From Fusobacterium varium (GTDB lineage: Bacteria > Fusobacteriota > Fusobacteriia > Fusobacteriales > Fusobacteriaceae): a DNA stretch of 64,000 nucleotides. Made by a program: the position numbers and the translations under genes. The stretch is from assembly GCA_002356455.1 (NCBI GenBank), contig AP017968.1, forward strand, positions 1,364,001 through 1,428,000. The letters are read 5' to 3'. Below the pieces are notes generated by a model that was given only the letters and a program-made list of their open reading frames with translations, was not told the origin of the DNA and did no database searches. Shown one piece after another: positions 1 to 64,000 of this stretch (position 1 is the first letter of the stretch; every line of letters begins with the position of its first letter).

Positions 1-364
1 TTTCCAATTCTTCATAATTAGAACCTAAATAGGGAAGCATAGCTCCAGACATTTTAGGATCATAGGTTTCAACAGCTGTAATATGAGCCATATCTATTGT
101 CCCCATCATAGTTTCTTCAAATATACTAGTATAATCCCCCAAAGAGCTGTCTGTATAAAGTTCTACTTTTACTCTTCCTTCAGTCGCTTTATTTATTTCT
201 TCGCATATTTCTCTGTCAGCATTTGAAGCTGTTGAGTCACTTGGATGTTGATTTGCGAATTTTAAAACAACTGGTTTAAAATTACCTGCATCTTTTGCAT
301 AAGTAAGAGAGCCTAAAATAAAAAAGCCAGTTAAAAAAATTGATACTGCATTTTTGAATTTCAT
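1..364 (-). CDS. TRAP transporter solute-binding protein, DctP family (3' end outside window)
   Basis: The first 121 residues of a periplasmic solute-binding protein are visible; the rest lies beyond base 1. An N-terminal signal peptide (about residues 1-23, ending LTYA) is followed by VVLKFANQHPSD, the start of the DctP fold in which the protein binds an organic acid for a TRAP secondary transporter. Later stretches (GRVKVELYTDSSLGDYTS, then GTIDMAHI) are typical of the family. The ATG at 364 has a GGAGG ribosome site. The membrane subunits (DctQ/DctM) would be expected further left. The substrate cannot be read from this fragment. A DUF1904 gene lies 40 bases upstream on the same strand, with a palindrome in the gap. 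Confidence 0.85.
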   Translation of the reverse strand, partial: MKFKNAVSIFLTGFFILGSLTYAKDAGNFKPVVLKFANQHPSDSTASNADREICEEINKATEGRVKVELYTDSSLGDYTSIFEETMMGTIDMAHITAVETYDPKMSGAMLPYLGSNYEELE

Positions 365-389
365 TTTTTACCTCCTTGATATTTTAATA

Positions 390-399
390 AAAGCGCTTT
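390..399. promoter_or_regulatory. LacI-type operator-like palindrome AAAGCGCTTT
   Basis: A perfect 10-bp palindrome with a central CG lies 26 bases upstream of the TRAP gene start. LacI/GalR-family operators commonly share a core of this form. Assignment is inference; no such regulator gene is visible in the window. Confidence 0.3.
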
Positions 400-404
400 A
401 TTCA

Positions 405-725
405 TTAATAACGAATTCCATTTTCATAAAAAAGATTTCCTGGAAATTCACTATAATTAACTTGGATAAAATCATATCCTTTTGTTTTAAAAAAATTAGT
501 TATTTCCATTGCTAATTTATCACATATTTCTTGAGGACGAGGCATCCAGTATATTTCTACAATTATAATATTTTTTTCTTTACCAGAAATATATTCTATA
601 GGATTATAAAAAATTTTAATATAATCAATAGAGGTGTTAGATGTATTAAAGATGATATTGGTTAAATTGCTAGAAAATTCTATAATTTTTTCTTTGGAAA
701 CTCCACTTATTTTAAGATGTGGCAT
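405..725 (-). CDS. DUF1904 family protein, tautomerase-like fold
   Basis: A 106-residue protein starting MPHLKISG. The length and the MPHL start match the DUF1904 family, whose fold resembles the 4-oxalocrotonate tautomerase superfamily. In that superfamily the proline after the initiator Met is catalytic, and Pro2 is present here. No substrate is known for DUF1904. The start has an AGGAGG site. The gene is upstream of, and co-directional with, the TRAP binding-protein gene, so they may be co-transcribed. It is divergent from the XRE-cupin regulator across a 268-base AT-rich gap with no further gene. Confidence 0.75.
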   Translation of the reverse strand: MPHLKISGVSKEKIIEFSSNLTNIIFNTSNTSIDYIKIFYNPIEYISGKEKNIIIVEIYWMPRPQEICDKLAMEITNFFKTKGYDFIQVNYSEFPGNLFYENGIRY

Positions 726-993
726 AGTAACCTCCTTTTTTTATTATTATAAAATAAATTTTTATATATATAAAATCTTTTATAATTTATTAATACTATT
801 AAAAATACAAAAAGTCAAGTAAAATAACTATTTTTTTATAAATTGAACATTTTAATATTAATAAAATGCTGAAAAAATTTTATATTTATAAAATTTTTGT
901 TTTTATTTTTAAAAGTATTTTTAGGATATAAAAAAAATAAAATGTGATATAATATGTTTGAATAATTATAACAATACTGAAAAGGGGTAAAAA

Positions 994-1551
994 ATGGATG
1001 AAAAAATAGGCGCTCTTTTAAAAAGAATAAGAAAACAACATAAAACTACATTGCAGGAACTAGCTTTTAAATCTGGGTTATCAATAAGTTATTTAAGCCT
1101 ATTGGAAAGAGGCCTTAACAGTCCTACAATCGAAAGCTTAAATAAAATTTGTCAATGCCTTGGAATAACCCTTACAGATTTACTTTTAAATTTAAATGCT
1201 GAAAAGCTTTTAGTTGAAAAAAAGGATAGAAGAATTATATTTGATAATAAAGGAGTACGTTATGAAACAATAACAGAGGGAAATAGACATATGAAAGGAA
1301 CTGCTATGATAGTATCAGACAAAGTTCTGCATATTTCAGAATCTCATATAGCAGATGAAATTGGATATATGGTACAAGGAGTTTTAGAATTGAATTTAAA
1401 AGGAGTTATTTATGAAATGCATCCTGGAGATACAATCTATATTCCAGCAAATACTAAGCACTCTTTTAAAAAATTGAGTGATGATGATTCTATAAGTATT
1501 TGGGTATATCATAATGTAGCTTTAGAAAATTTACCATCTGCTTTTAAATAA
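994..1551 (+). CDS. XRE-family transcriptional regulator with C-terminal cupin domain
   Basis: A 185-residue two-domain regulator. Residues about 7-62 form a helix-turn-helix of the XRE/HTH_3 type (LQELAFKSGLSISYLSLLERG). Residues about 105-180 form a small cupin barrel, with HPGDTIYIPANTKHSF as its conserved second motif. Members of this architecture usually sense a small molecule in the cupin and control a nearby metabolic or transport gene. The start has an AAGGGG site, and a TATAAT box lies at 948-953. It is divergent from the DUF1904/TRAP genes, which are candidate targets by position only. The ligand is unknown. Confidence 0.85.
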   Translation: MDEKIGALLKRIRKQHKTTLQELAFKSGLSISYLSLLERGLNSPTIESLNKICQCLGITLTDLLLNLNAEKLLVEKKDRRIIFDNKGVRYETITEGNRHMKGTAMIVSDKVLHISESHIADEIGYMVQGVLELNLKGVIYEMHPGDTIYIPANTKHSFKKLSDDDSISIWVYHNVALENLPSAFK

Positions 1552-1616
1552 AAATATAAGAATTTGAAAAATTATAGATGAGGTGTAAAAAATAGAAAAT
1601 AATATCATAGAGGATA

Positions 1617-1646
1617 ATAAAAAAGCTGCTTATAAGCAGCTTTTTT
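1617..1646. terminator. Bidirectional intrinsic terminator
   Basis: The stem AAAAAAGCTGC/GCAGCTTTTTT with a short loop is flanked by A and T runs. It can stop both the XRE-cupin gene and the convergent adenosyltransferase gene, whose stop codon it touches. Confidence 0.85.
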
Positions 1647-2163
1647 ATCTTTCTATCCCATCTCTAGCCATTACACCTATATTATAATAATGTTTTATTT
1701 CCTTCATTTCAGTAACTAGATCAGCGCAATCTATGATTCTTTGAGGAGCATATCTTCCAGTCAGGACAAGTTCAACATTTTCAGGTTTTAATTCTATAAG
1801 AGCCAGTATTTCATCTTCAGTAACTAAACCAAAAAAATGAGCTACACATATTTCATCTAATATAACAAGTTCATAATCTCCACAGACAAGAGCTTCTTTA
1901 GCTCTTTTTAGTCCAGCTTTAGCTTTTTCTATATCTATCTGCTGTACATGTTCTTTAGAAATTATGCAGTTTTCTGTTCCAAATCTTTCTATAATAATAT
2001 TATCCAATTTAGCAAATGTCCGAAGTTCACCATATTCTTGCCCTTTCATAAATTGCCCAATATAGACATGGTACCCATTTCCAAGTGCTCTCACAGCCAA
2101 GCCAAGAGCAGCAGTAGTTTTTCCTTTTCCGTTTCCTGTATATACTTGAGTGTATCTTTTCAT
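1645..2163 (-). CDS. Cob(I)yrinic acid a,c-diamide adenosyltransferase (CobA/CobO/BtuR type)
   Basis: This 172-residue protein transfers the adenosyl group of ATP to cobalt(I) corrinoids to form adenosylcobalamin. The P-loop GNGKGKTT is at residues 10-17, followed by AALGLAVRALGNGYHVYIGQFMKG, the family signature. LVILDEI (mid-protein) is the Walker B-like strand. I chose the start at 2163 because AGGAGG precedes it at good spacing; the in-frame start 14 codons further upstream lacks such a site. No other cobalamin gene or cobalamin riboswitch is seen nearby, so it looks like a stand-alone salvage gene. Confidence 0.92.
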   Translation of the reverse strand: MKRYTQVYTGNGKGKTTAALGLAVRALGNGYHVYIGQFMKGQEYGELRTFAKLDNIIIERFGTENCIISKEHVQQIDIEKAKAGLKRAKEALVCGDYELVILDEICVAHFFGLVTEDEILALIELKPENVELVLTGRYAPQRIIDCADLVTEMKEIKHYYNIGVMARDGIER

Positions 2164-2254
2164 AATAATTCCTCCTTTGGAAAAAGTTATGTTGAAAATC
2201 TGCATATTTAAAGAATATCACAAAAAAGAAGACATAACAAGGAATTATATTACT

Positions 2255-2283
2255 TTGACTTTTTGGAGGATAAATTATATAAT
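2255..2283 (+). promoter_or_regulatory. Sigma-70 type promoter for the gene at 2318
   Basis: TTGACT at 2255-2260, a 17-base spacer and TATAAT at 2278-2283, about 35 bases before the start codon. Confidence 0.7.
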
Positions 2284-2317
2284 TTTTTATATAAGTCTTT
2301 AAAAAGGAGTGATGAAA

Positions 2318-2518
2318 ATGACTAGAGAGAAATATTTTAAAGATTTAAAAAAGAGAATTGATGAGGTTTATTTGGATTTTCATAAATCAGGAAAAGAAAA
2401 AATGGCAGAGCTTGAAGAGATAAAAAAGATAATTTTAGATGAGAATGTAAGAGATGAATATTTTGAAGACTTAAAAAAGTATATAGAAATAAAGCTTGAA
2501 TCAATTGGAGCTTTATAG
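2318..2518 (+). CDS. Small helical protein of unknown function
   Basis: A 66-residue highly charged protein (MTREKYFKDLKKRIDEVYLD...) predicted to be all helix. I do not recognise a family. The ATG at 2318 is chosen because AGGAG (2305-2309) is 8 bases away; the upstream in-frame GTG and ATG overlap or crowd that site. It has its own strong promoter and a terminator directly after it, so it is a monocistronic expressed gene and unlikely to be a chance reading frame. Confidence 0.65.
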   Translation: MTREKYFKDLKKRIDEVYLDFHKSGKEKMAELEEIKKIILDENVRDEYFEDLKKYIEIKLESIGAL

Positions 2519-2526
2519 TAAGAGAG

Positions 2527-2561
2527 AGCAGGCTGAAAATTATGACAGGTCTGCTTTTTTT
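2527..2561 (+). terminator. Intrinsic terminator of the 66-aa protein gene
   Basis: AGCAGGCT pairs with GGTCTGCT (two wobble pairs) and is followed by seven T residues. Confidence 0.7.
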
Positions 2562-2563
2562 GT

Positions 2564-2587
2564 AAAAAAGCTCTCCTTGAGAGAGCC
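2564..2587 (-). terminator. Intrinsic terminator of the gene at 2593
   Basis: On the minus strand GGCTCTC and GAGAGC form a short-looped stem, followed by a T run. It lies just beyond the stop codon. Confidence 0.75.
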
Positions 2588-2592
2588 TTTTA

Positions 2593-2973
2593 CTAATATA
2601 TTGCTTCTTGCTTAATTATTTTGTTATACGCAACAATAACTTTACTCCATTTTTCAAATTTATTTTTTACAACTTCTAATGTAAGTCTTTCCTCAGACAA
2701 TGCAATTAAGTGGAAAAGAACAAATCCAGCTGTGTCAGCCCAGTGAATATTATATCCTTTTAAATTGAAGTTGAAAAATGTTTCTGTTAATTTATCTTTT
2801 ATTGCTTTTGCTGAATAGTCAGGAGATTGATAATCTACATTGATAAGTTCTTCTCCCCAGATATTAGAAGATAATTGCCACCTGTACATAGACTTCTGCT
2901 CTATTTTTATAACATAGTAATCTTTTTCCTGCCAATCAGTGAATCTAACTTCAAATTCTTTCATTATAGCCAT
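2593..2973 (-). CDS. Hypothetical protein, 126 aa
   Basis: A soluble 126-residue protein rich in aromatic residues (for example IHWADTAGFVLFHLIAL). There is no signal peptide or membrane segment, and I do not recognise a family. The start at 2973 follows GGAGGTGG. It has a near-consensus promoter (2997-3025) with a perfect 14-bp palindrome adjoining the -35 box, and its own terminator, so it is a regulated monocistronic gene. Function unknown. Confidence 0.65.
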   Translation of the reverse strand: MAIMKEFEVRFTDWQEKDYYVIKIEQKSMYRWQLSSNIWGEELINVDYQSPDYSAKAIKDKLTETFFNFNLKGYNIHWADTAGFVLFHLIALSEERLTLEVVKNKFEKWSKVIVAYNKIIKQEAIY

Positions 2974-2996
2974 AATCCCACCTCCTGTTATTATTT

Positions 2997-3025
2997 TATA
3001 TACTTCATAAAGCTTGTTCTGTCAA
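2997..3025 (-). promoter_or_regulatory. Promoter of the gene at 2593-2973
   Basis: On the minus strand a perfect TTGACA (3025-3020), a 17-base spacer and TATATA (3002-2997). The start codon is about 24 bases downstream of the -10 box. Confidence 0.75.
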
Positions 3026-3039
3026 TTACAAATTTGTAA
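3026..3039. promoter_or_regulatory. 14-bp perfect palindrome abutting the -35 box
   Basis: TTACAAATTTGTAA is its own reverse complement and directly adjoins the TTGACA box of the gene at 2593-2973. This position suits an activator or repressor operator. No cognate regulator can be named. Confidence 0.4.
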
Positions 3040-3326
3040 AGATTAAATATAGTGAAGATACTATTTTTTCTTTGAAAACTTCTTAAAAGTTTAAATTGAG
3101 ATATGGATTATAGAATTTTTTTTAAAAATTTTTTTATAATAATTACATATGGTATCCTTAATTTAAATATAATTAAGAAAAATTTCATTTAGAAAACTTA
3201 AGTATGACATCTTGAATATAGGAGTTATTTTGAAACGAAAAAAAAAGGTTTATATTTTTAAGAAAAAGAGGTATTATATATAAGGGGAAATTGTCTATAT
3301 ATAGTTTAGTGATGAAAGGAAAATTG
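3040..3326. other. AT-rich intergenic region before the DinG-like gene
   Basis: No gene, convincing hairpin or repeat is seen. A possible -10 box (TATTAT) lies near 3272, but no good -35 box can be assigned. Confidence 0.5.
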
Positions 3327-5810
3327 ATGGATATAAATGAAAAAATATCTCTAAGTGTAAGAGAAATAATGAAACTAGAAATAGAAGAAGCTGGAGGAAA
3401 TGAGGTATTTTTTAGAGGTATTCCAGATGAAAATGGAATAGTTACAGAAGTAGAGGTACTTGCAAGGGGAAATAAGTATTCTGTACCAGCTATAATAAAA
3501 GCAATGAAAAAAGGAGAGGTTTTGATTCACAATCACCCCTCTGGTTTTTTATACCCATCTGATGCAGATGTAGAAATAGCTTCTATGTATTCTAATAGAA
3601 TGGCAGGAGCTTCATATATTGTAAATAATGGACTGACAGATATCTATGTAATTGTAGAACTTTTTTCTGATAGTAATGTTAAAATAGATATAACACCATA
3701 TTTTGAAAAAACAGGGTTGCTATCTCAAACTTTTAAAGGGTTTGAATATAGAGATGAACAGCTGCATATGGCAAAACATATAGAAAATGGATTGAATAAT
3801 GAAAAAAAAGTGATAGTTGAGGCTGGAACAGGAACAGGAAAAACTTTAGCTTACCTTATACCAAGTGTAGAATGGGCTATTAAAAATAAAAAGAGGGTAG
3901 TGATTTCAACTAATACAATAAATCTTCAAGAGCAGCTTTTAAACAAAGATATCCCAATAGCAAAAAAAGTAGTACAAGGTGATTTTAGATATATTCTTGT
4001 AAAAGGGCGAGGAAATTATCTCTGTAATAGAAAATATTTTAATCTTGCTTTGGGAGAAAATGTAAATTTTGAAGAATTTTCAAATTCACAAAAAACTCAG
4101 TTTAAAGAAATAATAATCTGGGGGAAAAAAACTGAAAAAGGGGATAAATCTGAACTTCCTTTTGAAGTAGATAACAGTGTATGGGAATTATTTCAAAGTG
4201 AAACAGATATTTGTGCAGGAGCAAAGTGTCCATATAAAGGAGAATGTTTTTTCTTAAAATCTCGTGAAGAAAAGAAAAATGCAGATATACTTATAACAAA
4301 TCATCATATGTATTTTTCTGATTTAGCTATTAGAAAAGAAATAGGATTTAATACAGAATATTCAATACTTCCAGAATATGGATTAGTAGTATTTGATGAG
4401 GCACATAATATAGAAAAAGTTGCAAGAGATTATTTTTCTTATGAAGCTTCAAAATATAGTTTTACAAAAATAATGAATCAAATATTTGCAACAGAAGGAA
4501 AGAAAAAAAATACAGGAAGTCTGGATATATTATTGAATTATATAAAAAGTACATCTCTAGACAGCAGAAGTATTTTAGAAAAAGAAATCAAAGAGATAAA
4601 AATAAAACATAAATCTTTATTTTTAGAGGGAAGAGAGTATTTTAACCATATAATAGAAGTATTTTCAAAAGGGCAAATGGGAACATTTACATTTAGAGCT
4701 AAAAAAGAAGAAATGGAACACTCTCCTTTTCTCAGCAGTCTTATTGATTTTAGAGAAAAGTTTACTTCTGAGTATAATTCATATATGAGAAAAGTAAGAA
4801 GTTTAATAAAAGAAATAAGAGATGAAGAAGATGAACTTGGAACTATAAATGATTTTATAAAATATACAGACAGGCTGGAAAACTTTTTTAATAATTTTAG
4901 ATTTATAAATGATTTTGATGATGAAGAATTTATCTACTGGATAGAAGTAAACAGTAGGAAAAGTAATTCTAAGCTTGTAGCTACACCTCTTAAAATAGAT
5001 AATGAACTTCAAAAAAATCTTTATATCAATTTAAAGCAGATAATATTTACATCTGCTACTATTGCTATTGGAAGTGATTTTTCGTATTTTAAAGAATCTA
5101 TAGGTTTGGAAGAAGATACATTGGATAAAGTTATACATTCTCCGTTTGACTATGATAAGCAGATGAAAGTATATATTCCAGATGATATTCCTAATCCATC
5201 TGACAGGGATTTTGTAGATGAGATTTCAGAATTTTTGAAAGCTTTGTTAATAAAATCTAAAGGAAAAACTTTTGTTTTATTTACTTCATACTCAGCATTG
5301 AATTATGTTTATTATTTATTAAGAGATGATTTGGAAGCCAGTGGAATAGAACTTTTTATTCATGGAATGGCACCAAGAACTCATTTAGTAAATATGTATG
5401 TGAATGGAAGAAATCCTGTTCTTTTTGGAACAGACTCTTTTTGGGAGGGAGTAGACATAAAAGGAAAACAATTAAGTTCTGTAATAATAGTAAAACTTCC
5501 TTTTAAAGTTCCAAGTGATCCTGTTACTGAGGCTATAATAGAAAATATAACAGCTCAGGGGAAAAATTCATTTATAGAATATCAAATACCAGAAGCTGTA
5601 ATAAAATTTAAACAAGGAATAGGAAGATTAATAAGAAGTAAAACAGATCATGGAACTGTTACTATATTGGATAATAGAGTTATTAATAAAAGATATGGAA
5701 AATATTTTATGGAATCTATTCCAACTAAAAATATTAGAATTGTGGGGAAATCAGCTGTATTAAAAGATATGGAAGCTGACATCAAAGGTGGTTACAATGA
5801 AGAAATTTAA
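3327..5810 (+). CDS. DinG/XPD-type DNA helicase with N-terminal JAMM (RadC-like) domain
   Basis: An 827-residue fusion. Residues about 10-110 contain H68-N-H70-P-S-G and P77-S-x-x-D81, the metal-binding JAMM signature as seen in RadC. From about 125 onward is a superfamily 2 XPD/DinG helicase: Walker A AGTGTGKT (166-173), DEAH box D357-H360, and motif VI QGIGRLIRS near the end. C233, C296, C301 and C307 match the four cysteines that hold the DinG/XPD 4Fe-4S cluster. Firmicute DinG proteins usually carry a DnaQ-like exonuclease at the N terminus; here the JAMM domain replaces it. I prefer ATG 3327, preceded by AAAGGA; an in-frame TTG at 3291 and ATG at 3312 are alternatives. The stop overlaps the next gene by 14 bases. 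Role inferred: repair of structured or R-loop DNA. Confidence 0.9.
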   Translation: MDINEKISLSVREIMKLEIEEAGGNEVFFRGIPDENGIVTEVEVLARGNKYSVPAIIKAMKKGEVLIHNHPSGFLYPSDADVEIASMYSNRMAGASYIVNNGLTDIYVIVELFSDSNVKIDITPYFEKTGLLSQTFKGFEYRDEQLHMAKHIENGLNNEKKVIVEAGTGTGKTLAYLIPSVEWAIKNKKRVVISTNTINLQEQLLNKDIPIAKKVVQGDFRYILVKGRGNYLCNRKYFNLALGENVNFEEFSNSQKTQFKEIIIWGKKTEKGDKSELPFEVDNSVWELFQSETDICAGAKCPYKGECFFLKSREEKKNADILITNHHMYFSDLAIRKEIGFNTEYSILPEYGLVVFDEAHNIEKVARDYFSYEASKYSFTKIMNQIFATEGKKKNTGSLDILLNYIKSTSLDSRSILEKEIKEIKIKHKSLFLEGREYFNHIIEVFSKGQMGTFTFRAKKEEMEHSPFLSSLIDFREKFTSEYNSYMRKVRSLIKEIRDEEDELGTINDFIKYTDRLENFFNNFRFINDFDDEEFIYWIEVNSRKSNSKLVATPLKIDNELQKNLYINLKQIIFTSATIAIGSDFSYFKESIGLEEDTLDKVIHSPFDYDKQMKVYIPDDIPNPSDRDFVDEISEFLKALLIKSKGKTFVLFTSYSALNYVYYLLRDDLEASGIELFIHGMAPRTHLVNMYVNGRNPVLFGTDSFWEGVDIKGKQLSSVIIVKLPFKVPSDPVTEAIIENITAQGKNSFIEYQIPEAVIKFKQGIGRLIRSKTDHGTVTILDNRVINKRYGKYFMESIPTKNIRIVGKSAVLKDMEADIKGGYNEEI

Positions 5811-7869
5811 TTTATTTGGCTTAAAATTTATGTTTGAAATAAAAAAAAGCGATAGAAATGATGCAGAAATATATTCGAGTTCATATAGTTTGAGAGAGAA
5901 AATTCTGTATTTTATTCTTGTGATGTTTGTTATTGCTTTTAGTTCAAAGATATCCTTATTGTCACGTAATAACAACTATAAAGTAGGAGATGTGGTAATT
6001 TCAGATATATATGCTCCTAAAACTATAGTTTTCAGAGATCAAAGTGCAAAAGAAAAAATAATAGAAGAAATGATATTAAAATCAGGAAAAGAATACATTT
6101 ATTCTGCTGATGCAGGAAGAATATACCTTGAAACTTTTGATGATTTTTTTAATGATATTTATTCTATGAAAGAAAAAGATCATAATGAAATAGATTTTAA
6201 AAGTTTGGAAAAAAATACTGGAAGAAAAATATCAGAAAGTATGATACAAGAAATTCTCCATTTAGATGTAAATGAGATAAAAAAATTACAAAAGGAAACA
6301 AGAAGTTTTCTGGAAGCTCTTTATGAAAATGGGATTGTACAGGAAAAATCAATTATTAAATATAATTCTCCCTATGATGAGAAAGTGAAAAAACTTCCAG
6401 AATTAAGAAAACAAGTAGTTGAAACATTTGCAAGTCCAAATTATATTTATGATGAAGAAAAAACTAAGAGATCTCTTCAAGAGAAAGTTTCACAGATAAA
6501 TGATCAATATATAGAGATTAAAGCAGGAACTTTAGTAGGAAAAAAAGGAGAAATTCTTAATGAAAGAAGAATAAAGATTTTAGAGGCTTGTGGTGTTTAT
6601 TCATATAAAAGAAGTACAGCTATAATCCTTGCTAATCTTACATATTTATTTATAATAGCTACATTATTTTATACAGTAGTATTTAACAAATTTAAAAAAG
6701 AGATATTAAATAAAAGTTATTATAGAAGTGTTTTATTGATAATAACAGCATTTTTCTTAATATTTAGATTTATAAATAATGATTTGATTTATCTGGTACC
6801 TATTGATACAGCATTATTTTTATTAATATTATTGACAAATACAAGATATGCAACCCTTATGTTTTCATTTATGATGCTGTTTTTAATGCCTATTATTGAT
6901 TATGACCTCATATTCCTTGTAGTATATGTGGCTTCTTTGTCATTTGGGGCATATTTGGTAAAAAAAGTTAATACAAGAGCAGGATTAATAGCTGTAGGAA
7001 TCCAGCTTTCTATTTTAAAAATAGCATTATTTCTTTTATTGAGTGCATTTTCACAAGTGGAGACATTTGGAGCAGCTTTAAAATCAGGAGAAATGGTATT
7101 GGCTGGATTGATTTCAGGAATGATAACAATAGCTCTTTTACCTTATTTTGAAAAGACATTTAATATATTAACTCTTTTCAAATTGTTAGAATTGGGAGAT
7201 CTTTCTCATCCATTGCTGAAAAAATTATCTATGGAAGCACCAGGAACATTTCATCACTCTATGATGGTAGCAACTCTATCTGAAAATGCAGCGGCAGCAG
7301 TAGGAGCCAATGCAATTTTTACAAGGGTGGCATCTTATTACCATGATATAGGTAAATGTAAAAGACCAAAATTCTATGTAGAAAATCAACAGAATGGAGA
7401 AAATCCTCATAATAAAGTTTCGCCGTTTATGAGTAATTTAATAATAACATCTCATACAAAAGATGGAGCAGAAATGGCAAAGCAGTATCAAATTCCTAAA
7501 GAGATAAGAGATATAATGTATGAACATCAGGGAACCACATTTTTAGCATATTTTTACAATAAAGCTAAAAGTCTTGATCCAAGTGTAACTAAAGAAGAAT
7601 TTAGATACAGTGGACCTAAGCCAAGAACAAAAGAATCCGCAATTATCATGCTGGCTGATTCTATAGAGGCGGCTGTCAGATCAATAGATGATAAAACACC
7701 AAGAGCTATGGAAGAAATGATCAGAAAGATAATAAGCAGTAAAATAGAAGATAATCAGCTTTCAGAAGCAGATTTGACATTTAAAGAGATAGAAATAATT
7801 ATACAGACATTTATAAAATCTCTTGTAAGTATACATCATGTAAGAATAAAATATCCAGGTCAAAAGTAA
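5797..7869 (+). CDS. 7TM-HD domain phosphodiesterase, PgpH/YqfF family
   Basis: A 690-residue membrane protein. One N-terminal helix (about 30-50) is followed by a long extracytoplasmic 7TMR-HDED segment (about 55-270), seven membrane helices (about 270-455) and a cytoplasmic HD domain with H486-H487 and H516-D517 (YYHDIGK). In Listeria the family member PgpH hydrolyses c-di-AMP, so that role is likely here by homology. ATG 5797 is chosen because AAAGGTGG precedes it; it lies inside the end of the helicase gene, indicating coupled translation. It is followed by ybeY, as in many genomes, where the pair is commonly co-transcribed. Confidence 0.9.
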   Translation: MKKFNLFGLKFMFEIKKSDRNDAEIYSSSYSLREKILYFILVMFVIAFSSKISLLSRNNNYKVGDVVISDIYAPKTIVFRDQSAKEKIIEEMILKSGKEYIYSADAGRIYLETFDDFFNDIYSMKEKDHNEIDFKSLEKNTGRKISESMIQEILHLDVNEIKKLQKETRSFLEALYENGIVQEKSIIKYNSPYDEKVKKLPELRKQVVETFASPNYIYDEEKTKRSLQEKVSQINDQYIEIKAGTLVGKKGEILNERRIKILEACGVYSYKRSTAIILANLTYLFIIATLFYTVVFNKFKKEILNKSYYRSVLLIITAFFLIFRFINNDLIYLVPIDTALFLLILLTNTRYATLMFSFMMLFLMPIIDYDLIFLVVYVASLSFGAYLVKKVNTRAGLIAVGIQLSILKIALFLLLSAFSQVETFGAALKSGEMVLAGLISGMITIALLPYFEKTFNILTLFKLLELGDLSHPLLKKLSMEAPGTFHHSMMVATLSENAAAAVGANAIFTRVASYYHDIGKCKRPKFYVENQQNGENPHNKVSPFMSNLIITSHTKDGAEMAKQYQIPKEIRDIMYEHQGTTFLAYFYNKAKSLDPSVTKEEFRYSGPKPRTKESAIIMLADSIEAAVRSIDDKTPRAMEEMIRKIISSKIEDNQLSEADLTFKEIEIIIQTFIKSLVSIHHVRIKYPGQK

Positions 7870-7896
7870 TAAAATTAAAGATATAAGGAGAAAAGA

Positions 7897-8364
7897 ATGG
7901 ATTTAGTTGTAGATATTTCACTAGAAATAGAAGGATATAGCAACCTTATTAATGAAGAGGAAATGAAAAAATATATTAAAGAAGCTCTTGAAAGCGAATT
8001 TGAAAGTGATAGACCTGTGTATCTTTCACTGCTTTTTACTGGAAATGAGGAGATACAAGTAATAAATAAGCAATACAGAGGAAAAGATCAGCCTACAGAT
8101 GTAATATCTTTTGCATACCATGAAACAGAGGATTTTGATATTGGGCCATATGATACTCTTGGAGATATAGTTATTTCTATGGAAAGAGTAGAGGAACAGG
8201 CTGCAGAATATAATCACTCTCCTAAAAGAGAATTGTATTATGTGCTGACTCATGGATTGCTTCACTTGTTGGGATATGATCACATAGAGGAAGAGGACAA
8301 AAAAGAGATGCGTGCAAGAGAGGAAGAAATACTTGGGCAATTTGGCTATACAAGAGAGATGTGA
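7897..8364 (+). CDS. ybeY: Endoribonuclease YbeY (16S rRNA maturation)
   Basis: A 155-residue protein with the UPF0054 zinc motif H119-x3-H123-x5-H129 (HGLLHLLGYDH). YbeY is a metal-dependent RNase involved in 16S rRNA 3' processing and ribosome quality control. Length is normal. The start has AAGGAG. It lies 27 bases after the PgpH-type gene and 4 bases before the DgkA-PAP2 gene, within one rightward transcription unit. Confidence 0.95.
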   Translation: MDLVVDISLEIEGYSNLINEEEMKKYIKEALESEFESDRPVYLSLLFTGNEEIQVINKQYRGKDQPTDVISFAYHETEDFDIGPYDTLGDIVISMERVEEQAAEYNHSPKRELYYVLTHGLLHLLGYDHIEEEDKKEMRAREEEILGQFGYTREM

Positions 8365-8368
8365 TGTT

Positions 8369-9082
8369 ATGGAAAAAAATTGGAAAAAACAAGGTGTTAC
8401 AGAAAGTTTTAATGTTGCTTTTGAAGGATTGTTTGAAGCTATAAGAAGTGAAAGGCATATGAAATTTCATTGTTTTTGTACAATAATAGTTTTGATATTG
8501 TCACTATTTTTGGATTTAGGAAAATATGAAACACTTTCTTTGATAATAAGTATAACTTTAATGTGGATAGCAGAACTTTTTAATACAGCAATAGAAAGCT
8601 GTGTAGATATGGTGACAAAAGAATATCATCCTTTAGCAAAAAGAGCAAAGGACATAGCAGCAAGTGCTGTATTAGTTACAGCTCTTAATGCTCTTCTTGT
8701 AGGGTATATAATTTTTGAAAAAAAGATAACTTTCCAATTAAGAAGTGCCTTTTATATATTTAAAAATTCATATCAGCATACAGCATTGTCTATTTTTGTT
8801 ATTATAATAATAATTGTGATATGTTTAAAACTTTTATTTAAAAAGGGAACTCCTTTAAGGGGAGGGATACCGAGTGGACACAGTGCTCTTGCTAGTTCTA
8901 TATTTACAATAATTACATTTCTGACAAATAACCCTAAAATATTTTTTCTTTCTTTAATACTTGTGGTACTTGTAATGCATTCAAGAATAGAAGGAAAAAT
9001 ACATACTCTTTTTGAAACAGTTATAGGAGCTTTTTTAGGATGGGGAGTTACTTACTTGATATTATTACTTTTAAAAATGTAG
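8369..9082 (+). CDS. DgkA-type lipid kinase fused to a PAP2 phosphatase
   Basis: A 237-residue membrane protein with two enzymes in one chain. Residues about 8-115 match the small DgkA/undecaprenol kinase family (NVAFEGLFEAIRSE, then AELFNTAIESCVDMV and AKDIAAS). Residues about 130-237 are a PAP2 lipid phosphatase with GGIPSGHS (H171) and S205-R206-x5-H212. The kinase half would phosphorylate undecaprenol or diacylglycerol; the phosphatase half removes phosphate from lipid (pyro)phosphates. Together they could balance the undecaprenyl-phosphate carrier pool. The start at 8369 has only a weak purine-rich site and depends on coupling to ybeY. The AGGTGG for the next gene overlaps this stop codon. 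Confidence 0.88.
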   Translation: MEKNWKKQGVTESFNVAFEGLFEAIRSERHMKFHCFCTIIVLILSLFLDLGKYETLSLIISITLMWIAELFNTAIESCVDMVTKEYHPLAKRAKDIAASAVLVTALNALLVGYIIFEKKITFQLRSAFYIFKNSYQHTALSIFVIIIIIVICLKLLFKKGTPLRGGIPSGHSALASSIFTIITFLTNNPKIFFLSLILVVLVMHSRIEGKIHTLFETVIGAFLGWGVTYLILLLLKM

Positions 9083-9091
9083 GTGGTTAAT

Positions 9092-10618
9092 ATGCATACA
9101 GCAAAAGAATATATCATGCTTAGTATTCTATCCTACTGTAATTTCAATGAATCAGAATATGGAAAAACAATTCTTGAAATTTTCCAGCAGGATACTACAA
9201 AAAGCATTTTTAATGGAACTTTTATTATAATTGAACCTAAATATGATAAATTCTTTTTGGATTACTTTAAAGATATTTTAAATGAATGGAAAGTTTATTA
9301 TGTAGATAATAGAACTGCTCAAAATCCTTTTTCTACAAATACAGGATTTTATTCTGTTGTATTTAAAAAGAAAGATAGTTATGTAGTAGCTTTTAGAGGG
9401 AGTGAAAAATATCCTCTTGAAGATGCCTATAAAGATTTTATAGAAACTGATCTTGCACTAGGACTTGGAAAAATACCTCAACAGTTCTATGAAGGGGTAG
9501 AAGTATATTATAAACTTATTAGAGATTTTAAAATACCACATGACAAGATTTCTCTGACTGGGCATTCTCTAGGAGGAGGAATAGCTCAATATACAGTGCT
9601 TATGGTAGATAAATATTCTAAATATATTCCAAGAACATATATTTGGAATGGAGTAGGAATAAATAGAGATGGAATTATATCAGTATTAGATTTTATAGAT
9701 TTAGATAAAATACTATCAGAAAATACTGATTTAACTTCAGATGAAAGAGAAAAATTCAAAGAATTTGCCCCTTCATATTTAGAATTTTTATCAAAAGAAC
9801 TAAAAAAAATAGGTGCTATAAAGGATAGTAAAACAAGTTTAGTAAATAGATATGATGATGTTTATTTTAACATAGATGAAAATTTTGTAAAAAATCTCCT
9901 TAAAACAACAAACTTAGAGAAGTGTTTTATGAAACTGCCTCTTTCAAGGAGGAGAGAACTTCTGCTTGAAAAGAATTTTTTTGATGCTGTATTCCAACTT
10001 GATAATATGGGAGAGCTTTTAGAAAAAGCTGAAAAATTTATAGAAAGAGTAAGAGATAATGTTGTCTATGAAAGCAGGGTATTTAATTTTGGCCATTCTA
10101 AAGACCTTACTAATTCATTATTTAAGCATGTAGGTTCTTCATATCTTGTAGATAATAGTTTTCATAAAAGAACATTTAAAAAGTATAATTTTTTAAATAA
10201 TTTATTATTATTAACAAAATCTATACAAGACCATCATTTTGAAGATGTATTTCTTCCTTTTTTAGAAGATGAGGGAGAGAGAAAAGGCATTTTTTCAAAT
10301 AAATTAAGTTTAAATTTTATAGCAAGTGCTATAAGAAAATTAATTACAATGGAATATTGTTTAGCTAAAGAATTTTTGGCTGATTATTACAGTATGGTTA
10401 AAATAAATGAACAAAATTTTACCAGACTAAGAAGTCAAATGATACATGGATTGGAAAATATGGGGGGTGAACTTCCATATAAAAAACATATTATCCATCA
10501 ATTAAATGAAATGGATATAGAAACTTTTTCTAAAACTTGGGAAAAAACAAAGGCAAAACTTCCTAGTCCTTACAAACTTCAAGATATTTTTGATGTCTTT
10601 GTATTTGAACCATATTAA
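9092..10618 (+). CDS. Class 3 lipase-like alpha/beta hydrolase
   Basis: A 508-residue protein with the nucleophile elbow G-H-S159-L-G-G in SLTGHSLGGGIAQY, the lipase_3 signature; the preceding VAFRGSE is the usual oxyanion strand. No signal peptide or membrane segment is visible, so it is probably cytoplasmic. The C-terminal 300 residues are mainly helical and not recognised. The start at 9092 follows AGGTGG. It is 9 bases after the DgkA-PAP2 fusion, which suggests a link with lipid turnover. Substrate unknown. Confidence 0.8.
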   Translation: MHTAKEYIMLSILSYCNFNESEYGKTILEIFQQDTTKSIFNGTFIIIEPKYDKFFLDYFKDILNEWKVYYVDNRTAQNPFSTNTGFYSVVFKKKDSYVVAFRGSEKYPLEDAYKDFIETDLALGLGKIPQQFYEGVEVYYKLIRDFKIPHDKISLTGHSLGGGIAQYTVLMVDKYSKYIPRTYIWNGVGINRDGIISVLDFIDLDKILSENTDLTSDEREKFKEFAPSYLEFLSKELKKIGAIKDSKTSLVNRYDDVYFNIDENFVKNLLKTTNLEKCFMKLPLSRRRELLLEKNFFDAVFQLDNMGELLEKAEKFIERVRDNVVYESRVFNFGHSKDLTNSLFKHVGSSYLVDNSFHKRTFKKYNFLNNLLLLTKSIQDHHFEDVFLPFLEDEGERKGIFSNKLSLNFIASAIRKLITMEYCLAKEFLADYYSMVKINEQNFTRLRSQMIHGLENMGGELPYKKHIIHQLNEMDIETFSKTWEKTKAKLPSPYKLQDIFDVFVFEPY

Positions 10619-10658
10619 TTGTAATAAAAATATTTTGTAATTTTAGGAGGATTTTTTT

Positions 10659-12179
10659 ATGAAGTTTATTATTATTCTTTTATTTTCTTTGTTATTTCCT
10701 GCATGTAATGGAACTAAGTCAGAACTTAATGAGGACAAAAAAGAAACAGTAAAGGCAGAAAAAACATTGAAAGTAGCTTTTGGGTATAAACCTCGTTCTT
10801 TTGATCCACATAGACATACAGACAGTTCTACTCTGGCTGTAACAAAACAGATATATAGCAATCTTTTTTCACTTGATGAAAAGGGAGAGTTAATTCCTGA
10901 ACTTGTGGAAAAGTATGAAACTTTACCAGATAATTCGATTATTCTGACTTTGAAAAAAGGTGTATTTTTTCAAGATGGAAATGAAATGAAAGCTGAAGAT
11001 GTAGCAGCAAGTTTAAAAAGAAATTTAAGTATTCCTATATCTAAAGTACTTGTAGAATCTATTAAGGATTTAATAGTACTAGATGATTACAGACTTAAAA
11101 TAATTCAAAATAATGCTCCTACAATTCTTCTTCATAATTTTGCTCATTCATCAATAGCTGTGGTAAAAGAAGTACCAGCTAATGAAGAAGGAATAAATAT
11201 AGTTGGAACAGGAGCATATAAAATAAAAAAATGGGGAATAGGAGAAAAGGTAGAATTGGAATCTTTTGATAAATTTTTTCAAGGCGAACCTAAAATAAAA
11301 AATCTGGTATTTATGACTATTCCAGAGAATTCAAATAGGCTTATAGCTCTTGAAACAGGAGAAATAGATATAGCATATGATATATCTTCAACTGATGTTA
11401 AAGGACTTTTGAAAAATGATAATCTTAAACTTGTAAGTAAATCTTCTTTAGGAACAGATTTTATATCTATAAATACAAAAAAGATAACTGATAAAAGAGT
11501 TAGGCAGGCAATAGAGTTAGGAGTAAATAAGGAAGATATATCTACAGCTGTTTTTGAAGGTATGACAGAGTTAGCTCCTTCCCTTTTAGCTCCAAGTGTA
11601 TTTGGATATGATAAAAATGTAAAGTTAAAACCATATAACCCAGAGAAAGCCAAAGAACTTTTAAAAGAAGCAGGATATGAAAATGGACTTAAATTAGAAT
11701 TATGGATATATGAAGAACCAACAAGAATGCAGATGGCACAAGTTATTCAATCTAATTTGAAAGAGATAGGGATAGATGTTTCAATACAGGTGCTTGAACT
11801 TTCTTCATTTCTTCAGTTTACTGCAAATGGGCAGCATGATATGCTCATAGGTTTGTGGTATGTGAGTACAGGAGATGCTGACTATGGATATTATCCTCTT
11901 CTTCATTCAAGTTCAGCAGGAGCAGTTGGAAATAGAAGTTTTTTTTCTGATAAAGAATTTGACCATCTTTTAGATGAAGCAAGAACAACTTCGTCTGTAG
12001 AAAAAAGAGAAAAAAATTATGCAGAAGCACAGGTTATACTATCTGAAGAAGTTCCTCTTTTCCCATTAGATTATAAAGTATATATTATAGGAATGAATAA
12101 GAAAGTAGATGGATTTATATTTAACGCTAATGGTAATCATATTCTCTATAAAGCAGATATCATAGAAGAAGCAAAATAA
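10659..12179 (+). CDS. ABC transporter solute-binding lipoprotein, family 5 (oligopeptide/nickel type)
   Basis: A 506-residue extracellular binding protein. The lipobox LFPAC places the lipidated cysteine at residue 16. The mature protein starts about residue 35 with TLKVAFGYKPRSFDPHRHTDSS, the SBP_bac_5 opening, and keeps the KKGVFFQDGNEMKAEDVAASL motif. No permease or ATPase genes are adjacent, so it is an orphan binding protein that must use components encoded elsewhere. The start has AGGAGG. Substrate, probably peptides, cannot be fixed from sequence. Confidence 0.9.
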   Translation: MKFIIILLFSLLFPACNGTKSELNEDKKETVKAEKTLKVAFGYKPRSFDPHRHTDSSTLAVTKQIYSNLFSLDEKGELIPELVEKYETLPDNSIILTLKKGVFFQDGNEMKAEDVAASLKRNLSIPISKVLVESIKDLIVLDDYRLKIIQNNAPTILLHNFAHSSIAVVKEVPANEEGINIVGTGAYKIKKWGIGEKVELESFDKFFQGEPKIKNLVFMTIPENSNRLIALETGEIDIAYDISSTDVKGLLKNDNLKLVSKSSLGTDFISINTKKITDKRVRQAIELGVNKEDISTAVFEGMTELAPSLLAPSVFGYDKNVKLKPYNPEKAKELLKEAGYENGLKLELWIYEEPTRMQMAQVIQSNLKEIGIDVSIQVLELSSFLQFTANGQHDMLIGLWYVSTGDADYGYYPLLHSSSAGAVGNRSFFSDKEFDHLLDEARTTSSVEKREKNYAEAQVILSEEVPLFPLDYKVYIIGMNKKVDGFIFNANGNHILYKADIIEEAK

Positions 12180-12546
12180 AAGAATAAATGATTAAAAATT
12201 AATCGAAAAAATATTTAAAAAAACATATTATAATATAATTTATAGATATAAATGGTTAAAAAATTATTAAAATTAAATTTTTGAAGTAAATGATTGATTT
12301 TAGATAGAAAAATTTTAAAATTTCAATAGAAAAATAATTTGCAGAGGAAATAAATAGTTCTTTTCCCAGTAAAAATGTTAAAAAATTGGTCATTATACAT
12401 TAAAAATAATCCATAACATAAATTTTATATATCTTCTTATTGCAAATAAAAAAACATTATGTTACTATTAAATTAAAGCTACAATAAAACTCACTTTATC
12501 AGAATCTGAGTTTTTACACTTGATGAATGAATGGAGGAATAAGATT
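12180..12546. other. Leader region upstream of the thiolase gene
   Basis: A 367-base very AT-rich gap without a gene. It holds a terminator-like hairpin close to the thiolase start (annotated separately). TATAAT boxes near 12231-12240 could mark a promoter, but no convincing -35 element is visible. Confidence 0.5.
12486..12515 (+). terminator. Terminator-like hairpin upstream of thiolase
   Basis: AAACTCA pairs with TGAGTTT and is followed by T residues, 30 bases before the thiolase start. It may end the distant binding-protein transcript or act as an attenuator in the thiolase leader. Confidence 0.45.
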
Positions 12547-13728
12547 ATGGCAAAAAAAATAGTTTTAGCAGGAGCATGTCGTACAGCAATTGGATCTATG
12601 GGTGGAGCACTAAGTGGAGTTGCAGCAGCAGATTTAGGAGCACTAGTAATAAAAGAAGCTTTAAATAGAGCAGGAGTGCCTGCTGAAAAAGTAGATCATG
12701 TATATATGGGATGTGTAATTCAAGCAGGGTTAGGGCAAAACATAGCTCGTCAATCTTCTCTAAAAGCAGGGTTACCAATAGAAACACCTGCAGTAACAAT
12801 CAATGTAGTTTGTGGTTCAGGATTAAATGCAGTAAATATGGCAGCAGCAATGATTCAAGCTGGAGAAGCTGATATTGTTGTAGCTGGAGGAACTGAAAAT
12901 ATGTCAGCTGCTCCTTATTTATTAAATAAAGCTCGTTTTGGATATCGTTTAGGAAATGGAGAAATTATTGACTCAATGGTAAATGATGCTCTATGGGATG
13001 CATTTAATAATTATCATATGGGAGTAACAGCAGAAAATATTTGTGATCAATGGGGGCTAACAAGAGAACAATTGGATGAATTTGCAGCTGCAAGTCAGCA
13101 AAAAGCTGTAAAAGCTCAAGAAGAAGGAAGATTCGAGGCTGAAATAGTTCCAGTAGTTATAAAAGGTAAAAAAGGTGATGTTGTAGTTTCAAAAGATGAA
13201 GGACCAAGAGCTGGTACTACAGCTGAAGGAATTGCTAAACTAAAACCAGCGTTTAAAAAAGATGGAATGGTAACAGCAGCTAATGCTTCAAGTATTAATG
13301 ATGGTGCAGCAGCCATAGTTGTAATGAGTGAAGAAAAAGCTAAAGAACTTGGAGTTACTCCAATGGCTACTTGGGTAGCTGGAGCTCTTGGAGGAGTAGA
13401 TCCAAAAATTATGGGAATTGGACCAGTAGCTTCTACTAAAAAAGTATTGGCAAAAACTGGAATGACAATAAATGATTTCGATCTAATCGAAGCTAATGAA
13501 GCTTTCGCAGCTCAATCACTTGCAGTAGGACATGATCTTGGATTTGATACAGCTAAATTAAATGTAAATGGAGGAGCTATTGCTTTAGGACATCCAGTAG
13601 GAGCTTCAGGATGCCGTATTCTTGTAACACTTCTTCATGAAATGGCTAAACGTGATGCAAAAACTGGTCTAGCAACACTTTGTATCGGTGGTGGAATGGG
13701 ATGTTCTACTATAGTTAAGAGAGACTAG
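12547..13728 (+). CDS. Acetyl-CoA C-acetyltransferase (thiolase)
   Basis: A 393-residue biosynthetic thiolase that condenses two acetyl-CoA to acetoacetyl-CoA. The catalytic residues are visible: C89 ([10 protein letters not shown]), H349 (GHPVGASG) and C379 (CIGGGMG). Length is standard. ATG 12547 is used because GGAGGA precedes it; an in-frame TTG lies 27 bases upstream. The gene uses CGT for arginine more than its neighbours, which suggests high expression. With crotonase and 3-hydroxybutyryl-CoA dehydrogenase downstream it gives the acetyl-CoA to crotonyl-CoA steps of butyrate formation. Confidence 0.95.
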
Positions 13729-13764
13729 TTTAAATAAAAATACAACATTCAATTTTAAATATAA

Positions 13765-13793
13765 TGGATAAGGGCATAGTTATGCTCTTATCC
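13765..13793 (+). other. Intercistronic hairpin between thiolase and crotonase genes
   Basis: GGATAAGGGCAT and ATGCTCTTATCC form a 12-bp stem (one G-T pair) with an AGTT loop. No T run follows, so it looks like an mRNA stability or processing element more than a strong terminator. Confidence 0.6.
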
Positions 13794-13824
13794 TAATTTA
13801 ATGAAATTATGGGAGGTTTGTTTA

Positions 13825-14601
13825 ATGAATTATATTACATATGAACAAGATGGATTTGTAGGAATCATAACTATCAATCGTCCAAAAGCTTTAAATGCAC
13901 TTAATAGTGAAGTTTTAAAAGAGCTAGATGCTTGCTTGGATGGAGTAAATTTAGAAACTACTAGAGCTCTTATCCTTACAGGTTCTGGAGAAAAATCATT
14001 TGTTGCTGGTGCTGATATTGGAGAAATGAGTACTTTAACTAAGGCTGAAGGAGAAGCTTTTGGAAAAATAGGAAATGATGTTTTCAGAAAACTAGAAACT
14101 TTCCCTATTCCAGTTATAGCTGCTATAAATGGATTTGCACTTGGTGGAGGATGTGAAATATCTATGAGCTGTGATATCAGAATTTGTTCTGATAATGCAT
14201 TATTTGGACAACCAGAAGTAGGATTAGGAATAACTCCAGGATTTGGTGGAACTCAAAGACTTGCCCGTATTATAGGTGTAGGAAAAGCTAAAGAAATGAT
14301 ATATGCTGCAACTAATGTAAAAGCTGATGAAGCTCTAAGAATTGGGTTAGTAAATGCTGTATATCCTTTAGAAGAATTGATGCCAGCAGCTAAAAAATTA
14401 GCTGGAAAAATAGCTAAAAATGCTCCAATCGCAGTTCGTGCTTGTAAAAAAGCTATAAATGAAGGATTGGATGTAGATATGGATAAAGCAATAGTTATTG
14501 AAGAAAAATTATTTGGAAGCTGTTTTGAGAGTGAAGATCAAAAAGAAGGAATGTTGGCATTCTTAGAAAAAAGAAAAGTAGAAGGATTCAAAAATAAATA
14601 A
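13825..14601 (+). CDS. Enoyl-CoA hydratase/crotonase family (3-hydroxybutyryl-CoA dehydratase)
   Basis: A 258-residue crotonase-fold enzyme. It shows the oxyanion-hole segment VAGADIGEM and the two catalytic glutamate regions, GGGCEISMSCD and QPEVGLGITPGFGGTQRLAR. In this context it should interconvert 3-hydroxybutyryl-CoA and crotonyl-CoA. ATG 13825 follows GGGAGG; an in-frame ATG at 13801 lacks such a site. It sits between thiolase and hbd on the same strand, with structured spacers of about 90 bases on each side. Confidence 0.93.
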   Translation: MNYITYEQDGFVGIITINRPKALNALNSEVLKELDACLDGVNLETTRALILTGSGEKSFVAGADIGEMSTLTKAEGEAFGKIGNDVFRKLETFPIPVIAAINGFALGGGCEISMSCDIRICSDNALFGQPEVGLGITPGFGGTQRLARIIGVGKAKEMIYAATNVKADEALRIGLVNAVYPLEELMPAAKKLAGKIAKNAPIAVRACKKAINEGLDVDMDKAIVIEEKLFGSCFESEDQKEGMLAFLEKRKVEGFKNK

Positions 14602-14687
14602 TTAAAGTCTTTAATTTTCAATTATAGAGTATCTCTATACATAATTTAATTGAATTAAAATATAATCAATTTTAGGAGGATGTAATT

Positions 14688-15527
14688 ATGAAAGTAGGAA
14701 TAATCGGAGCAGGAACAATGGGATCAGGTATTGCACAAGCTTTTGCACAAACTGAAGGGTATTCAGTAGTTCTTTGTGACATTAATGAAGAATTTGCAGC
14801 AAAAGGAAAAGCTAAATTAGCTAAAGGATTTGAAAAAAGAATAGCTAAAGGAAAAATGGAACAAGCAGCAGCAGACGCTATTTTAGCTAAAATAACTACT
14901 GGAACAAAAGAAATCTGTGGAGATTGTGACTTAATAATTGAAGCTGCAATTGAAAATATGGCTATTAAAAAACAAACTTTTAAAGAATTACAAACTATTT
15001 GTAAAGCAGATGCTATGTTTGCTACAAATACTTCTTCTCTATCAATAACAGAAATTGGTGCAGGATTAGACAGACCAGTTATAGGAATGCACTTCTTTAA
15101 TCCGGCTCCAGTAATGAAACTTGTTGAAGTTATTGCAGGACTAAATACACCAGCTGAAATGGTAGAAAAAGTAAAAGCTATATCTGAAGAAATTGGAAAA
15201 ACTCCAGTTCAAGTAGAAGAAGCTGCAGGATTCGTAGTAAATAGAGTACTGATTCCTATGATAAATGAAGCTGTTGGAATCTATGCTGATGGTGTTGCTT
15301 CTGTAGAAGGAATTGATGCTGCTATGAAACTAGGAGCTAATCATCCAATGGGACCTCTAGCTCTAGGAGATTTAATAGGACTAGATGTATGTCTTGCTAT
15401 TATGGAAGTTCTTCAATCTGAAACTGGTGATTCTAAATACAGACCTCATCCATTATTAAGAAAAATGGTAAGAGGTGGAAAACTTGGTCAAAAAACAGGT
15501 AAAGGATTCTACGATTATACTAAATAA
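14688..15527 (+). CDS. hbd: 3-hydroxybutyryl-CoA dehydrogenase
   Basis: A 279-residue NAD(P)-dependent dehydrogenase with the dinucleotide motif GAGTMGSG at 7-14. The catalytic histidine region is [16 protein letters not shown], and the C-terminal domain has [17 protein letters not shown]. It reduces acetoacetyl-CoA to 3-hydroxybutyryl-CoA. The start has AGGAGG. The spacer before it contains a small TATAGAG/CTCTATA hairpin (14623-14639). Butyryl-CoA dehydrogenase and EtfAB are not in this window. Confidence 0.95.
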
Positions 15528-15542
15528 TTAAGCAATAAATTA

Positions 15543-15575
15543 AAATGGTCTTGTATCTTCAAGACCATTTTTTTG
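15543..15575. terminator. Bidirectional terminator between hbd and the diguanylate cyclase
   Basis: AATGGTCTTG pairs with CAAGACCATT around TATCTT, flanked by A and T runs. Confidence 0.9.
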
Positions 15576-15581
15576 TTAATA

Positions 15582-17495
15582 TTATTTTTTTTCTTCAAAA
15601 TAACCTTTATTATCTTTTTTAGAAATATATAAAGCTTCATCAGCTTCACTTAACATACTTTCAAAAGTAGAATTTTCATTATACCAAGAAAGACCTATTG
15701 ACATAGAGATAATTCCGCTGCTGCCATCAGGAAAATAAACTTTATTCTTTCTGAGATAAATATAAAAATTTTCAAGTATTTTTTTAACTTCATTTTTATT
15801 AGAAATTTTATAGAGAAATATACAGAATTCATCTCCTGAACGTCTGGCCACAATTCCTTTTTTTTCACAAAGCTTTGATAAAAAATATGCAGTTTCCTTT
15901 AAATATATATCACCATAGTCATGTCCATAAGTGTCATTGATATCTTTAAAATTGTCTAAATCTATCATTAACATAGCAGCCATTGTTAATGACTTATTTT
16001 TAATTATATTTTTTACTATCTCAGAAAAACATTTATGATTCATTAATTTTGTAAGTGGATCATGATCTCTTTCATACTGTATTTTTCTTTTATCAAGCAT
16101 TTCTTCTGTAACATCAGAAACAATTCCAAATATACTGTCAGAATTGAGAATTATATTTATTCTTACCCATTTTTCAGGATTTGAATCAATTAAATAAATA
16201 TGATTTCCTTCACAAGGTTTTTCCATTAATGAATTTATTTTTTTCAAAAAAATTCTTTTATCAGAATTAAAATTTTGTATCTCCTCTTTTGAAAGGGAAA
16301 GAATACTTGGAAGCTTTTCAGTCATAAAAAGTTCATTAGAGAAATTTTTTTTATATTCAAAAACTCCAATAGGAAAATCAACAGAGTTTAAAATGTTAAT
16401 AACCTTAGTATTAGCTTCTAAGATTCTATTTACCATTTTATTTATTTCAGAACTTAATTTTTTAAATTCTCTATTTCCTTCAACATTAACTTTAGTATTG
16501 AGATTTCCAGCTGTTATTTTTTCAAGAGAAAAGATAATTTTGTTAATACCATTTATAATTTGGGTTTTAAGTAAAAGATTAATCATAAATATTACTATAA
16601 AGAAAATAAAAGTAAAGAATATAATAACAATAGAAATTTGCTTAAAACGTTCACGATAAAGAGCACTTTCTTTTTGTCCAATTCCAAGCAGAAGATTATC
16701 ATATTGTTTTATAAAATAATATTTTTTTATATTTCCTTCTATTGTAAAAAAACATCCTTTTTCTAATGTTCTAGTATAATCGACAGGAAATCCAAGATTA
16801 AACATAGTATTTCCTAGGTATTTTTCTTCTGAGTGAGCAACAATTACATTAGTTTTTGCATCAACTGCAAATAGAGAACTTTCTATTTCAACTGGAAGAT
16901 GAGCAAATATATATTGAAGCTCGTTTTGTTTCATTGCTTCTAATTGACGTTTGGGAGAAATACCAACCTGAACAAAACCAGGGGCATCTTTTCTTCCTAC
17001 TCCAACATATTTAAAAAGTTTTTTTTCAATTCCATTAGGTTGTATTTCTTGTGCAAAAGCAATAGATGAATTATCTAGAAGTTTTAAAAATTCTTCTGTT
17101 TGTTTTGTACTTTTAAAATTCAAACCGATATAAGAAACCATAGTACTGTATTCTAAGATTCCATCCTTATTAATAACATGTAATTCATCAACAGAAAGTA
17201 GCTCCTTAATATTTTGTAATTCTTTTAAATTTTGTAAAATTTTAGGATTTTTTTCTATTATGTAAGCAAATGTTTTTGCCTTAGTGATATAATCATTATC
17301 TAACATTTCATTTAATTCTGTTAATGATTTTTTATTATTTTCTATGGTAAGAGCTATTTGATTTAATTTTAAAATCGAATTTTCTTTCATTCTATTTTGT
17401 GCATTGTGATTTTGCAGAATATAACTTACAGTTATCATAGAAATTATAGCTGCAGCCATAACTAATGATAAATATTTTATAAAAATTTTTTGCAT
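15582..17495 (-). CDS. Membrane diguanylate cyclase: extracytoplasmic sensor, HAMP, GGDEF
   Basis: A 637-residue signalling protein. A membrane helix at about 7-26 is followed by a Cache-like extracytoplasmic sensor (about 30-270), a second helix (about 272-297), a HAMP linker (about 300-350), a PAS-like region and a GGDEF domain at the C terminus. The active-site loop reads S553-G-D-E-F; SGDEF variants are often still active cyclases. The four residues where the RxxD product-inhibition site would lie are EKKG, so feedback inhibition is not expected. The start at 17495 has AAGGGGAG. It is divergent from the flavoprotein gene. The sensed signal is unknown. Confidence 0.9.
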   Translation of the reverse strand: MQKIFIKYLSLVMAAAIISMITVSYILQNHNAQNRMKENSILKLNQIALTIENNKKSLTELNEMLDNDYITKAKTFAYIIEKNPKILQNLKELQNIKELLSVDELHVINKDGILEYSTMVSYIGLNFKSTKQTEEFLKLLDNSSIAFAQEIQPNGIEKKLFKYVGVGRKDAPGFVQVGISPKRQLEAMKQNELQYIFAHLPVEIESSLFAVDAKTNVIVAHSEEKYLGNTMFNLGFPVDYTRTLEKGCFFTIEGNIKKYYFIKQYDNLLLGIGQKESALYRERFKQISIVIIFFTFIFFIVIFMINLLLKTQIINGINKIIFSLEKITAGNLNTKVNVEGNREFKKLSSEINKMVNRILEANTKVINILNSVDFPIGVFEYKKNFSNELFMTEKLPSILSLSKEEIQNFNSDKRIFLKKINSLMEKPCEGNHIYLIDSNPEKWVRINIILNSDSIFGIVSDVTEEMLDKRKIQYERDHDPLTKLMNHKCFSEIVKNIIKNKSLTMAAMLMIDLDNFKDINDTYGHDYGDIYLKETAYFLSKLCEKKGIVARRSGDEFCIFLYKISNKNEVKKILENFYIYLRKNKVYFPDGSSGIISMSIGLSWYNENSTFESMLSEADEALYISKKDNKGYFEEKK

Positions 17496-17714
17496 TGAAT
17501 CTCCCCTTGAAATTTAATGAAAGAGTGCTAATTAAATAAAGATGTTTTATGAAATATAGATATAAATAATAAAACAATATTATTTTTATCCAATTATATA
17601 ACTTTATTTAAATAAACGCAATATAAATTTGATTTAAAGGTAATAATTACTAAAAATAAAAAAAGAAGACATAGAAAAAATAAAGTTTATGCAATTAAGA
17701 ATTAGTATTTGATA

Positions 17715-17743
17715 TTGACAAGAATGAAAAGATGAGGTATATA
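17715..17743 (+). promoter_or_regulatory. Sigma-70 type promoter for the flavoprotein gene
   Basis: TTGACA at 17715-17720, a 17-base spacer and TATATA at 17738-17743, about 40 bases before the start codon. Confidence 0.75.
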
Positions 17744-17785
17744 GGTTAGTAATAAGGGTTAACTATAAAAAAAAGGAGGTAAATG

Positions 17786-19552
17786 ATGGGGAAAAAAAGT
17801 TTTTTTGGTTCAATGTTTTCTTTATTTCTGATATTAAGTTTTACAATATTTTCAGCAGAAGCTGTTTTTAAACCTGGAAAGTATTTAGGAAGTTCTGAAG
17901 GATATGGAGGGCCTGTAAAAGTGGAAGTAACTACATCAAAAGATAAAATTGAAAGTGTAGTTATTGTAGAGCATAAAGAAAGCAAAGGAATAAGTGATCA
18001 TGCGATTGAGAGCCTTCCAAAAGAGATTGTAGCTAATCAGAGTATTGCTGTAGACTATGTAGCAGGAGCTTCGAAATCAAGTAAGGCTATAATAGAAGCA
18101 ACAAAAGAAGCATTAAAATTTTCTGGAGTATCTATAGCTGCTATATCCAAACCAGTAGCAAAAAAAGCTTTAGAAAATGTAATATTGGATAAAGAAGCAG
18201 AAGTAATAGTAGTTGGAGCAGGAGGAGCTGGACTTGCTGCTGGAGTATCTGCTTATGAAAATGGTGCTAAATCAGTTATCATACTTGAGAAAATGCCAAT
18301 AATAGGTGGAAATACTGTTCGTGCTGGGGGAGCTTATAATGCTGTTAATCCTAAAAAACAAAAAGCACAAGGAATAGAAGATTCAATTGATAAACATTTT
18401 ACTCAAACTTATGAGGGTGGAAATAAAGTTGCTAATCAAAAATTAGTTAAAACTCTTGTAGAAAATGCTATGGACGGAGTAGACTGGCTTGAGGGATTAG
18501 GAATGAAATGGAATGAAAAAATAGGTTCAGTTGTAGGTTCAATGTGGCCAAGGACTAATCAGGCAACTGATCCATTAGGAACAGGATATATAAATACTCT
18601 TGAGAAAGCATTTTTACAACATGGAGGAAAAATATATACAAATACTAAAGTTACAGGAATTATAAATAAAAATGGAAGAGTAACTGGAGTAACTGCTGTG
18701 GGAGCGGATGGAAAAGAAGTAGAATTTGTTGGAAAAAAAGGAATAATTCTGGCAAGTGGTGGATATGCTGCTAACAGTGAAATGGTTCGTGAATTCCTAT
18801 CTGATGGTGTTTATACAAAAGATAAACTTCCTGCTGGAATAGAAAATACAAATCATCCAGGAGCAACTGGAGAGGTTATTAAAATGGCTTTGGATGCTGG
18901 GGCTGATGTTATAGATATGAAGCATATTCAATTGCTTCCAATGCCAGCTGACAGATTTGGACCTACTATCAATGTAGAAAATGTTATCTTTGTAAATAAA
19001 GATGGAAATCGTTATGTAAGAGAAGATGGAAGAAGAGATGAAATAAGTTTGGCTACATTTGCTCAAAAAGATGGCCAATATTATATGATAAACGATTCTA
19101 AAATAATACCTTCAGATAGAAAAACTACTTCTGCTGAGGATTTAGATGAGCTTATTAGAAAAAATACAGTGGTTGAAGCTGCAACACTTGAAGAATTAGC
19201 TAAAAAAATAAATGTTCCAGCAGATGCACTAATTGCAACTGTAAAAAAATTTAATGAATCTGTTGATAAAAAATCAGATGAATTTGGAAGAGATATATGG
19301 GAAAATAAAATAGATAAAGGACCTTTCTATGCAACATTACGTTTCCCTGCATTACATCATACTATGGGTGGAGTAAAAATAAATGAAAATGCAGAGGTAA
19401 TAGGAAAAGATGGAAAAGTTGTTCCAGGATTGTTTGCAGCTGGAGAAGTTACTGGTGGAATACATGGTGCTAATAGACTTGGTGGAAATGCCATAGCTGA
19501 CATTATTGTTTTTGGTAGAATTGCTGGTAAAAATGCTGCTAATGCAAAATAA
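17786..19552 (+). CDS. Exported FMN-binding/FAD flavoprotein of the fumarate reductase family
   Basis: A 588-residue single-chain reductase. A signal peptide (about 1-26) is followed by an FMN_bind domain with the ApbE-type flavinylation motif DYVAGASKSS (S96 as likely attachment site). An FAD domain begins at VVGAGGAGLAAG (from about 142). The catalytic domain keeps H525 (HHTMGG) and R564 (ANRLGGNA). The segment equivalent to fumarate reductase Q-x-H-P-T reads Q382-L-L384-P, so the active-site histidine of fumarate reductases is absent and another enoate, such as urocanate or an acrylate, is plausible. No heme motif is present, so electrons must arrive from another carrier. ATG 17786 has the better GGAGG spacing over 17783. 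Confidence 0.88.
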   Translation: MGKKSFFGSMFSLFLILSFTIFSAEAVFKPGKYLGSSEGYGGPVKVEVTTSKDKIESVVIVEHKESKGISDHAIESLPKEIVANQSIAVDYVAGASKSSKAIIEATKEALKFSGVSIAAISKPVAKKALENVILDKEAEVIVVGAGGAGLAAGVSAYENGAKSVIILEKMPIIGGNTVRAGGAYNAVNPKKQKAQGIEDSIDKHFTQTYEGGNKVANQKLVKTLVENAMDGVDWLEGLGMKWNEKIGSVVGSMWPRTNQATDPLGTGYINTLEKAFLQHGGKIYTNTKVTGIINKNGRVTGVTAVGADGKEVEFVGKKGIILASGGYAANSEMVREFLSDGVYTKDKLPAGIENTNHPGATGEVIKMALDAGADVIDMKHIQLLPMPADRFGPTINVENVIFVNKDGNRYVREDGRRDEISLATFAQKDGQYYMINDSKIIPSDRKTTSAEDLDELIRKNTVVEAATLEELAKKINVPADALIATVKKFNESVDKKSDEFGRDIWENKIDKGPFYATLRFPALHHTMGGVKINENAEVIGKDGKVVPGLFAAGEVTGGIHGANRLGGNAIADIIVFGRIAGKNAANAK

Positions 19553-19573
19553 CAATTAAATAAAACTTACATT

Positions 19574-19604
19574 AGAGACTGATTAGGATATCAGTCTCTT
19601 TTAT
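19574..19604 (+). terminator. Terminator of the flavoprotein gene
   Basis: AGAGACTGA pairs with TCAGTCTCT and is followed by TTTTAT. Confidence 0.85.
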
Positions 19605-19657
19605 AATAATTTCATAATAAAAAAAAACTGTTTTTTTAAAGAAATATAAAAAAATAC

Positions 19658-19686
19658 TTTAATTTTTTTTAGAAATATACTATACT
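19658..19686 (+). promoter_or_regulatory. Possible purC promoter
   Basis: TTTAAT, a 17-base spacer and TATACT, about 75 bases before purC. The -35 match is weak. No purine riboswitch is recognisable in the leader. Confidence 0.4.
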
Positions 19687-19760
19687 TATCTTACAGAATA
19701 TTATTATCTATATATACTACTAAACTCAAAATTTATTAATTTATAAGATGGAGGAATCAA

Positions 19761-20441
19761 ATGGAAAAAGTTTATCAAGGAAAGACTAAAGATGTCTACA
19801 AATTAGAAAATGGAAATTTCTTGCTTGAATTCAAAGATGACTGTACAGGAAAAGATGGAGTATTTGATCCAGGGGAAAACTCAGTAGGATTAAAAATAGA
19901 AGGAATAGGAAAAGCTAACTTGAAGATGTCTGTTCATTTTTTTGAAATATTAAATAAGGCAGGAGTAAAAACTCATTATATATCTGCTGATGTAGAAAAA
20001 GGAACTATGGAGGTAGTACCAGCAAGACCTTTTGGAAAAGGACTTGAAGTAATATGCCGTTTTAAAGCTGTAGGAAGTTTCTATCGTCGTTATAATGAAT
20101 ATGTAACAGAAGGTGGAGATTTACCTGCTTATGTAGAAACTACATTTAAAAATGATGCTTTAGGAGATCCTCTTGTAACTAAAGATGGATTAGTAGTTCT
20201 TAATGTAATGACTCCTGAGCAGTATGATTCAATGAAAGAAAGAACACAATTGATTTCTACAATAGTAAGAGATACTTTAGCTGAAAAAGGACTTGATCTT
20301 TATGATATTAAATTTGAGTTTGGAATAGATAAAGATGGAGAAGTTATACTTATAGATGAAATAGCTTCTGGAAATATGCGTGTATATAAAGCAGGGAAAA
20401 TAGTTGATCCTATGGATTTAACAGAAATGGTATTTGCATAA
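19761..20441 (+). CDS. purC: Phosphoribosylaminoimidazole-succinocarboxamide synthase (PurC)
   Basis: A 226-residue SAICAR synthetase, the ATP-dependent ligase that adds aspartate to CAIR in purine synthesis. The opening [15 protein letters not shown] is the conserved ATP-site strand. [13 protein letters not shown] and [20 protein letters not shown] are further family landmarks. It is slightly shorter than many PurC proteins but complete. The start has GGAGG. It is flanked by terminators on both sides, so it is a single-gene unit away from other pur genes. Confidence 0.95.
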
Positions 20442-20450
20442 AATAAATTA

Positions 20451-20480
20451 AAAAGGCTGATTTTTATATCAGCCTTTTAT
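20451..20480. terminator. Bidirectional terminator between purC and the Pel-type operon
   Basis: AAAAGGCTGAT pairs with ATCAGCCTTTT around TTTTAT. It serves purC and the convergent operon that ends at 20484. Confidence 0.9.
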
Positions 20481-20483
20481 ATT

Positions 20484-21413
20484 TTAATCTTCTCTATTTT
20501 CAAAATAATAAAAAGTATCTATTGTATCAAGATAATATCCATCAACATTTATAGAATCAAGATTTTCTTGATAATCTTTGATTATTTTTTTCCATTCATC
20601 AGTCCAGTATCTAACAATAAAATTTCCTTTCCAGTTTTTATTTTCACCTTCTATCCAGAAGGGAAGTTTTTTATTCCATTCATTTTTCCAGTAGCTTCTA
20701 TAATCTTCTGCTTCACCAATACTAAAATATGCTATTATAATTCTCTTTTCTCCTGTAGATTTATATTTTAATTTTTCTATTTGTTCTTTAGTAAAAAATG
20801 TACCATTAAGAGATGGCTCTATTATAAGAATATCATAATCAGTATTAGAAAGTACTTTAAAATATTCATTAATATCTTTGAATTTATGAGGATTAAGGAG
20901 ATAAAGAAAATTTTCTGCCTCATTTAATGAGGAAATCTCCTTTTTATTGAATCCTTTCATTGGAATATTAAAAGTATCTGCTGCAAAACTTGGAATTTCT
21001 TCTCCAATAAAATCATATTTTTTATTTTCTTTTTCAATATCTTTTCTGTTTGTTTTATTTTTGGAATAGTTTATATCAAAAACTATTTTTTCATAATCTC
21101 TGATTTGTGTAAGGTTTTTTAAAAGAGAATTTTTTTCCTGACTTGAAGTTTTTTTACCAAGCTTTCCTTCCTCACCATAAAAAAGTGATTCTTGAGATGC
21201 ACCATTTACATAGCTGAGAAACTCTAAATCAAGTTTATTATTTTTGAAGTAAATTTCACTTCCATTTTGAGTTATGATTATTTTTTCTTTATTTGTATTT
21301 AATCTTATTTCTTTTATAAGTTCTTTCATTTTTTCTCTATAATCTTCATTGGCTAAAGTTAGAGATGTAAAAGAAAAAAATAATAAGAATAAAGATACTA
21401 TATTTTTTACCAT
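20484..21413 (-). CDS. Exported GH114-like glycosidase (polygalactosaminidase type)
   Basis: A 309-residue protein with a signal peptide (about 1-21). The second half matches the GH114 TIM-barrel family: ILIIEPSLNG, then IIAYFSIGEAEDYRSYW and VDGYYLDTIDTF. GH114 enzymes include endo-alpha-1,4-polygalactosaminidases, and the hydrolase part of Pseudomonas PelA is a related fold. Pel is a partly deacetylated N-acetylgalactosamine polymer, so this fits a Pel-trimming enzyme of the periplasm or surface. It is the last gene of the operon, 12 bases after the outer-membrane protein gene. The N-terminal 130 residues are not recognised. Confidence 0.75.
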   Translation of the reverse strand: MVKNIVSLFLLFFSFTSLTLANEDYREKMKELIKEIRLNTNKEKIIITQNGSEIYFKNNKLDLEFLSYVNGASQESLFYGEEGKLGKKTSSQEKNSLLKNLTQIRDYEKIVFDINYSKNKTNRKDIEKENKKYDFIGEEIPSFAADTFNIPMKGFNKKEISSLNEAENFLYLLNPHKFKDINEYFKVLSNTDYDILIIEPSLNGTFFTKEQIEKLKYKSTGEKRIIIAYFSIGEAEDYRSYWKNEWNKKLPFWIEGENKNWKGNFIVRYWTDEWKKIIKDYQENLDSINVDGYYLDTIDTFYYFENRED

Positions 21414-21425
21414 TGTTATCTCCTA

Positions 21426-22388
21426 TTAGAAAATATATTCAATTCCAATTTTTGAATAAAAATATATCTGATCCTTAAAATTTTTATAATCTGCAGCCTT
21501 ATCTCTTGTGAATTTATATGATGGAAGTCCTATTTCCCCTATTATTCTTAATTCCGGATTAAGGTTATAACTGAAAAGAAAATGAGGATATATATACAAT
21601 TCAAGATTATAATCATCAGTAGTATTTTTAAAGTATTTGTCTGTATCTATTCCAGTATCAATGGAGAATGCCCAATTATTATTCAGCTCATAAGTCCATC
21701 TAAGAAAACTTTCAAGACCAAATCTATAGGTACCTTCATAATTATCATAGTAAAGAAATTCATTATATACTGTATTGAATAATTGAAAACCGTATCCCAT
21801 ATTGGTTGAACTTATGATATTGAATTCAACAGACCATCCATCTTTTTCTTTGCTCAATACTTTCTTTCCAATGAAATCAAAACCAAAATAAGTACCACCT
21901 TTTCCAATATTCAAAGAGGTTCTCATTCGATATCCAGCAAATAGTTTATATCTTTCTACTTCAAATCCTTTATCATCAATCTGGCTTTGCTCTAAACCCA
22001 ATATAAGACTATTGTTCCATTCTTTTTCAGCTATATCAGCAATTTTTAGAGTTTTAACAAAAGTGAATTTATTATCCCAGCCATCATATTTTTTCCTTTC
22101 ATCTTTTTTTTGTTTGTGAAATTCTTTTTCTATATTATATTCAAAATCCCATAAATTATTTATTTCAAGATATCCTTCAGCCATTTTCCATTGATAAATA
22201 TTTTTATCATTCTTAATTTCATAATCAATAGAGGTATAAAATCTATTTTTTTCTTCAACAGGAATATAAAAGTTCAAGACATCAATTCCTTTATATTTGA
22301 CAAGGCCACTGTTGTATAAATCATCTATATCTTCTGAAAAAGCAAAGGAGGAGATAATAAATAATCCTAAATATATTTTTTTTAACAT
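21426..22388 (-). CDS. Predicted outer-membrane beta-barrel protein of the Pel-type locus
   Basis: A 320-residue protein with a signal peptide (about 1-18). It has many alternating amphipathic strands rich in Tyr, Trp and Phe and ends in an aromatic residue (EYIF), the usual signal of outer-membrane barrels. I do not recognise a named family. Its place suggests it exports or anchors polymer, as the PelB porin does, but it is much shorter than PelB and shows no TPR region. The ATG overlaps the PelG stop codon by one base (TAATG), with GGAGG inside the pelG end, so translation is coupled. Confidence 0.65.
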   Translation of the reverse strand: MLKKIYLGLFIISSFAFSEDIDDLYNSGLVKYKGIDVLNFYIPVEEKNRFYTSIDYEIKNDKNIYQWKMAEGYLEINNLWDFEYNIEKEFHKQKKDERKKYDGWDNKFTFVKTLKIADIAEKEWNNSLILGLEQSQIDDKGFEVERYKLFAGYRMRTSLNIGKGGTYFGFDFIGKKVLSKEKDGWSVEFNIISSTNMGYGFQLFNTVYNEFLYYDNYEGTYRFGLESFLRWTYELNNNWAFSIDTGIDTDKYFKNTTDDYNLELYIYPHFLFSYNLNPELRIIGEIGLPSYKFTRDKAADYKNFKDQIYFYSKIGIEYIF

Positions 22389-24784
22389 TAATATCCTCCT
22401 ATATATATTCCGTCTTTATTAAATCCGTCTTTATCCATCCAGCTTCTATCTATTCCATCATTGTTTTTATCTTTTAATGGAACTTCTCCCATTTCAGAAG
22501 GTCTGTTATATTTAGTATATCCATCTCTGTCCAGCCCATCATATGTGTATCCCTTTTCATCATAGTAATCATTTGTTTTTTTATTAAGCCCATAATAGTT
22601 CCAACCATCAGAGTCAAATTCTTTTTTAGTTATTTTATGTATTCCTTCATAATCAAATCCATTTTTATCATAAGGAGAATGAGTTAAAACATTATATTTT
22701 TTAAAATCAAACCCTCTTTCATCGAATTTTTTCCCAGTATTTTTATGGATACCATTTATATCAAAACCTGAAGAATCATATTTGCTGTTTGTTTCAACAT
22801 TCCATTTATTTTTATTGAATCCTCTTCTATCAATGTTTTCTCTTGTATATCCCCTTATATTAAATCCATCTCTATCATAACCTTCTTGGTCAAATCCTTT
22901 TTCATTATAATAATCATTTGTTTTTTCATTAAGCCCATAGTAATTCCAGCCATCAGAATCAAATTCTTTCTTAGTTATTTTATGTATTCCTTCATAATCA
23001 AATCCATTTTTATCATAAAGAGAATGAGTTAAAACATTATATTTTTTAAAATCAAACCCTCTTTCATCAAATTCCTTGCCAGTATCTTTATGAATGTTTT
23101 TTATATCAAACCCTCCAGAATCATAGGGAGTATCTGTGGATTCATTCCAACCTGCAATATTAAAACCTCTGCTGTCTAAACCATTACTGTCGAATCCATA
23201 GAAATTAAATCCAGCAGGGCTATAATTACTCATTGAATGCCAGTTTCTTTTAGTAATACTATTAAACCCATTTTTATCATAACTGCTGCACCCACTTAAT
23301 AAAATAATAAGGATAAATACAACTGCAATGTATATTTTTCTCTCCATAAGTTTATCAATTAAACTTAAAAGAGGAGACCCTATTTTTAGGTTAAAATTTC
23401 TTTTAAACATTGTAATATAATTTAAATTATCGAATATTTTTTTATTAAATATATTTGCAATTCCAAAAGTAATAAATGATGAAGTAAAGAAACCAAGGCC
23501 AATATATTCTTTCCCGAGTTTTCCAAAGATATAAGAAAATATTACTCCAGTAAGAAAGAAAATAAATGCAGTAAGTACAGCATATTCTCTTGAATCAAAA
23601 TAAAGAAATATAGTTATGAAAATTGATATAAATACTGCACAGTAGGCAGAAAGGATGGTTAACCTAAAAATATCTAAAAGATAAAGGTCCAATCTTAAAT
23701 AATCAAATATCACATTAGAAACGAGAATAAAAGTAAGAGAAATAATAAATTGTAACTCTATACAATAAAGAATTTCTTTATTTAAAGTATCATACATTTT
23801 TTTTAAAGCAATATTTACCTCTCCATAAGTTCCAGTGAAAAAAATATTTTTATAATAGTTTTTATATACTGGAAGAAATTTTGTTTCCAAAAATATCATA
23901 AAATATATCATACTTGGGATAGAAGTACAAAAAGCATAAAATACAGCTACTTCATATAATGGAGAAATCAAAAAAACGTTTCCTACAAAATATGAATCAC
24001 CAAGAAACCAGTTAATTATTATATGAGACCAGACTGCAAAAGCATAAAAAAGCCCTACAAGAAACAAACTGAAATACCCTCTTAAATATGTTAAAAATTC
24101 AAAATCTCCTTTATTTTCTCCCTTAAATATTTTAAGAAGATAAAGAGAGGTAAATAAAAAATTTAAAAATATTCCTAATGTATAAGAAAACAGCATCCAA
24201 AAAATGGGAGGCTCATTTAAAAATGAAACTGGATATTTTAGAAAAATATATGCGGAAACAACAGATATTGTATTTCCTAAAAAGAAACTTTTTATCATAA
24301 AATTATAATTTTTTAAGAGCGATATAAATATCATAGTAACCCATGAAAGACTCATAGTAATAAATAATACAACAAAGGAAGCTTTATAATTTCCAGAAAA
24401 ATCACCATTTTTTATAAAGAAATAACTCATAAAAAATCCAAGGATGATTATTAATTTTACTACTCCTATATATGCTCCTCTTATTTTATATATTTTTTTA
24501 GAAAATACACAGTCTGATATATATCTTGTTATAAGATATTGAAAGGGACCTGTGAGGAGCTGTGAAAAAATAAAAGCATACAGAATGGTACTGGTATATG
24601 TTACTCTATTGGCTCTTTCAATTCCTACAGTTCCAGCTAAAAAAACTATTATATTCAAACTTATACTGGTAATTATCCAAGGACCTACACTAACAATTGA
24701 AGAGTATGCTATAGCTTTAACATCTCCAAAAGCTTTATCTTTTTCAGAAAATAATTTCCTTAATTCAAAACCTATTCCTGCCAT
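22388..24784 (-). CDS. PelG-type polysaccharide transporter with C-terminal lipobox and repeat domain
   Basis: A 798-residue protein. Residues 1 to about 475 match PelG, a 12-helix inner-membrane protein of the MOP-flippase type, opening with GIGFELRKLF and SSIVSVGPWIIT. The PelG of Pseudomonas is about 456 residues, so the match ends near residue 475. A further hydrophobic segment follows, starting M480-E-R-K and ending LLSGC (C499), which has every feature of a lipoprotein signal. Residues 500-798 are about 18-residue repeats of the pattern YDxxGFDxxGIHKxTxK. The frame is open throughout, so this is a genuine fusion at DNA level. No ribosome site precedes M480. The start at 24784 has AGGTG at the end of the pelF gene, 2 bases upstream. 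Confidence 0.85.
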   Translation of the reverse strand: MAGIGFELRKLFSEKDKAFGDVKAIAYSSIVSVGPWIITSISLNIIVFLAGTVGIERANRVTYTSTILYAFIFSQLLTGPFQYLITRYISDCVFSKKIYKIRGAYIGVVKLIIILGFFMSYFFIKNGDFSGNYKASFVVLFITMSLSWVTMIFISLLKNYNFMIKSFFLGNTISVVSAYIFLKYPVSFLNEPPIFWMLFSYTLGIFLNFLFTSLYLLKIFKGENKGDFEFLTYLRGYFSLFLVGLFYAFAVWSHIIINWFLGDSYFVGNVFLISPLYEVAVFYAFCTSIPSMIYFMIFLETKFLPVYKNYYKNIFFTGTYGEVNIALKKMYDTLNKEILYCIELQFIISLTFILVSNVIFDYLRLDLYLLDIFRLTILSAYCAVFISIFITIFLYFDSREYAVLTAFIFFLTGVIFSYIFGKLGKEYIGLGFFTSSFITFGIANIFNKKIFDNLNYITMFKRNFNLKIGSPLLSLIDKLMERKIYIAVVFILIILLSGCSSYDKNGFNSITKRNWHSMSNYSPAGFNFYGFDSNGLDSRGFNIAGWNESTDTPYDSGGFDIKNIHKDTGKEFDERGFDFKKYNVLTHSLYDKNGFDYEGIHKITKKEFDSDGWNYYGLNEKTNDYYNEKGFDQEGYDRDGFNIRGYTRENIDRRGFNKNKWNVETNSKYDSSGFDINGIHKNTGKKFDERGFDFKKYNVLTHSPYDKNGFDYEGIHKITKKEFDSDGWNYYGLNKKTNDYYDEKGYTYDGLDRDGYTKYNRPSEMGEVPLKDKNNDGIDRSWMDKDGFNKDGIYIGGY
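22552..22764 (-). repeat. Copy 1 of a 213-bp near-identical repeat in the pelG extension
   Basis: Encodes about four 18-residue units (FDERGFDFKKYNVLTHS and following). It matches 22897-23109 at a constant offset of 345 bases with scattered substitutions, indicating a recent internal duplication. Confidence 0.85.
22897..23109 (-). repeat. Copy 2 of the 213-bp repeat in the pelG extension
   Basis: The partner of 22552-22764. The differences are mostly synonymous or conservative. Confidence 0.85.
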
Positions 24785-24786
24785 TT

Positions 24787-26205
24787 TTATTCACCTAATT
24801 TTTTATATATTTCTTTATATCTATTGATATAAAAATCTTTTGTATAGTATTTTTTTACTATTATTTTTCCATTTTCAGCATATTCTTTTAATCTATTTTT
24901 ATTTTGGTATAACTTTATTAATTCTTTTCCAAGATCAGTATACGAAGTAGGTGGAATAATAACTCCAGCCTTCCCTACATCTGTCCAGCCATTAAGTATT
25001 TCTCTGCAGTTCCCTACATCAGTAGCAATAAAAGGAATGCCAGAAGCTAATCCTTCAAGTATGCTAAGGGGTTGACCTTCTGAAATAGAAGTAAGAAGAA
25101 GTAAATCAAGAAAACTATAATATTCTTTTACATCCACCCTTCCTGTAAAAATTACTTTATCAGAAAGGACAAAATCTTTAACCAGTTCCTTACATTCTTC
25201 AAAGTATTCTATATCTTCTTCATAAGGACCAACAAGCCAGAGTTTAGCCTCTGGAATTTTTTCAGAAGCTATTTTAAACCCTTTTATCATCATTTTTACA
25301 TCTTTTATAGGAACTATTCTTAAAACAGAACCTACATTGAACCCCTCTTTTTTATATTTAGGTATAGCAGAATATAATTTTTCATCAATTCCATTAGGAA
25401 TAACTACACATTTTTCAGAAGAAGCACCATTTTCAATTTGTACTTCACTATTGTATTTAAATAAAGATATAATTAAATCGCAATATTGATAAGTAAGTTT
25501 TGAAAGATAATAAAAATATTCTATCCATATACTTTTAAAATTTTTATCTATCCAATCAGCCGCCAGCACTTCTTCTTCTCTTTCTCTTGGATATATTCCA
25601 TGTTCAGTAAGAATAAGTTTGCCCATTTTTCTATGCACTGCCAATGCACCAAGATATCCTGCATATCCAGTAGAAACAGAGTGATAGATATCAGCTTCAG
25701 GTATTTTTGCCTGACCTATCTGAATCAGATTAAGAATAATATTTCTATAAGTCCAATAATAAATATTAAAATTATTATCTGGATATTTGCTGTTGTAATT
25801 TTCTATTAATACTTCCCAGTAATTTTTACCTAAAATAACTTCTAAAGGTTTTCCTATATTTGAATTAAAAACTTTTTCAATTTGCGATATTCTTTCTTGA
25901 GACTTTTCAGTAGTAAAATGAAAAAGTTCAGCAATACTTTTTTTCTTATCTTCATTAGGAAAGTAATTATTTTTGAAAACCTGAATCATAGAAAATCCTA
26001 AATAAGGATCAAGCAAAATATTTTGTATTTCTATGAGATTATTTGGAAGCTTATATTTTTGTACTGCAAATTCCTGATTTGGTATTATACAGAGCAGTTT
26101 AAACTTATGCTCAGGGTTTGAAGTGATAAGTTCATGTACCCAAGAAGAAACGCCACCTACAACATAAGGGTAGGCTCCCTCGCATATTATACATATAACA
26201 GACAT
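24787..26205 (-). CDS. PelF-type glycosyltransferase (GT4 family)
   Basis: A 472-residue cytoplasmic glycosyltransferase. The N terminus has CEGAYPYVVGGVSSWVHELI, the hallmark of PelF. The second Rossmann domain holds VPNGID, LRIVPIKD and the E-x7-E motif in SISEGQPLSILEG. PelF polymerises UDP-activated N-acetylhexosamine to build Pel. I chose the start at 26205 because AAAGGA is at proper spacing; an upstream in-frame codon at 26235 would overlap pelE. It lies 13 bases after the pelE-like gene and 2 bases before the pelG-like gene. Confidence 0.88.
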   Translation of the reverse strand: MSVICIICEGAYPYVVGGVSSWVHELITSNPEHKFKLLCIIPNQEFAVQKYKLPNNLIEIQNILLDPYLGFSMIQVFKNNYFPNEDKKKSIAELFHFTTEKSQERISQIEKVFNSNIGKPLEVILGKNYWEVLIENYNSKYPDNNFNIYYWTYRNIILNLIQIGQAKIPEADIYHSVSTGYAGYLGALAVHRKMGKLILTEHGIYPREREEEVLAADWIDKNFKSIWIEYFYYLSKLTYQYCDLIISLFKYNSEVQIENGASSEKCVVIPNGIDEKLYSAIPKYKKEGFNVGSVLRIVPIKDVKMMIKGFKIASEKIPEAKLWLVGPYEEDIEYFEECKELVKDFVLSDKVIFTGRVDVKEYYSFLDLLLLTSISEGQPLSILEGLASGIPFIATDVGNCREILNGWTDVGKAGVIIPPTSYTDLGKELIKLYQNKNRLKEYAENGKIIVKKYYTKDFYINRYKEIYKKLGE

Positions 26206-26218
26206 TTTTATTTCCTTT

Positions 26219-27157
26219 CTAGAATGATTTTTCAAAATTGTTAAAGAGAGCAGGAAGCTTTATATCAAATTCTTTATATTTGTTATGAACAGCTAACATA
26301 TCTCTAAATCTATTTTCATTGTATAAAAATTGCATTAATTTTTCTACAAGAGTTTTTGAAGCATTATCAATTAAAAGTTTGTTTAATAGTTCTTCATATT
26401 TAAGTTTTTCATCTATTTTATTATATAATTCCAAGAGTTCATACTCATATTTTTTATCTTTTTTTACTAATTTGAGAAGAATAGAAAGAGTCTTTTTCTG
26501 ATAGAATTCTAAAATAGATTCAAATAAGAGCCCTGAATTTATGTATTTTTGATAAGCAGTATATATTTCATAAAGATTTTCATTTTTTTCAGCTCTTTTT
26601 ATATCTTCTTGAAGCCGCACATCAATTTTGTTTAATTCAGTAGCTGCATAATGAATAACATCTATATCATCATCTAATAAAGCTTTTTGAAGTATTTCTA
26701 CTTTAAAACTTATGTTTGGTGGATTAAATTCAAAAAGAAATTTTTTCTTTTCTTCAGAATTTTTGATAAAGAGTGAATCATATGCTCCAACTGTATTTAT
26801 GTCTATATAAAAATTAATAAACTCCTCCTCTTGCTTTTCCCTTTTATACATCTCTAAACTGTATGATTCTTCAATATTATTTTCAATATCTTTTTTCATA
26901 TCAAATAACTTGTCAAGTACCATTATAAAAAAGCCAAGTCCAGGAAAAAATATTATAAACACATCATAATATCCAATATCCATTTTAAAGATAAAATAAG
27001 AATTAAATATATAAATAAGTGATATAGAAAAATGCATCAACCAAAATGTACTTCTTAAGTTTATATAGATACTTGAAGTATAATTGTAATAGAAGTTAAT
27101 GATCTCAAGGCTAAAAAAGAAAATTAATATTAAAAGATTTACTGTTTTATTTTTCAT
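26219..27157 (-). CDS. PelE-like inner-membrane protein with helical repeats
   Basis: A 312-residue protein. Two to three membrane helices lie in the first 90 residues, followed by a cytoplasmic all-helical region (about 110-312) resembling TPR-like repeats. This architecture, together with its position just before pelF and pelG, matches PelE, a membrane partner in the Pel synthase complex. Sequence similarity alone is weak; the call rests on architecture and context. It overlaps the deacetylase gene by four bases (ATGA), with AGGAG before its start. Confidence 0.65.
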   Translation of the reverse strand: MKNKTVNLLILIFFFSLEIINFYYNYTSSIYINLRSTFWLMHFSISLIYIFNSYFIFKMDIGYYDVFIIFFPGLGFFIMVLDKLFDMKKDIENNIEESYSLEMYKREKQEEEFINFYIDINTVGAYDSLFIKNSEEKKKFLFEFNPPNISFKVEILQKALLDDDIDVIHYAATELNKIDVRLQEDIKRAEKNENLYEIYTAYQKYINSGLLFESILEFYQKKTLSILLKLVKKDKKYEYELLELYNKIDEKLKYEELLNKLLIDNASKTLVEKLMQFLYNENRFRDMLAVHNKYKEFDIKLPALFNNFEKSF

Positions 27158-28998
27158 TTTTTTTCTCCTGTTTTTTTAGCTAATTTAATAATAGTATCTT
27201 GATTTATAAATTTTATGAGATAAATATTATTATTTTTATATCTATTAACAAGTCTATATTCACCTGAAGAAATTGATTTTATATCATTATTTCTTATCCT
27301 TACAAGAGCAGAAAAAGGTTTTCTGAAATTATCTATTCCTATTTTAAGAGTATTATTGTCTTGTTCTGAATATATTTTTATATCCTCCATATTTATATAT
27401 TTTTGAGTGAGCCCTGAATTAGTAGAAGGTTCAAAATAGGGAAATCTTTTTTCAACTTCTAATATCATAGCTTCGAATTCTTTATAAAGTTGGCTCCAGT
27501 CTTTTCCAAATCCTCTGTCATCAGAAATAATATCATCAGGATGGACAAAGTGAGACATATAACCATAAATTGCAATTGCATTAAATATTCCCCATAAATC
27601 ATCCTTATCATAAAAAAAACCAGAAGAAAAACGCGGCATTGTATAAATAGAAGGGAATTCATCATCTTTTCCAATTTCTGTAATAAAAGCTCCTTTTTCC
27701 TCATCTCCATAAAATAATGAAGATATAGTTTTTAAATTTGGAAAAGATTTCAAAAGAATTTCTTTTCCTCTATTTTTTAAAATATTGCTTGGTGGAACAT
27801 ATGAATATAATTTTACATTTTTACCTAAAAGTTCTTCAACTGTAAGGGAAACATTTTTAAGTCCAGCTGCTATATCTGAGTCATTTTCCCAAGGGACATA
27901 ATTTAAGGCCTTGAAATCTGTATCTCCTTCAAAGACCAAAGGATCATGGTTATATCCATGAATTCCTAATTCTCCCTGATTAAGAAGAAGCTCTCTGGCT
28001 CTTTTATCAAGATCCAATAGAGTAATTTTAGGAATTTCTTTCATATCAGAACTATGAACATTATTATTGTAATCTATTATTATGAAACCTGAGTAAATAA
28101 GATTTCTTCTCTCAGCAAGAGCCACCATATCTTTCCACCAAATTTTATTAAAAAAATCACCAGTATCCATTCCATAACTTTTTCTGATAATTTCATTTTC
28201 ATACCTTGGAACAGGAGATGGGAAATCATCAATATGTATTAATTTACTATTTAAAATAGGATTGATATACCAATCACTTCCATAAGAAATAATTTGGTTC
28301 ATTACCCCTCTGACTATATTAGCTTCAAAAAAATTTGAATTTGTATAAATTATTTTTCCATTTCCAAAATCATTTTCCCATATAAGAGGTAAATTATTAT
28401 TTGTTTCAGCAAGAATATTAACTTTTTCATCCAGTTCTACATTGAGGACTGAACTAGATACCATAGTATTTCCAGGACTGAAGGAATCAATTCCTGGGAA
28501 AATTTTTTCTTTAAAATTAACTCCATGTTCATTATCAGAAAAATCATTTATTTTACTTATTCCTGATATTTTATTAAAAGGATTGTATTCTGTATTGGCT
28601 AAAATAAATATAGTTCCTCCTTGAGATGAAATTTTTTCTTTTATATTTTCAAAAATTATTTTTTTAAAACCTAAAAAATCATCTGTTGCAAATATAAAAT
28701 AATCATATTTTGAAGTGTCAGGAACAGCAGTAATATCTGCAATATCAAACTGAACTTTTGTAAATTCAAAAGTTTTTCTTAAATTATATAAAATATTTTT
28801 AGATAATGTAGATGAAGGATTATAAAAAATAAGATATCTTTGAGGATGTTCAAAAATTAATGAAGTATTTTTAGCTGAGGATTTTTTAAATGAAAATTCT
28901 TGTTTTACAGAAAAGTACTTTCCTTTATCCATGATTCTATTAAATTGTAAGATTCCAGCTACCAGAAGTATAATGATGAAAAAATATTTAAATTTCAT
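27154..28998 (-). CDS. DUF2194 protein, Pel-type polysaccharide deacetylase
   Basis: A 614-residue protein with one N-terminal membrane helix or uncleaved signal (about 4-22), so it faces the periplasm. It carries the deacetylase signatures H255-I-D257-D258 and H347-x3-H351 (IHGYNHDP), plus a later HFVHPDD. DUF2194 proteins take the place of the PelA deacetylase in Pel loci of Gram-positive bacteria. The expected role is N-deacetylation of the GalNAc polymer. It overlaps the pelD-like gene by 11 bases and the pelE-like gene by 4. The C-terminal 100 residues look like a beta-rich carbohydrate-binding or packing domain. Confidence 0.8.
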   Translation of the reverse strand: MKFKYFFIIILLVAGILQFNRIMDKGKYFSVKQEFSFKKSSAKNTSLIFEHPQRYLIFYNPSSTLSKNILYNLRKTFEFTKVQFDIADITAVPDTSKYDYFIFATDDFLGFKKIIFENIKEKISSQGGTIFILANTEYNPFNKISGISKINDFSDNEHGVNFKEKIFPGIDSFSPGNTMVSSSVLNVELDEKVNILAETNNNLPLIWENDFGNGKIIYTNSNFFEANIVRGVMNQIISYGSDWYINPILNSKLIHIDDFPSPVPRYENEIIRKSYGMDTGDFFNKIWWKDMVALAERRNLIYSGFIIIDYNNNVHSSDMKEIPKITLLDLDKRARELLLNQGELGIHGYNHDPLVFEGDTDFKALNYVPWENDSDIAAGLKNVSLTVEELLGKNVKLYSYVPPSNILKNRGKEILLKSFPNLKTISSLFYGDEEKGAFITEIGKDDEFPSIYTMPRFSSGFFYDKDDLWGIFNAIAIYGYMSHFVHPDDIISDDRGFGKDWSQLYKEFEAMILEVEKRFPYFEPSTNSGLTQKYINMEDIKIYSEQDNNTLKIGIDNFRKPFSALVRIRNNDIKSISSGEYRLVNRYKNNNIYLIKFINQDTIIKLAKKTGEKK

Positions 28999-30205
28999 AG
29001 AACTCTACCTCTTTAAAATAATCCTCAATTTTATTTTTTAGCATATCTTTTTTACTGTAATCAGTCATTGTAAATAAAAATCTTATATATTTTTCATTGA
29101 AAGTAACATAATCATTTCCCCATAATTTACCTTTAAGAATATTAAAAATATTTTCAGAGGTATATCCAGGATTTTTTCCTTCAAATAATATATAATTATG
29201 ATTAAAAAGTTTTTTTCTTCTTTCATTCTCTTCAACAATTGTATTAAAATAGTCCCATTTAGAAATATTCATATCTTCTATGTAATAGTGATCATTTTTT
29301 TCTGCTTCAACTTTTTCAAAAATTGACACTAAAGCATCTTTTAATTCTTCAGTTACAATTTTAAATAATTCAAACGAATATCTTTCTTTAACATTGAAAT
29401 TAAGTTTTTCAATATTTAAAAATCCAGTTATTTTATCTTTAATAAAAATAGGAGAAATATAGACAGGCTGCTGTGCATCTAAATCAACAGGAAATTCCAT
29501 TGTTTCTTTTGTTTTTATTACTTCATTAAATCTGCTGCCATCTTTAGAATTTAATGAAATAAAAGAAGACATATTACTGTTACCAAATTTTAAAATATTT
29601 TTAATATGTATAGAATCAACCATTATATATATGGAAACGGTTTCACAATTTAGAAATTGTTTTAAAATTAACATTACTTCTGTATAGAGTTGTTCAAGTG
29701 TTTTATCTTTCAGAGAACGTTTTATGTGATAGAGAGTAATTAGACTCTCTCGACTATTGACAATTTGATTTTTAAGCTTAGTACTTAAAATAATGAGTTC
29801 CATATTTTTATTTTTCTGTTCTGAATATTTTTCCTCAAGTTCAGTTTTTTCTTCAGTTAATTTTTCTTCTCTTTCACTATAATTTATTTTAAATTTTCCA
29901 AGGAGCACATTTATAAATAAAAACATAAGAAAGAATTTATAGTATTGAAACTTTAAAAAGAAAAGAAGCAGATCATTACCATTGAAAAGATAAGCTGTTA
30001 TATAAGTGATAATTGCTGCAATAGAGCCTATAAATCCGATATAAGTTCCATATTTTAATGCCAAAAATGCTACCATTATTGCTAATGGATGAAGATTCAT
30101 AGTAAGAAAATCATATTTTACAGTGCTAAAAGTATAAAATATAAGGTATATAGCAATTGAATATACCAAACTTTCTAAACTACAATAAATTATTTTTTTA
30201 TTCAT
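28988..30205 (-). CDS. PelD-like membrane protein: TM helices, coiled coil, GAF, degenerate GGDEF
   Basis: A 405-residue protein, first gene of the operon. About four membrane helices (1-105) are followed by a charged coiled coil (110-150), a GAF domain (about 160-300) and a C-terminal degenerate GGDEF fold (about 310-400) without the catalytic loop. This is the layout of PelD, the receptor that switches on Pel synthesis when c-di-GMP binds the RxxD site. Here the matching residues are W362-G-N-D365, so the arginine is missing. The ligand, if any, may differ. The start at 30205 has AGGAG. No clear promoter is seen upstream. Confidence 0.8.
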   Translation of the reverse strand: MNKKIIYCSLESLVYSIAIYLIFYTFSTVKYDFLTMNLHPLAIMVAFLALKYGTYIGFIGSIAAIITYITAYLFNGNDLLLFFLKFQYYKFFLMFLFINVLLGKFKINYSEREEKLTEEKTELEEKYSEQKNKNMELIILSTKLKNQIVNSRESLITLYHIKRSLKDKTLEQLYTEVMLILKQFLNCETVSIYIMVDSIHIKNILKFGNSNMSSFISLNSKDGSRFNEVIKTKETMEFPVDLDAQQPVYISPIFIKDKITGFLNIEKLNFNVKERYSFELFKIVTEELKDALVSIFEKVEAEKNDHYYIEDMNISKWDYFNTIVEENERRKKLFNHNYILFEGKNPGYTSENIFNILKGKLWGNDYVTFNEKYIRFLFTMTDYSKKDMLKNKIEDYFKEVEFYEI

Positions 30206-30658
30206 AGTAAATTCTCCTATATATAGTAATTTTAAATTTCACTACTTTAGTCTTTAAAATATATTAACTTTATTTAGTGAAATTCCTTTAATTCTGTGAA
30301 AAACAATTTTTATATATCAAAAATAAAAAAAGTGCATAAAAATACATTTTAATGAATATTATCGAATAAGAATAAGTTTTATTCTATATTATATTAGAAA
30401 AGTAAAGAAAAATAAAGACTTTTTTGAAAAAAATAGCATTTTAGATAATTATTAAAAAAATTAAAAATCTACTTTTATTTTTTGAGAGAATATGTTAAAA
30501 TAATGATGGTCCATTGTACAAGAAGATGTGTCTCTTTTGTAGCTTAACTTAAACAAATTAAAATTACTTCTTGTCACCACTAGGTTGACATTTTGTTTAA
30601 TTTATGATATCATCTTATGGAAAAATATAATTTTTAAAATTTCTAGGAGGTTTTTAAT
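30206..30658. other. Divergent intergenic region between the Pel-type operon and rpsT
   Basis: A 453-base gap with no gene. It holds the rpsT promoter (30585-30613) and an inverted repeat AGAATAA-GTT-TTATTCT at 30369-30385. That repeat is a possible operator for the Pel-type operon, whose promoter I could not place. Confidence 0.5.
30585..30613 (+). promoter_or_regulatory. rpsT promoter
   Basis: A perfect TTGACA (30585-30590), a 17-base spacer and TATCAT (30608-30613), 45 bases before the start codon. Confidence 0.8.
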
Positions 30659-30919
30659 TTGGCACATTCAAGATCAGCTAAAAAGAGAATATTAGTAGCA
30701 GAGAGAAACAGAGAAAGAAATCAAGCAGTAAAGTCTAGAGTTAAAACTATGACTAAAAAAGTTTTAACAACTGTAGATACTAAAGATTTAGAAGCTTCAA
30801 AAACAGCTTTATCAGTAGCTTATAAAGAGTTAGATAAAGCAGTAAGCAAAGGAATCATGAAGAAAAATACAGCATCTAGAAAGAAAGCAAGATTAGCTGC
30901 TAAAGTAAACGCACTATAG
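30659..30919 (+). CDS. rpsT: 30S ribosomal protein S20
   Basis: An 86-residue basic helical protein that binds 16S rRNA early in 30S assembly. The sequence AHSRSAKKRILVAERNRERN is the S20 N terminus, and KGIMKKNTASRKKARL is near its end. The start codon is TTG, preceded by a full AGGAGG at good spacing. Non-ATG starts are also common for S20 in E. coli and serve in autoregulation there. It has its own strong promoter and terminator. Confidence 0.96.
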   Translation: MAHSRSAKKRILVAERNRERNQAVKSRVKTMTKKVLTTVDTKDLEASKTALSVAYKELDKAVSKGIMKKNTASRKKARLAAKVNAL

Positions 30920-30933
30920 TTCTTAGTATGTTT

Positions 30934-30965
30934 AAGGGTATCCAAGTGTGGGTATCCTTTTTTCT
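30934..30965 (+). terminator. rpsT terminator
   Basis: AAGGGTATCC and GGGTATCCTT form a 10-bp stem (two wobble pairs) around AAGTGT, followed by a T-rich run. Confidence 0.75.
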
Positions 30966-30995
30966 TTACTAAAAAATATTCAGAAGGAGCAGAGA

Positions 30996-31511
30996 ATGAT
31001 AAAATTAATAGTATTGGATGTAGATGGAACATTAACTGATGGCAAGCTCTATATGGATGATAAAGACAATAGTTTAAAAGCATTTGATGTAAAGGATGGC
31101 TTTGCAATAGCTCAATGGATAAAACATGGAGGAATTGCTGCTATTATTACTGGAAAAACTTCTGTAATAGTTAAACGCAGAGCAGAAGAATTAGGGATAC
31201 AGGAATTAGTACAAGGAGCTGGAAATAAAGTAGCTGAATTAAAAAAAATCTTAGGTAAATATAAAATACTGCCAGAAGAAACTGCTTATATGGGTGATGA
31301 TATAAATGATTTAGGGGTAATGTCTATTGTGGGAATATCAGCAGCTCCTAAAAATGCAGTAAAAGAAGTTCTCGACAGAGTAAATTTTATTTCTTCAAAA
31401 AATGGTGGAGATGGAGCAGTAAGAGAATTTTTTGAAAAAATAATGAAAGAAAATAATATTTGGGAAAAAGTAGTAGAAAAGTATCTTAATGAAGGGAAAT
31501 ATAAAGATTAG
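30996..31511 (+). CDS. HAD phosphatase, KdsC family (Kdo-8-phosphate phosphatase)
   Basis: A 171-residue HAD enzyme without a cap domain. Motif I is D8-V-D10-G-T (DVDGTLTDGKLY), then ITGKTS (motif II), K in EELGIQELVQGAGNK, and GDDINDLGVM (motif III). It should release phosphate from 3-deoxy-D-manno-octulosonate 8-phosphate, a step toward Kdo for lipopolysaccharide, which supports a diderm host. The start at 30996 follows AAGGAG; the frame stays open 16 codons upstream, through the rpsT terminator, so the longer version is unlikely. Confidence 0.88.
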   Translation: MIKLIVLDVDGTLTDGKLYMDDKDNSLKAFDVKDGFAIAQWIKHGGIAAIITGKTSVIVKRRAEELGIQELVQGAGNKVAELKKILGKYKILPEETAYMGDDINDLGVMSIVGISAAPKNAVKEVLDRVNFISSKNGGDGAVREFFEKIMKENNIWEKVVEKYLNEGKYKD

Positions 31512-31520
31512 TATAAATAA

Positions 31521-31552
31521 AAACAGAACTCAATGTGGAGTTCTGTTTTTTT
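31521..31552. terminator. Terminator between the KdsC-like gene and the STAS-like gene
   Basis: AAACAGAACTC pairs with GAGTTCTGTTT, with T and A runs on either side; probably bidirectional. Confidence 0.88.
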
Positions 31553-31571
31553 AATATTTTTAAATTTATTT

Positions 31572-31892
31572 TTAAGCTGTTATAACGTCCAAGTGCGAGA
31601 ATTTTTCACAAAGTTCTTTGTAGTTCTGTTTTAAGTATTTGAATTCTTCTTTTAGCTCCTTAGAGGCATTTTCAACTGATATAAGGCTTTTTACATCTTT
31701 ACCACATTCTTTTACTATATTAGAAAAAAGAACATAAAGGAAAGCTAATGTGGTAGCTTTTATACCATTGAAGTCTATAACAACACTATCTCCTTTTTTT
31801 ATTTTCCTAGCAACCATAGAACATAATTGTAGAGCTTTCTTAGGAGATACAAGGACAGAAGTTTCAAAAATTTTGCTTAATACAAGATTCAT
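31572..31892 (-). CDS. STAS-like domain protein (DUF4325 type)
   Basis: A 106-residue protein. The central part (KKGDSVVIDFNGIKATTLAFLYVLFSNIVKE) resembles the DUF4325 STAS-like fold, used in anti-anti-sigma or signal-relay proteins. I chose the start at 31892 because GGAGG precedes it at normal spacing; a longer frame exists but lacks a site. No partner kinase or sigma factor is adjacent. A PP2C phosphatase is encoded about 21 kb away, and any link between them is speculation. Confidence 0.7.
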   Translation of the reverse strand: MNLVLSKIFETSVLVSPKKALQLCSMVARKIKKGDSVVIDFNGIKATTLAFLYVLFSNIVKECGKDVKSLISVENASKELKEEFKYLKQNYKELCEKFSHLDVITA

Positions 31893-32011
31893 GATAGAAC
31901 CCTCCTTTGTTATTATTATAATAAATCTTCCCTCACTTATATTATATATAGAAATCATAAAAAAGTCAAACTATAAAAATTCACATTTTACTGTAAAATA
32001 GTACGTTTGTT

Positions 32012-32482
32012 TTAATCTGGGTAAACAGCTTTTCCCTTTAATTTACCATCTGGATGATAATATTTCCAAGTACCTGTGGGAATGCCATTTTTAAAATATC
32101 CTCTTACTTGAAGGTTGCCATTTTCATGATAAAGAAAATAATCACCATTATCGCTTCCATTAATATAAGAAGTCTGCATAACTTTTAAACCATTTTCTTG
32201 ATAGATAACATATTTTCCATTTAGTTTTCCATCTTTCCAATTTTCTATGGACTTGAGAGCACCATTTGGAAAAAAAGTTACCCATTTACCATCAGGCTTA
32301 CCATTCGTGTAATAGTTTCTGTCTTTTTTATCTATTACTTTTCCTGTAAAAGGAGTATCTTCATTGAAATAATATGTAACACCATTTTCTTCTCTCATTC
32401 TTGAAGCATCTGCTGTATTTGGGGCAGATAAACCCACTAAAGATATTGTTAAAAACATTGATAAAATTAAAATTTTTTTCAT
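32012..32482 (-). CDS. Exported MORN-repeat protein
   Basis: A 156-residue protein with a signal peptide (about 1-20). Several MORN_2-type repeats follow (YYTNGKPDGKWVTFFPNGALK, YENGLKVMQTSY, YHENGNLQVRGYFKNG, YHPDGKLKGKAVY), each about 22-24 residues. Such proteins form extended beta sheets. Similar ones are annotated as YwqK-family antitoxin-like proteins, but no toxin is present here and the export signal argues against that role. The start is ATG 32482 with AGGTG; a TTG two codons upstream is less likely. Function unknown; the periplasm is the likely location. Confidence 0.8.
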   Translation of the reverse strand: MKKILILSMFLTISLVGLSAPNTADASRMREENGVTYYFNEDTPFTGKVIDKKDRNYYTNGKPDGKWVTFFPNGALKSIENWKDGKLNGKYVIYQENGLKVMQTSYINGSDNGDYFLYHENGNLQVRGYFKNGIPTGTWKYYHPDGKLKGKAVYPD

Positions 32483-32611
32483 TTTCAATCACCTACTATT
32501 TTATTTTACCGTGTTTTAAAAAAAAATCAATAGATATTTACATTGAAATAAAAAAAATAAAGTGATAGACTAAAAGAAACAAGATTAATTTATTGAAATG
32601 GAGGTATAAAA

Positions 32612-34036
32612 ATGAGTTTAGAGATAATAGAAAAAATAGAGAAAATATATTCTAAAACAATCTCTCTTGTCAGTGAAGATGGTTTCAGATTTTGTGACTA
32701 TATTTCTGATAAAAATAAAATGTTTATAGAAAAAATGATGGAAAAAAATTCTTTTACAGGAAAAAAAGGTGAAAAACTGGAAGTTTCATTTTTGGAAAGA
32801 GATTCTTTAATAACAATATTATTTTTAGGGACAGGAAAAAAAGAAAATATAAACAGAGATATTATGAGAGAAGTAATATATAACGGTTTGAAAGATATAA
32901 CAGGAGATATTCTTATAGGAAGTGAAGATGAAGATTTAATAGATGTTGAAATAATTGGAGAGGTAGCAGAACATATAGACTATAAGTTTGATAAATATAT
33001 GAGTGAAAAAAAAGATAAAAAATTAAATATATATTATTTTAAAGAAAAGAATAGTATTAATATCATTGAAGGAAAAGAATTAGGAAAAATAATAAATATA
33101 GTAAGAGATTTGATAAATGAACCTGCCTGTATAATAACTCCAGAAAAACTGGCAGAAGAAGCAGAGAAATTAGGTAAAGAATTTGGATTTGAAACAGAAA
33201 TACTTGATGAAAAGGAAGCTGAGAAATTAGGGATGAAAGCATTTCTTGCGGTAGGAAGAGCATCTGTCAATAGACCAAAAGTTATAGTAATGAGATATAA
33301 AGGAGATCCCAAAAGTGAAAAAAGAATAGGTCTAGTAGGAAAAGGACTTACTTATGATACAGGAGGACTTTCTTTAAAACCTACATCAAGTATGTTGGAT
33401 ATGAAAACAGATATGGGGGGAGCAGCTACTGTAATAGGAACTATGTGTGCTCTTGGAAAAATGAAAATCAAGAAAAATGTTACAGCAGTAATAGCTGCTT
33501 GTGAAAATGCAATAGGCTTAAATGCATACAGACCTGGAGATATAATAGAAAGTATGAATGGTAAAACAATAGAGATAACAAATACAGATGCAGAAGGAAG
33601 ACTTACTTTAGCAGATGCTTTAACATATATAATAAGAAAAGAAAATATAGATGAAGTAATAGATACTGCTACTTTAACAGGTGCAATAATGGTAGCTTTA
33701 GGAGATAATGTAACGGGAGTATTTTCTAATTCAGATGAAAATTACAAAAAATTGGAAATTGCTGGAAAATATTGGGGAGAAAAATACTGGCAGATGCCTA
33801 TTTTTGAAGAATACAGAGATATAATAAAGTCAGATGTGGCAGATTTAAAAAACAGTGCTGGAAGATTAGCTGGGTCTATCACTGCAGCTAAATTTCTAGA
33901 GGAATTTGTGGAGGGAAAACCTTGGATGCATTTAGATATAGCAGGAACAGCATTTAGTGAAAAAAATGGAAAATATTTTAAAAAAGGAGCAACAGGGCAA
34001 GTAGTCAGAACATTATATTCATATATAAAAGGATAA
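32612..34036 (+). CDS. Leucyl aminopeptidase, M17 family (PepA type)
   Basis: A 474-residue two-domain metallopeptidase that removes N-terminal residues from peptides in the cytoplasm. The catalytic domain has GKGLTYDTGGLSLKP, MKTDMGGAATV and the family signature N324-T-D-A-E-G-R330-L, which provide the two metal sites. The N-terminal macro-like domain (1 to about 160) is divergent, as usual. The start has GGAGG. A weak promoter (TTGAAA, 17 bases, TAGACT) lies about 45 bases upstream. It is the only gene in its unit. Confidence 0.93.
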   Translation: MSLEIIEKIEKIYSKTISLVSEDGFRFCDYISDKNKMFIEKMMEKNSFTGKKGEKLEVSFLERDSLITILFLGTGKKENINRDIMREVIYNGLKDITGDILIGSEDEDLIDVEIIGEVAEHIDYKFDKYMSEKKDKKLNIYYFKEKNSINIIEGKELGKIINIVRDLINEPACIITPEKLAEEAEKLGKEFGFETEILDEKEAEKLGMKAFLAVGRASVNRPKVIVMRYKGDPKSEKRIGLVGKGLTYDTGGLSLKPTSSMLDMKTDMGGAATVIGTMCALGKMKIKKNVTAVIAACENAIGLNAYRPGDIIESMNGKTIEITNTDAEGRLTLADALTYIIRKENIDEVIDTATLTGAIMVALGDNVTGVFSNSDENYKKLEIAGKYWGEKYWQMPIFEEYRDIIKSDVADLKNSAGRLAGSITAAKFLEEFVEGKPWMHLDIAGTAFSEKNGKYFKKGATGQVVRTLYSYIKG

Positions 34037-34043
34037 AAAAGTA

Positions 34044-34073
34044 TTTACCAATAAAAGGTAAATATGATATAAT
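34044..34073 (+). promoter_or_regulatory. Candidate promoter of the small peptide/RNA gene
   Basis: TTTACC, an 18-base spacer and a perfect TATAAT (34068-34073), starting just after the aminopeptidase stop codon. Confidence 0.45.
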
Positions 34074-34135
34074 AGAAAAAATATCTAATATAAAACAAAA
34101 ATATATAATATATTGTGGGAACTTTGGAGGAAAGG

Positions 34136-34213
34136 ATGGAAAATAGTTATTCTTTGCAGCTTATGATTGTCATTACATTAATGATGGTCTATAAGATTTC
34201 ATTTATGGTTTAA
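34136..34213 (+). CDS. Possible 25-residue hydrophobic peptide
   Basis: ATG 34136 opens a frame of 25 codons (MENSYSLQLMIVITLMMVYK then ISFMV) with GGAGG eight bases upstream. The peptide would be one membrane-spanning helix. A promoter lies upstream and a hairpin with a T-rich tail downstream, so the three parts form a complete small gene. It could instead be an untranslated small RNA. No family is recognised; single-helix peptides of this size are often type I toxins or regulators of membrane proteins. Confidence 0.4.
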   Translation: MENSYSLQLMIVITLMMVYKISFMV

Positions 34214-34219
34214 AAAGAT

Positions 34220-34271
34220 AAAGGAAGAGATGAAAAGGAAAAAATTCTGTTTTATATCTTCCTTTTTCTTT
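34220..34271 (+). terminator. Terminator-like hairpin after the small peptide
   Basis: AAAGGAAGA pairs with TCTTCCTTT across a 28-base loop and is followed by TTCTTTT. Confidence 0.45.
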
Positions 34272-34439
34272 TACCTGCATGCAGACACTTATAGGTGTAA
34301 GTGCTATAAAGCAGTAGGAATTAATCCATAGGAATTTTTGGACAAACAGAGAAGAATTGGGAGTTTTAATAGATATTTTTCAAATGTCAGCTATATTGAC
34401 AGCAATTAATTTATTCAAATAAAATATATTTAAAGTTAC
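34272..34439. other. Intergenic region, no gene
   Basis: No reading frame with a ribosome site is seen. A TTGACA (34396-34401) and TAAAAT (34420-34425) with an 18-base spacer point rightward into the terminator at 34440, so any transcript would be very short. Confidence 0.4.
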
Positions 34440-34479
34440 ACATCCTTAGAATTTTCTAATTTCTAAGGATGTATTTTTT
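34440..34479. terminator. Terminator of the PaaI-type thioesterase gene
   Basis: ACATCCTTAGAA and TTCTAAGGATGT make a 12-bp perfect stem, with a T run on the plus side and A/T-rich flank on the other. Confidence 0.8.
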
Positions 34480-34482
34480 AGT

Positions 34483-34914
34483 TTATTTCTTAGGATATAA
34501 AATCATTTGAGTACATCTAAAAAGGGCAATTTTCTTTCCAGTTGCTTCATCTGTGACAACAGCATCCCAAACCTGAGTGGTTTTTCCAAGATGCTGAGCA
34601 GTAGCAGTACAACAGATTGCTCCTTTTGTAGTAGTTCCAAGATGATTACTTTTCAGTTCAATAGTAGTTAAACTTTCTGCTCCTTCTGGAAGATGAGCAA
34701 ATGAAGCATAACCACATGTAGTATCAGCTAAAGTAATAATAGTTGCAGCATGAAGATAGCCATTTGGTGCTATGTGATATGGTTTTATAGCCAATCTGCT
34801 TGTTAAAAAATTTTCTTTTAATTCAAGGATTTCGACACCCATAAATTCTGGTAAAAACCCCTTCCCTTTTTCATTTAATATTTTTACAGTTATATTTTTG
34901 TTTAAATTGCTCAT
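34483..34914 (-). CDS. PaaI-family hotdog thioesterase
   Basis: A 143-residue hotdog-fold protein. The core NGYLHAATIITLADTTCGYA and the later IELKSNHLGTTTKGAICC follow the PaaI/YdiI pattern, in which a catalytic acidic residue sits on the long helix (here Asp in LADTT). It should hydrolyse acyl-CoA or aryl-CoA thioesters in the cytoplasm; the substrate is not predictable. The start has GGAGG at longish spacing. It is 20 bases downstream of a membrane protein gene on the same strand. Confidence 0.85.
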   Translation of the reverse strand: MSNLNKNITVKILNEKGKGFLPEFMGVEILELKENFLTSRLAIKPYHIAPNGYLHAATIITLADTTCGYASFAHLPEGAESLTTIELKSNHLGTTTKGAICCTATAQHLGKTTQVWDAVVTDEATGKKIALFRCTQMILYPKK

Positions 34915-34934
34915 TTGTTCAATGTCCTCCCTAT

Positions 34935-35606
34935 TTAAAACTCATCTTTATTTTTTATATTTGCAATTTTAATAATTTCTATAATTATAGCTATTACCAT
35001 TATCCAGTACATATTTGAGAACAGTAAATTAAAACTAGGTAAACTTGTAAATCTGTAAAATAAATCTCCTAAGCCATACATATTTCCAAAAACAAGGAAA
35101 CTGACAATCAAAAAATTACAGATGATATAGATTACCATTAAAATATTTTTTCTGAAAATCATTATTCTTAATAGAGATGATAAAGTTCTAAGAATATTTG
35201 AAATCATAAAAGAATAATTTAAAAATGGTGTTGCCAGAGATAATGCGATAAAAATAAAACCTTCAGGCTTTCTTCTTCTTATTCCGTATAAACCTATTAA
35301 TACATTTAAAAGAACTCCTCTTACTTTATTGATATTTTTTAGAATATCAGCCATAAAAGAAAAATCTGAAACAGAATTTCTTCCATATGTTATATTTCGA
35401 ATAGGTTCCATTTTAAAGAAAAAATATAAAAATATTGAAATAACAAGATAAGAGATTAGTATTACTATTCCATCACTTCCAATTTTTGAATTATTTTCCT
35501 TATCATAATCATAATCATCTTCATTTCTTTTATGAGAAACTGCAAAATCTATTAAAAATATAACCATACCTAAAATAAGTGCTTCTAAAATTATTATTAA
35601 ATTCAT
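34935..35606 (-). CDS. Multi-spanning membrane protein of unknown function
   Basis: A 223-residue protein with about five or six predicted membrane helices and an acidic loop (residues 28-38, rich in Asp and Glu) after the first one. I do not recognise a family. The start at 35606 has AAAGGGG. It is probably co-transcribed with the thioesterase gene downstream. A role cannot be inferred. Confidence 0.65.
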   Translation of the reverse strand: MNLIIILEALILGMVIFLIDFAVSHKRNEDDYDYDKENNSKIGSDGIVILISYLVISIFLYFFFKMEPIRNITYGRNSVSDFSFMADILKNINKVRGVLLNVLIGLYGIRRRKPEGFIFIALSLATPFLNYSFMISNILRTLSSLLRIMIFRKNILMVIYIICNFLIVSFLVFGNMYGLGDLFYRFTSLPSFNLLFSNMYWIMVIAIIIEIIKIANIKNKDEF

Positions 35607-35829
35607 TTCTTTCCCCTTTCAATAAAAAATAAAGCTTTACTTTATTTAAATTTATAAATTTTTCGATTATATTTTAGTTTAACACAAAGAACAGTTTAAA
35701 AACAAATAAAAAAAATTTGGATATATTTAAAATTTTTCTTTGTTATCTATAAATTTAAAAATAAAAATATAGATTAAAAATAAATTTTTTTTATATCGCT
35801 GTATATTGAAGATATAATTTTGATGAATA
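35607..35829. other. AT-rich intergenic region
   Basis: With the adjoining MerR terminator it makes a 302-base gap without a gene. No clear promoter or repeat is visible; it should contain the promoter of the leftward membrane-protein gene. Confidence 0.4.
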
Positions 35830-35861
35830 AATAAAAAAGAGGATGGGTTTATCATCCTCCA
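35830..35861 (-). terminator. Terminator of the MerR gene
   Basis: On the minus strand GAGGATG and CATCCTC pair around a 7-base loop, followed by a T run. Confidence 0.85.
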
Positions 35862-35908
35862 CTTATTAATATAATAATATAAATAGAAAGGTTATATTTT
35901 GGTTTAAA

Positions 35909-36286
35909 TTATATTTTCAATTTCTTTTCATTTTTTACAACACATTTTTCATATATTTCAATTTTATAGTCAAGTCTATTAAGAGTCTGTTTCATCTCAT
36001 CTATTCTTGCAGCTAAGAGCTTTCTTTGTTCTGTCAAAATTTCTTTACGTGCCTCAACAGTTTTTTCACCTTGCTGGAACAATCCAACATACTCTATCAA
36101 TGCCTCAACAGGCAAACCTGCAGCTCTCATGCATTTGATAAATTCTATCCAGTTGCATTCGTTTTCTCCATAGTCACGGATTCCACCTTTTGTTCGTGGA
36201 ACAGCAGGAATTAAACCTATACGTTCATAATAACGTAGTGTATCAATAGTCAATTCAAATTTTTTACTTACTTCTGCAATTGTCAT
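35909..36286 (-). CDS. MerR-family transcriptional regulator
   Basis: A 125-residue regulator with an N-terminal winged helix (TIAEVSKKFELTIDTLRYYERIGLIP) and a dimerising coiled coil (about 80-115). The sequence RTKGGIRDYGENECNWIEFIKCMRAAGLPVEALIEY is typical of small MerR proteins that answer organic signals or stress; it lacks the C-terminal metal-binding cysteine pattern. The start follows AGGAGG. No adjacent target gene stands out. Confidence 0.9.
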   Translation of the reverse strand: MTIAEVSKKFELTIDTLRYYERIGLIPAVPRTKGGIRDYGENECNWIEFIKCMRAAGLPVEALIEYVGLFQQGEKTVEARKEILTEQRKLLAARIDEMKQTLNRLDYKIEIYEKCVVKNEKKLKI

Positions 36287-36512
36287 TTTAACTACCTCCT
36301 ATGATTAAATTTTAACATCTGGAGTTAACTCAAGGTCAAGATATTTTTTATTATATTAAAAATAAAAATTTTCTGAAATTAAAAAAGAAATTAATTGTAT
36401 ATGTATTAAACCTGTTTTCATAGATGTATTATTTTAAGTATTGACTGCTGAATTAATTTTTTAATCTTGGTTTATAAATCTCAATTTTTAATCTCTTAAT
36501 TAATTCAGTAAT
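36287..36512. other. Intergenic region upstream of the MerR gene
   Basis: Part of a 301-base gap. No gene is seen. The segment before the MerR start (36300-36335) should hold its promoter and any spaced-dyad operator, but none is clear enough to mark. Confidence 0.4.
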
Positions 36513-36558
36513 AAAAAAACTACACCCTTCATCTTATTTTTACTAAGATTTTGGGTGC
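36513..36558 (-). terminator. Terminator of the YbaK-like gene
   Basis: On the minus strand CACCC and ATCTTA pair with TAAGAT and GGGTG (a small internal loop between them), followed by a T run. Confidence 0.8.
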
Positions 36559-36587
36559 AGAATAACATTGGTTTTCAATATATTTTA

Positions 36588-37067
36588 TTACTCAGCAGGA
36601 ATAGGATCTTTACATACATCCACCCATTCTCCTTGAGTTATACTTGCTAATAAATCTACAGGAACTTTAACAGCAGAGTGGTCAGAACCACCAGCAGGAT
36701 AAACTATTTTAAATTCCTTTAATGTTTTATCAAGATAGACTTTTAATGGTCTTTTTAATCCAAAAGGACATACTCCGCCAATAGGGTGTCCAGTAGCTTC
36801 CAATACTTCATCATGAGGAATCATAGTAGCTTTTTCTTTGAATTTATCCTTAAATTTTCTGTTGTCAAGTCTAGCTCCACCTTTTGTAAGGATAAGTATG
36901 TATTCCCCATTTTTTAACTTATACCCCATTGTTTTAGCAATTTGATCTTCTTCAACCCCCCAAGTTGCAGCAGCACTTTTTACAGTAGCAGTATCTCCTT
37001 CTGTTTCCTCAACTTTTAAGGGAAGATTGTTGTCTTCAAAAAATTTTTTTACACTTTCAACACTCAT
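36588..37067 (-). CDS. YbaK/EbsC-family aminoacyl-tRNA deacylase
   Basis: A 159-residue trans-editing domain protein. The segment ATGHPIGGVCPFGLKRPLKVYLD and the closing AGGSDHSAVKVPVDLL are hallmarks of YbaK/ProX proteins, which hydrolyse mischarged tRNAs such as Cys-tRNA(Pro). The start at 37067 has GGAG; a longer frame to 37136 would overlap the VOC gene and adds only a low-complexity hydrophobic stretch. The exact editing substrate is uncertain. Confidence 0.88.
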   Translation of the reverse strand: MSVESVKKFFEDNNLPLKVEETEGDTATVKSAAATWGVEEDQIAKTMGYKLKNGEYILILTKGGARLDNRKFKDKFKEKATMIPHDEVLEATGHPIGGVCPFGLKRPLKVYLDKTLKEFKIVYPAGGSDHSAVKVPVDLLASITQGEWVDVCKDPIPAE

Positions 37068-37125
37068 AACTATCATCTCCTTAATTTTAACTATCAGTAT
37101 ACCAAAAAAAAAGAAAAATTTGAAG

Positions 37126-37512
37126 TTATTTTTCACAAATTTCTAAAGGAAGATTATCAGGATCTCTAAAAAAAGTATATTTTTTATTAGTTATTTCATC
37201 CATTTTTACAGATTCTACAATTATATTATTCTTATTTAGGTACTTTATAAAATCTTCAATATTATCCACTTCAAAAGCAAGATGTCTTAAACCTCTAGCT
37301 TCTGGTGAAGTTATTCTTTCAGGGGGACTAGGGAAAGAAAAAAGTTCAATTTGATATTCTCCAGCTATTTCAAGATCAAGTTTATATGACTTTCTTTCAC
37401 TTCTGTATATTTCATTTAGAATTTTAAACCCTAAAATATTAACATAAAAATTTTTAGATTTTTCATAATCTGAACAAATAATTGCAATATGATGTATTTT
37501 ATTAATAAACAT
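37126..37512 (-). CDS. VOC-family (glyoxalase I-like) metalloprotein
   Basis: A 128-residue vicinal-oxygen-chelate protein with two beta-alpha-beta-beta-beta modules. H7 or H8 (KIHHIAI), an internal Glu (YQIELF), H in RGLRHLAFEVD and E near the end (LPLEICEK) are candidate metal ligands. It resembles the short YaeR-type glyoxalase-like proteins. The substrate is unknown. The start has AGGAG, 8 bases after trmL on the same strand. Confidence 0.85.
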   Translation of the reverse strand: MFINKIHHIAIICSDYEKSKNFYVNILGFKILNEIYRSERKSYKLDLEIAGEYQIELFSFPSPPERITSPEARGLRHLAFEVDNIEDFIKYLNKNNIIVESVKMDEITNKKYTFFRDPDNLPLEICEK

Positions 37513-37520
37513 AAATTCTC

Positions 37521-37979
37521 CTATTTATTAAAATTAAAATCTGTTTGTCTTAAAGCCTCATATAAAATGATAGCAGCAGAGTTAGAAAGATTTAGAGAAC
37601 GTCCCATATCTATCATAGGAATAGTGATACAGTGATTAGTATTTTTATTTAGTATTTTTTCTGGAATTCCACGTGATTCAGGGCCAAACATAACAAAATC
37701 ATTTTTTTCAAATTTGATATCTGTATATTTTTGTTTTGTTTTAGTAGTTGCATAATATATAACAGCATCAGGATTTCCATTTATAAAATCTTCATAAGAT
37801 TCCCATACTTTTAAATCAACAAGATGCCAATAATCGAGTCCAGCTCTTTTTAATTGCTTTTCATCCAAAGAAAAACCGAGAGGTTTGATTAAATGGAGAG
37901 TTGTATTAGTAAGTACAGCACTTCTTCCTATATTTCCAGTATTATATGGTATTTCAGGGTATAATAAAACTATATTCAA
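37521..37979 (-). CDS. trmL: tRNA (cytidine/uridine-34-2'-O)-methyltransferase TrmL
   Basis: A 152-residue SPOUT-class methyltransferase that modifies the wobble base of tRNA-Leu. Signatures: PEIPYNTGNIGRSA at the N terminus, FGPESRGIPEKIL, and IPMIDMGRSLNLSNSAAIILYEALRQ forming the knotted SAM site. The start codon is TTG at 37979 preceded by GGAGG. It heads a three-gene leftward unit with the VOC and YbaK-like genes. Confidence 0.93.
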   Translation of the reverse strand: MNIVLLYPEIPYNTGNIGRSAVLTNTTLHLIKPLGFSLDEKQLKRAGLDYWHLVDLKVWESYEDFINGNPDAVIYYATTKTKQKYTDIKFEKNDFVMFGPESRGIPEKILNKNTNHCITIPMIDMGRSLNLSNSAAIILYEALRQTDFNFNK

Positions 37980-38130
37980 TTTGTTTCCTCCTAATCAAAA
38001 TATTTACCAATAGATTATACACCAAAGAATGAAAATAGTGTATATCTTTTTAAATATATCTGATAAGAGAAAAATATGTGCTTTTTTAGAAGATATGACA
38101 TCTGTAATACGTTGTTCTTGATAATTTAGG

Positions 38131-38160
38131 TAGACAAAATCAGTAATACTGAAGTATAAT
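38131..38160 (+). promoter_or_regulatory. Promoter of the MBL hydrolase gene
   Basis: TAGACA, an 18-base spacer and a perfect TATAAT, about 50 bases before the start codon. Confidence 0.6.
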
Positions 38161-38210
38161 TAAAGATATGATATAGATTGTATTTAGGATTTAAGGAGGA
38201 AAAGTAGAAA

Positions 38211-38837
38211 ATGATGAATATAAAGACATTTTATTTGGGTTCAATGATGACAAATTGCTACCTTACTTGGAACAATGACAAAAATGCTTATCTTTTTGAT
38301 TGTGGTGGGGAAAATATAGATAAAATTATGACTTTTTTAAAGGTTAATGGACTTACATTAAAGTATTTAGTTCTTACACATGGACATGGAGATCATATTG
38401 CAGGAATAAACAGATTGGTAGAGGAATATCCAAATGTTGAGGTATATATAGGTAAGGAGGATGCAGCATGTCTTACTGAACCAGAATTAAATTTAATGAG
38501 ATATATCACAGGGGTGAATTTTGTCTTTGGAGGAGAATTTCATACTGTAAAAGAGGGAGATATGATAGGAGAATTCAAAGTTTTAGATACTCCTGGGCAT
38601 ACTATAGGATCAAAGAGTTTTTATTGTTCTGAAGCTAAGATGCTGATCTCAGGAGATACTATGTTTAGAAGAAGTTATGGAAGATATGATTTACCTACAA
38701 GCAGTGGAGAAATGCTTTTTAACAGTCTTGCAAAATTATGTAAATTACCTGCTGATACAAAAGTCTATAGTGGGCACAGTGATGAAACAACTATAGGAGA
38801 AGAAAAAGAATTCTTATCTATGCAGGGAATAATCTAA
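38211..38837 (+). CDS. Metallo-beta-lactamase-fold hydrolase (glyoxalase II-like)
   Basis: A 208-residue cytoplasmic hydrolase. The di-metal motif H57-G-H59-G-D61-H62 is intact, followed by DTPGHTIGS and a distal SGHSDETTIGEE. This short MBL type is common in anaerobes and is usually annotated as a glyoxalase II-like hydrolase, but the substrate is not known. Its SD, AAGGAGG, is 11 bases from the ATG at 38211; a second ATG follows directly. It is 20 bases upstream of the thioredoxin-reductase-like gene. Confidence 0.85.
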   Translation: MMNIKTFYLGSMMTNCYLTWNNDKNAYLFDCGGENIDKIMTFLKVNGLTLKYLVLTHGHGDHIAGINRLVEEYPNVEVYIGKEDAACLTEPELNLMRYITGVNFVFGGEFHTVKEGDMIGEFKVLDTPGHTIGSKSFYCSEAKMLISGDTMFRRSYGRYDLPTSSGEMLFNSLAKLCKLPADTKVYSGHSDETTIGEEKEFLSMQGII

Positions 38838-38857
38838 AAATTAAGGAGGTTATTTTT

Positions 38858-39784
38858 ATGAATGAAAAAAAATATGATGTTATAATAATTGGTGGTGGGC
38901 CAGCAGGTCTTACAGCAGGTATATATACAGGAAGATCAAAATTGAGCACTTTGATAATTGAAAAAGAAGGAATGGGAAGTCTTCTCATGGCTCACAAAAT
39001 AGATAATTATCCAGGATTTCCAGAGGGAGTATCAGGAAAGGAACTTTATACTTTAATGAAAAAGCAATCAGAAAGATTTGGAGCTGAATTTTTAGATGCC
39101 ACTCTTTTAGGGTTTGATGTATATTCAGATACTGAAAGTAAAATAGTGAAAACAGATAAAGGAAATTTTAAAGCAAAAGTTGTAATAATAGCTTCAGGAA
39201 CTGGAAAAAATGGAACTAAAAAACTAAAGGGTGAGGAAGAATTTTTAGGTAAAGGGGTATCATATTGTGCTACATGTGATGGAGCTTTTACTAAAAATTT
39301 AAATGTATCTCTGTTAGGTCAGGGAGAAGAGGTAGCAGAAGAGGCACTTTTCCTTACAAAGTTTTCAAAAAATATAAAAATATTTGTAAATGAAAAAGAA
39401 TTTAAATGCCACAAAGATACTTTAGATGCATTAACAGCTTCTGGAAAGGTAGAAGTAATAACTGATGCTAAATTGCTTGAAATAAAAGGCGGAGAGTATG
39501 TTGAGGAACTTGTGATAGAAAAAGATGGTAAAATAGAAAATTATCCTTCTGATTTTGCATTTCTTTATTTAGGAACTAAAAACAATACAGAGATGTATGG
39601 AGAGTTTGCCCAATTGGACAGCCAAGGAAATATTGTGACAAAAGATGGGTTAAAAATCAATGTCGAAGGAATGTATGCAGCAGGTGATATAAGATCAGGT
39701 GTAATAAGACAGGTAACAACAGCTGTAGCTGATGGAACTGTTGCTGCTATGGAAGCCATCAAGGAAATTTTAAAAAAGAAATAA
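38858..39784 (+). CDS. Thioredoxin reductase-like NAD(P)H/FAD disulfide oxidoreductase
   Basis: A 308-residue flavoprotein. The FAD motif is IIIGGGPAGLTAGIY, the redox pair is C137-A-T-C140-D (SYCATCDGAF), and the closing segment VEGMYAAGDIRSG is the second FAD strand. This is the thioredoxin reductase layout. The NADPH-site GxGxxA segment is degenerate (LLGQGEEVAEEALFL), so it may be a TrxB paralogue with a different donor or partner. No thioredoxin gene is adjacent. The start has AAGGAGG. Confidence 0.85.
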   Translation: MNEKKYDVIIIGGGPAGLTAGIYTGRSKLSTLIIEKEGMGSLLMAHKIDNYPGFPEGVSGKELYTLMKKQSERFGAEFLDATLLGFDVYSDTESKIVKTDKGNFKAKVVIIASGTGKNGTKKLKGEEEFLGKGVSYCATCDGAFTKNLNVSLLGQGEEVAEEALFLTKFSKNIKIFVNEKEFKCHKDTLDALTASGKVEVITDAKLLEIKGGEYVEELVIEKDGKIENYPSDFAFLYLGTKNNTEMYGEFAQLDSQGNIVTKDGLKINVEGMYAAGDIRSGVIRQVTTAVADGTVAAMEAIKEILKKK

Positions 39785-39873
39785 AAAAAGAGGAAATTTT
39801 AAAAAAGTCTGGTATCTTATAATAAGCCGAAATGTAATCCTGAATAGGATTTTAAAAAAGGAGCTGATTACAT

Positions 39874-41181
39874 ATGAGAAAGACATTCATACTAGATACC
39901 AATATACTTATTCATGATCCTTACTGTATTTATAATTTTAGAGGTAATGATGTTATTCTGCCTATCTATGTTATAGAAGAGATAGATAAGCTTAAAAGAA
40001 ATCAGAATACAGCTATTCAAGCTAGACTAGCTTCAAGAGTTCTAGATGAAATTAGAAAAGAAGGAAGCCTTTTTAAAGGTGTAGAACTAAAAAATGATAT
40101 ATTTTTTAGAGTTGAAATTAAAAATGATATGAAACTTCTTCCAGAAGTTTTAAAAAAAGATGTTGTAGATAATTATATTATTTCAGTTACATTAGGAATA
40201 AAAAAAGATAATCCAGATAAAAGAGTTATAATAGTAACAAAAGATATAAATATGAGGATAAAAGCTGATGCTTTAGGATTGGAAGTAGAAGACTATTCGA
40301 CAGATAAAGTTGATTATACAGAGCTATATGATGGATTCTATGAAGTAGAAGTTGACAGCAAAACATTTGGGCAATATGAAAAAAATGGTAAAATGGATTT
40401 TGCAGATTTAGGAAGAGAAGATATTGTTCCAACTCCAAATTGTTTCTTCAAATTAAATTGCAAAGGGAATATTCTTACAGGAAGATATGATAATGGAAAA
40501 ATTAAAAAGTTTCTTCTTGGAGATAGTAGTGCATGGGGGCTTAGAGCGAGAAATGATGAACAGAGATTCGCTATGGAGTTATTAATGGATGAAAATATAA
40601 AAGTAGTTACTCTTGTAGGAGGAGCAGGAACAGGAAAAACACTTTTAGCCATAGCAACAGGGCTGGAATTAGTAGTTGAAAGAAAAAAATATAAAAAACT
40701 TCTGATAGCAAGACCTATTATTCCAATGGGTAAAGATCTTGGATACCTTCCAGGAAATGAAAAAGAAAAATTAAAACCATGGATGCAGCCTATCTTTGAT
40801 AATATAGATTTTTTAAGTGAAGCAAAAGATGATAAAACTGGAGAGAAAGTTGTTGAAGGATTAGAAGCCATGGGAATATTAAAGATAGAAGCATTGACAT
40901 ATATAAGAGGAAGAAGTATACCAAGAGGGCTTATTATAATTGATGAAGCACAGAATTTAACTCCACTGGAAATAAAAACTATTGTAACAAGAGCTGGAGA
41001 AAATACTAAAATGATATTTACAGGTGACCCACAGCAGATTGACAATCCATATCTTGATTCTAACACAAATGGATTGACATATCTGGCTGACAGATTGAAA
41101 AGTGAAAGTATTGTAGGACATATTACTTTGAAAAAAGGCGAAAGATCTAAACTTGCTGAAATAGCAGTAAAGTTATTATAA
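39874..41181 (+). CDS. PIN domain-PhoH family ATPase
   Basis: A 435-residue fusion. An N-terminal PIN nuclease domain (1 to about 145; FILDTNILIHDP, then EEIDKLK and DNYIISV) is joined to a PhoH ATPase with Walker A GGAGTGKT (K255) and Walker B LIIIDEAQNL. The family (YlaK-like, PhoH2) couples ATP hydrolysis to RNA unwinding and cleavage. The start has AAGGAG at long spacing. It is followed directly by a terminator. Confidence 0.9.
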   Translation: MRKTFILDTNILIHDPYCIYNFRGNDVILPIYVIEEIDKLKRNQNTAIQARLASRVLDEIRKEGSLFKGVELKNDIFFRVEIKNDMKLLPEVLKKDVVDNYIISVTLGIKKDNPDKRVIIVTKDINMRIKADALGLEVEDYSTDKVDYTELYDGFYEVEVDSKTFGQYEKNGKMDFADLGREDIVPTPNCFFKLNCKGNILTGRYDNGKIKKFLLGDSSAWGLRARNDEQRFAMELLMDENIKVVTLVGGAGTGKTLLAIATGLELVVERKKYKKLLIARPIIPMGKDLGYLPGNEKEKLKPWMQPIFDNIDFLSEAKDDKTGEKVVEGLEAMGILKIEALTYIRGRSIPRGLIIIDEAQNLTPLEIKTIVTRAGENTKMIFTGDPQQIDNPYLDSNTNGLTYLADRLKSESIVGHITLKKGERSKLAEIAVKLL

Positions 41182-41198
41182 AATTAAAAAGTGAGCAG

Positions 41199-41224
41199 GC
41201 AGTACATTTGTACTGCCTTTTATC
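41199..41224 (+). terminator. Terminator of the PIN-PhoH gene
   Basis: GGCAGTAC and GTACTGCC form a perfect stem with a 4-base loop, followed by TTTT. Confidence 0.85.
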
Positions 41225-41269
41225 TATATTTTGATATAAAAAACGAATAACTTAAGGCCTATATTTTTT

Positions 41270-41298
41270 AAGACAAATTTATAATTTTGTTATATAAT
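41270..41298 (+). promoter_or_regulatory. Promoter of the DUF4253 gene
   Basis: AAGACA, a 17-base spacer and a perfect TATAAT (41293-41298), about 32 bases before the start codon. Confidence 0.6.
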
Positions 41299-41330
41299 TG
41301 ATATAAATATATAAAATTTTAGGAGGAAAA

Positions 41331-42068
41331 ATGACTAGTGATTGCCGAGAAATACTAAGGTTTTTAAATTGTAAATATGAGATATTTGAAAATGAAAAGA
41401 ACAGCAGTATAATAATGGAGAGATATAAAGAACTAAAAGAAGCTGGAAAAAAAGAAAATTTTGTACCACTGATAATAGTTCCAAATGATATTTTAGCAGA
41501 AACTCTCAGCTTTATATATGAGGACTACGATGTGGAAGAATCTCAGGCTGGAATCCAAGAATTTCGTGAAAAAGCTTTAGAAGAAGCTGAAAGTATAGAT
41601 GTAAATGAATTTTTAAAAGAACGTTTTAATGAATATAATGATATGCATGATAATGATGTAATGGGAAATTTTAAATATAGTGAACCATCTAATGAGTTTA
41701 TAACATTTGAAGATGCAAATGGAATTCCATTCCCAGAAGTATTAATCGTAAAAATACCTGAAACTGATCCTTGGAAAGCAGCAGTATGGATGCCTATGGG
41801 AGGATTTAATGACTGCCCGACACCAGCAGAACAGGCAGCAGTATTTAAGTTCTGGTATGAAAAATATGGAGCTGTACCAGGAGCAGTAACTTATGATAAT
41901 TGGGAATTATATATAGATAAACCTTTGAAGGAAAATAATGAGCTGGAAGGATTAGCAGAAGAACAGTTTGCATTTTGTTATGATATAGTTATGCAGGGAT
42001 GTGGGGATATTCGATCTCTTGCAAGCTGCTTGAGAAATTCTCATGTATGGTATTTTTGGTGGGATTAA
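41331..42068 (+). CDS. DUF4253 domain protein
   Basis: A 245-residue soluble protein. The C-terminal half (VWMPMGGFNDCPTPAEQAAV, then WYEKYGAVPGAVTYDNWELY and a terminal WYFWWD) matches DUF4253, a family without an assigned activity. The N-terminal half is acidic and helical. There is no signal peptide. The start at 41331 follows AGGAGG. It is monocistronic with its own promoter. Function unknown. Confidence 0.8.
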   Translation: MTSDCREILRFLNCKYEIFENEKNSSIIMERYKELKEAGKKENFVPLIIVPNDILAETLSFIYEDYDVEESQAGIQEFREKALEEAESIDVNEFLKERFNEYNDMHDNDVMGNFKYSEPSNEFITFEDANGIPFPEVLIVKIPETDPWKAAVWMPMGGFNDCPTPAEQAAVFKFWYEKYGAVPGAVTYDNWELYIDKPLKENNELEGLAEEQFAFCYDIVMQGCGDIRSLASCLRNSHVWYFWWD

Positions 42069-42083
42069 AATAAAAGTTTATAC

Positions 42084-42112
42084 TTTAATATTTTAACTAT
42101 CTGTGATATAAT
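42084..42112 (+). promoter_or_regulatory. Promoter of secG
   Basis: TTTAAT, a 17-base spacer and TATAAT (42107-42112), about 40 bases before the start codon. Confidence 0.5.
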
Positions 42113-42154
42113 TTATTGTATTTAATATAAGAGAAGAAGTTTAGGAGGAGAGCT

Positions 42155-42379
42155 ATGGAAACATTATTTACAATAATGCTTTTTATATTTGCAATAGTGC
42201 TTATAATATTAGTGCTTATACAGCCTGATAGGAGCCACGGAATGTCAGCAAGCATGGGAATGGGAGCTTCAAATACTGTGTTTGGAATATCAAAAGATGG
42301 TGGGCCTTTAGCTAAAGCAACTGAAGTGGTTGCAGTACTATTTATTGTCAGTGCACTTTTATTATACTTAGTAAAATAG
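42155..42379 (+). CDS. secG: Preprotein translocase subunit SecG
   Basis: A 74-residue protein with two membrane helices (about 4-22 and 54-72) joined by a glycine/serine-rich loop (MSASMGMGASNTVFG). It assists SecYE in protein export through the inner membrane. Length and the second-helix start LAKATEVVAVLFIV are typical. The start follows AGGAGG, and a terminator lies directly after the stop. Confidence 0.93.
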   Translation: METLFTIMLFIFAIVLIILVLIQPDRSHGMSASMGMGASNTVFGISKDGGPLAKATEVVAVLFIVSALLLYLVK

Positions 42380-42388
42380 AAGGAAGAG

Positions 42389-42417
42389 GCGTATTGTTTT
42401 ATCAATACGCTTTTTTT
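42389..42417 (+). terminator. secG terminator
   Basis: GCGTATTG pairs with CAATACGC, followed by seven T residues. Confidence 0.9.
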
Positions 42418-42444
42418 GTCAAAAAATAAAATGGTTGTGATGAG

Positions 42445-43674
42445 ATGAATCTATTTGAAAGTAACTATGATAGAATAAAGCCTTTAGCTTTAAGACTCAG
42501 ACCTAACAATTTAAATGATTTTATAGGTCAGGAAAAGATTTTAGGAAAAGGTGGAGTTTTAAGAAAATTAATAGAGAAACAGAGCATATCAAATTCTATT
42601 TTTTTTGGACCTCCAGGATGTGGAAAAAGTTCACTTGGGGAAATAATTTCTAAAACTTTGGACAGTAACTTTGAAACTCTCAATGCGACTGTTGCAAGTC
42701 TTAATGATTTACGTGAAATTGTAGAAAAAGCTAAAAAAAATCTTGAATTTTATGGGAAAAAAACTATCCTGTTTTTAGATGAGATACATAGATTCAATAA
42801 ACTCCAGCAGGATGCACTTCTTTCATACTGTGAATCAGGAATATTGACTCTTATAGGAGCTACTACAGAGAATCCTTACTATAGTTTAAACAATGCATTA
42901 TTATCAAGAGTGATGATATTCGAATTTAAACCACTAAGTAGGGATAATATCAAGGAGATACTTGAAAAGGGAGTTAAATATATAGGACTGGAAGAAAAAA
43001 TATCAAAAGAAATAATAGAGTGTATACTAGATATTTCACAAGGAGACAGCAGAATAGCAATAAATTATCTGGAACTTTATCAGAATAGCTGTATGGAATT
43101 GGAAGATGAGGAAGTACTGGATATATTTAGACAAAGACAATCTTCTTATCATAAAGCAGAAGATAAATATAATCTCATATCAGCTTTGATCAAAAGTATG
43201 AGAGGAAGTGATCCAGATGCAGCTCTTTACTGGTTGGGAAGACTCCTTCATGGAGGAGAAGATCCAAGATATATAGCAAGAAGAATAATGATACATGCCA
43301 GTGAAGATATAGGAATGGCAAATCCTGAGGCTATGCTTATAGCCAGCAGTGCAATGACTGCAAGTGAAAAAATAGGGATGCCGGAAGTAAAAATAATACT
43401 TGCACAAGCAGTTATATATCTTTCCATATCTACAAAAAGTAATTCATGCTACATGGGAATAAATAAAGCAATGGAAGATATAGATAAGGGAGATATGGAA
43501 ACTGTGCCTTTAACTATATGTCATAACGCAAAAGGATATAAATATCCTCATGATTATACAGGTAACTTCATAAAACAGAACTATACTGCTAAAAAGAGGG
43601 AGTACTATATTCCTGGAGATAACAAAAATGAAAAACTTATAAAGGAAAAAATGGAAAAATTATGGGGAAAATAA
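42445..43674 (+). CDS. rarA: Replication-associated recombination protein A (RarA/MgsA)
   Basis: A 409-residue AAA+ ATPase that acts at stalled replication forks. Motifs: [17 protein letters not shown], Walker [11 protein letters not shown] (K61), Walker [20 protein letters not shown], sensor [18 protein letters not shown]. The C-terminal MgsA domain contains [18 protein letters not shown]. The ribosome site is weak (GTGATGAG). It lies 8-18 bases upstream of hisS, probably in the same transcript. Confidence 0.94.
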
Positions 43675-43691
43675 TATAAGAGGTGAGAATA

Positions 43692-44939
43692 ATGAAGCTT
43701 ATAAAAGCTGTTAGAGGAACTAAAGATATCTATGGAGAAGAAGCAGTAAAATACACATACATATCTAAAATGGCTCAGGAAGTATTTGAAAATTATGGAT
43801 ACACATATATAAAAACTCCTATATTTGAAGAAACTGATCTATTTAAAAGAGGAATTGGAGAAGGAACTGATGTTGTAGAAAAAGAAATGTATACTTTTAA
43901 AGACAGAGGAGAAAGAAGTATTACTCTAAGACCAGAAAATACTGCCTCAGTAGTGAGATCATATCTTGAGAATGGAATTTATGGGAAAGAAGATGTAACA
44001 AGATATTACTATAATGGATCAATGTTCAGATATGAAAGACCACAAGCAGGAAGGCAAAGAGAATTTAATCAAATAGGGGTAGAAGTTTTAGGAGAAAGTT
44101 CACCTATATTAGATGCTGAAGTAATAGCAATGAGTTTTACTCTTCTTGAAAAATTAGGAATAAGTGACCTTGAAGTTCATATTAATTCAGTTGGAACAAC
44201 AGCTTCTCGTATACAATATAGAGAAAAATTATTAAATTTTCTTAATCCTATCAAAGAAGAGTTATGTGAAGATTGCCAAATGAGAATGGAAAAGAATCCT
44301 TTAAGGGTTCTTGATTGTAAAATAGATAAATGTAAAGAACTTACAAAAGATGCGCCCAGCATAATAGATTCTCTTACAGAAGAAGAAAGAAATCATTATG
44401 AAGAAGTAAAAAAATATCTTAATATTTTTGGAATAAAATATGTTGAGGACTCTAAGCTGGTAAGAGGACTTGATTATTATTCAAGTACAGTTTATGAAAT
44501 AGTCACTAATAAACTGGGTGCACAAGGAACTGTACTGGGTGGAGGAAGATATGATAATCTTCTGAAACAATTAGGAGATAAAGATATACCAGCAGTAGGA
44601 TTTGCTGCTGGGGTAGAAAGAATGATGATGTTAGTGGAAGATTATCCTAGCAACAGTCCTGATGTATACATAGCTTGGCTTGGAGATGAGGCTAAAGATT
44701 TTGGTATTAAAATAACTAAAATATTAAGAGATGCTGGAATAAAAACTTATGTAGATTTTAATTCAAAAGGAATGAAATCTCATATGAAAAAAGCTGATAA
44801 ACTTGGAGTAAAATATTGTATAATAGCTGGAGAGGATGAAATAAATAAAGGAATAGTACTTTTAAAAGATTTTGTCAATAGAACTCAGGAAGAATTATCA
44901 TTTGAAAAAGCAATGGAAATAATTAAAGAATCTAGATAG
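43692..44939 (+). CDS. hisS: Histidine-tRNA ligase
   Basis: A 415-residue class II synthetase. Class II motif 2 is [24 protein letters not shown]; the histidine-specific motifs are [15 protein letters not shown] and [10 protein letters not shown]; the C-terminal anticodon-binding domain starts about residue 318. ATG 43692 has AGAGGTG; a GTG three codons upstream overlaps that site. It is followed 26 bases later by aspS, a frequent pairing. Confidence 0.96.
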
Positions 44940-44965
44940 AGGAAAATTTTAAGGAGAGGATAGTT

Positions 44966-46753
44966 ATGATTTATAAAACTCATAATTTAGGTGAATTGAG
45001 AAAAGAAAATATAGGGCAGGAAGTTATTCTTTCTGGTTGGGTGGATACAAAAAGAGACCTTGGAGGTTTGACTTTTGTAGATATGAGAGATAGAGAAGGA
45101 AAAACACAAGTCATTTTTGATATAGATGCAGCTCCTAAAGAAGTAGTAGAGCAAGCTCAAAAACTAAAAAATGAATCAGTTATAAGAATAGTTGGAGAAG
45201 TAAAAGAAAGACAAAGTAAAAATTCTAATATGCCTACAGGAGATATAGAAGTTTTTGCTAAAGAACTTACAGTATTAAATAGTTGTGATGTTCTTCCTTT
45301 CCAAATTTCTGGAATAGATGATAATCTTAATGAAAATATTAGATTAAAATATAGATATCTTGATATTAGAAGATCAAGAATGCTTCATAATCTTAAAATG
45401 AGACATAAAATGATTATGGCAATAAGAAATTACATGGATAAAGAAGGATTTTTGGATATAGATACTCCTCTGCTTACAAAGTCTACACCAGAAGGAGCTA
45501 GAGACTTTTTAGTTCCATGCAGAATAAGTCCAGGAGATTTTTATGCACTCCCTCAATCACCACAATTATTTAAACAGTTATTAATGATAGGTGGAATAGA
45601 AAGATATTTCCAATTAGCTAAATGTTTTAGAGATGAAGACCTTAGAGCAGACAGACAGTTTGAATTTGTACAGCTAGATATTGAAATGTCTTTTGTAACT
45701 ATGGATGATGTAATGAGAACTATTGAAGGACTTGCTAAAGATGTATTTACTGCTATTACTGGAGAGCAGGTTAATTACACTTTCCAAAAAATGCCTTATG
45801 CAGAAGCAATGTCAAGATTTGGTTCTGATAAACCAGATATTAGATTTGGGGTTGAACTTAAAGATTTAACTGAAATAGTAAGAAATTCAGGATTCAAAGC
45901 TTTTCAAGAAACAGTAGCAAATGGTGGAATAGTAAAAGCTGTAGTTGCACCTCAAGGAGCAGAGAAATTCTCTAGAAAAATAATTGGTGAATATGAAGAA
46001 CATGCTAAGAGATATTTTGGTGCTAAAGGAATGGCATATATCAAAATAACTGAAGAAGGAATAAATTCTCCAATAGCTAAGTTCCTTTCAGAAGATGAAA
46101 TGAAAGCTATAGTAGAAACAACAGGAGCTGTAAAAGGAGACATTATCCTTATTATAGCTGATAAAGCAAAAGTAGTATATGGAGCTTTAGGAGCTATTAG
46201 AACTAGAATAGGAAAAGAATTTAATCTTATCAATCCTGATGAATTTAAATTCCTATGGGTAGTAGATTTCCCTATGTTCCAATATGATGAAGAGGAGCAA
46301 AGATACAAAGCTGAACACCATCCATTCACTTCAATAAAAGATGAAGATTTAAATGCATTTTTAGGTGGACAGACTGAAAATATAAGAACTAATACATATG
46401 ATATGGTACTTAATGGATTTGAAATTGGTGGAGGATCTATCAGAATATTTAATCCAGAAATTCAATCTAAGGTATTTGACAGATTGGGACTTACGCCAGA
46501 AGAAGCCAAAACTAAATTTGGATTCTTCTTGGATGCATTTAAATATGGGGCACCACCTCATGGAGGACTTGCATTTGGATTAGACAGATGGTTAATGGTA
46601 ATGCTTAAAGAAAACTCTATAAGAGATGTTATTCCATTCCCTAAGACAAATAAAGGGCAATGTCTAATGACAGAAGCTCCTGGAGAAGTTGATGAAGGAC
46701 AGTTGGAAGAATTATATTTGAAGAGTACTTATGTTGAAGAAAAAAAACAATAA
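44966..46753 (+). CDS. aspS: Aspartate-tRNA ligase
   Basis: A 595-residue class II synthetase of the bacterial type: N-terminal OB-fold (1 to about 110; [26 protein letters not shown]), catalytic core with [38 protein letters not shown] (motif 2), and the bacterial GAD insertion (about 290-420). Motif 3 is [14 protein letters not shown]. Start has AAGGAGAGG. The ncRNA gene begins about 80 bases downstream. Confidence 0.96.
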
Positions 46754-46797
46754 TTATGGAAAAAACGAATTATTGAATAAAAAAGAACTTTAAAATG

Positions 46798-46826
46798 TTG
46801 AAAAAAAAATAAAATAATGATATAAT
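46798..46826 (+). promoter_or_regulatory. Promoter of the 6S-like RNA
   Basis: TTGAAA at 46798-46803, a 17-base spacer and a perfect TATAAT at 46821-46826. The transcript should start near 46833. Confidence 0.75.
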
Positions 46827-46832
46827 TCCATT

Positions 46833-47040
46833 ATAAGAATAAATGTTTCTGACCTACTCGCTATTTTCACGAGGTTTTGGGCCTAATGTCGTCATGGGGT
46901 TGGCGCTGTGTGCGGTAAATCAGCAAAGTCACGATCATCTTAAAGCTTAAGTTGTTTTACGGACTCTGTATGCTGCAGATAACTGACTACCACTTTTGGT
47001 TTTGGCGACTAAAACTGTACTGAAGGCGGTAGGTTGGAGT
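46833..47040 (+). ncRNA. ssrS: Structured non-coding RNA, probably 6S RNA
   Basis: About 200 bases that are much richer in G and C than the surroundings. The ends (46847-46857 and 47029-47039) pair over 11 bp. GGTTTT and GTCGTC on the left arm pair with AAAACT and GGCGAC on the right. After that comes a large bubble (about 15-18 bases on each side), then an apical arm including CGGT/ACTG, CAGCA/TGCTG and a CTTAA-AGC-TTAAG tip. A rod closed by a long stem with a central bubble is the 6S RNA shape that mimics an open promoter and binds RNA polymerase. The region has its own promoter and terminator and no T-box or riboswitch motif that would tie it to argS. The identification rests on hand folding. 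Confidence 0.65.
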
Positions 47041-47049
47041 TATTCTTTT

Positions 47050-47070
47050 GGGACTTTGTGTCCCTTTTTT
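47050..47070 (+). terminator. Terminator of the 6S-like RNA
   Basis: GGGAC-TTTGT-GTCCC followed by six T residues. Confidence 0.85.
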
Positions 47071-47117
47071 ATTTAATAAATATTTTAAAGCTAATGAATA
47101 AAATGCGAGGTGGAATA

Positions 47118-48830
47118 GTGCTTATCATAGATAAAGAGATAGCAAAAATTTTTGAAGACACAATAAAAAAAATATATAATGAAAAAGAAACAAAAAAAGT
47201 AGAAGTATCTGTTGCAACAAATGAAAAATTTGGAGATTTTCAAACAAATTTTGCAATGATGAATTCTAAAATAATAGGAAAGAATCCAAGAGTTATAGCT
47301 CAAGAAATTCTTGATAACCTTGAAGAAAATAATGTTATTGAGAAACTTGAAATAGCAGGACCTGGATTTATCAATATATTTTTAAAGAGCGAATATCTAG
47401 GGGAACTTTTAAAAAAATCAAGAACAGAAAAATGTGATTTTTCTTTTTTAAATAGAGAAGGAGATGTAATAATAGATTTCTCTTCTCCTAACATAGCTAA
47501 AAGAATGCATATAGGGCATTTAAGATCTACAATAATCGGAGACTCTATTACAAGAATTTATAAATACTTAGGATATCATATGATAGCAGATAATCATATA
47601 GGTGACTGGGGAACACAGTTTGGGAAACTTATCATTGGATACAGAAGATGGCTGAATAAAGAATCTTATAAAGAAAATCCTATTGAAGAGTTAGAAAGGG
47701 TTTATGTAGAGTTTTCTAAGCTGTCTGAAAGTAATCCAGAGCTTGAAGAAGAAGCAAGGCTGGAGCTTAAGAAACTTCAAGATGGTGATCCAGAGAATTT
47801 TGCTTTATGGAAGGAATTTATTAAAGTGTCATTGGATGAGTATGATAAACTTTATAAAAGACTGGATGTTCATTTTGATACATATTATGGAGAGTCATTT
47901 TATCATCCTATGATGCAGGGAGTAGTTGAAGAACTTGTAGAAAAAGGTTTGGCAATAGAAGATGATGGAGCTAAGGTTGTATTTTTTCCAGAAGAAGATA
48001 ATCTTTTCCCTTGTATAGTACAAAAGAAAGATGGAGCATTTCTTTATTCAACATCAGATATCGCTACTATAAAATTTAAAAGAGAAACTTATAAAATAAA
48101 TAAACTCATATACCTTACTGATGAAAGACAACAGGACCATTTTAAACAATTCTTTAAAATTACAGATATGCTTGGATGGAATGTAGAAAAACATCATATA
48201 TGGTTTGGAATAATGAGGTTTGCTGATGGAGTATTTTCAACTAGAAAAGGAAATGTAATAAGACTTGAACAGCTTTTAGATGAAGGAAAGAAAAGAGCTT
48301 ATGACATAGTTCAAGAAAAAAATCCTGATTTATCAGAAGAAGAAAAAGATCAAATAGCAGAGGTAGTTGGAGTTGGAGCAATAAAATATGCTGATCTTTC
48401 TCAAAACAGACAGAGTCCTATTATATTTGAATGGGATAAAATATTGACTTTTGAGGGAAATACAGCTCCATATCTTCAATATTCTTATGCAAGAATACAG
48501 TCTATATTAAGAAAAGCTGAAAGTGAAGGAAAAAATATAGATTACAATAAAGAAATAAAAATAGAAGATAAACTGGAAAGAGCATTGGCTGATCACATAG
48601 CAGCATTTCCAATGGCTGTATTAAAAGCTTCTGAAACATTTAAACCAAATATAATTGCAGATTATTTGTTTGAACTTTCTAAGAAATTTAATAGTTTCTA
48701 TAATAACTGCCCAATATTAAATCAAGAAGATGGGATTTTATATTCAAGAGCACTTATAGCAAAGATAACAGGAGAAACTATTAAAGACGGATTGTCTTTA
48801 CTTGGAATAAAAACTTTAGATAGAATGTAA
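47118..48830 (+). CDS. argS: Arginine-tRNA ligase
   Basis: A 570-residue class I synthetase. H131-I-G-H134 follows DFSSPNIAKRMHIGHLRST; the KMSKS-equivalent loop is FSTRKGNVI, and the C-terminal helical anticodon domain starts near residue 450 with QYSYARIQSI. The GTG at 47118 is the chosen start because GAGGTGG precedes it at 5-base spacing. The frame remains open back to 47034, but that would run into the ncRNA and its terminator. No clear promoter is visible between that terminator and the gene. Confidence 0.94.
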   Translation: MLIIDKEIAKIFEDTIKKIYNEKETKKVEVSVATNEKFGDFQTNFAMMNSKIIGKNPRVIAQEILDNLEENNVIEKLEIAGPGFINIFLKSEYLGELLKKSRTEKCDFSFLNREGDVIIDFSSPNIAKRMHIGHLRSTIIGDSITRIYKYLGYHMIADNHIGDWGTQFGKLIIGYRRWLNKESYKENPIEELERVYVEFSKLSESNPELEEEARLELKKLQDGDPENFALWKEFIKVSLDEYDKLYKRLDVHFDTYYGESFYHPMMQGVVEELVEKGLAIEDDGAKVVFFPEEDNLFPCIVQKKDGAFLYSTSDIATIKFKRETYKINKLIYLTDERQQDHFKQFFKITDMLGWNVEKHHIWFGIMRFADGVFSTRKGNVIRLEQLLDEGKKRAYDIVQEKNPDLSEEEKDQIAEVVGVGAIKYADLSQNRQSPIIFEWDKILTFEGNTAPYLQYSYARIQSILRKAESEGKNIDYNKEIKIEDKLERALADHIAAFPMAVLKASETFKPNIIADYLFELSKKFNSFYNNCPILNQEDGILYSRALIAKITGETIKDGLSLLGIKTLDRM

Positions 48831-48881
48831 AAAAATCTAAAAAATTAATATTAAAGATAATTAATGTCTTGAAAAAAAATA

Positions 48882-48916
48882 AAATGACTTAGAATAAAAA
48901 TCTAAGTCATTTTTTT
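48882..48916 (+). terminator. argS terminator
   Basis: AAATGACTTAGA pairs with TCTAAGTCATTT around a 7-base loop, followed by a T run. Confidence 0.9.
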
Positions 48917-48965
48917 GTACTATATAAATAAAAAATGGTTAAAAATGTAAAGAATGTAGTTTTTG

Positions 48966-48974
48966 TGGTATAAT
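48966..48974 (+). promoter_or_regulatory. Extended -10 promoter upstream of rapZ
   Basis: TGGTATAAT fits an extended -10 element (TGnTATAAT), 70 bases before rapZ, with no good -35 box. Confidence 0.5.
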
Positions 48975-49043
48975 AAAAGTAGAAAAAGAATATTTAAAAT
49001 GGAAAATTAAAATATAAAAAAATATAAAAAGTATGGTGAAGGT

Positions 49044-49898
49044 ATGGAAAAAAATAAGATAGTAATAGTAAGTGGATTAAGTGGAGCTGGAAAAACTACT
49101 GCATTGAATACAATGGAAGATATGGGATATTATGTTGTAGATAATCTTCCATGCGAAGTAGGAAACTTTTTTATTAACACTTCTATTGAAAAATTAGGAT
49201 TAGGGATAGATATACGTTCATTTAAAAAAGTAGATGAACTTTTTCTGCTTTTAAGCGAAATGAAAAAAGCTGACATAGACTATTCTCTTATTTTTATTGA
49301 AGCTTCTGAAGAAATCATACTTAATAGATATAATTTGACTAGAAGAAAACATCCATTAGAAGCAGATACTCTTTTAGAAAGTATACAAAGAGAAAGAGAG
49401 ATAATGTTTCCTATAAGAGAGGCTGCAACAGGGATAATAGATACAAGTTATATAAAACCTAAAGAATTATCAGAAAGAGTCAAAGAAATATTGATGGTAG
49501 ATGGAGAAACAAAAGATATAAATATTCATGTACAGTCATTTGGTTTTAAATATGGTATTCCAATTGATCTTGATCTTCTTTTTGATGTAAGATTTCTTCC
49601 AAACCCATACTATGTAGAAGAATTAAAAGAAAAAACGGGAGAAGATGAAGCAGTATCTTCTTATGTAATGGAATATAATGTATCTCAAGAGTTTGCTCAG
49701 CGACTTTTAAATTTGATGGATTTTCTTATTCCTAATTATATAAAAGAGGGAAAAAAACATTTAACTATAGGTATAGGATGTAGTGGAGGAAAACATCGTT
49801 CAGTAACTTTAGCTTCTTTGTTATACAAAGAACTTTCTAAAAAAGATAAACTGAATGTATATATCAGTCATAGAGAGAAAGAGAGAGGAAATTGGTAG
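49044..49898 (+). CDS. rapZ: RapZ-family nucleotide-binding protein (YvcJ type)
   Basis: A 284-residue P-loop protein: Walker A G11-LSGAGKT18 followed by TALNTMEDMGYYVVDNLPCE, a family signature. The C-terminal domain has DLDLLFDVRFLPNPYY and GIGCSGGKHRSVTLA. In E. coli RapZ delivers the small RNA GlmZ to RNase E, and in Bacillus YvcJ binds GTP; which role applies here is unknown, as no GlmZ-like RNA is seen. The stop codon overlaps the TTG start of uvrC. Confidence 0.92.
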   Translation: MEKNKIVIVSGLSGAGKTTALNTMEDMGYYVVDNLPCEVGNFFINTSIEKLGLGIDIRSFKKVDELFLLLSEMKKADIDYSLIFIEASEEIILNRYNLTRRKHPLEADTLLESIQREREIMFPIREAATGIIDTSYIKPKELSERVKEILMVDGETKDINIHVQSFGFKYGIPIDLDLLFDVRFLPNPYYVEELKEKTGEDEAVSSYVMEYNVSQEFAQRLLNLMDFLIPNYIKEGKKHLTIGIGCSGGKHRSVTLASLLYKELSKKDKLNVYISHREKERGNW

Positions 49899-51682
49899 AA
49901 AGTAAAATAGACATAAAAAAAATGGATATACCTGAAAATCCAGGAGTATATCTTATGAAAAAAAATGGAAAGATAATTTATGTAGGGAAAGCTAAGAATT
50001 TAAAAAACAGAGTATCTTCGTATTTTAATAGAGAACATGAAAGTGAAAAAACTAGAGAATTAGTAAAAAATATAGAAGATGTAGAATTTATTATATGCAA
50101 TAGCGAGATAGACGCATTTGTTCTTGAAAATAATCTTATAAAAAAATATAGTCCTAAATATAATATAGCTTTAAAAGATGAAAAAACATATCCATATATA
50201 AGAATAAGCAGGGAAACATTTCCTAATATAAAAATGATTAGAACTACAAGAGCTCTTGACACTAAAACAGGAATATATTTTGGGCCATATCCTCAGGGAG
50301 GATGGAATCTAAAAAAAAATATAATAAAAATATTTAAAATTAGAGACTGTAATAGAGATATGGATAAAGTATATACAAGACCATGCTTAAAATATTTTAT
50401 GAAGATGTGTCCTGGACCTTGTACTTATAAAAATATAAAAGAAGAATATAATGAACTTGTTGAAGGAGCTAAACAGCTTCTAAAAGGGCAGGGAAGAAGC
50501 GTAATAGAAGAATTAAAAAAGAAGATGGAAAAGGCTTCTGAGGACATGAAATTTGAAGAAGCAATATTGTACAGAGAGCAGATAAAAGAAATAGAAACTA
50601 CTGTAAATAATCAAATAACTGAATATGGAAAAGAATTAGATGAAGATATTTTTAATATTAAAGAAGAAAACAACAGAGTATTTATCTGTGTGTTAAATGT
50701 TAGAGATGGTAAAATTTTAGGAAAAATCTCGACAAATATAAATTTAAAAGATAAAATATATGAGAACATACTTGAAGTAGTTGTGATGGCATTTTATAAT
50801 AAACACCCTATACCTCAAAATATAGTATTTTCAAGTGAATATGAAAATGAAAGCAGCAGAATACTTGAAGCTTTAAAAAAAGATAAAAATAAAAAAATAG
50901 AATTCTTTTTTCCAAAAATAAAAAGCAGAAGAAAAGAACTTTTGGAAATGGGGGAGCTTAATCTCATAAGAGATGTTGAAAACTATTATAGAAAAAAATC
51001 AGTTGTTGAAGAGGGACTTTATAAAATATATACTACTTTAGAATTAAAAAGATATCCTAGAAAAATTGAATGTTTTGATATATCTAATATTCAAGGAAAG
51101 GATGCAGTTGCATCTATGAGTGTGTCAGTAGAAGGTAAAGCATCAAAACAGGATTATAGAAAGTTTAAAATTACATGTAAAGATACACCTGATGACTTTG
51201 CAATGATGAGAGAAGTAATAACAAGGCGTTATGGAAAACTTCCAGAGAATGAATTTCCAGATGTAATACTTATAGACGGAGGATTAGGGCAAATAAATGC
51301 TGCTGGAGAGGTTTTTAGAGAGTTGGGTAAGGATGGTATATCAGATCTTCTTAGTTTAGCTAAGAGAGATGAGGAAGTATATAAATATGGAGAGAATATA
51401 CCTTATGTTTTCTCAAAAGATCAGGAGGCACTAAAAATATTTCAAAGAGTAAGAGATGAGGCCCATAGATTTGGGATAACCTATCATAGGAAACTTAGAA
51501 GTAAAAGAGTATTATCTTCTGAACTGGATGAAGTGGAAGGTATAGGAGAAAAGAGAAAAGCAACTCTTTTAAAGGAATTTGGATCAGTATCAAAAATAGC
51601 AAAAGAAGATGTGGAGTCACTTTCTAGATTTGTACCTAGAAATGTTGCAGAGAATATCTTAGAAAAATTAAGAAAAAAATAA
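49892..51682 (+). CDS. uvrC: Excinuclease ABC subunit C
   Basis: A 596-residue nucleotide-excision-repair nuclease. It has a GIY-YIG domain (about 15-95; NPGVYLMKKNGKIIYVGKAKNLKNRV), a UvrB-binding UVR motif (about 200-240), an RNase H-like endonuclease domain (about 380-530; IECFDISNIQGKDAVASM and VILIDGGLGQINAA) and C-terminal helix-hairpin-helix repeats. I use TTG 49892, with GAGAGAGG before it; it overlaps the rapZ stop. ATG 49922 is an alternative with a poorer site. Confidence 0.95.
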   Translation: MVESKIDIKKMDIPENPGVYLMKKNGKIIYVGKAKNLKNRVSSYFNREHESEKTRELVKNIEDVEFIICNSEIDAFVLENNLIKKYSPKYNIALKDEKTYPYIRISRETFPNIKMIRTTRALDTKTGIYFGPYPQGGWNLKKNIIKIFKIRDCNRDMDKVYTRPCLKYFMKMCPGPCTYKNIKEEYNELVEGAKQLLKGQGRSVIEELKKKMEKASEDMKFEEAILYREQIKEIETTVNNQITEYGKELDEDIFNIKEENNRVFICVLNVRDGKILGKISTNINLKDKIYENILEVVVMAFYNKHPIPQNIVFSSEYENESSRILEALKKDKNKKIEFFFPKIKSRRKELLEMGELNLIRDVENYYRKKSVVEEGLYKIYTTLELKRYPRKIECFDISNIQGKDAVASMSVSVEGKASKQDYRKFKITCKDTPDDFAMMREVITRRYGKLPENEFPDVILIDGGLGQINAAGEVFRELGKDGISDLLSLAKRDEEVYKYGENIPYVFSKDQEALKIFQRVRDEAHRFGITYHRKLRSKRVLSSELDEVEGIGEKRKATLLKEFGSVSKIAKEDVESLSRFVPRNVAENILEKLRKK

Positions 51683-51695
51683 ATTGGAGGAAATG

Positions 51696-52688
51696 ATGAA
51701 GAGAAATGCCTTTGTATTATTTTTACTGACTATGTTATTAATGACTGGATGTCAAAAACTTGTTGCAAGGAGAGATGAAAGTCAAGTAGCCGAATTTGCA
51801 AATAAGATGTCAAAAGGAGAATATACACTTAAAATATATAGGCTCGACTATCCAGAAACACCTTCAGATAGAGATGCTTTTTATGAAAAGTTCAGTGTTC
51901 TTATGTCAAAAATGGTAGCTCACAATAAAGATATAAATCTAATAATCCCTTTTGAATTATACCAAGATATAAAAAATATAGGAAAAAGAGATGTTAGGGA
52001 GGCAGAAAAAATTTATTATAAACCTGCTTCTGAACTGACAGAAGAAGAAAAAGAGTTCATTGATTCAAAAATAGATATAAAATATCCAGAAAATGCTGGT
52101 ATTTTTCAAGAGTATTTAAATAAGCAGATATATTACTGGCTTAATTACTTGAAAAGAGAAAAAGAGTATGATTCTAGTAACTATTATACTGAGCTTGATA
52201 AAATGAAGATGATAGAAGAAATATTTGAAAATAGAAAAATGATATCAAAAACTTTTGAACCAATTGAGAATGACTTTATTATAGAGGTTAATAGTTCTAA
52301 CATAGAAGAGGCTGGAAAAACTGGACTTCCATTGTATACTGAAAGTACTTTTGGAAAGGAAGATAACATATTATCTTCAGTTATTATTTTAAAAAGAGCT
52401 CCATGGGAAACACTTATCACTGATAAAATAGTTTTAACAGAAGGAATGATAACTGAGAATATAAAAGATTATGAATTTGGAGTACGTGTTATAAATATTG
52501 CTGATCCTACTTCGCTTGTAGAGAATCTTGAAAATGAAGAAAAAAGTTTAAAAATAAAAGATTTAAAAAACTTTAAAATGATAAAATCTAAAGAAGTAAT
52601 TTTAAAGAAAGCAAGTGTTAGGGAAAATGAAAAAGGAAGAGATATCTTAAAGATTGAAAATGGGAACACTCAATGGAGGATCAATTAA
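51696..52688 (+). CDS. Lipoprotein of unknown function
   Basis: A 330-residue lipoprotein. The signal ends LLMTGC with the lipidated cysteine at residue 19. The mature part is charged, mixed alpha/beta, with no recognised family. ATG 51696 has the best spacing from GGAGG; TTG and ATG codons lie just upstream. The stop codon overlaps the start of the PP2C phosphatase gene by one base (TAATG), so the two are translated together, suggesting that this protein works with, or senses for, the phosphatase. Confidence 0.75.
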   Translation: MKRNAFVLFLLTMLLMTGCQKLVARRDESQVAEFANKMSKGEYTLKIYRLDYPETPSDRDAFYEKFSVLMSKMVAHNKDINLIIPFELYQDIKNIGKRDVREAEKIYYKPASELTEEEKEFIDSKIDIKYPENAGIFQEYLNKQIYYWLNYLKREKEYDSSNYYTELDKMKMIEEIFENRKMISKTFEPIENDFIIEVNSSNIEEAGKTGLPLYTESTFGKEDNILSSVIILKRAPWETLITDKIVLTEGMITENIKDYEFGVRVINIADPTSLVENLENEEKSLKIKDLKNFKMIKSKEVILKKASVRENEKGRDILKIENGNTQWRIN

Positions 52689-54202
52689 TGCTATATATAT
52701 TTTTTCTGATTCTGTTGCTGATTTTATTTTTTTATGTTTTAAAAAGACAGGAGAAGGAACATTTTGGAGATATAATTAGGATACTTACAAGCCTTAGGGC
52801 TAAAAAAGATATAGAAGACATCCCAGATATACTTAAAGATGAATATACAGAAACATTGAATAAAATAATTAAACAAGAACTAGAGTTAGAAAATTCTATT
52901 GAAGAATTGAGGGAATACAGAAAAGAGTTGGAAGTGACATATGATGCTCTTGTTACAAAGTCTACCCAATTAGAATATAGTAATCATATACTAGAAAGAA
53001 GGGTTGAAAATCTTTCTAATTTAAATTCTCTTTCCAGGGCTGTTTTATCTATATTAGAAGTAGATAAAATTATAAATATAATTCTTGATGCATACTTTGT
53101 ACTTACAGGAGCTAAGAGAATTTCTCTCTATTTATGGGAAAATGGTAAACTTAAAAATAAGAGAATAAAAGGAGCAATCAAGTTTAAGGGAGAAGTTTCA
53201 TATCCAGAAGAAATATTAAAAGAATTTACAAGGAATGACTTTAAGAAGATATATGAGGAATTATCAATAGGTTTTGCTGTACAAAAAGATGAAGTAGTAG
53301 TTATTTCACCTCTGGTAGTAAAGGGAAAAGAATTAGGTGTTATTTATGTTATTGAAGATAAAAATAAGCTCATAGATCTGGATGAAGAGACTATATCAGC
53401 ACTTGTAATACAAGTTTCTATAGCAATAAATAATGCTCAAATATATTCTGATCTTATTATAAAAGAGAGAATGTCAAATGAACTGGAAGTTGCAGCAAGG
53501 ATTCAAAAGAAAATACTTCCAGAAGATATAGATGAAGTCTTTGGATTAGAAATTGCAAACTATTTTGAACCTGCAAAAGAGATAGGTGGAGATTATTATG
53601 ATTATACAATTCTTGATGATGATAACTTCTCTATAACAATAGCAGATGTCAGTGGGAAAGGAGTTCCAGCAGCATTTTTGATGGCTTTGGGAAGATCAGT
53701 ACTAAAGACATTAACTATAACTGGAGATACAGGACCAGCTGAAAATTTAAATGAATTGAATAGAATTATATATCCTGATATAACAGAAGATATGTTTATT
53801 ACAATGATGCATAGCAAATATAATAAGAACACAAAAACCTTGCATTATTCAAATGCTGGACACAATCCTTTAGTAATATATAGAGCAGAAACTGATACTG
53901 TTGAGCTCCATACTGTAAAAGGTGTGGCTATTGGATTTTTGAATGAATATAAATATAAACAAGGTGAAATTAAACTTGGAAAAGGAGATATAGTAATCTT
54001 CTACACAGACGGAATAAATGAAACAGAAAATAAAAATAAAGATATGTTTGGTATAAATAAACTTAAAGAAGTAGTTTATCAGAATAAATTAAAAAAACCT
54101 GAAGAAATAAAAGAAGCTATATTAGAAGAATTGAATAAATTTAGAGGCGACTATGAACAGGTGGATGATTTAACATTTGTTATACTTAAAAGCAATCTTT
54201 GA
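52688..54202 (+). CDS. RsbU/SpoIIE-type PP2C serine phosphatase with TM helix and GAF domain
   Basis: A 504-residue protein: one N-terminal membrane helix (about 2-19), coiled coil (about 55-115), a GAF-like domain (about 115-255) and a PP2C phosphatase domain (about 270-504). The linker ELEVAARIQKKILPED is the RsbU switch helix. Acidic metal ligands are seen in GGDYYDYTILDDDNFSIT and IADVSGKGVPAAFLM, and later in FYTDGINE. Such enzymes dephosphorylate STAS anti-anti-sigma proteins; none is adjacent. ATG 52688 is chosen because GGAGG precedes it and it couples to the lipoprotein gene. Confidence 0.88.
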   Translation: MLYIFFLILLLILFFYVLKRQEKEHFGDIIRILTSLRAKKDIEDIPDILKDEYTETLNKIIKQELELENSIEELREYRKELEVTYDALVTKSTQLEYSNHILERRVENLSNLNSLSRAVLSILEVDKIINIILDAYFVLTGAKRISLYLWENGKLKNKRIKGAIKFKGEVSYPEEILKEFTRNDFKKIYEELSIGFAVQKDEVVVISPLVVKGKELGVIYVIEDKNKLIDLDEETISALVIQVSIAINNAQIYSDLIIKERMSNELEVAARIQKKILPEDIDEVFGLEIANYFEPAKEIGGDYYDYTILDDDNFSITIADVSGKGVPAAFLMALGRSVLKTLTITGDTGPAENLNELNRIIYPDITEDMFITMMHSKYNKNTKTLHYSNAGHNPLVIYRAETDTVELHTVKGVAIGFLNEYKYKQGEIKLGKGDIVIFYTDGINETENKNKDMFGINKLKEVVYQNKLKKPEEIKEAILEELNKFRGDYEQVDDLTFVILKSNL

Positions 54203-54216
54203 GAAAGGTGAGAAAA

Positions 54217-55125
54217 TTGGCAGAAAGAGTTAGCATAGGAGGGCAGGCAGTTATTGAGGGTGTAATGATGAGAAGTCCTGAATGGCTGGCAACAGCAGTA
54301 AGAAAACCCTCGGGAGAAATAGTATATAAAAAAACAAAGGTAGGCGGAAAAAGAAACAAACTTGCAAAAATACCATTTGTCAGAGGAGCAGTGACTCTAT
54401 TTGATGCATTGGTACTTGGAATAAAGGAGCTTACATTTTCGGCAAATCAGTCAGAAGAGGAAGAAGAAAAACAACTTTCGCAAAAAGAAGCAGTAATGAC
54501 AACAGTGGTATCTTTAGGGTTAGGAATAGGACTATTTGTAGTTTTTCCATCTCTTATCAGTAGTTTTGTTTTTGCAGATAACAGAATATATTCTAATTTA
54601 CTAGAGGCAGTATTAAGACTTGCATTTTTTGTTTTTTACATATGGGTAATATCATTTTCAAAAGATGTAAAAAGAGTGTATGAATATCATGGAGCAGAGC
54701 ATAAATCTATTTATGCTTATGAAAATAAAATGGAACTTACACCAGAAAATGCAAAAGGATTTACAACACTTCACCCAAGATGTGGGACAAGTTTTCTGTT
54801 GATAGTAATGCTTATATCAATTATTGTATTTTCATGTATGGATTTTATACTACCAGTTCCAGCAAATGGAATAGAAAGAGTAATAATAAAAGTAGTATTA
54901 AGAGTAATATTAATGCCTCTTATAGCTGGGATATCTTATGAAATACAGAGGTATAGCAGCAATCATTTAGATAAAATCTGGGTAAGAGCATTAGCATTTC
55001 CAGGATTGTCATTACAAAGAATAACAACAAAAGAACCAGACCTGTTGCAATTAGAAGTTGCTATTGTAGCAATAAAGGTTGCTTTAGGGGAAAATGTAGA
55101 AAATGCTACTGAAGTTGAAAGCTAA
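54217..55125 (+). CDS. DUF1385 family membrane protein (YqhQ type)
   Basis: A 302-residue protein opening with SIGGQAVIEGVMMRSPEW, the DUF1385 signature. It contains several membrane helices (about 95-155 and 200-255). Between them lies a cytoplasmic segment with H-G-A-E-H-K (YHGAEHKSIYAYE) and HPRCGTSFLL, likely metal-binding. The biochemical role of YqhQ is not settled. The start is TTG 54217, with AAGGTG at 6-base spacing; it follows the phosphatase stop by 14 bases, so it belongs to the same operon. Confidence 0.85.
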   Translation: MAERVSIGGQAVIEGVMMRSPEWLATAVRKPSGEIVYKKTKVGGKRNKLAKIPFVRGAVTLFDALVLGIKELTFSANQSEEEEEKQLSQKEAVMTTVVSLGLGIGLFVVFPSLISSFVFADNRIYSNLLEAVLRLAFFVFYIWVISFSKDVKRVYEYHGAEHKSIYAYENKMELTPENAKGFTTLHPRCGTSFLLIVMLISIIVFSCMDFILPVPANGIERVIIKVVLRVILMPLIAGISYEIQRYSSNHLDKIWVRALAFPGLSLQRITTKEPDLLQLEVAIVAIKVALGENVENATEVES

Positions 55126-55140
55126 AGTACAGAAAAATTA

Positions 55141-55169
55141 TTGTTATTATAAAAGTAATGTGATATAAT
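55141..55169 (+). promoter_or_regulatory. Promoter of the Rrf2 regulator gene
   Basis: TTGTTA, a 17-base spacer and TATAAT (55164-55169), about 60 bases before the start codon. Confidence 0.6.
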
Positions 55170-55231
55170 TATGAGGTATAGTGTGCAAAAATCAGTATAT
55201 AAATTTACTTATAGGACCATAGGAGACTGAA

Positions 55232-55642
55232 ATGAGATTAAAAAATGAAATTGAATATGTATTTAGAATACTGCTGTATTTAACAATAAATGGAGATAAT
55301 AGAATTATTTCTTCAAATGAGATTTCAGAAAAAGAGGAAATTCCTCATCTATTCAGCCTGAGAATACTTAAAAAATTAGAAAAAGCTGATCTTGTTTTGA
55401 TTTTTAAGGGAGCTAAAGGCGGATATAAATTAAAAAAAGACAGCAGTGAAATAACATTAAAAGATGCAATAGAATCAATTGAAGGAGATATTTGTATCAA
55501 AGATTGTTTAGAATCACCAGAAAGCTGTACTTTAAGAAAAGGTAACTGTGGAGTGCACAGAGTATTAAAAGATATAGAATCTCAATTTATATCTAGATTA
55601 CAAGATGTAAACTTTAGAGATTTAGCTGATGGAAAATATTAA
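55232..55642 (+). CDS. Rrf2-family transcriptional regulator
   Basis: A 136-residue winged-helix regulator (EYVFRILLYLTINGDNRIISSNEISEKEEIPHLFSLRILKKL). A cysteine-rich segment in the C-terminal half (CIKDC, ESC, GNC) could hold an iron-sulfur cluster, as in IscR, NsrR and RsrR. The signal is therefore likely iron-sulfur status, redox state or a small oxidant. No isc/suf genes are adjacent. The start has AGGAG; a terminator follows the stop. Confidence 0.88.
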   Translation: MRLKNEIEYVFRILLYLTINGDNRIISSNEISEKEEIPHLFSLRILKKLEKADLVLIFKGAKGGYKLKKDSSEITLKDAIESIEGDICIKDCLESPESCTLRKGNCGVHRVLKDIESQFISRLQDVNFRDLADGKY

Positions 55643-55658
55643 TAAAAAATCAGAAACA

Positions 55659-55689
55659 AAGGCTGACTACATATAGTCAGCCTTATTTT
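55659..55689 (+). terminator. Terminator of the Rrf2 gene
   Basis: AAGGCTGACTA and TAGTCAGCCTT form an 11-bp perfect stem with a 4-base loop, followed by ATTTTA. Confidence 0.85.
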
Positions 55690-55707
55690 ACATTAGGAGA
55701 TATATAA

Positions 55708-56436
55708 ATGAGAAAAGGAAAATTAATTTATGAAATTGGTATAGATAAGAGAGGAAAATTTGTAGAAAGACCTAATAGGTTTATAGCAGATATTAAATTA
55801 GAAGATAATAGTGTGGTAACATGCCATGTACATGATTCTGGAAGAATAAGAGAGCTTCTTTTTGAAAATAATAGTATAGGGATAAAAAAAGCTAAAGAGG
55901 GAAGTATTCGTAAGACTCAGTGGGATGTCATATCAGCATTTTCAGATGATAAAGAAGATATTTTGATAAATTCATCTTATCATAGATATATATCTGAGAA
56001 GTTTTTAAGAGATAAAAATTTATCACCTTTTGGAGATTATACTAATATAAAAGCTGAAGTAAAATATGGAGATAGCCGTATAGATTATCTTATTGAAAAA
56101 GATAATAAAAAAATCTGGGTAGAAGTAAAAGGAGTTTCACTCTCATTAAATAAAAAGGCAATGTTCCCAGATGCACCAAGTACGAGAGCTCAAAAACATT
56201 TGAGAGAGTTAATTAAAATAAAAGAAAATGGTGACAGAGCAGCAGTATTACTCCTTATATTTAGAGAATCAGATACATTTAGACCTAAATGGGAAACTGA
56301 TCCAAAGTTTTCGGAGTTATTTTATGAGGCAATGGAAAAAGGAGTAGAGATATATCCTGTTCAATTTTTCTTGAAAGATGGAAAAATAATGTATGAAGAG
56401 AAAAAAATTAAAATTCTTACTAAACAGGAAAGATAA
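55708..56436 (+). CDS. sfsA: SfsA family DNA/RNA nuclease
   Basis: A 242-residue protein with the SfsA layout. An OB-like N-terminal part (FVERPNRFIADIKL, then CHVHDSGRIRELLF) is followed by a nuclease-like core: RIDYLIEKDNKKIWVEVKGVSL, FPDAPSTRAQKHLREL and AAVLLLIFRESDTFRPKWETDPKF. It was first described as a sugar-fermentation stimulation protein; the fold indicates a PD-(D/E)XK-type nuclease. The start has AGGAG, just after the Rrf2 terminator. Confidence 0.93.
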   Translation: MRKGKLIYEIGIDKRGKFVERPNRFIADIKLEDNSVVTCHVHDSGRIRELLFENNSIGIKKAKEGSIRKTQWDVISAFSDDKEDILINSSYHRYISEKFLRDKNLSPFGDYTNIKAEVKYGDSRIDYLIEKDNKKIWVEVKGVSLSLNKKAMFPDAPSTRAQKHLRELIKIKENGDRAAVLLLIFRESDTFRPKWETDPKFSELFYEAMEKGVEIYPVQFFLKDGKIMYEEKKIKILTKQER

Positions 56437-56511
56437 AATAAATAATTTATGTTTCAGAAGATAGGTTTTCAAATTAGTAGTTGTTTAAAAATTTTGATAA
56501 TAATGTTTTTC

Positions 56512-56540
56512 TTGATTTAATCTCTTAAAAAGGGTATAGT
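56512..56540 (+). promoter_or_regulatory. Promoter of the Cys-rich protein gene
   Basis: TTGATT, a 17-base spacer and TATAGT, 32 bases before the start codon. Confidence 0.65.
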
Positions 56541-56572
56541 TAAGGTAAGATGTAAAATAGGAGGTATTTTTA

Positions 56573-56866
56573 ATGAATAATTACAAGTTTATACATCATA
56601 AAGAATGTGAGTTTTTTCCATGTCATGAAATGAAAAATATAGAAGATTTTAATTGTATGTTTTGCTATTGTCCATTGTATATGATGGGAGAGGAATGTGG
56701 AGGAAATTTTAAGTATACACCTCATGGAATAAAAGATTGTTCAAATTGTAATCTTCCTCATATTAAAGAAGTAGGTTATGCTCATATTCAAAAGAAAATG
56801 CTTGATGTTATAGAAAGAGTTCAAAACGAATATTTAGAAAAGAAAAAGAAAGAAGAAACTAAATAA
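56573..56866 (+). CDS. Cysteine-rich small domain protein (putative metal-binding)
   Basis: A 97-residue protein with eight cysteines (12, 17, 28, 31, 33, 42, 56, 59) in the first 60 residues, in an order that matches the family described as cysteine-rich small domain (ECEFFPCH, then NCMFCYCPLY and DCSNCNLPH). The rest is a charged helix. It probably binds zinc or an iron-sulfur cluster; no activity is established. The start has AGGAGG. It has its own promoter, with a long hairpin after the stop. Confidence 0.8.
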   Translation: MNNYKFIHHKECEFFPCHEMKNIEDFNCMFCYCPLYMMGEECGGNFKYTPHGIKDCSNCNLPHIKEVGYAHIQKKMLDVIERVQNEYLEKKKKEETK

Positions 56867-56877
56867 TAAAAATTTTT

Positions 56878-56915
56878 ATCAAAGACAAATAAGATATATC
56901 TTATTTGTCTTTGAT
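56878..56915. terminator. Long hairpin after the Cys-rich protein gene
   Basis: ATCAAAGACAAATAAGAT and its inverted copy form a nearly perfect stem of 16 or more pairs. Only a weak T run follows, so it may be a terminator or a 3' stabilising element. Confidence 0.6.
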
Positions 56916-56989
56916 AATGAAATTTTGCAGTGAATATTGGCTTATGGGAAGAGAATAATGAAAGATGATCATTTGAAATAGGTGGTAAT

Positions 56990-59900
56990 ATGAATCTGGG
57001 GAAATTAAAAACAGAAAATATTTATGAAGCTTTTTTAAGTTTGGAAAAAATGCTGAAACACGATGAATATACATATTCTGAGAAATTAAAGATGTTAGAA
57101 GAATTAAAGAAGAAATGTGATATCTCTTTGTTAGGAGTTATTATTTTAAATAGTAAAAAACAAATAAGAAGTGATTTTTTTTGGAATAATTCTGAAATAA
57201 ACAATGTTACTATAAAAAAATTTTTATATAATAATCTTTTTGAATTATTTAAAGAGTCAATTAAAGAAGGTAAATATATTGATTTAGAAAATAATGAAAA
57301 GTTATATAAAATAAAAAATACATTTCAAGATAACTTTATTTTTCTTCCTGTAAAAAATATTCAGGAAGATTTTTGTATTGGTGGAATATTAGTTGGTAAA
57401 AGGAAAGAGAAAGGAATCTGGAATGAGGAAGAAATAAAATCATTAGAAACATTTGCTTTAGTAATGGAAATGTTTTATACAAATAAATATAGATATGATG
57501 AATTTTTTACACAATCTTGGATATTTAACGAAATTCTGGATAATATGAATGTAAATCTTTATGTTACAGATATAAAAAATGATAAGATACTGTTTATGAA
57601 TAAAAAAATGAAGGAAAGTTATAATATAGATGAACCTGAAGGAAAGATATGCTGGCAGATTCTTCAAAAAGGAATGGAAAAAAGGTGTGATTTTTGTCCA
57701 GTTCCTAAGCTTTTAGAAAAAAAAGAAGAAAAATCCAGTATAGTATGGAGAGAAAATGGTGCTATTACAGGAAAAACTTATGAAAATTATGATAGTTTGA
57801 TAAGATGGACAGATGGTTCTATAGTGCATTTTCAAGAATCTACTGATATAACAGATACAGTTGCTCTAAAAAAAAATGTTCTTCAAGATATTTTGTGTGA
57901 TGAAGCTTTGAATTGGAGAGCTGGAAAAATTGAAATGGCTAAGGCTATTCAAGAAGCTAAAAAATCTAAAAAGAGTTTTGTGATAGCTTCAGTGGATATA
58001 GATGACTTAAAAATGATTAATGAAAAATATGGGCATATAGAGGGAGATAAAGTCATCATAGAAACAATAAAAACAATAAAAAATTATTTAACTGAAAGAG
58101 AGTTTATATTTAGATTGGAAGGAGATAATTTTATAGTTGTTTTTGAAAATAGGACAGAAAAAGATGTGATTAAGCTGTTATTTGGATGTATTGACAATCT
58201 TAAAATTAAAAAAAGAGAATTAAAAAAAGAGTTTGATTTTTCTTTTTGCTTTGGAACAGTAGAAACTTATCCTGATGAAGATATTTTTGAAAATGATATT
58301 ATTGCAAGAGCTGACAAAAAACTTTATTTTCAAAAATTAAAGTATCATAAAAATAAAATAGATAATTCTGGAGATGGGAATAATAAAAAACCTTTTGTAA
58401 ATGAAAAAGATTTTATTTACAATAAAGATCTTTTATATGAAGCACTTGTTATGAGTACAGATGATTTCATTTATATATGTAATATGAAGACGGGAAGATT
58501 CAAATATACATCTGCAATGGTAGAAATGTTCAATCTTCCTTCTGAAATAGTTCAAAATCCAATTTTTATCTGGAAAAATATTGTTCATGAGGACGATTGG
58601 GAAAAATTTTATCAGTCTAATATGGAGATAGGACAAGATCAAACAGATTATCATTTAGTTGAATTTAGAGCTAAAAATAAAGATGGAGAATATGTGTGGC
58701 TTAGATGTCGTGGACATTTGATGCGTGATGAGGTTGGAGAACCAAGTATTTTTGCAGGAATAATGACCTTACTTGGAAAACAAAATAAAATAGATATTAT
58801 AACTAGGCTACTCAATATAAATGAATTTTCAAAATCTTTTGAAGAAAAAATAAAAGATTATTCTGTTGAAACCATTGGAATGATGATTTTAGGAATAGAT
58901 GATTTCAAGCAGGTAAATGAAATGTATGATAGAGAGTTTGGAGATGGTGTTTTAAAAATGACAGCTCAAATAATTCAGTCATCACTTCCTAGAAATGCCT
59001 TAGCATATAGACTAGATGGGGACCAATTTGGAATTCTTGCAGAAAATACAGACAGTCATGAATTACAGAATATATATGATAATATAAAAACAAAATTTTC
59101 ACGTCAACAACTTCTTGAAAAATCTAAGATATTTGTAACTATTTCAGCAGGGTGTTCACTTTATCCACAAGATGGAAATAAATATCAAGAATTATATAAA
59201 TATACAGATTATTCATTACAATATGCTAAAAAAAGTGGAAAGGATAAAATAGTATTTTTTTCTAATGAGATATTGGAACATAAATCACGTTTTTTAGAAA
59301 TACTTCGTCACATTAGGGAGAGCATAGAAAATGGCTTTGAAGGATTTGAAGTTGTTTATCAACCACAAGTATTTTGTAAAACTGCAAATTTAAAAGGAGT
59401 AGAAGCTTTATTAAGATGGAAATGTGAAAAATTTGGAAGTGTTTCACCAGTAGAATTTATTCCAATACTTGAGGAAAGTGGCTTAATAATACCAGTAGGA
59501 AAATGGGTATTAAAAGAAGCTGTAAAAGTATGCAAAGAAATGTTAGAGCATAATAAAGACATTACTGTTAGTGTAAACTGTTCATTTATACAGCTTTTAG
59601 ATGAAAATTTTCTAAATGATGTAAAGACAATAATTACAGAAGAAGGAGTTCCACCTTCAAATATTATATTAGAATTAACAGAAAGTTGTATAATAAAAAG
59701 TATTGAAACATTACATGAAATATATTTTCAAATGAAGGAAATTGGAATAAAAACAGCAATGGATGATTTTGGAACTGGTTATTCTTCATTAGGAATATTA
59801 AAGCAAGTCCCTGCAAACATAGTAAAAATAGATCGTGCTTTTGTAAAAGATATAGTTAAAAGCAGATTTGATATTACTTTTATTGAATTTATTACAAGAA

Positions 59901-60073
59901 TATGTCATTCAGTAGATATAAAAGTATGTTTAGAAGGAATTGAAACTAAAGAAGAATTTGAGCTTGTAAGTAACTTAGAGATTGATTACATTCAAGGTTA
60001 TTATTTTGGAAAACCCAAAACTAAAAATAGTATATTTAAAAATTTTTTAACTGAAGAAATAGAAGTTTATTAA
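56990..60073 (+). CDS. GAF/PAS-GGDEF-PAS-GGDEF-EAL protein, likely c-di-GMP phosphodiesterase
   Basis: A 1027-residue soluble signalling protein. Order: GAF-like region (about 1-165), PAS (about 180-290), first GGDEF domain with the degenerate loop E377-GDNF, second PAS with PAC (about 485-605), second GGDEF with D676-GDQF, and an EAL domain (about 775-1020). The EAL domain keeps E805-A-L-L-R, D925-D926-F-G-T-G-Y-S-S and KIDRAF, so hydrolysis of c-di-GMP is expected. Both GGDEF loops depart from GG[DE]EF, so cyclase activity is doubtful; they may bind GTP as regulators. Two degenerate GGDEF copies in one chain is uncommon. The start has AGGTGG. It lies 72 bases before a cyclase gene. Confidence 0.9.
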   Translation: MNLGKLKTENIYEAFLSLEKMLKHDEYTYSEKLKMLEELKKKCDISLLGVIILNSKKQIRSDFFWNNSEINNVTIKKFLYNNLFELFKESIKEGKYIDLENNEKLYKIKNTFQDNFIFLPVKNIQEDFCIGGILVGKRKEKGIWNEEEIKSLETFALVMEMFYTNKYRYDEFFTQSWIFNEILDNMNVNLYVTDIKNDKILFMNKKMKESYNIDEPEGKICWQILQKGMEKRCDFCPVPKLLEKKEEKSSIVWRENGAITGKTYENYDSLIRWTDGSIVHFQESTDITDTVALKKNVLQDILCDEALNWRAGKIEMAKAIQEAKKSKKSFVIASVDIDDLKMINEKYGHIEGDKVIIETIKTIKNYLTEREFIFRLEGDNFIVVFENRTEKDVIKLLFGCIDNLKIKKRELKKEFDFSFCFGTVETYPDEDIFENDIIARADKKLYFQKLKYHKNKIDNSGDGNNKKPFVNEKDFIYNKDLLYEALVMSTDDFIYICNMKTGRFKYTSAMVEMFNLPSEIVQNPIFIWKNIVHEDDWEKFYQSNMEIGQDQTDYHLVEFRAKNKDGEYVWLRCRGHLMRDEVGEPSIFAGIMTLLGKQNKIDIITRLLNINEFSKSFEEKIKDYSVETIGMMILGIDDFKQVNEMYDREFGDGVLKMTAQIIQSSLPRNALAYRLDGDQFGILAENTDSHELQNIYDNIKTKFSRQQLLEKSKIFVTISAGCSLYPQDGNKYQELYKYTDYSLQYAKKSGKDKIVFFSNEILEHKSRFLEILRHIRESIENGFEGFEVVYQPQVFCKTANLKGVEALLRWKCEKFGSVSPVEFIPILEESGLIIPVGKWVLKEAVKVCKEMLEHNKDITVSVNCSFIQLLDENFLNDVKTIITEEGVPPSNIILELTESCIIKSIETLHEIYFQMKEIGIKTAMDDFGTGYSSLGILKQVPANIVKIDRAFVKDIVKSRFDITFIEFITRICHSVDIKVCLEGIETKEEFELVSNLEIDYIQGYYFGKPKTKNSIFKNFLTEEIEVY

Positions 60074-60144
60074 AATAGCATCTTAAAGAATTTTATTTAA
60101 TTTAAGTAACAAATCAATAGAAAAAATCAAGGAGCTGCTGTTTT

Positions 60145-62004
60145 ATGAAAATAAAAAATATAAGAATAGAATTATGGATAATAAGTATCTGTATTTTTAT
60201 TTTAATGTTAAATTCTATTCTATTATTTCCTAAAAAGGTTAATTCTTTCTTTTTAAATATGATAGAAAGTGAATTGGATAATTCGACACAAAGGAATACT
60301 AAACTTATATATGGAAAAATAAATGATACAAACAGATTATTACATGGAATTTCTACAGATATAATAGATGAGAGCAATATAAAAAGTGAAGAAATAAAAA
60401 AATTATTAAAAACAGTAGGAATAAATTTTAATTTTAGAGCTATTGGAATTGTAGATACAGAAGGAAAATTAGTATCTAAAATAGAGTTTTCTGAAAATAA
60501 TAGCGATGAAGAGTTTTATAAAAACTTAAGATTTGAAAATAAAAAGGATCAAAATGTAAGTTGGAGTGTATATAAGGATAATGTATATAGTAAAATTCCT
60601 ATTTTTGATGGAGAGAAGTATATTGGAATTCTATTTTGTATATTCAACTTTAAGGATATATTTAAAAATTTAGACAGCATAGAAAGAGAAGATACAATAT
60701 ATGTTTATGTTATTAATAGTGAAGGAAAAATATTAATAAGGTCTGTTAATAGTGAAATTCTCTTTAATGAAAATAATTACTATGAGTGGATAAAAAACTC
60801 TCAGGATAATGGAGAAAATATAGTAAAAAATTTTAAGGAATTTTTTAAAAGTAATAATTCTGATAGCATAGGATACAGTGTAAATCTTTTAGACAGAGTA
60901 ATTTATTTTGCTCCTTTAGATATAAATGACTGGTATATAGTTTCTATGATTTCTAAAAAAGGATTGAGCTATAATATAAATCAAATGAAAAAATTTGCTA
61001 ATATTTATTTAGGAGTAATTATAGTTTCAATAGTATATTTTTTGAGTATAATAATATATTATATGAGAAAAAATCATCAATATATAAAAAATCAAAATAA
61101 AAAACTTCAGATAAGTGAAGAAACTTTAATGGCTGCTGCTGAAGAAACATCTTTAATAATATATGATTATGACATAAAAAATAAGAAAATAATTTTTAGA
61201 AATAGTAAGAAAATAAAGGCAAATTTTCCTAAAGTTATAGAGGATGTTCCAAAAAGTCTTTTTGAAAAAGGAATTTTATTAGAGGAATGCCAAAAAGAAA
61301 CAGAGGATAAATTTGCTAATATTGCTAGAGGAGCTAAATCAATAACTTCAATTTTTTGTTTAAAAAATAAAGATACCAATGAAAAAGAATGGTTTAGAAG
61401 TACTCTATCTAATATTTTTAATGATAATGGTCAGATTGAACATACAATAGGTATGATGGTAGATATAACAAAAGAGAGAAAAAAAGAATTGTTATTCAAA
61501 AATAAATCTAAAAGAGATTCATTAACAGATTTATATAATCGTGAAAGTGCTGTAAAAATAATAGAAAGTATTCTTAAAGATCCTCTTTATAAAGATGAAA
61601 TTCATGCTTTAGCAATTATGGATTTTGATAACTTTAAAATTGTAAATGATAGTTTGGGTCATATTATGGGAGATAAGGTATTAATAGACGGTGCAGATAA
61701 ATTGAGAAAAAGTTTAAGAAAAGATGATATTATAGCAAGACTGGGAGGAGATGAAATATTGATTTTTCTCTTGAGTATAGGCAATAAAGATAATGCTGTA
61801 AAAATAGCTTCACAGCTTGTAAATAAAATGAGAGATACATATGAAAAAAATGGGAAAAAAGTGGAAATATCAGTTTCTTTAGGAGTTGCAATGTCTCCAT
61901 CTAATGGAAAAAGATTTATAGAGCTTTATGAAAAAGCTGATTTGGCAATGTATGAAGCAAAAAAATCAGGAAGAAATGGATATCACATTTATTCAGAAAA
62001 ATAA
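60145..62004 (+). CDS. Membrane diguanylate cyclase: dCache, PAS, GGDEF
   Basis: A 619-residue protein. A membrane helix at about 10-28, an extracytoplasmic dCache-like sensor (about 30-275), a second helix (about 287-308), a PAS domain (about 320-445) and a GGDEF domain. The active loop is G534-G-D-E-I538, a mild change from GGDEF that leaves the catalytic acids intact. An intact inhibition site R525-K-D-D528 lies exactly five residues upstream, so product feedback is likely. The start has AAGGAG. It is next to the EAL protein gene and followed by a terminator, suggesting a paired make/break module. Confidence 0.9.
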   Translation: MKIKNIRIELWIISICIFILMLNSILLFPKKVNSFFLNMIESELDNSTQRNTKLIYGKINDTNRLLHGISTDIIDESNIKSEEIKKLLKTVGINFNFRAIGIVDTEGKLVSKIEFSENNSDEEFYKNLRFENKKDQNVSWSVYKDNVYSKIPIFDGEKYIGILFCIFNFKDIFKNLDSIEREDTIYVYVINSEGKILIRSVNSEILFNENNYYEWIKNSQDNGENIVKNFKEFFKSNNSDSIGYSVNLLDRVIYFAPLDINDWYIVSMISKKGLSYNINQMKKFANIYLGVIIVSIVYFLSIIIYYMRKNHQYIKNQNKKLQISEETLMAAAEETSLIIYDYDIKNKKIIFRNSKKIKANFPKVIEDVPKSLFEKGILLEECQKETEDKFANIARGAKSITSIFCLKNKDTNEKEWFRSTLSNIFNDNGQIEHTIGMMVDITKERKKELLFKNKSKRDSLTDLYNRESAVKIIESILKDPLYKDEIHALAIMDFDNFKIVNDSLGHIMGDKVLIDGADKLRKSLRKDDIIARLGGDEILIFLLSIGNKDNAVKIASQLVNKMRDTYEKNGKKVEISVSLGVAMSPSNGKRFIELYEKADLAMYEAKKSGRNGYHIYSEK

Positions 62005-62013
62005 ATAAAAAAT

Positions 62014-62051
62014 AAAAGCTGGCTAAAATATATATTTAGTCAGCTTTTTTC
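62014..62051. terminator. Terminator between the cyclase gene and the small coiled-coil gene
   Basis: AAAAGCTGGCTAAA pairs with TTTAGTCAGCTTTT (one wobble pair), with T and A runs on both sides. Confidence 0.88.
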
Positions 62052-62071
62052 ATTGGATATTACAAATAGTA

Positions 62072-62272
62072 CTATAGTCCATTTTCTCTTTCCAATCTAT
62101 TCATGATTTTTTCATTTTCCATATATACTTCATTTAATTCTGTATATACTTTTTGATAATTGTCAGCTAGTTTTTCCTTTTCATCTTCACAGTTGCTTTC
62201 TTTCAATTTGATTTTAATATCTTCAATTTGTTCTTCAAGTTCTCTGATCAGATTAAGATTTTTTTCTGTCAT
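62072..62272 (-). CDS. Small coiled-coil protein of unknown function
   Basis: A 66-residue, highly charged protein (MTEKNLNLIRELEEQIEDIK...) with heptad spacing over its length, so a coiled coil is likely. It has one cysteine. ATG 62272 follows AAGGAG with 8-base spacing; an upstream in-frame GTG overlaps that site. I do not recognise a family. It is similar in style, but not in sequence, to the 66-residue protein at 2318. Confidence 0.6.
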   Translation of the reverse strand: MTEKNLNLIRELEEQIEDIKIKLKESNCEDEKEKLADNYQKVYTELNEVYMENEKIMNRLERENGL

Positions 62273-62344
62273 AAATATCACTCCTTTAAAAAATAAAATT
62301 AATAAATTTCTTAAAAACTTAAACGAAATTTATTTTTTATTATT

Positions 62345-63202
62345 TTACTTTTTAAAAACAAAATTGTCAAGATATTTTTTACAGGCATTTATGTACTTAT
62401 TTTTAAACCATTCTCGTAGACTTAAGGGTTCTATTATCTCAATTTCATCCAAAAAGTATGTAAAATATCTTTTAGCTTTCTCTTCTGAGCATTGAAATTC
62501 ATAAAAATTTCCATTTTTAGAGATAATTTCAGGACGATTTAATTTAACTTCTTTTAAAATTTTTTCACCTTCTGGAGTTAAAATGGCTTTTATTTTTTTG
62601 CCTTGTGAAAGAAATGGATCAAAATCTTTTATAACTTTATCTACAAACTTTATATCTTCCCAAATTTTTATTTCTTTAGTAATAAAGATAGTATCTATAT
62701 TACTTATTCTGTAATTCCTATATTTTTCTTCATTTATATCAAAACAGAAGAGATAATTGGAAAGCTCAAGTTTAGAACTTCCTATATAAAATGGAAGAAC
62801 AGATGTGATTCTTTTGTCTTTAAAATGAATTTTTATAATTTTTTTATCTTTTATTGCTGATTCAATTCTTTCAATTATAGCTTGAAAAATAAAAAGTTCT
62901 CTATTTTTTCTTGATTGATTCGCATATTTATAAATAAGTCTTCTTATAAAATCTGCTTCTACCTGTATATTTTTTTCCATTAAAAAATCATAATATGTAC
63001 TTAGATTTTTTTTGTTTAAATTAAACTGTATAACAGATTTTTCTCCATCAAAGAAAAAATTATCATTTATTTTTTCATTTTTCATATGTTCAAATATATA
63101 ATTTAGGAGATAGTTTTTTGTTATTTTAAAATTATCCAAATCAGATTCAATTGTTTCTAGGACTTGTTTGAGGAGAGTTATTCTTATTTTTTTTTCCATC
63201 AT
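62345..63202 (-). CDS. WYL-domain transcriptional regulator
   Basis: A 285-residue protein. The N-terminal third is helical and suits a DNA-binding region. The middle (about 115-190) resembles a WYL domain (IKIHFKDKRITSVLPFYIGSSKLELSNYLFCFDINEEKYRNYRISNID). The C-terminal part ends with a WCX-like region (FLDEIEIIEPLSLREWFKNK). WYL proteins sense nucleic-acid or nucleotide ligands. The family call is by pattern; the WYL triad itself is changed. It is divergent from bioB, with no known link. Confidence 0.75.
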   Translation of the reverse strand: MMEKKIRITLLKQVLETIESDLDNFKITKNYLLNYIFEHMKNEKINDNFFFDGEKSVIQFNLNKKNLSTYYDFLMEKNIQVEADFIRRLIYKYANQSRKNRELFIFQAIIERIESAIKDKKIIKIHFKDKRITSVLPFYIGSSKLELSNYLFCFDINEEKYRNYRISNIDTIFITKEIKIWEDIKFVDKVIKDFDPFLSQGKKIKAILTPEGEKILKEVKLNRPEIISKNGNFYEFQCSEEKAKRYFTYFLDEIEIIEPLSLREWFKNKYINACKKYLDNFVFKK

Positions 63203-63350
63203 CTAAAACCTGCTTTCTATTTTTTAGTATTATAAAATATTTTATCATAAAAAAACTCAATAATACATAGTACTTTAAATATTTGTAAATTTGTGATATA
63301 TTTGAATGTAGAGAAATTTTTTAAAAGCATAAAAAGGAGCTACTTAAATT

Positions 63351-64000
63351 ATGAAAAACTTTATTAAGAATATAAAAGAACAAATTTTAAAGGGAAAAGG
63401 AATAACTTTTGAAGAAGCTGAAAAATTGATATCTATATCAAATGAAGATAAGGCAACTTTGGATGAGCTTTTTTCTGCTGCAAATGAAATAAGAGAAAAA
63501 TTTTGTGGAAAGAGATTTGATCTCTGCACAATAATAAATGCAAAGTCTGGGAAATGCAGTGAAAATTGTAAATATTGTGCTCAATCCTCTCACTTTAGAA
63601 CTGATGTAGATGTATATCCTTTAGTAACTGCTGAATATGCCTTAAATGAGGCAAAAAAAGTAGAAGAAGAAGGAGCACATAGATTTTCTCTTGTAACAAG
63701 TGGAAGAGGCTTAAAAATTACTTCAGATGAATTATTAGAATTAGAAATTATTTACAAAATACTAAGAGAGAAAACGGATCTTATGCTGTGTGCTTCTCAT
63801 GGGATATGCAACAAGGAAACTTTATTGAAATTGAAAGAAGCAGGAGTTACAACTTATCACCACAATTTAGAATCATCAAGAGAATTTTATCCAAATATAT
63901 GTTCTACTCATACTTTTGAAGACAGAGTAAATACTATAAATGCAGCAAAGGAAGCTGGATTGAATGTATGCAGTGGAGGTATACTCGGATTGGGAGAAAC
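63351..64000 (+). CDS. bioB: Biotin synthase (5' part; continues beyond window)
   Basis: The first 216 residues of BioB, a radical-SAM enzyme that inserts sulfur into dethiobiotin. The radical-SAM cluster motif C-S-E-N-C-K-Y-C is followed by AQSSHF, a BioB hallmark. Later GVTTYHHNLESSREFYPNICSTHTFEDR and VCSGGILGLGET are also diagnostic. The start at 63351 follows AAGGAG at long spacing. No BirA-type operator is recognised upstream. The end lies outside the window. Confidence 0.95.
   Translation, partial: MKNFIKNIKEQILKGKGITFEEAEKLISISNEDKATLDELFSAANEIREKFCGKRFDLCTIINAKSGKCSENCKYCAQSSHFRTDVDVYPLVTAEYALNEAKKVEEEGAHRFSLVTSGRGLKITSDELLELEIIYKILREKTDLMLCASHGICNKETLLKLKEAGVTTYHHNLESSREFYPNICSTHTFEDRVNTINAAKEAGLNVCSGGILGLGE

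Follow-up and report, generated by a model that had tools for sequence, protein, structure and literature searches.

The window, a stretch of 64,000 nucleotides from Fusobacterium varium, carries a pel operon at positions 20484-30205, in which PelD-, DUF2194-, PelE-, PelF- and GH114-type genes and a β-barrel gene occur in conserved order, all on the minus strand. PelF, a glycosyltransferase (24787..26235), was retrieved with the NCBIfam profile NF038011 (E 2.3e-108). The DUF2194 protein (27154..28998; Pfam PF09960, E 2e-98) is, with its conserved order, the probable counterpart of the PelA deacetylase, and the GH114 protein (20484..21413; Pfam PF03537, E 1.3e-11) the probable counterpart of the PelA hydrolase. 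The PelE-like (26219..27157; order kept in 20 or more loci) and PelD-like (28988..30205) proteins have no Pfam match and were assigned by position. Neither pelC nor a TPR-type pelB was found in this operon. The outer membrane β-barrel (21426..22388) was modelled by AlphaFold with a mean pLDDT of 87.4. In structure comparisons its nearest matches were CymA and OmpG (Z about 18); the similarity to the PelBC entry 9h80 (Z 13.9) is at a level common to many barrels. The barrel ATG overlaps the stop codon of the upstream gene by one base.

This upstream gene (22388-24784, minus strand) is a single open reading frame of 798 aa without internal stops, in which pelG is fused to a lipoprotein. Residues 1-458 (23411..24784, minus strand) form the exporter domain, with a PF16933 score of 405.7 bits (E 3.5e-121) against a curated cut-off of 29. 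By its profile, its 12 helices and its pelF neighbour, the fused protein belongs to the PelG family, although Pel transport itself is inferred. Hydropathy detected one extra helix, at residues 484-502. Lysine and arginine residues number 30 in the 'in' loops vs 9 in the 'out' loops, a positive-inside distribution by which PelG ends in the cytoplasm and the repeats that follow lie outside. The initial annotation had described a frame running unbroken from PelG through M480-E-R-K, a hydrophobic stretch and LLSGC499 into a repeat domain, and all of this held.

The extra helix (helix 13) is part of an internal lipoprotein signal (residues 480-498, MERKIYIAVVFILIILLSG; 23291..23347, minus strand), recognized by hydropathy, the PS51257 lipobox pattern and the absence of a ribosome site before M480. 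Residues 480-499 read MERKIYIAVVFILIILLSGC; the segment VFILIILLSGC matches PS51257, and every element of a lipoprotein signal is present, namely positive charge, hydrophobic core and lipobox. The lipobox LLSGC spans residues 495-499 (23288..23302, minus strand), Cys499 being encoded by TGC at 23288-23290. LspA is predicted from the sequence to cut between Gly498 and Cys499; cleavage has not been shown. Members of the lipoprotein family carry this signal at the N-terminus. Here it lies at residues 480-499 without a ribosome site, and we therefore classify the protein as a lipoprotein variant rather than a plain member. The source genome encodes Lgt, LspA and a LolC/E-like protein, the last with a match that is strong yet below its curated cut-off. 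Residue +2 after Cys499 is serine, and none of the aligned lipoproteins has aspartate at this position. According to the E. coli sorting rule, lipoproteins with a residue other than aspartate at +2 go to the outer membrane. By this rule a released lipoprotein would likely be located there, although the location is inferred.

The mature lipoprotein (22391..23290, minus strand) is a 300-aa repeat domain, modelled with a mean pLDDT of 87.5. It is built of 18-aa units and G-aromatic-D quintets, which form a super-repeat of 115 residues (49% identity when shifted by that length; DNA period 345). Its sequence profile matched no PDB chain at E values up to 1, and Foldseek retrieved no structural match for the model, so the fold cannot be named. 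A relation to PelC has no other support or refutation than these searches, no PelC model having been compared directly. A PelC-like acidic charge was rejected as a common property of the domain, whose pI spans 4.7 to 8.8.

We surveyed 98 genomes of Fusobacteriota, applying the Pfam cut-off. PelG was detected in 24 of them, with 24 full-length copies, 18 of which are intact in-frame PelG-repeat fusions from 17 species, including Propionigenium maris, a Cetobacterium and Leptotrichiaceae. The other 17 share 44-61% identity with the fusion in the window. PelG had been expected to end at about residue 456. This is true in Pseudomonadota, where it stops shortly past helix 12, whereas every intact PelG found in Fusobacteriota runs further. 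Four copies, all from a single genus (g13; L063-L066), are split: the gene for the repeat lipoprotein begins 22 nt after pelG, preceded by a Shine-Dalgarno of its own (GGAAGTG), and its product has an N-terminal lipobox. The initial annotation proposed to check relatives for a lipoprotein encoded separately, and the outcome is thus positive for one sister genus. The split PelGs retain helix 13 but lack the lipobox. The 18 fusions group together in a single clade of the PelG tree (support 99), with the split genus as its sister (99). Outside both lies a third form from a related genus (L067:10142-13237 and L068:4201-7359), two copies of PelG fused to an asparagine-rich stretch and a barrel-like domain with a terminal phenylalanine; their operons contain no separate barrel or repeat gene. 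Such a chain of inner membrane exporter and barrel would have to be cut or to span the periplasm.

The pel operon is patchily distributed, with pelG in just two of the 12 species of the window's genus, and one genome (G064) has two pelG copies. In another (G049; L062:6209-8904) pelG is frameshifted while the repeat part is still open, through either decay or an assembly error. The PelG of Candidatus Mcinerneyibacterium (L076:4001-5398) continues into a 13th helix and a short tail and has no lipobox; it is possible that helix 13 is older than the fusion.

A second fusion was found in Bacillales. A contig search of named genomes retrieved 80 loci when a PelG alignment was used as query, and none with a single PelG protein. 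Eighteen PelGs of Paenibacillus, Cohnella, Brevibacillus and relatives carry about 580 extra residues after a lipobox. These residues form a CotH domain (PF08757, E about 1e-60), unrelated to the fusobacterial repeats. PelG stands alone at a further 15 Bacillota loci, where the adjoining gene encodes CotH; 11 of these neighbours have a lipobox and four are anchored by a plain helix. The fused Bacillales PelGs form one clade (99) beside the split ones, and there is little doubt that PelG was joined to a lipobox independently here, with CotH as cargo. If a polyprotein is expected to have its parts encoded separately in relatives, both the split fusobacterial genus (L063-L066) and the unfused Bacillota meet this expectation.

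The cutting site is conserved in both phyla. The junction cysteine is present in 16 of the 18 intact fusobacterial fusions and in all 18 from Bacillales. When junctions were aligned on the cysteine, the fusobacterial helix 13 had a mean column identity of 0.26, against 1.00 for Cys (a value that covers only the 16 fusions holding it), 0.68 at -1 and 0.57 at -3. In Bacillales the corresponding values are 0.18 for the helix, 1.00 for Cys, 0.61 at -1 and 0.69 at -3. The raised positions coincide exactly with those of the lipobox. PS51257 matched 31 out of 36 junctions, compared with 15 matches in PelG domains totalling 46,276 residues, and among 765 ORFs of the fetched loci the PelG junction accounted for 27 of the 31 internal matches. 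Helix 13 has thus drifted in two phyla while Cys, -1 and -3 were held, which demonstrates selection on the lipobox of the fused protein and points to lipidation and LspA cleavage as what is selected; cleavage itself remains an inference.

The cysteine is missing from two intact Leptotrichiaceae fusions and from the frameshifted copy. At the same place, these three have sites resembling those of signal peptidase I (GGKANA|AYD, GGKIKA|STYD and GSAKAHA|AYD), although alanine makes up only about 1% of the mature domain, and in two of their relatives (G054 and G091) Cys and HA|A are both present. Since the lipobox is either kept or swapped for a signal peptidase I site, it is the cutting site that is conserved.

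Whether the lipoprotein could also be made by internal initiation depends on the lineage. M480 of the window lacks a Shine-Dalgarno (-0.7 kcal/mol vs -8.3 at the pelG start) and was rejected as the start of a second gene. There is no methionine at the equivalent position in 15 of the 18 fusions, and in G063 no in-frame ATG, GTG or TTG occurs from 50 to 9 codons before the cysteine. Given the missing start codon in G063 and the missing ribosome site in the window, the lipobox must serve the fusion there, and in these two species the sequences make the fusion the most likely sole source of the lipoprotein. In all five Leptotrichiaceae, a GGAGG-type Shine-Dalgarno (-9.3 to -13.2 kcal/mol) lies a few bases before an internal start at about residue 473, consisting of TTG (four genes) or GTG (one) and two lysine codons (L049, L046, L048, L050 and L062). 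TTG makes up 8-18% of the leucine codons of the four genes that start with it, and GTG 27% of the valine codons of the fifth. These five are kin and count as fewer than five independent observations. A nested lipoprotein start is likely in this family, as inferred from sequence. A weak version of the signal was found in G008, and no consistent internal ribosome site was detected in the Bacillales fusions. The initial annotation took the missing ribosome site as an argument against a second gene, which holds in the window and fails in Leptotrichiaceae.

We consider it likely (probability about 0.7) that the fused protein is a polyprotein which Lgt lipidates and LspA cleaves into PelG and a lipoprotein. 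In this view, PelG would insert into the membrane, helix 13 would cross it from inside to outside and act as a type II signal peptide within the chain, and the repeat domain would be exported behind it. Lgt would lipidate Cys499 and LspA would cut at Gly498/Cys499. PelG with all 13 helices would stay behind in the inner membrane, and for each PelG one lipoprotein, of about 35 kDa, would be released. This lipoprotein may move to the outer membrane and work with the adjoining barrel in Pel export. The lipidation, cleavage and equal amounts of both products suggested in the initial annotation are thus supported by comparison and unproven as to cleavage, and its term 'self-splitting' is not quite right, as Lgt and LspA would be needed. 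Biochemical evidence for cleavage is lacking, and the literature searched gave no example of LspA cleaving downstream of a polytopic protein; LspA may therefore not reach the site. It is also possible that in Leptotrichiaceae the signal is retained for the internally initiated product.

Alternatively, the protein could remain uncut, with helix 13 anchoring the repeats on PelG at the exporter mouth, where they would handle polysaccharide in the periplasm. Helix 13 occurs without a lipobox in the split PelGs and in Mcinerneyibacterium and so may have a role of its own in PelG; four separate CotH neighbours are held by a plain helix; and a related genus joins PelG to a barrel-like domain through an asparagine-rich linker. 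However, a tether would work without a cysteine, whereas in two phyla Cys, -1 and -3 are much better conserved than the other positions of helix 13, and where Cys is lost the site becomes one of the signal peptidase I type. Such a tether, which the initial annotation also considered, cannot be excluded from sequence alone, but we regard it as unlikely.

A nested gene, in which a ribosome start inside pelG gives an ordinary lipoprotein and the fusion is a by-product, is favoured by the strong Shine-Dalgarno, the TTG or GTG and the two lysine codons of all five Leptotrichiaceae, where this explanation is likely. It is opposed by the lack of a ribosome site at M480, the lack of methionine there in most fusions, the absence of an in-frame start in G063 and the inconsistent internal sites of Bacillales, which make it very unlikely overall. 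An artefact of sequencing or assembly, or a strain-specific fusion, had been named as the finding that would refute the proposal. Nothing was found to support it, although the pelG of one relative (G049) is indeed frameshifted, and the 17 further intact fusions, conserved at considerable divergence, all but exclude it.

In Pseudomonas aeruginosa, as in the window, a PelG family protein, an adjoining PelF, and an outer membrane barrel and lipoprotein belong to the operon. PelC is there an essential lipoprotein forming a ring of twelve copies, a hallmark of Gram-negative Pel systems (PMC12141448). In contrast, the lipoprotein of the window is fused to PelG and has no sequence match to solved structures, and the CymA/OmpG-like barrel lacks the TPR part of PelB. 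Replacement of PelC and PelB by this lipoprotein and barrel is inferred, and we put it forward only tentatively, the evidence falling short of making it the better bet. It would suggest a route for Pel to the outer membrane in Gram-negative bacteria without a recognizable PelC. Gram-positive Pel operons (PMC7112168; Streptococcus intermedius SIR_1594, PMC12345266) also encode a secreted or lipid-anchored protein right after pelG, but its CotH kinase-like domain is unrelated to the fusobacterial repeats. In these reports cotH is a separate gene, and no fusion is described in the sections bearing on it.

Precursors that join a polytopic protein to an exported one are known. Bradyrhizobium FbcH, the precursor of cytochromes b and c1, is split by signal peptidase at an internal signal. 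That case involves signal peptidase I and a cytochrome, whereas the lipobox of the fused PelG calls for Lgt and signal peptidase II. A normally separate, lipid-anchored binding protein is fused to its membrane partner in ABC importers such as OpuA. That fusion stays uncut, while in the PelG fusions the lipobox is strictly kept. We found no report of internal lipoboxes or PelG fusions in the literature searched. Lipoprotein signals are sought at N-termini, so proteins of this kind escape standard lipoprotein counts. If LspA does cut a protein that begins as a 12-helix transporter, it accepts a wider range of substrates than is taught, and the last helix of a membrane protein can give rise to a lipoprotein. 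A bolder reading, towards which the balance tips slightly, is that LspA-cut polyproteins made of PelG and a lipoprotein form a recurrent class. The class would have arisen at least twice with unrelated cargo, supplying exporter and envelope partner one to one, with Leptotrichiaceae shifting to a signal peptidase I version and a nested start.

The repeat module also occurs outside PelG. In other Fusobacteriota (L017, L027, L030, L044 and L070) it is found in separate lipoproteins with N-terminal signals, and at L070, the only one of these loci whose flanks were read, the gene is distant from pel genes. At L069:8463-11201, the module forms the N-terminus of an apparently cytoplasmic AAA/UvrD-like helicase.
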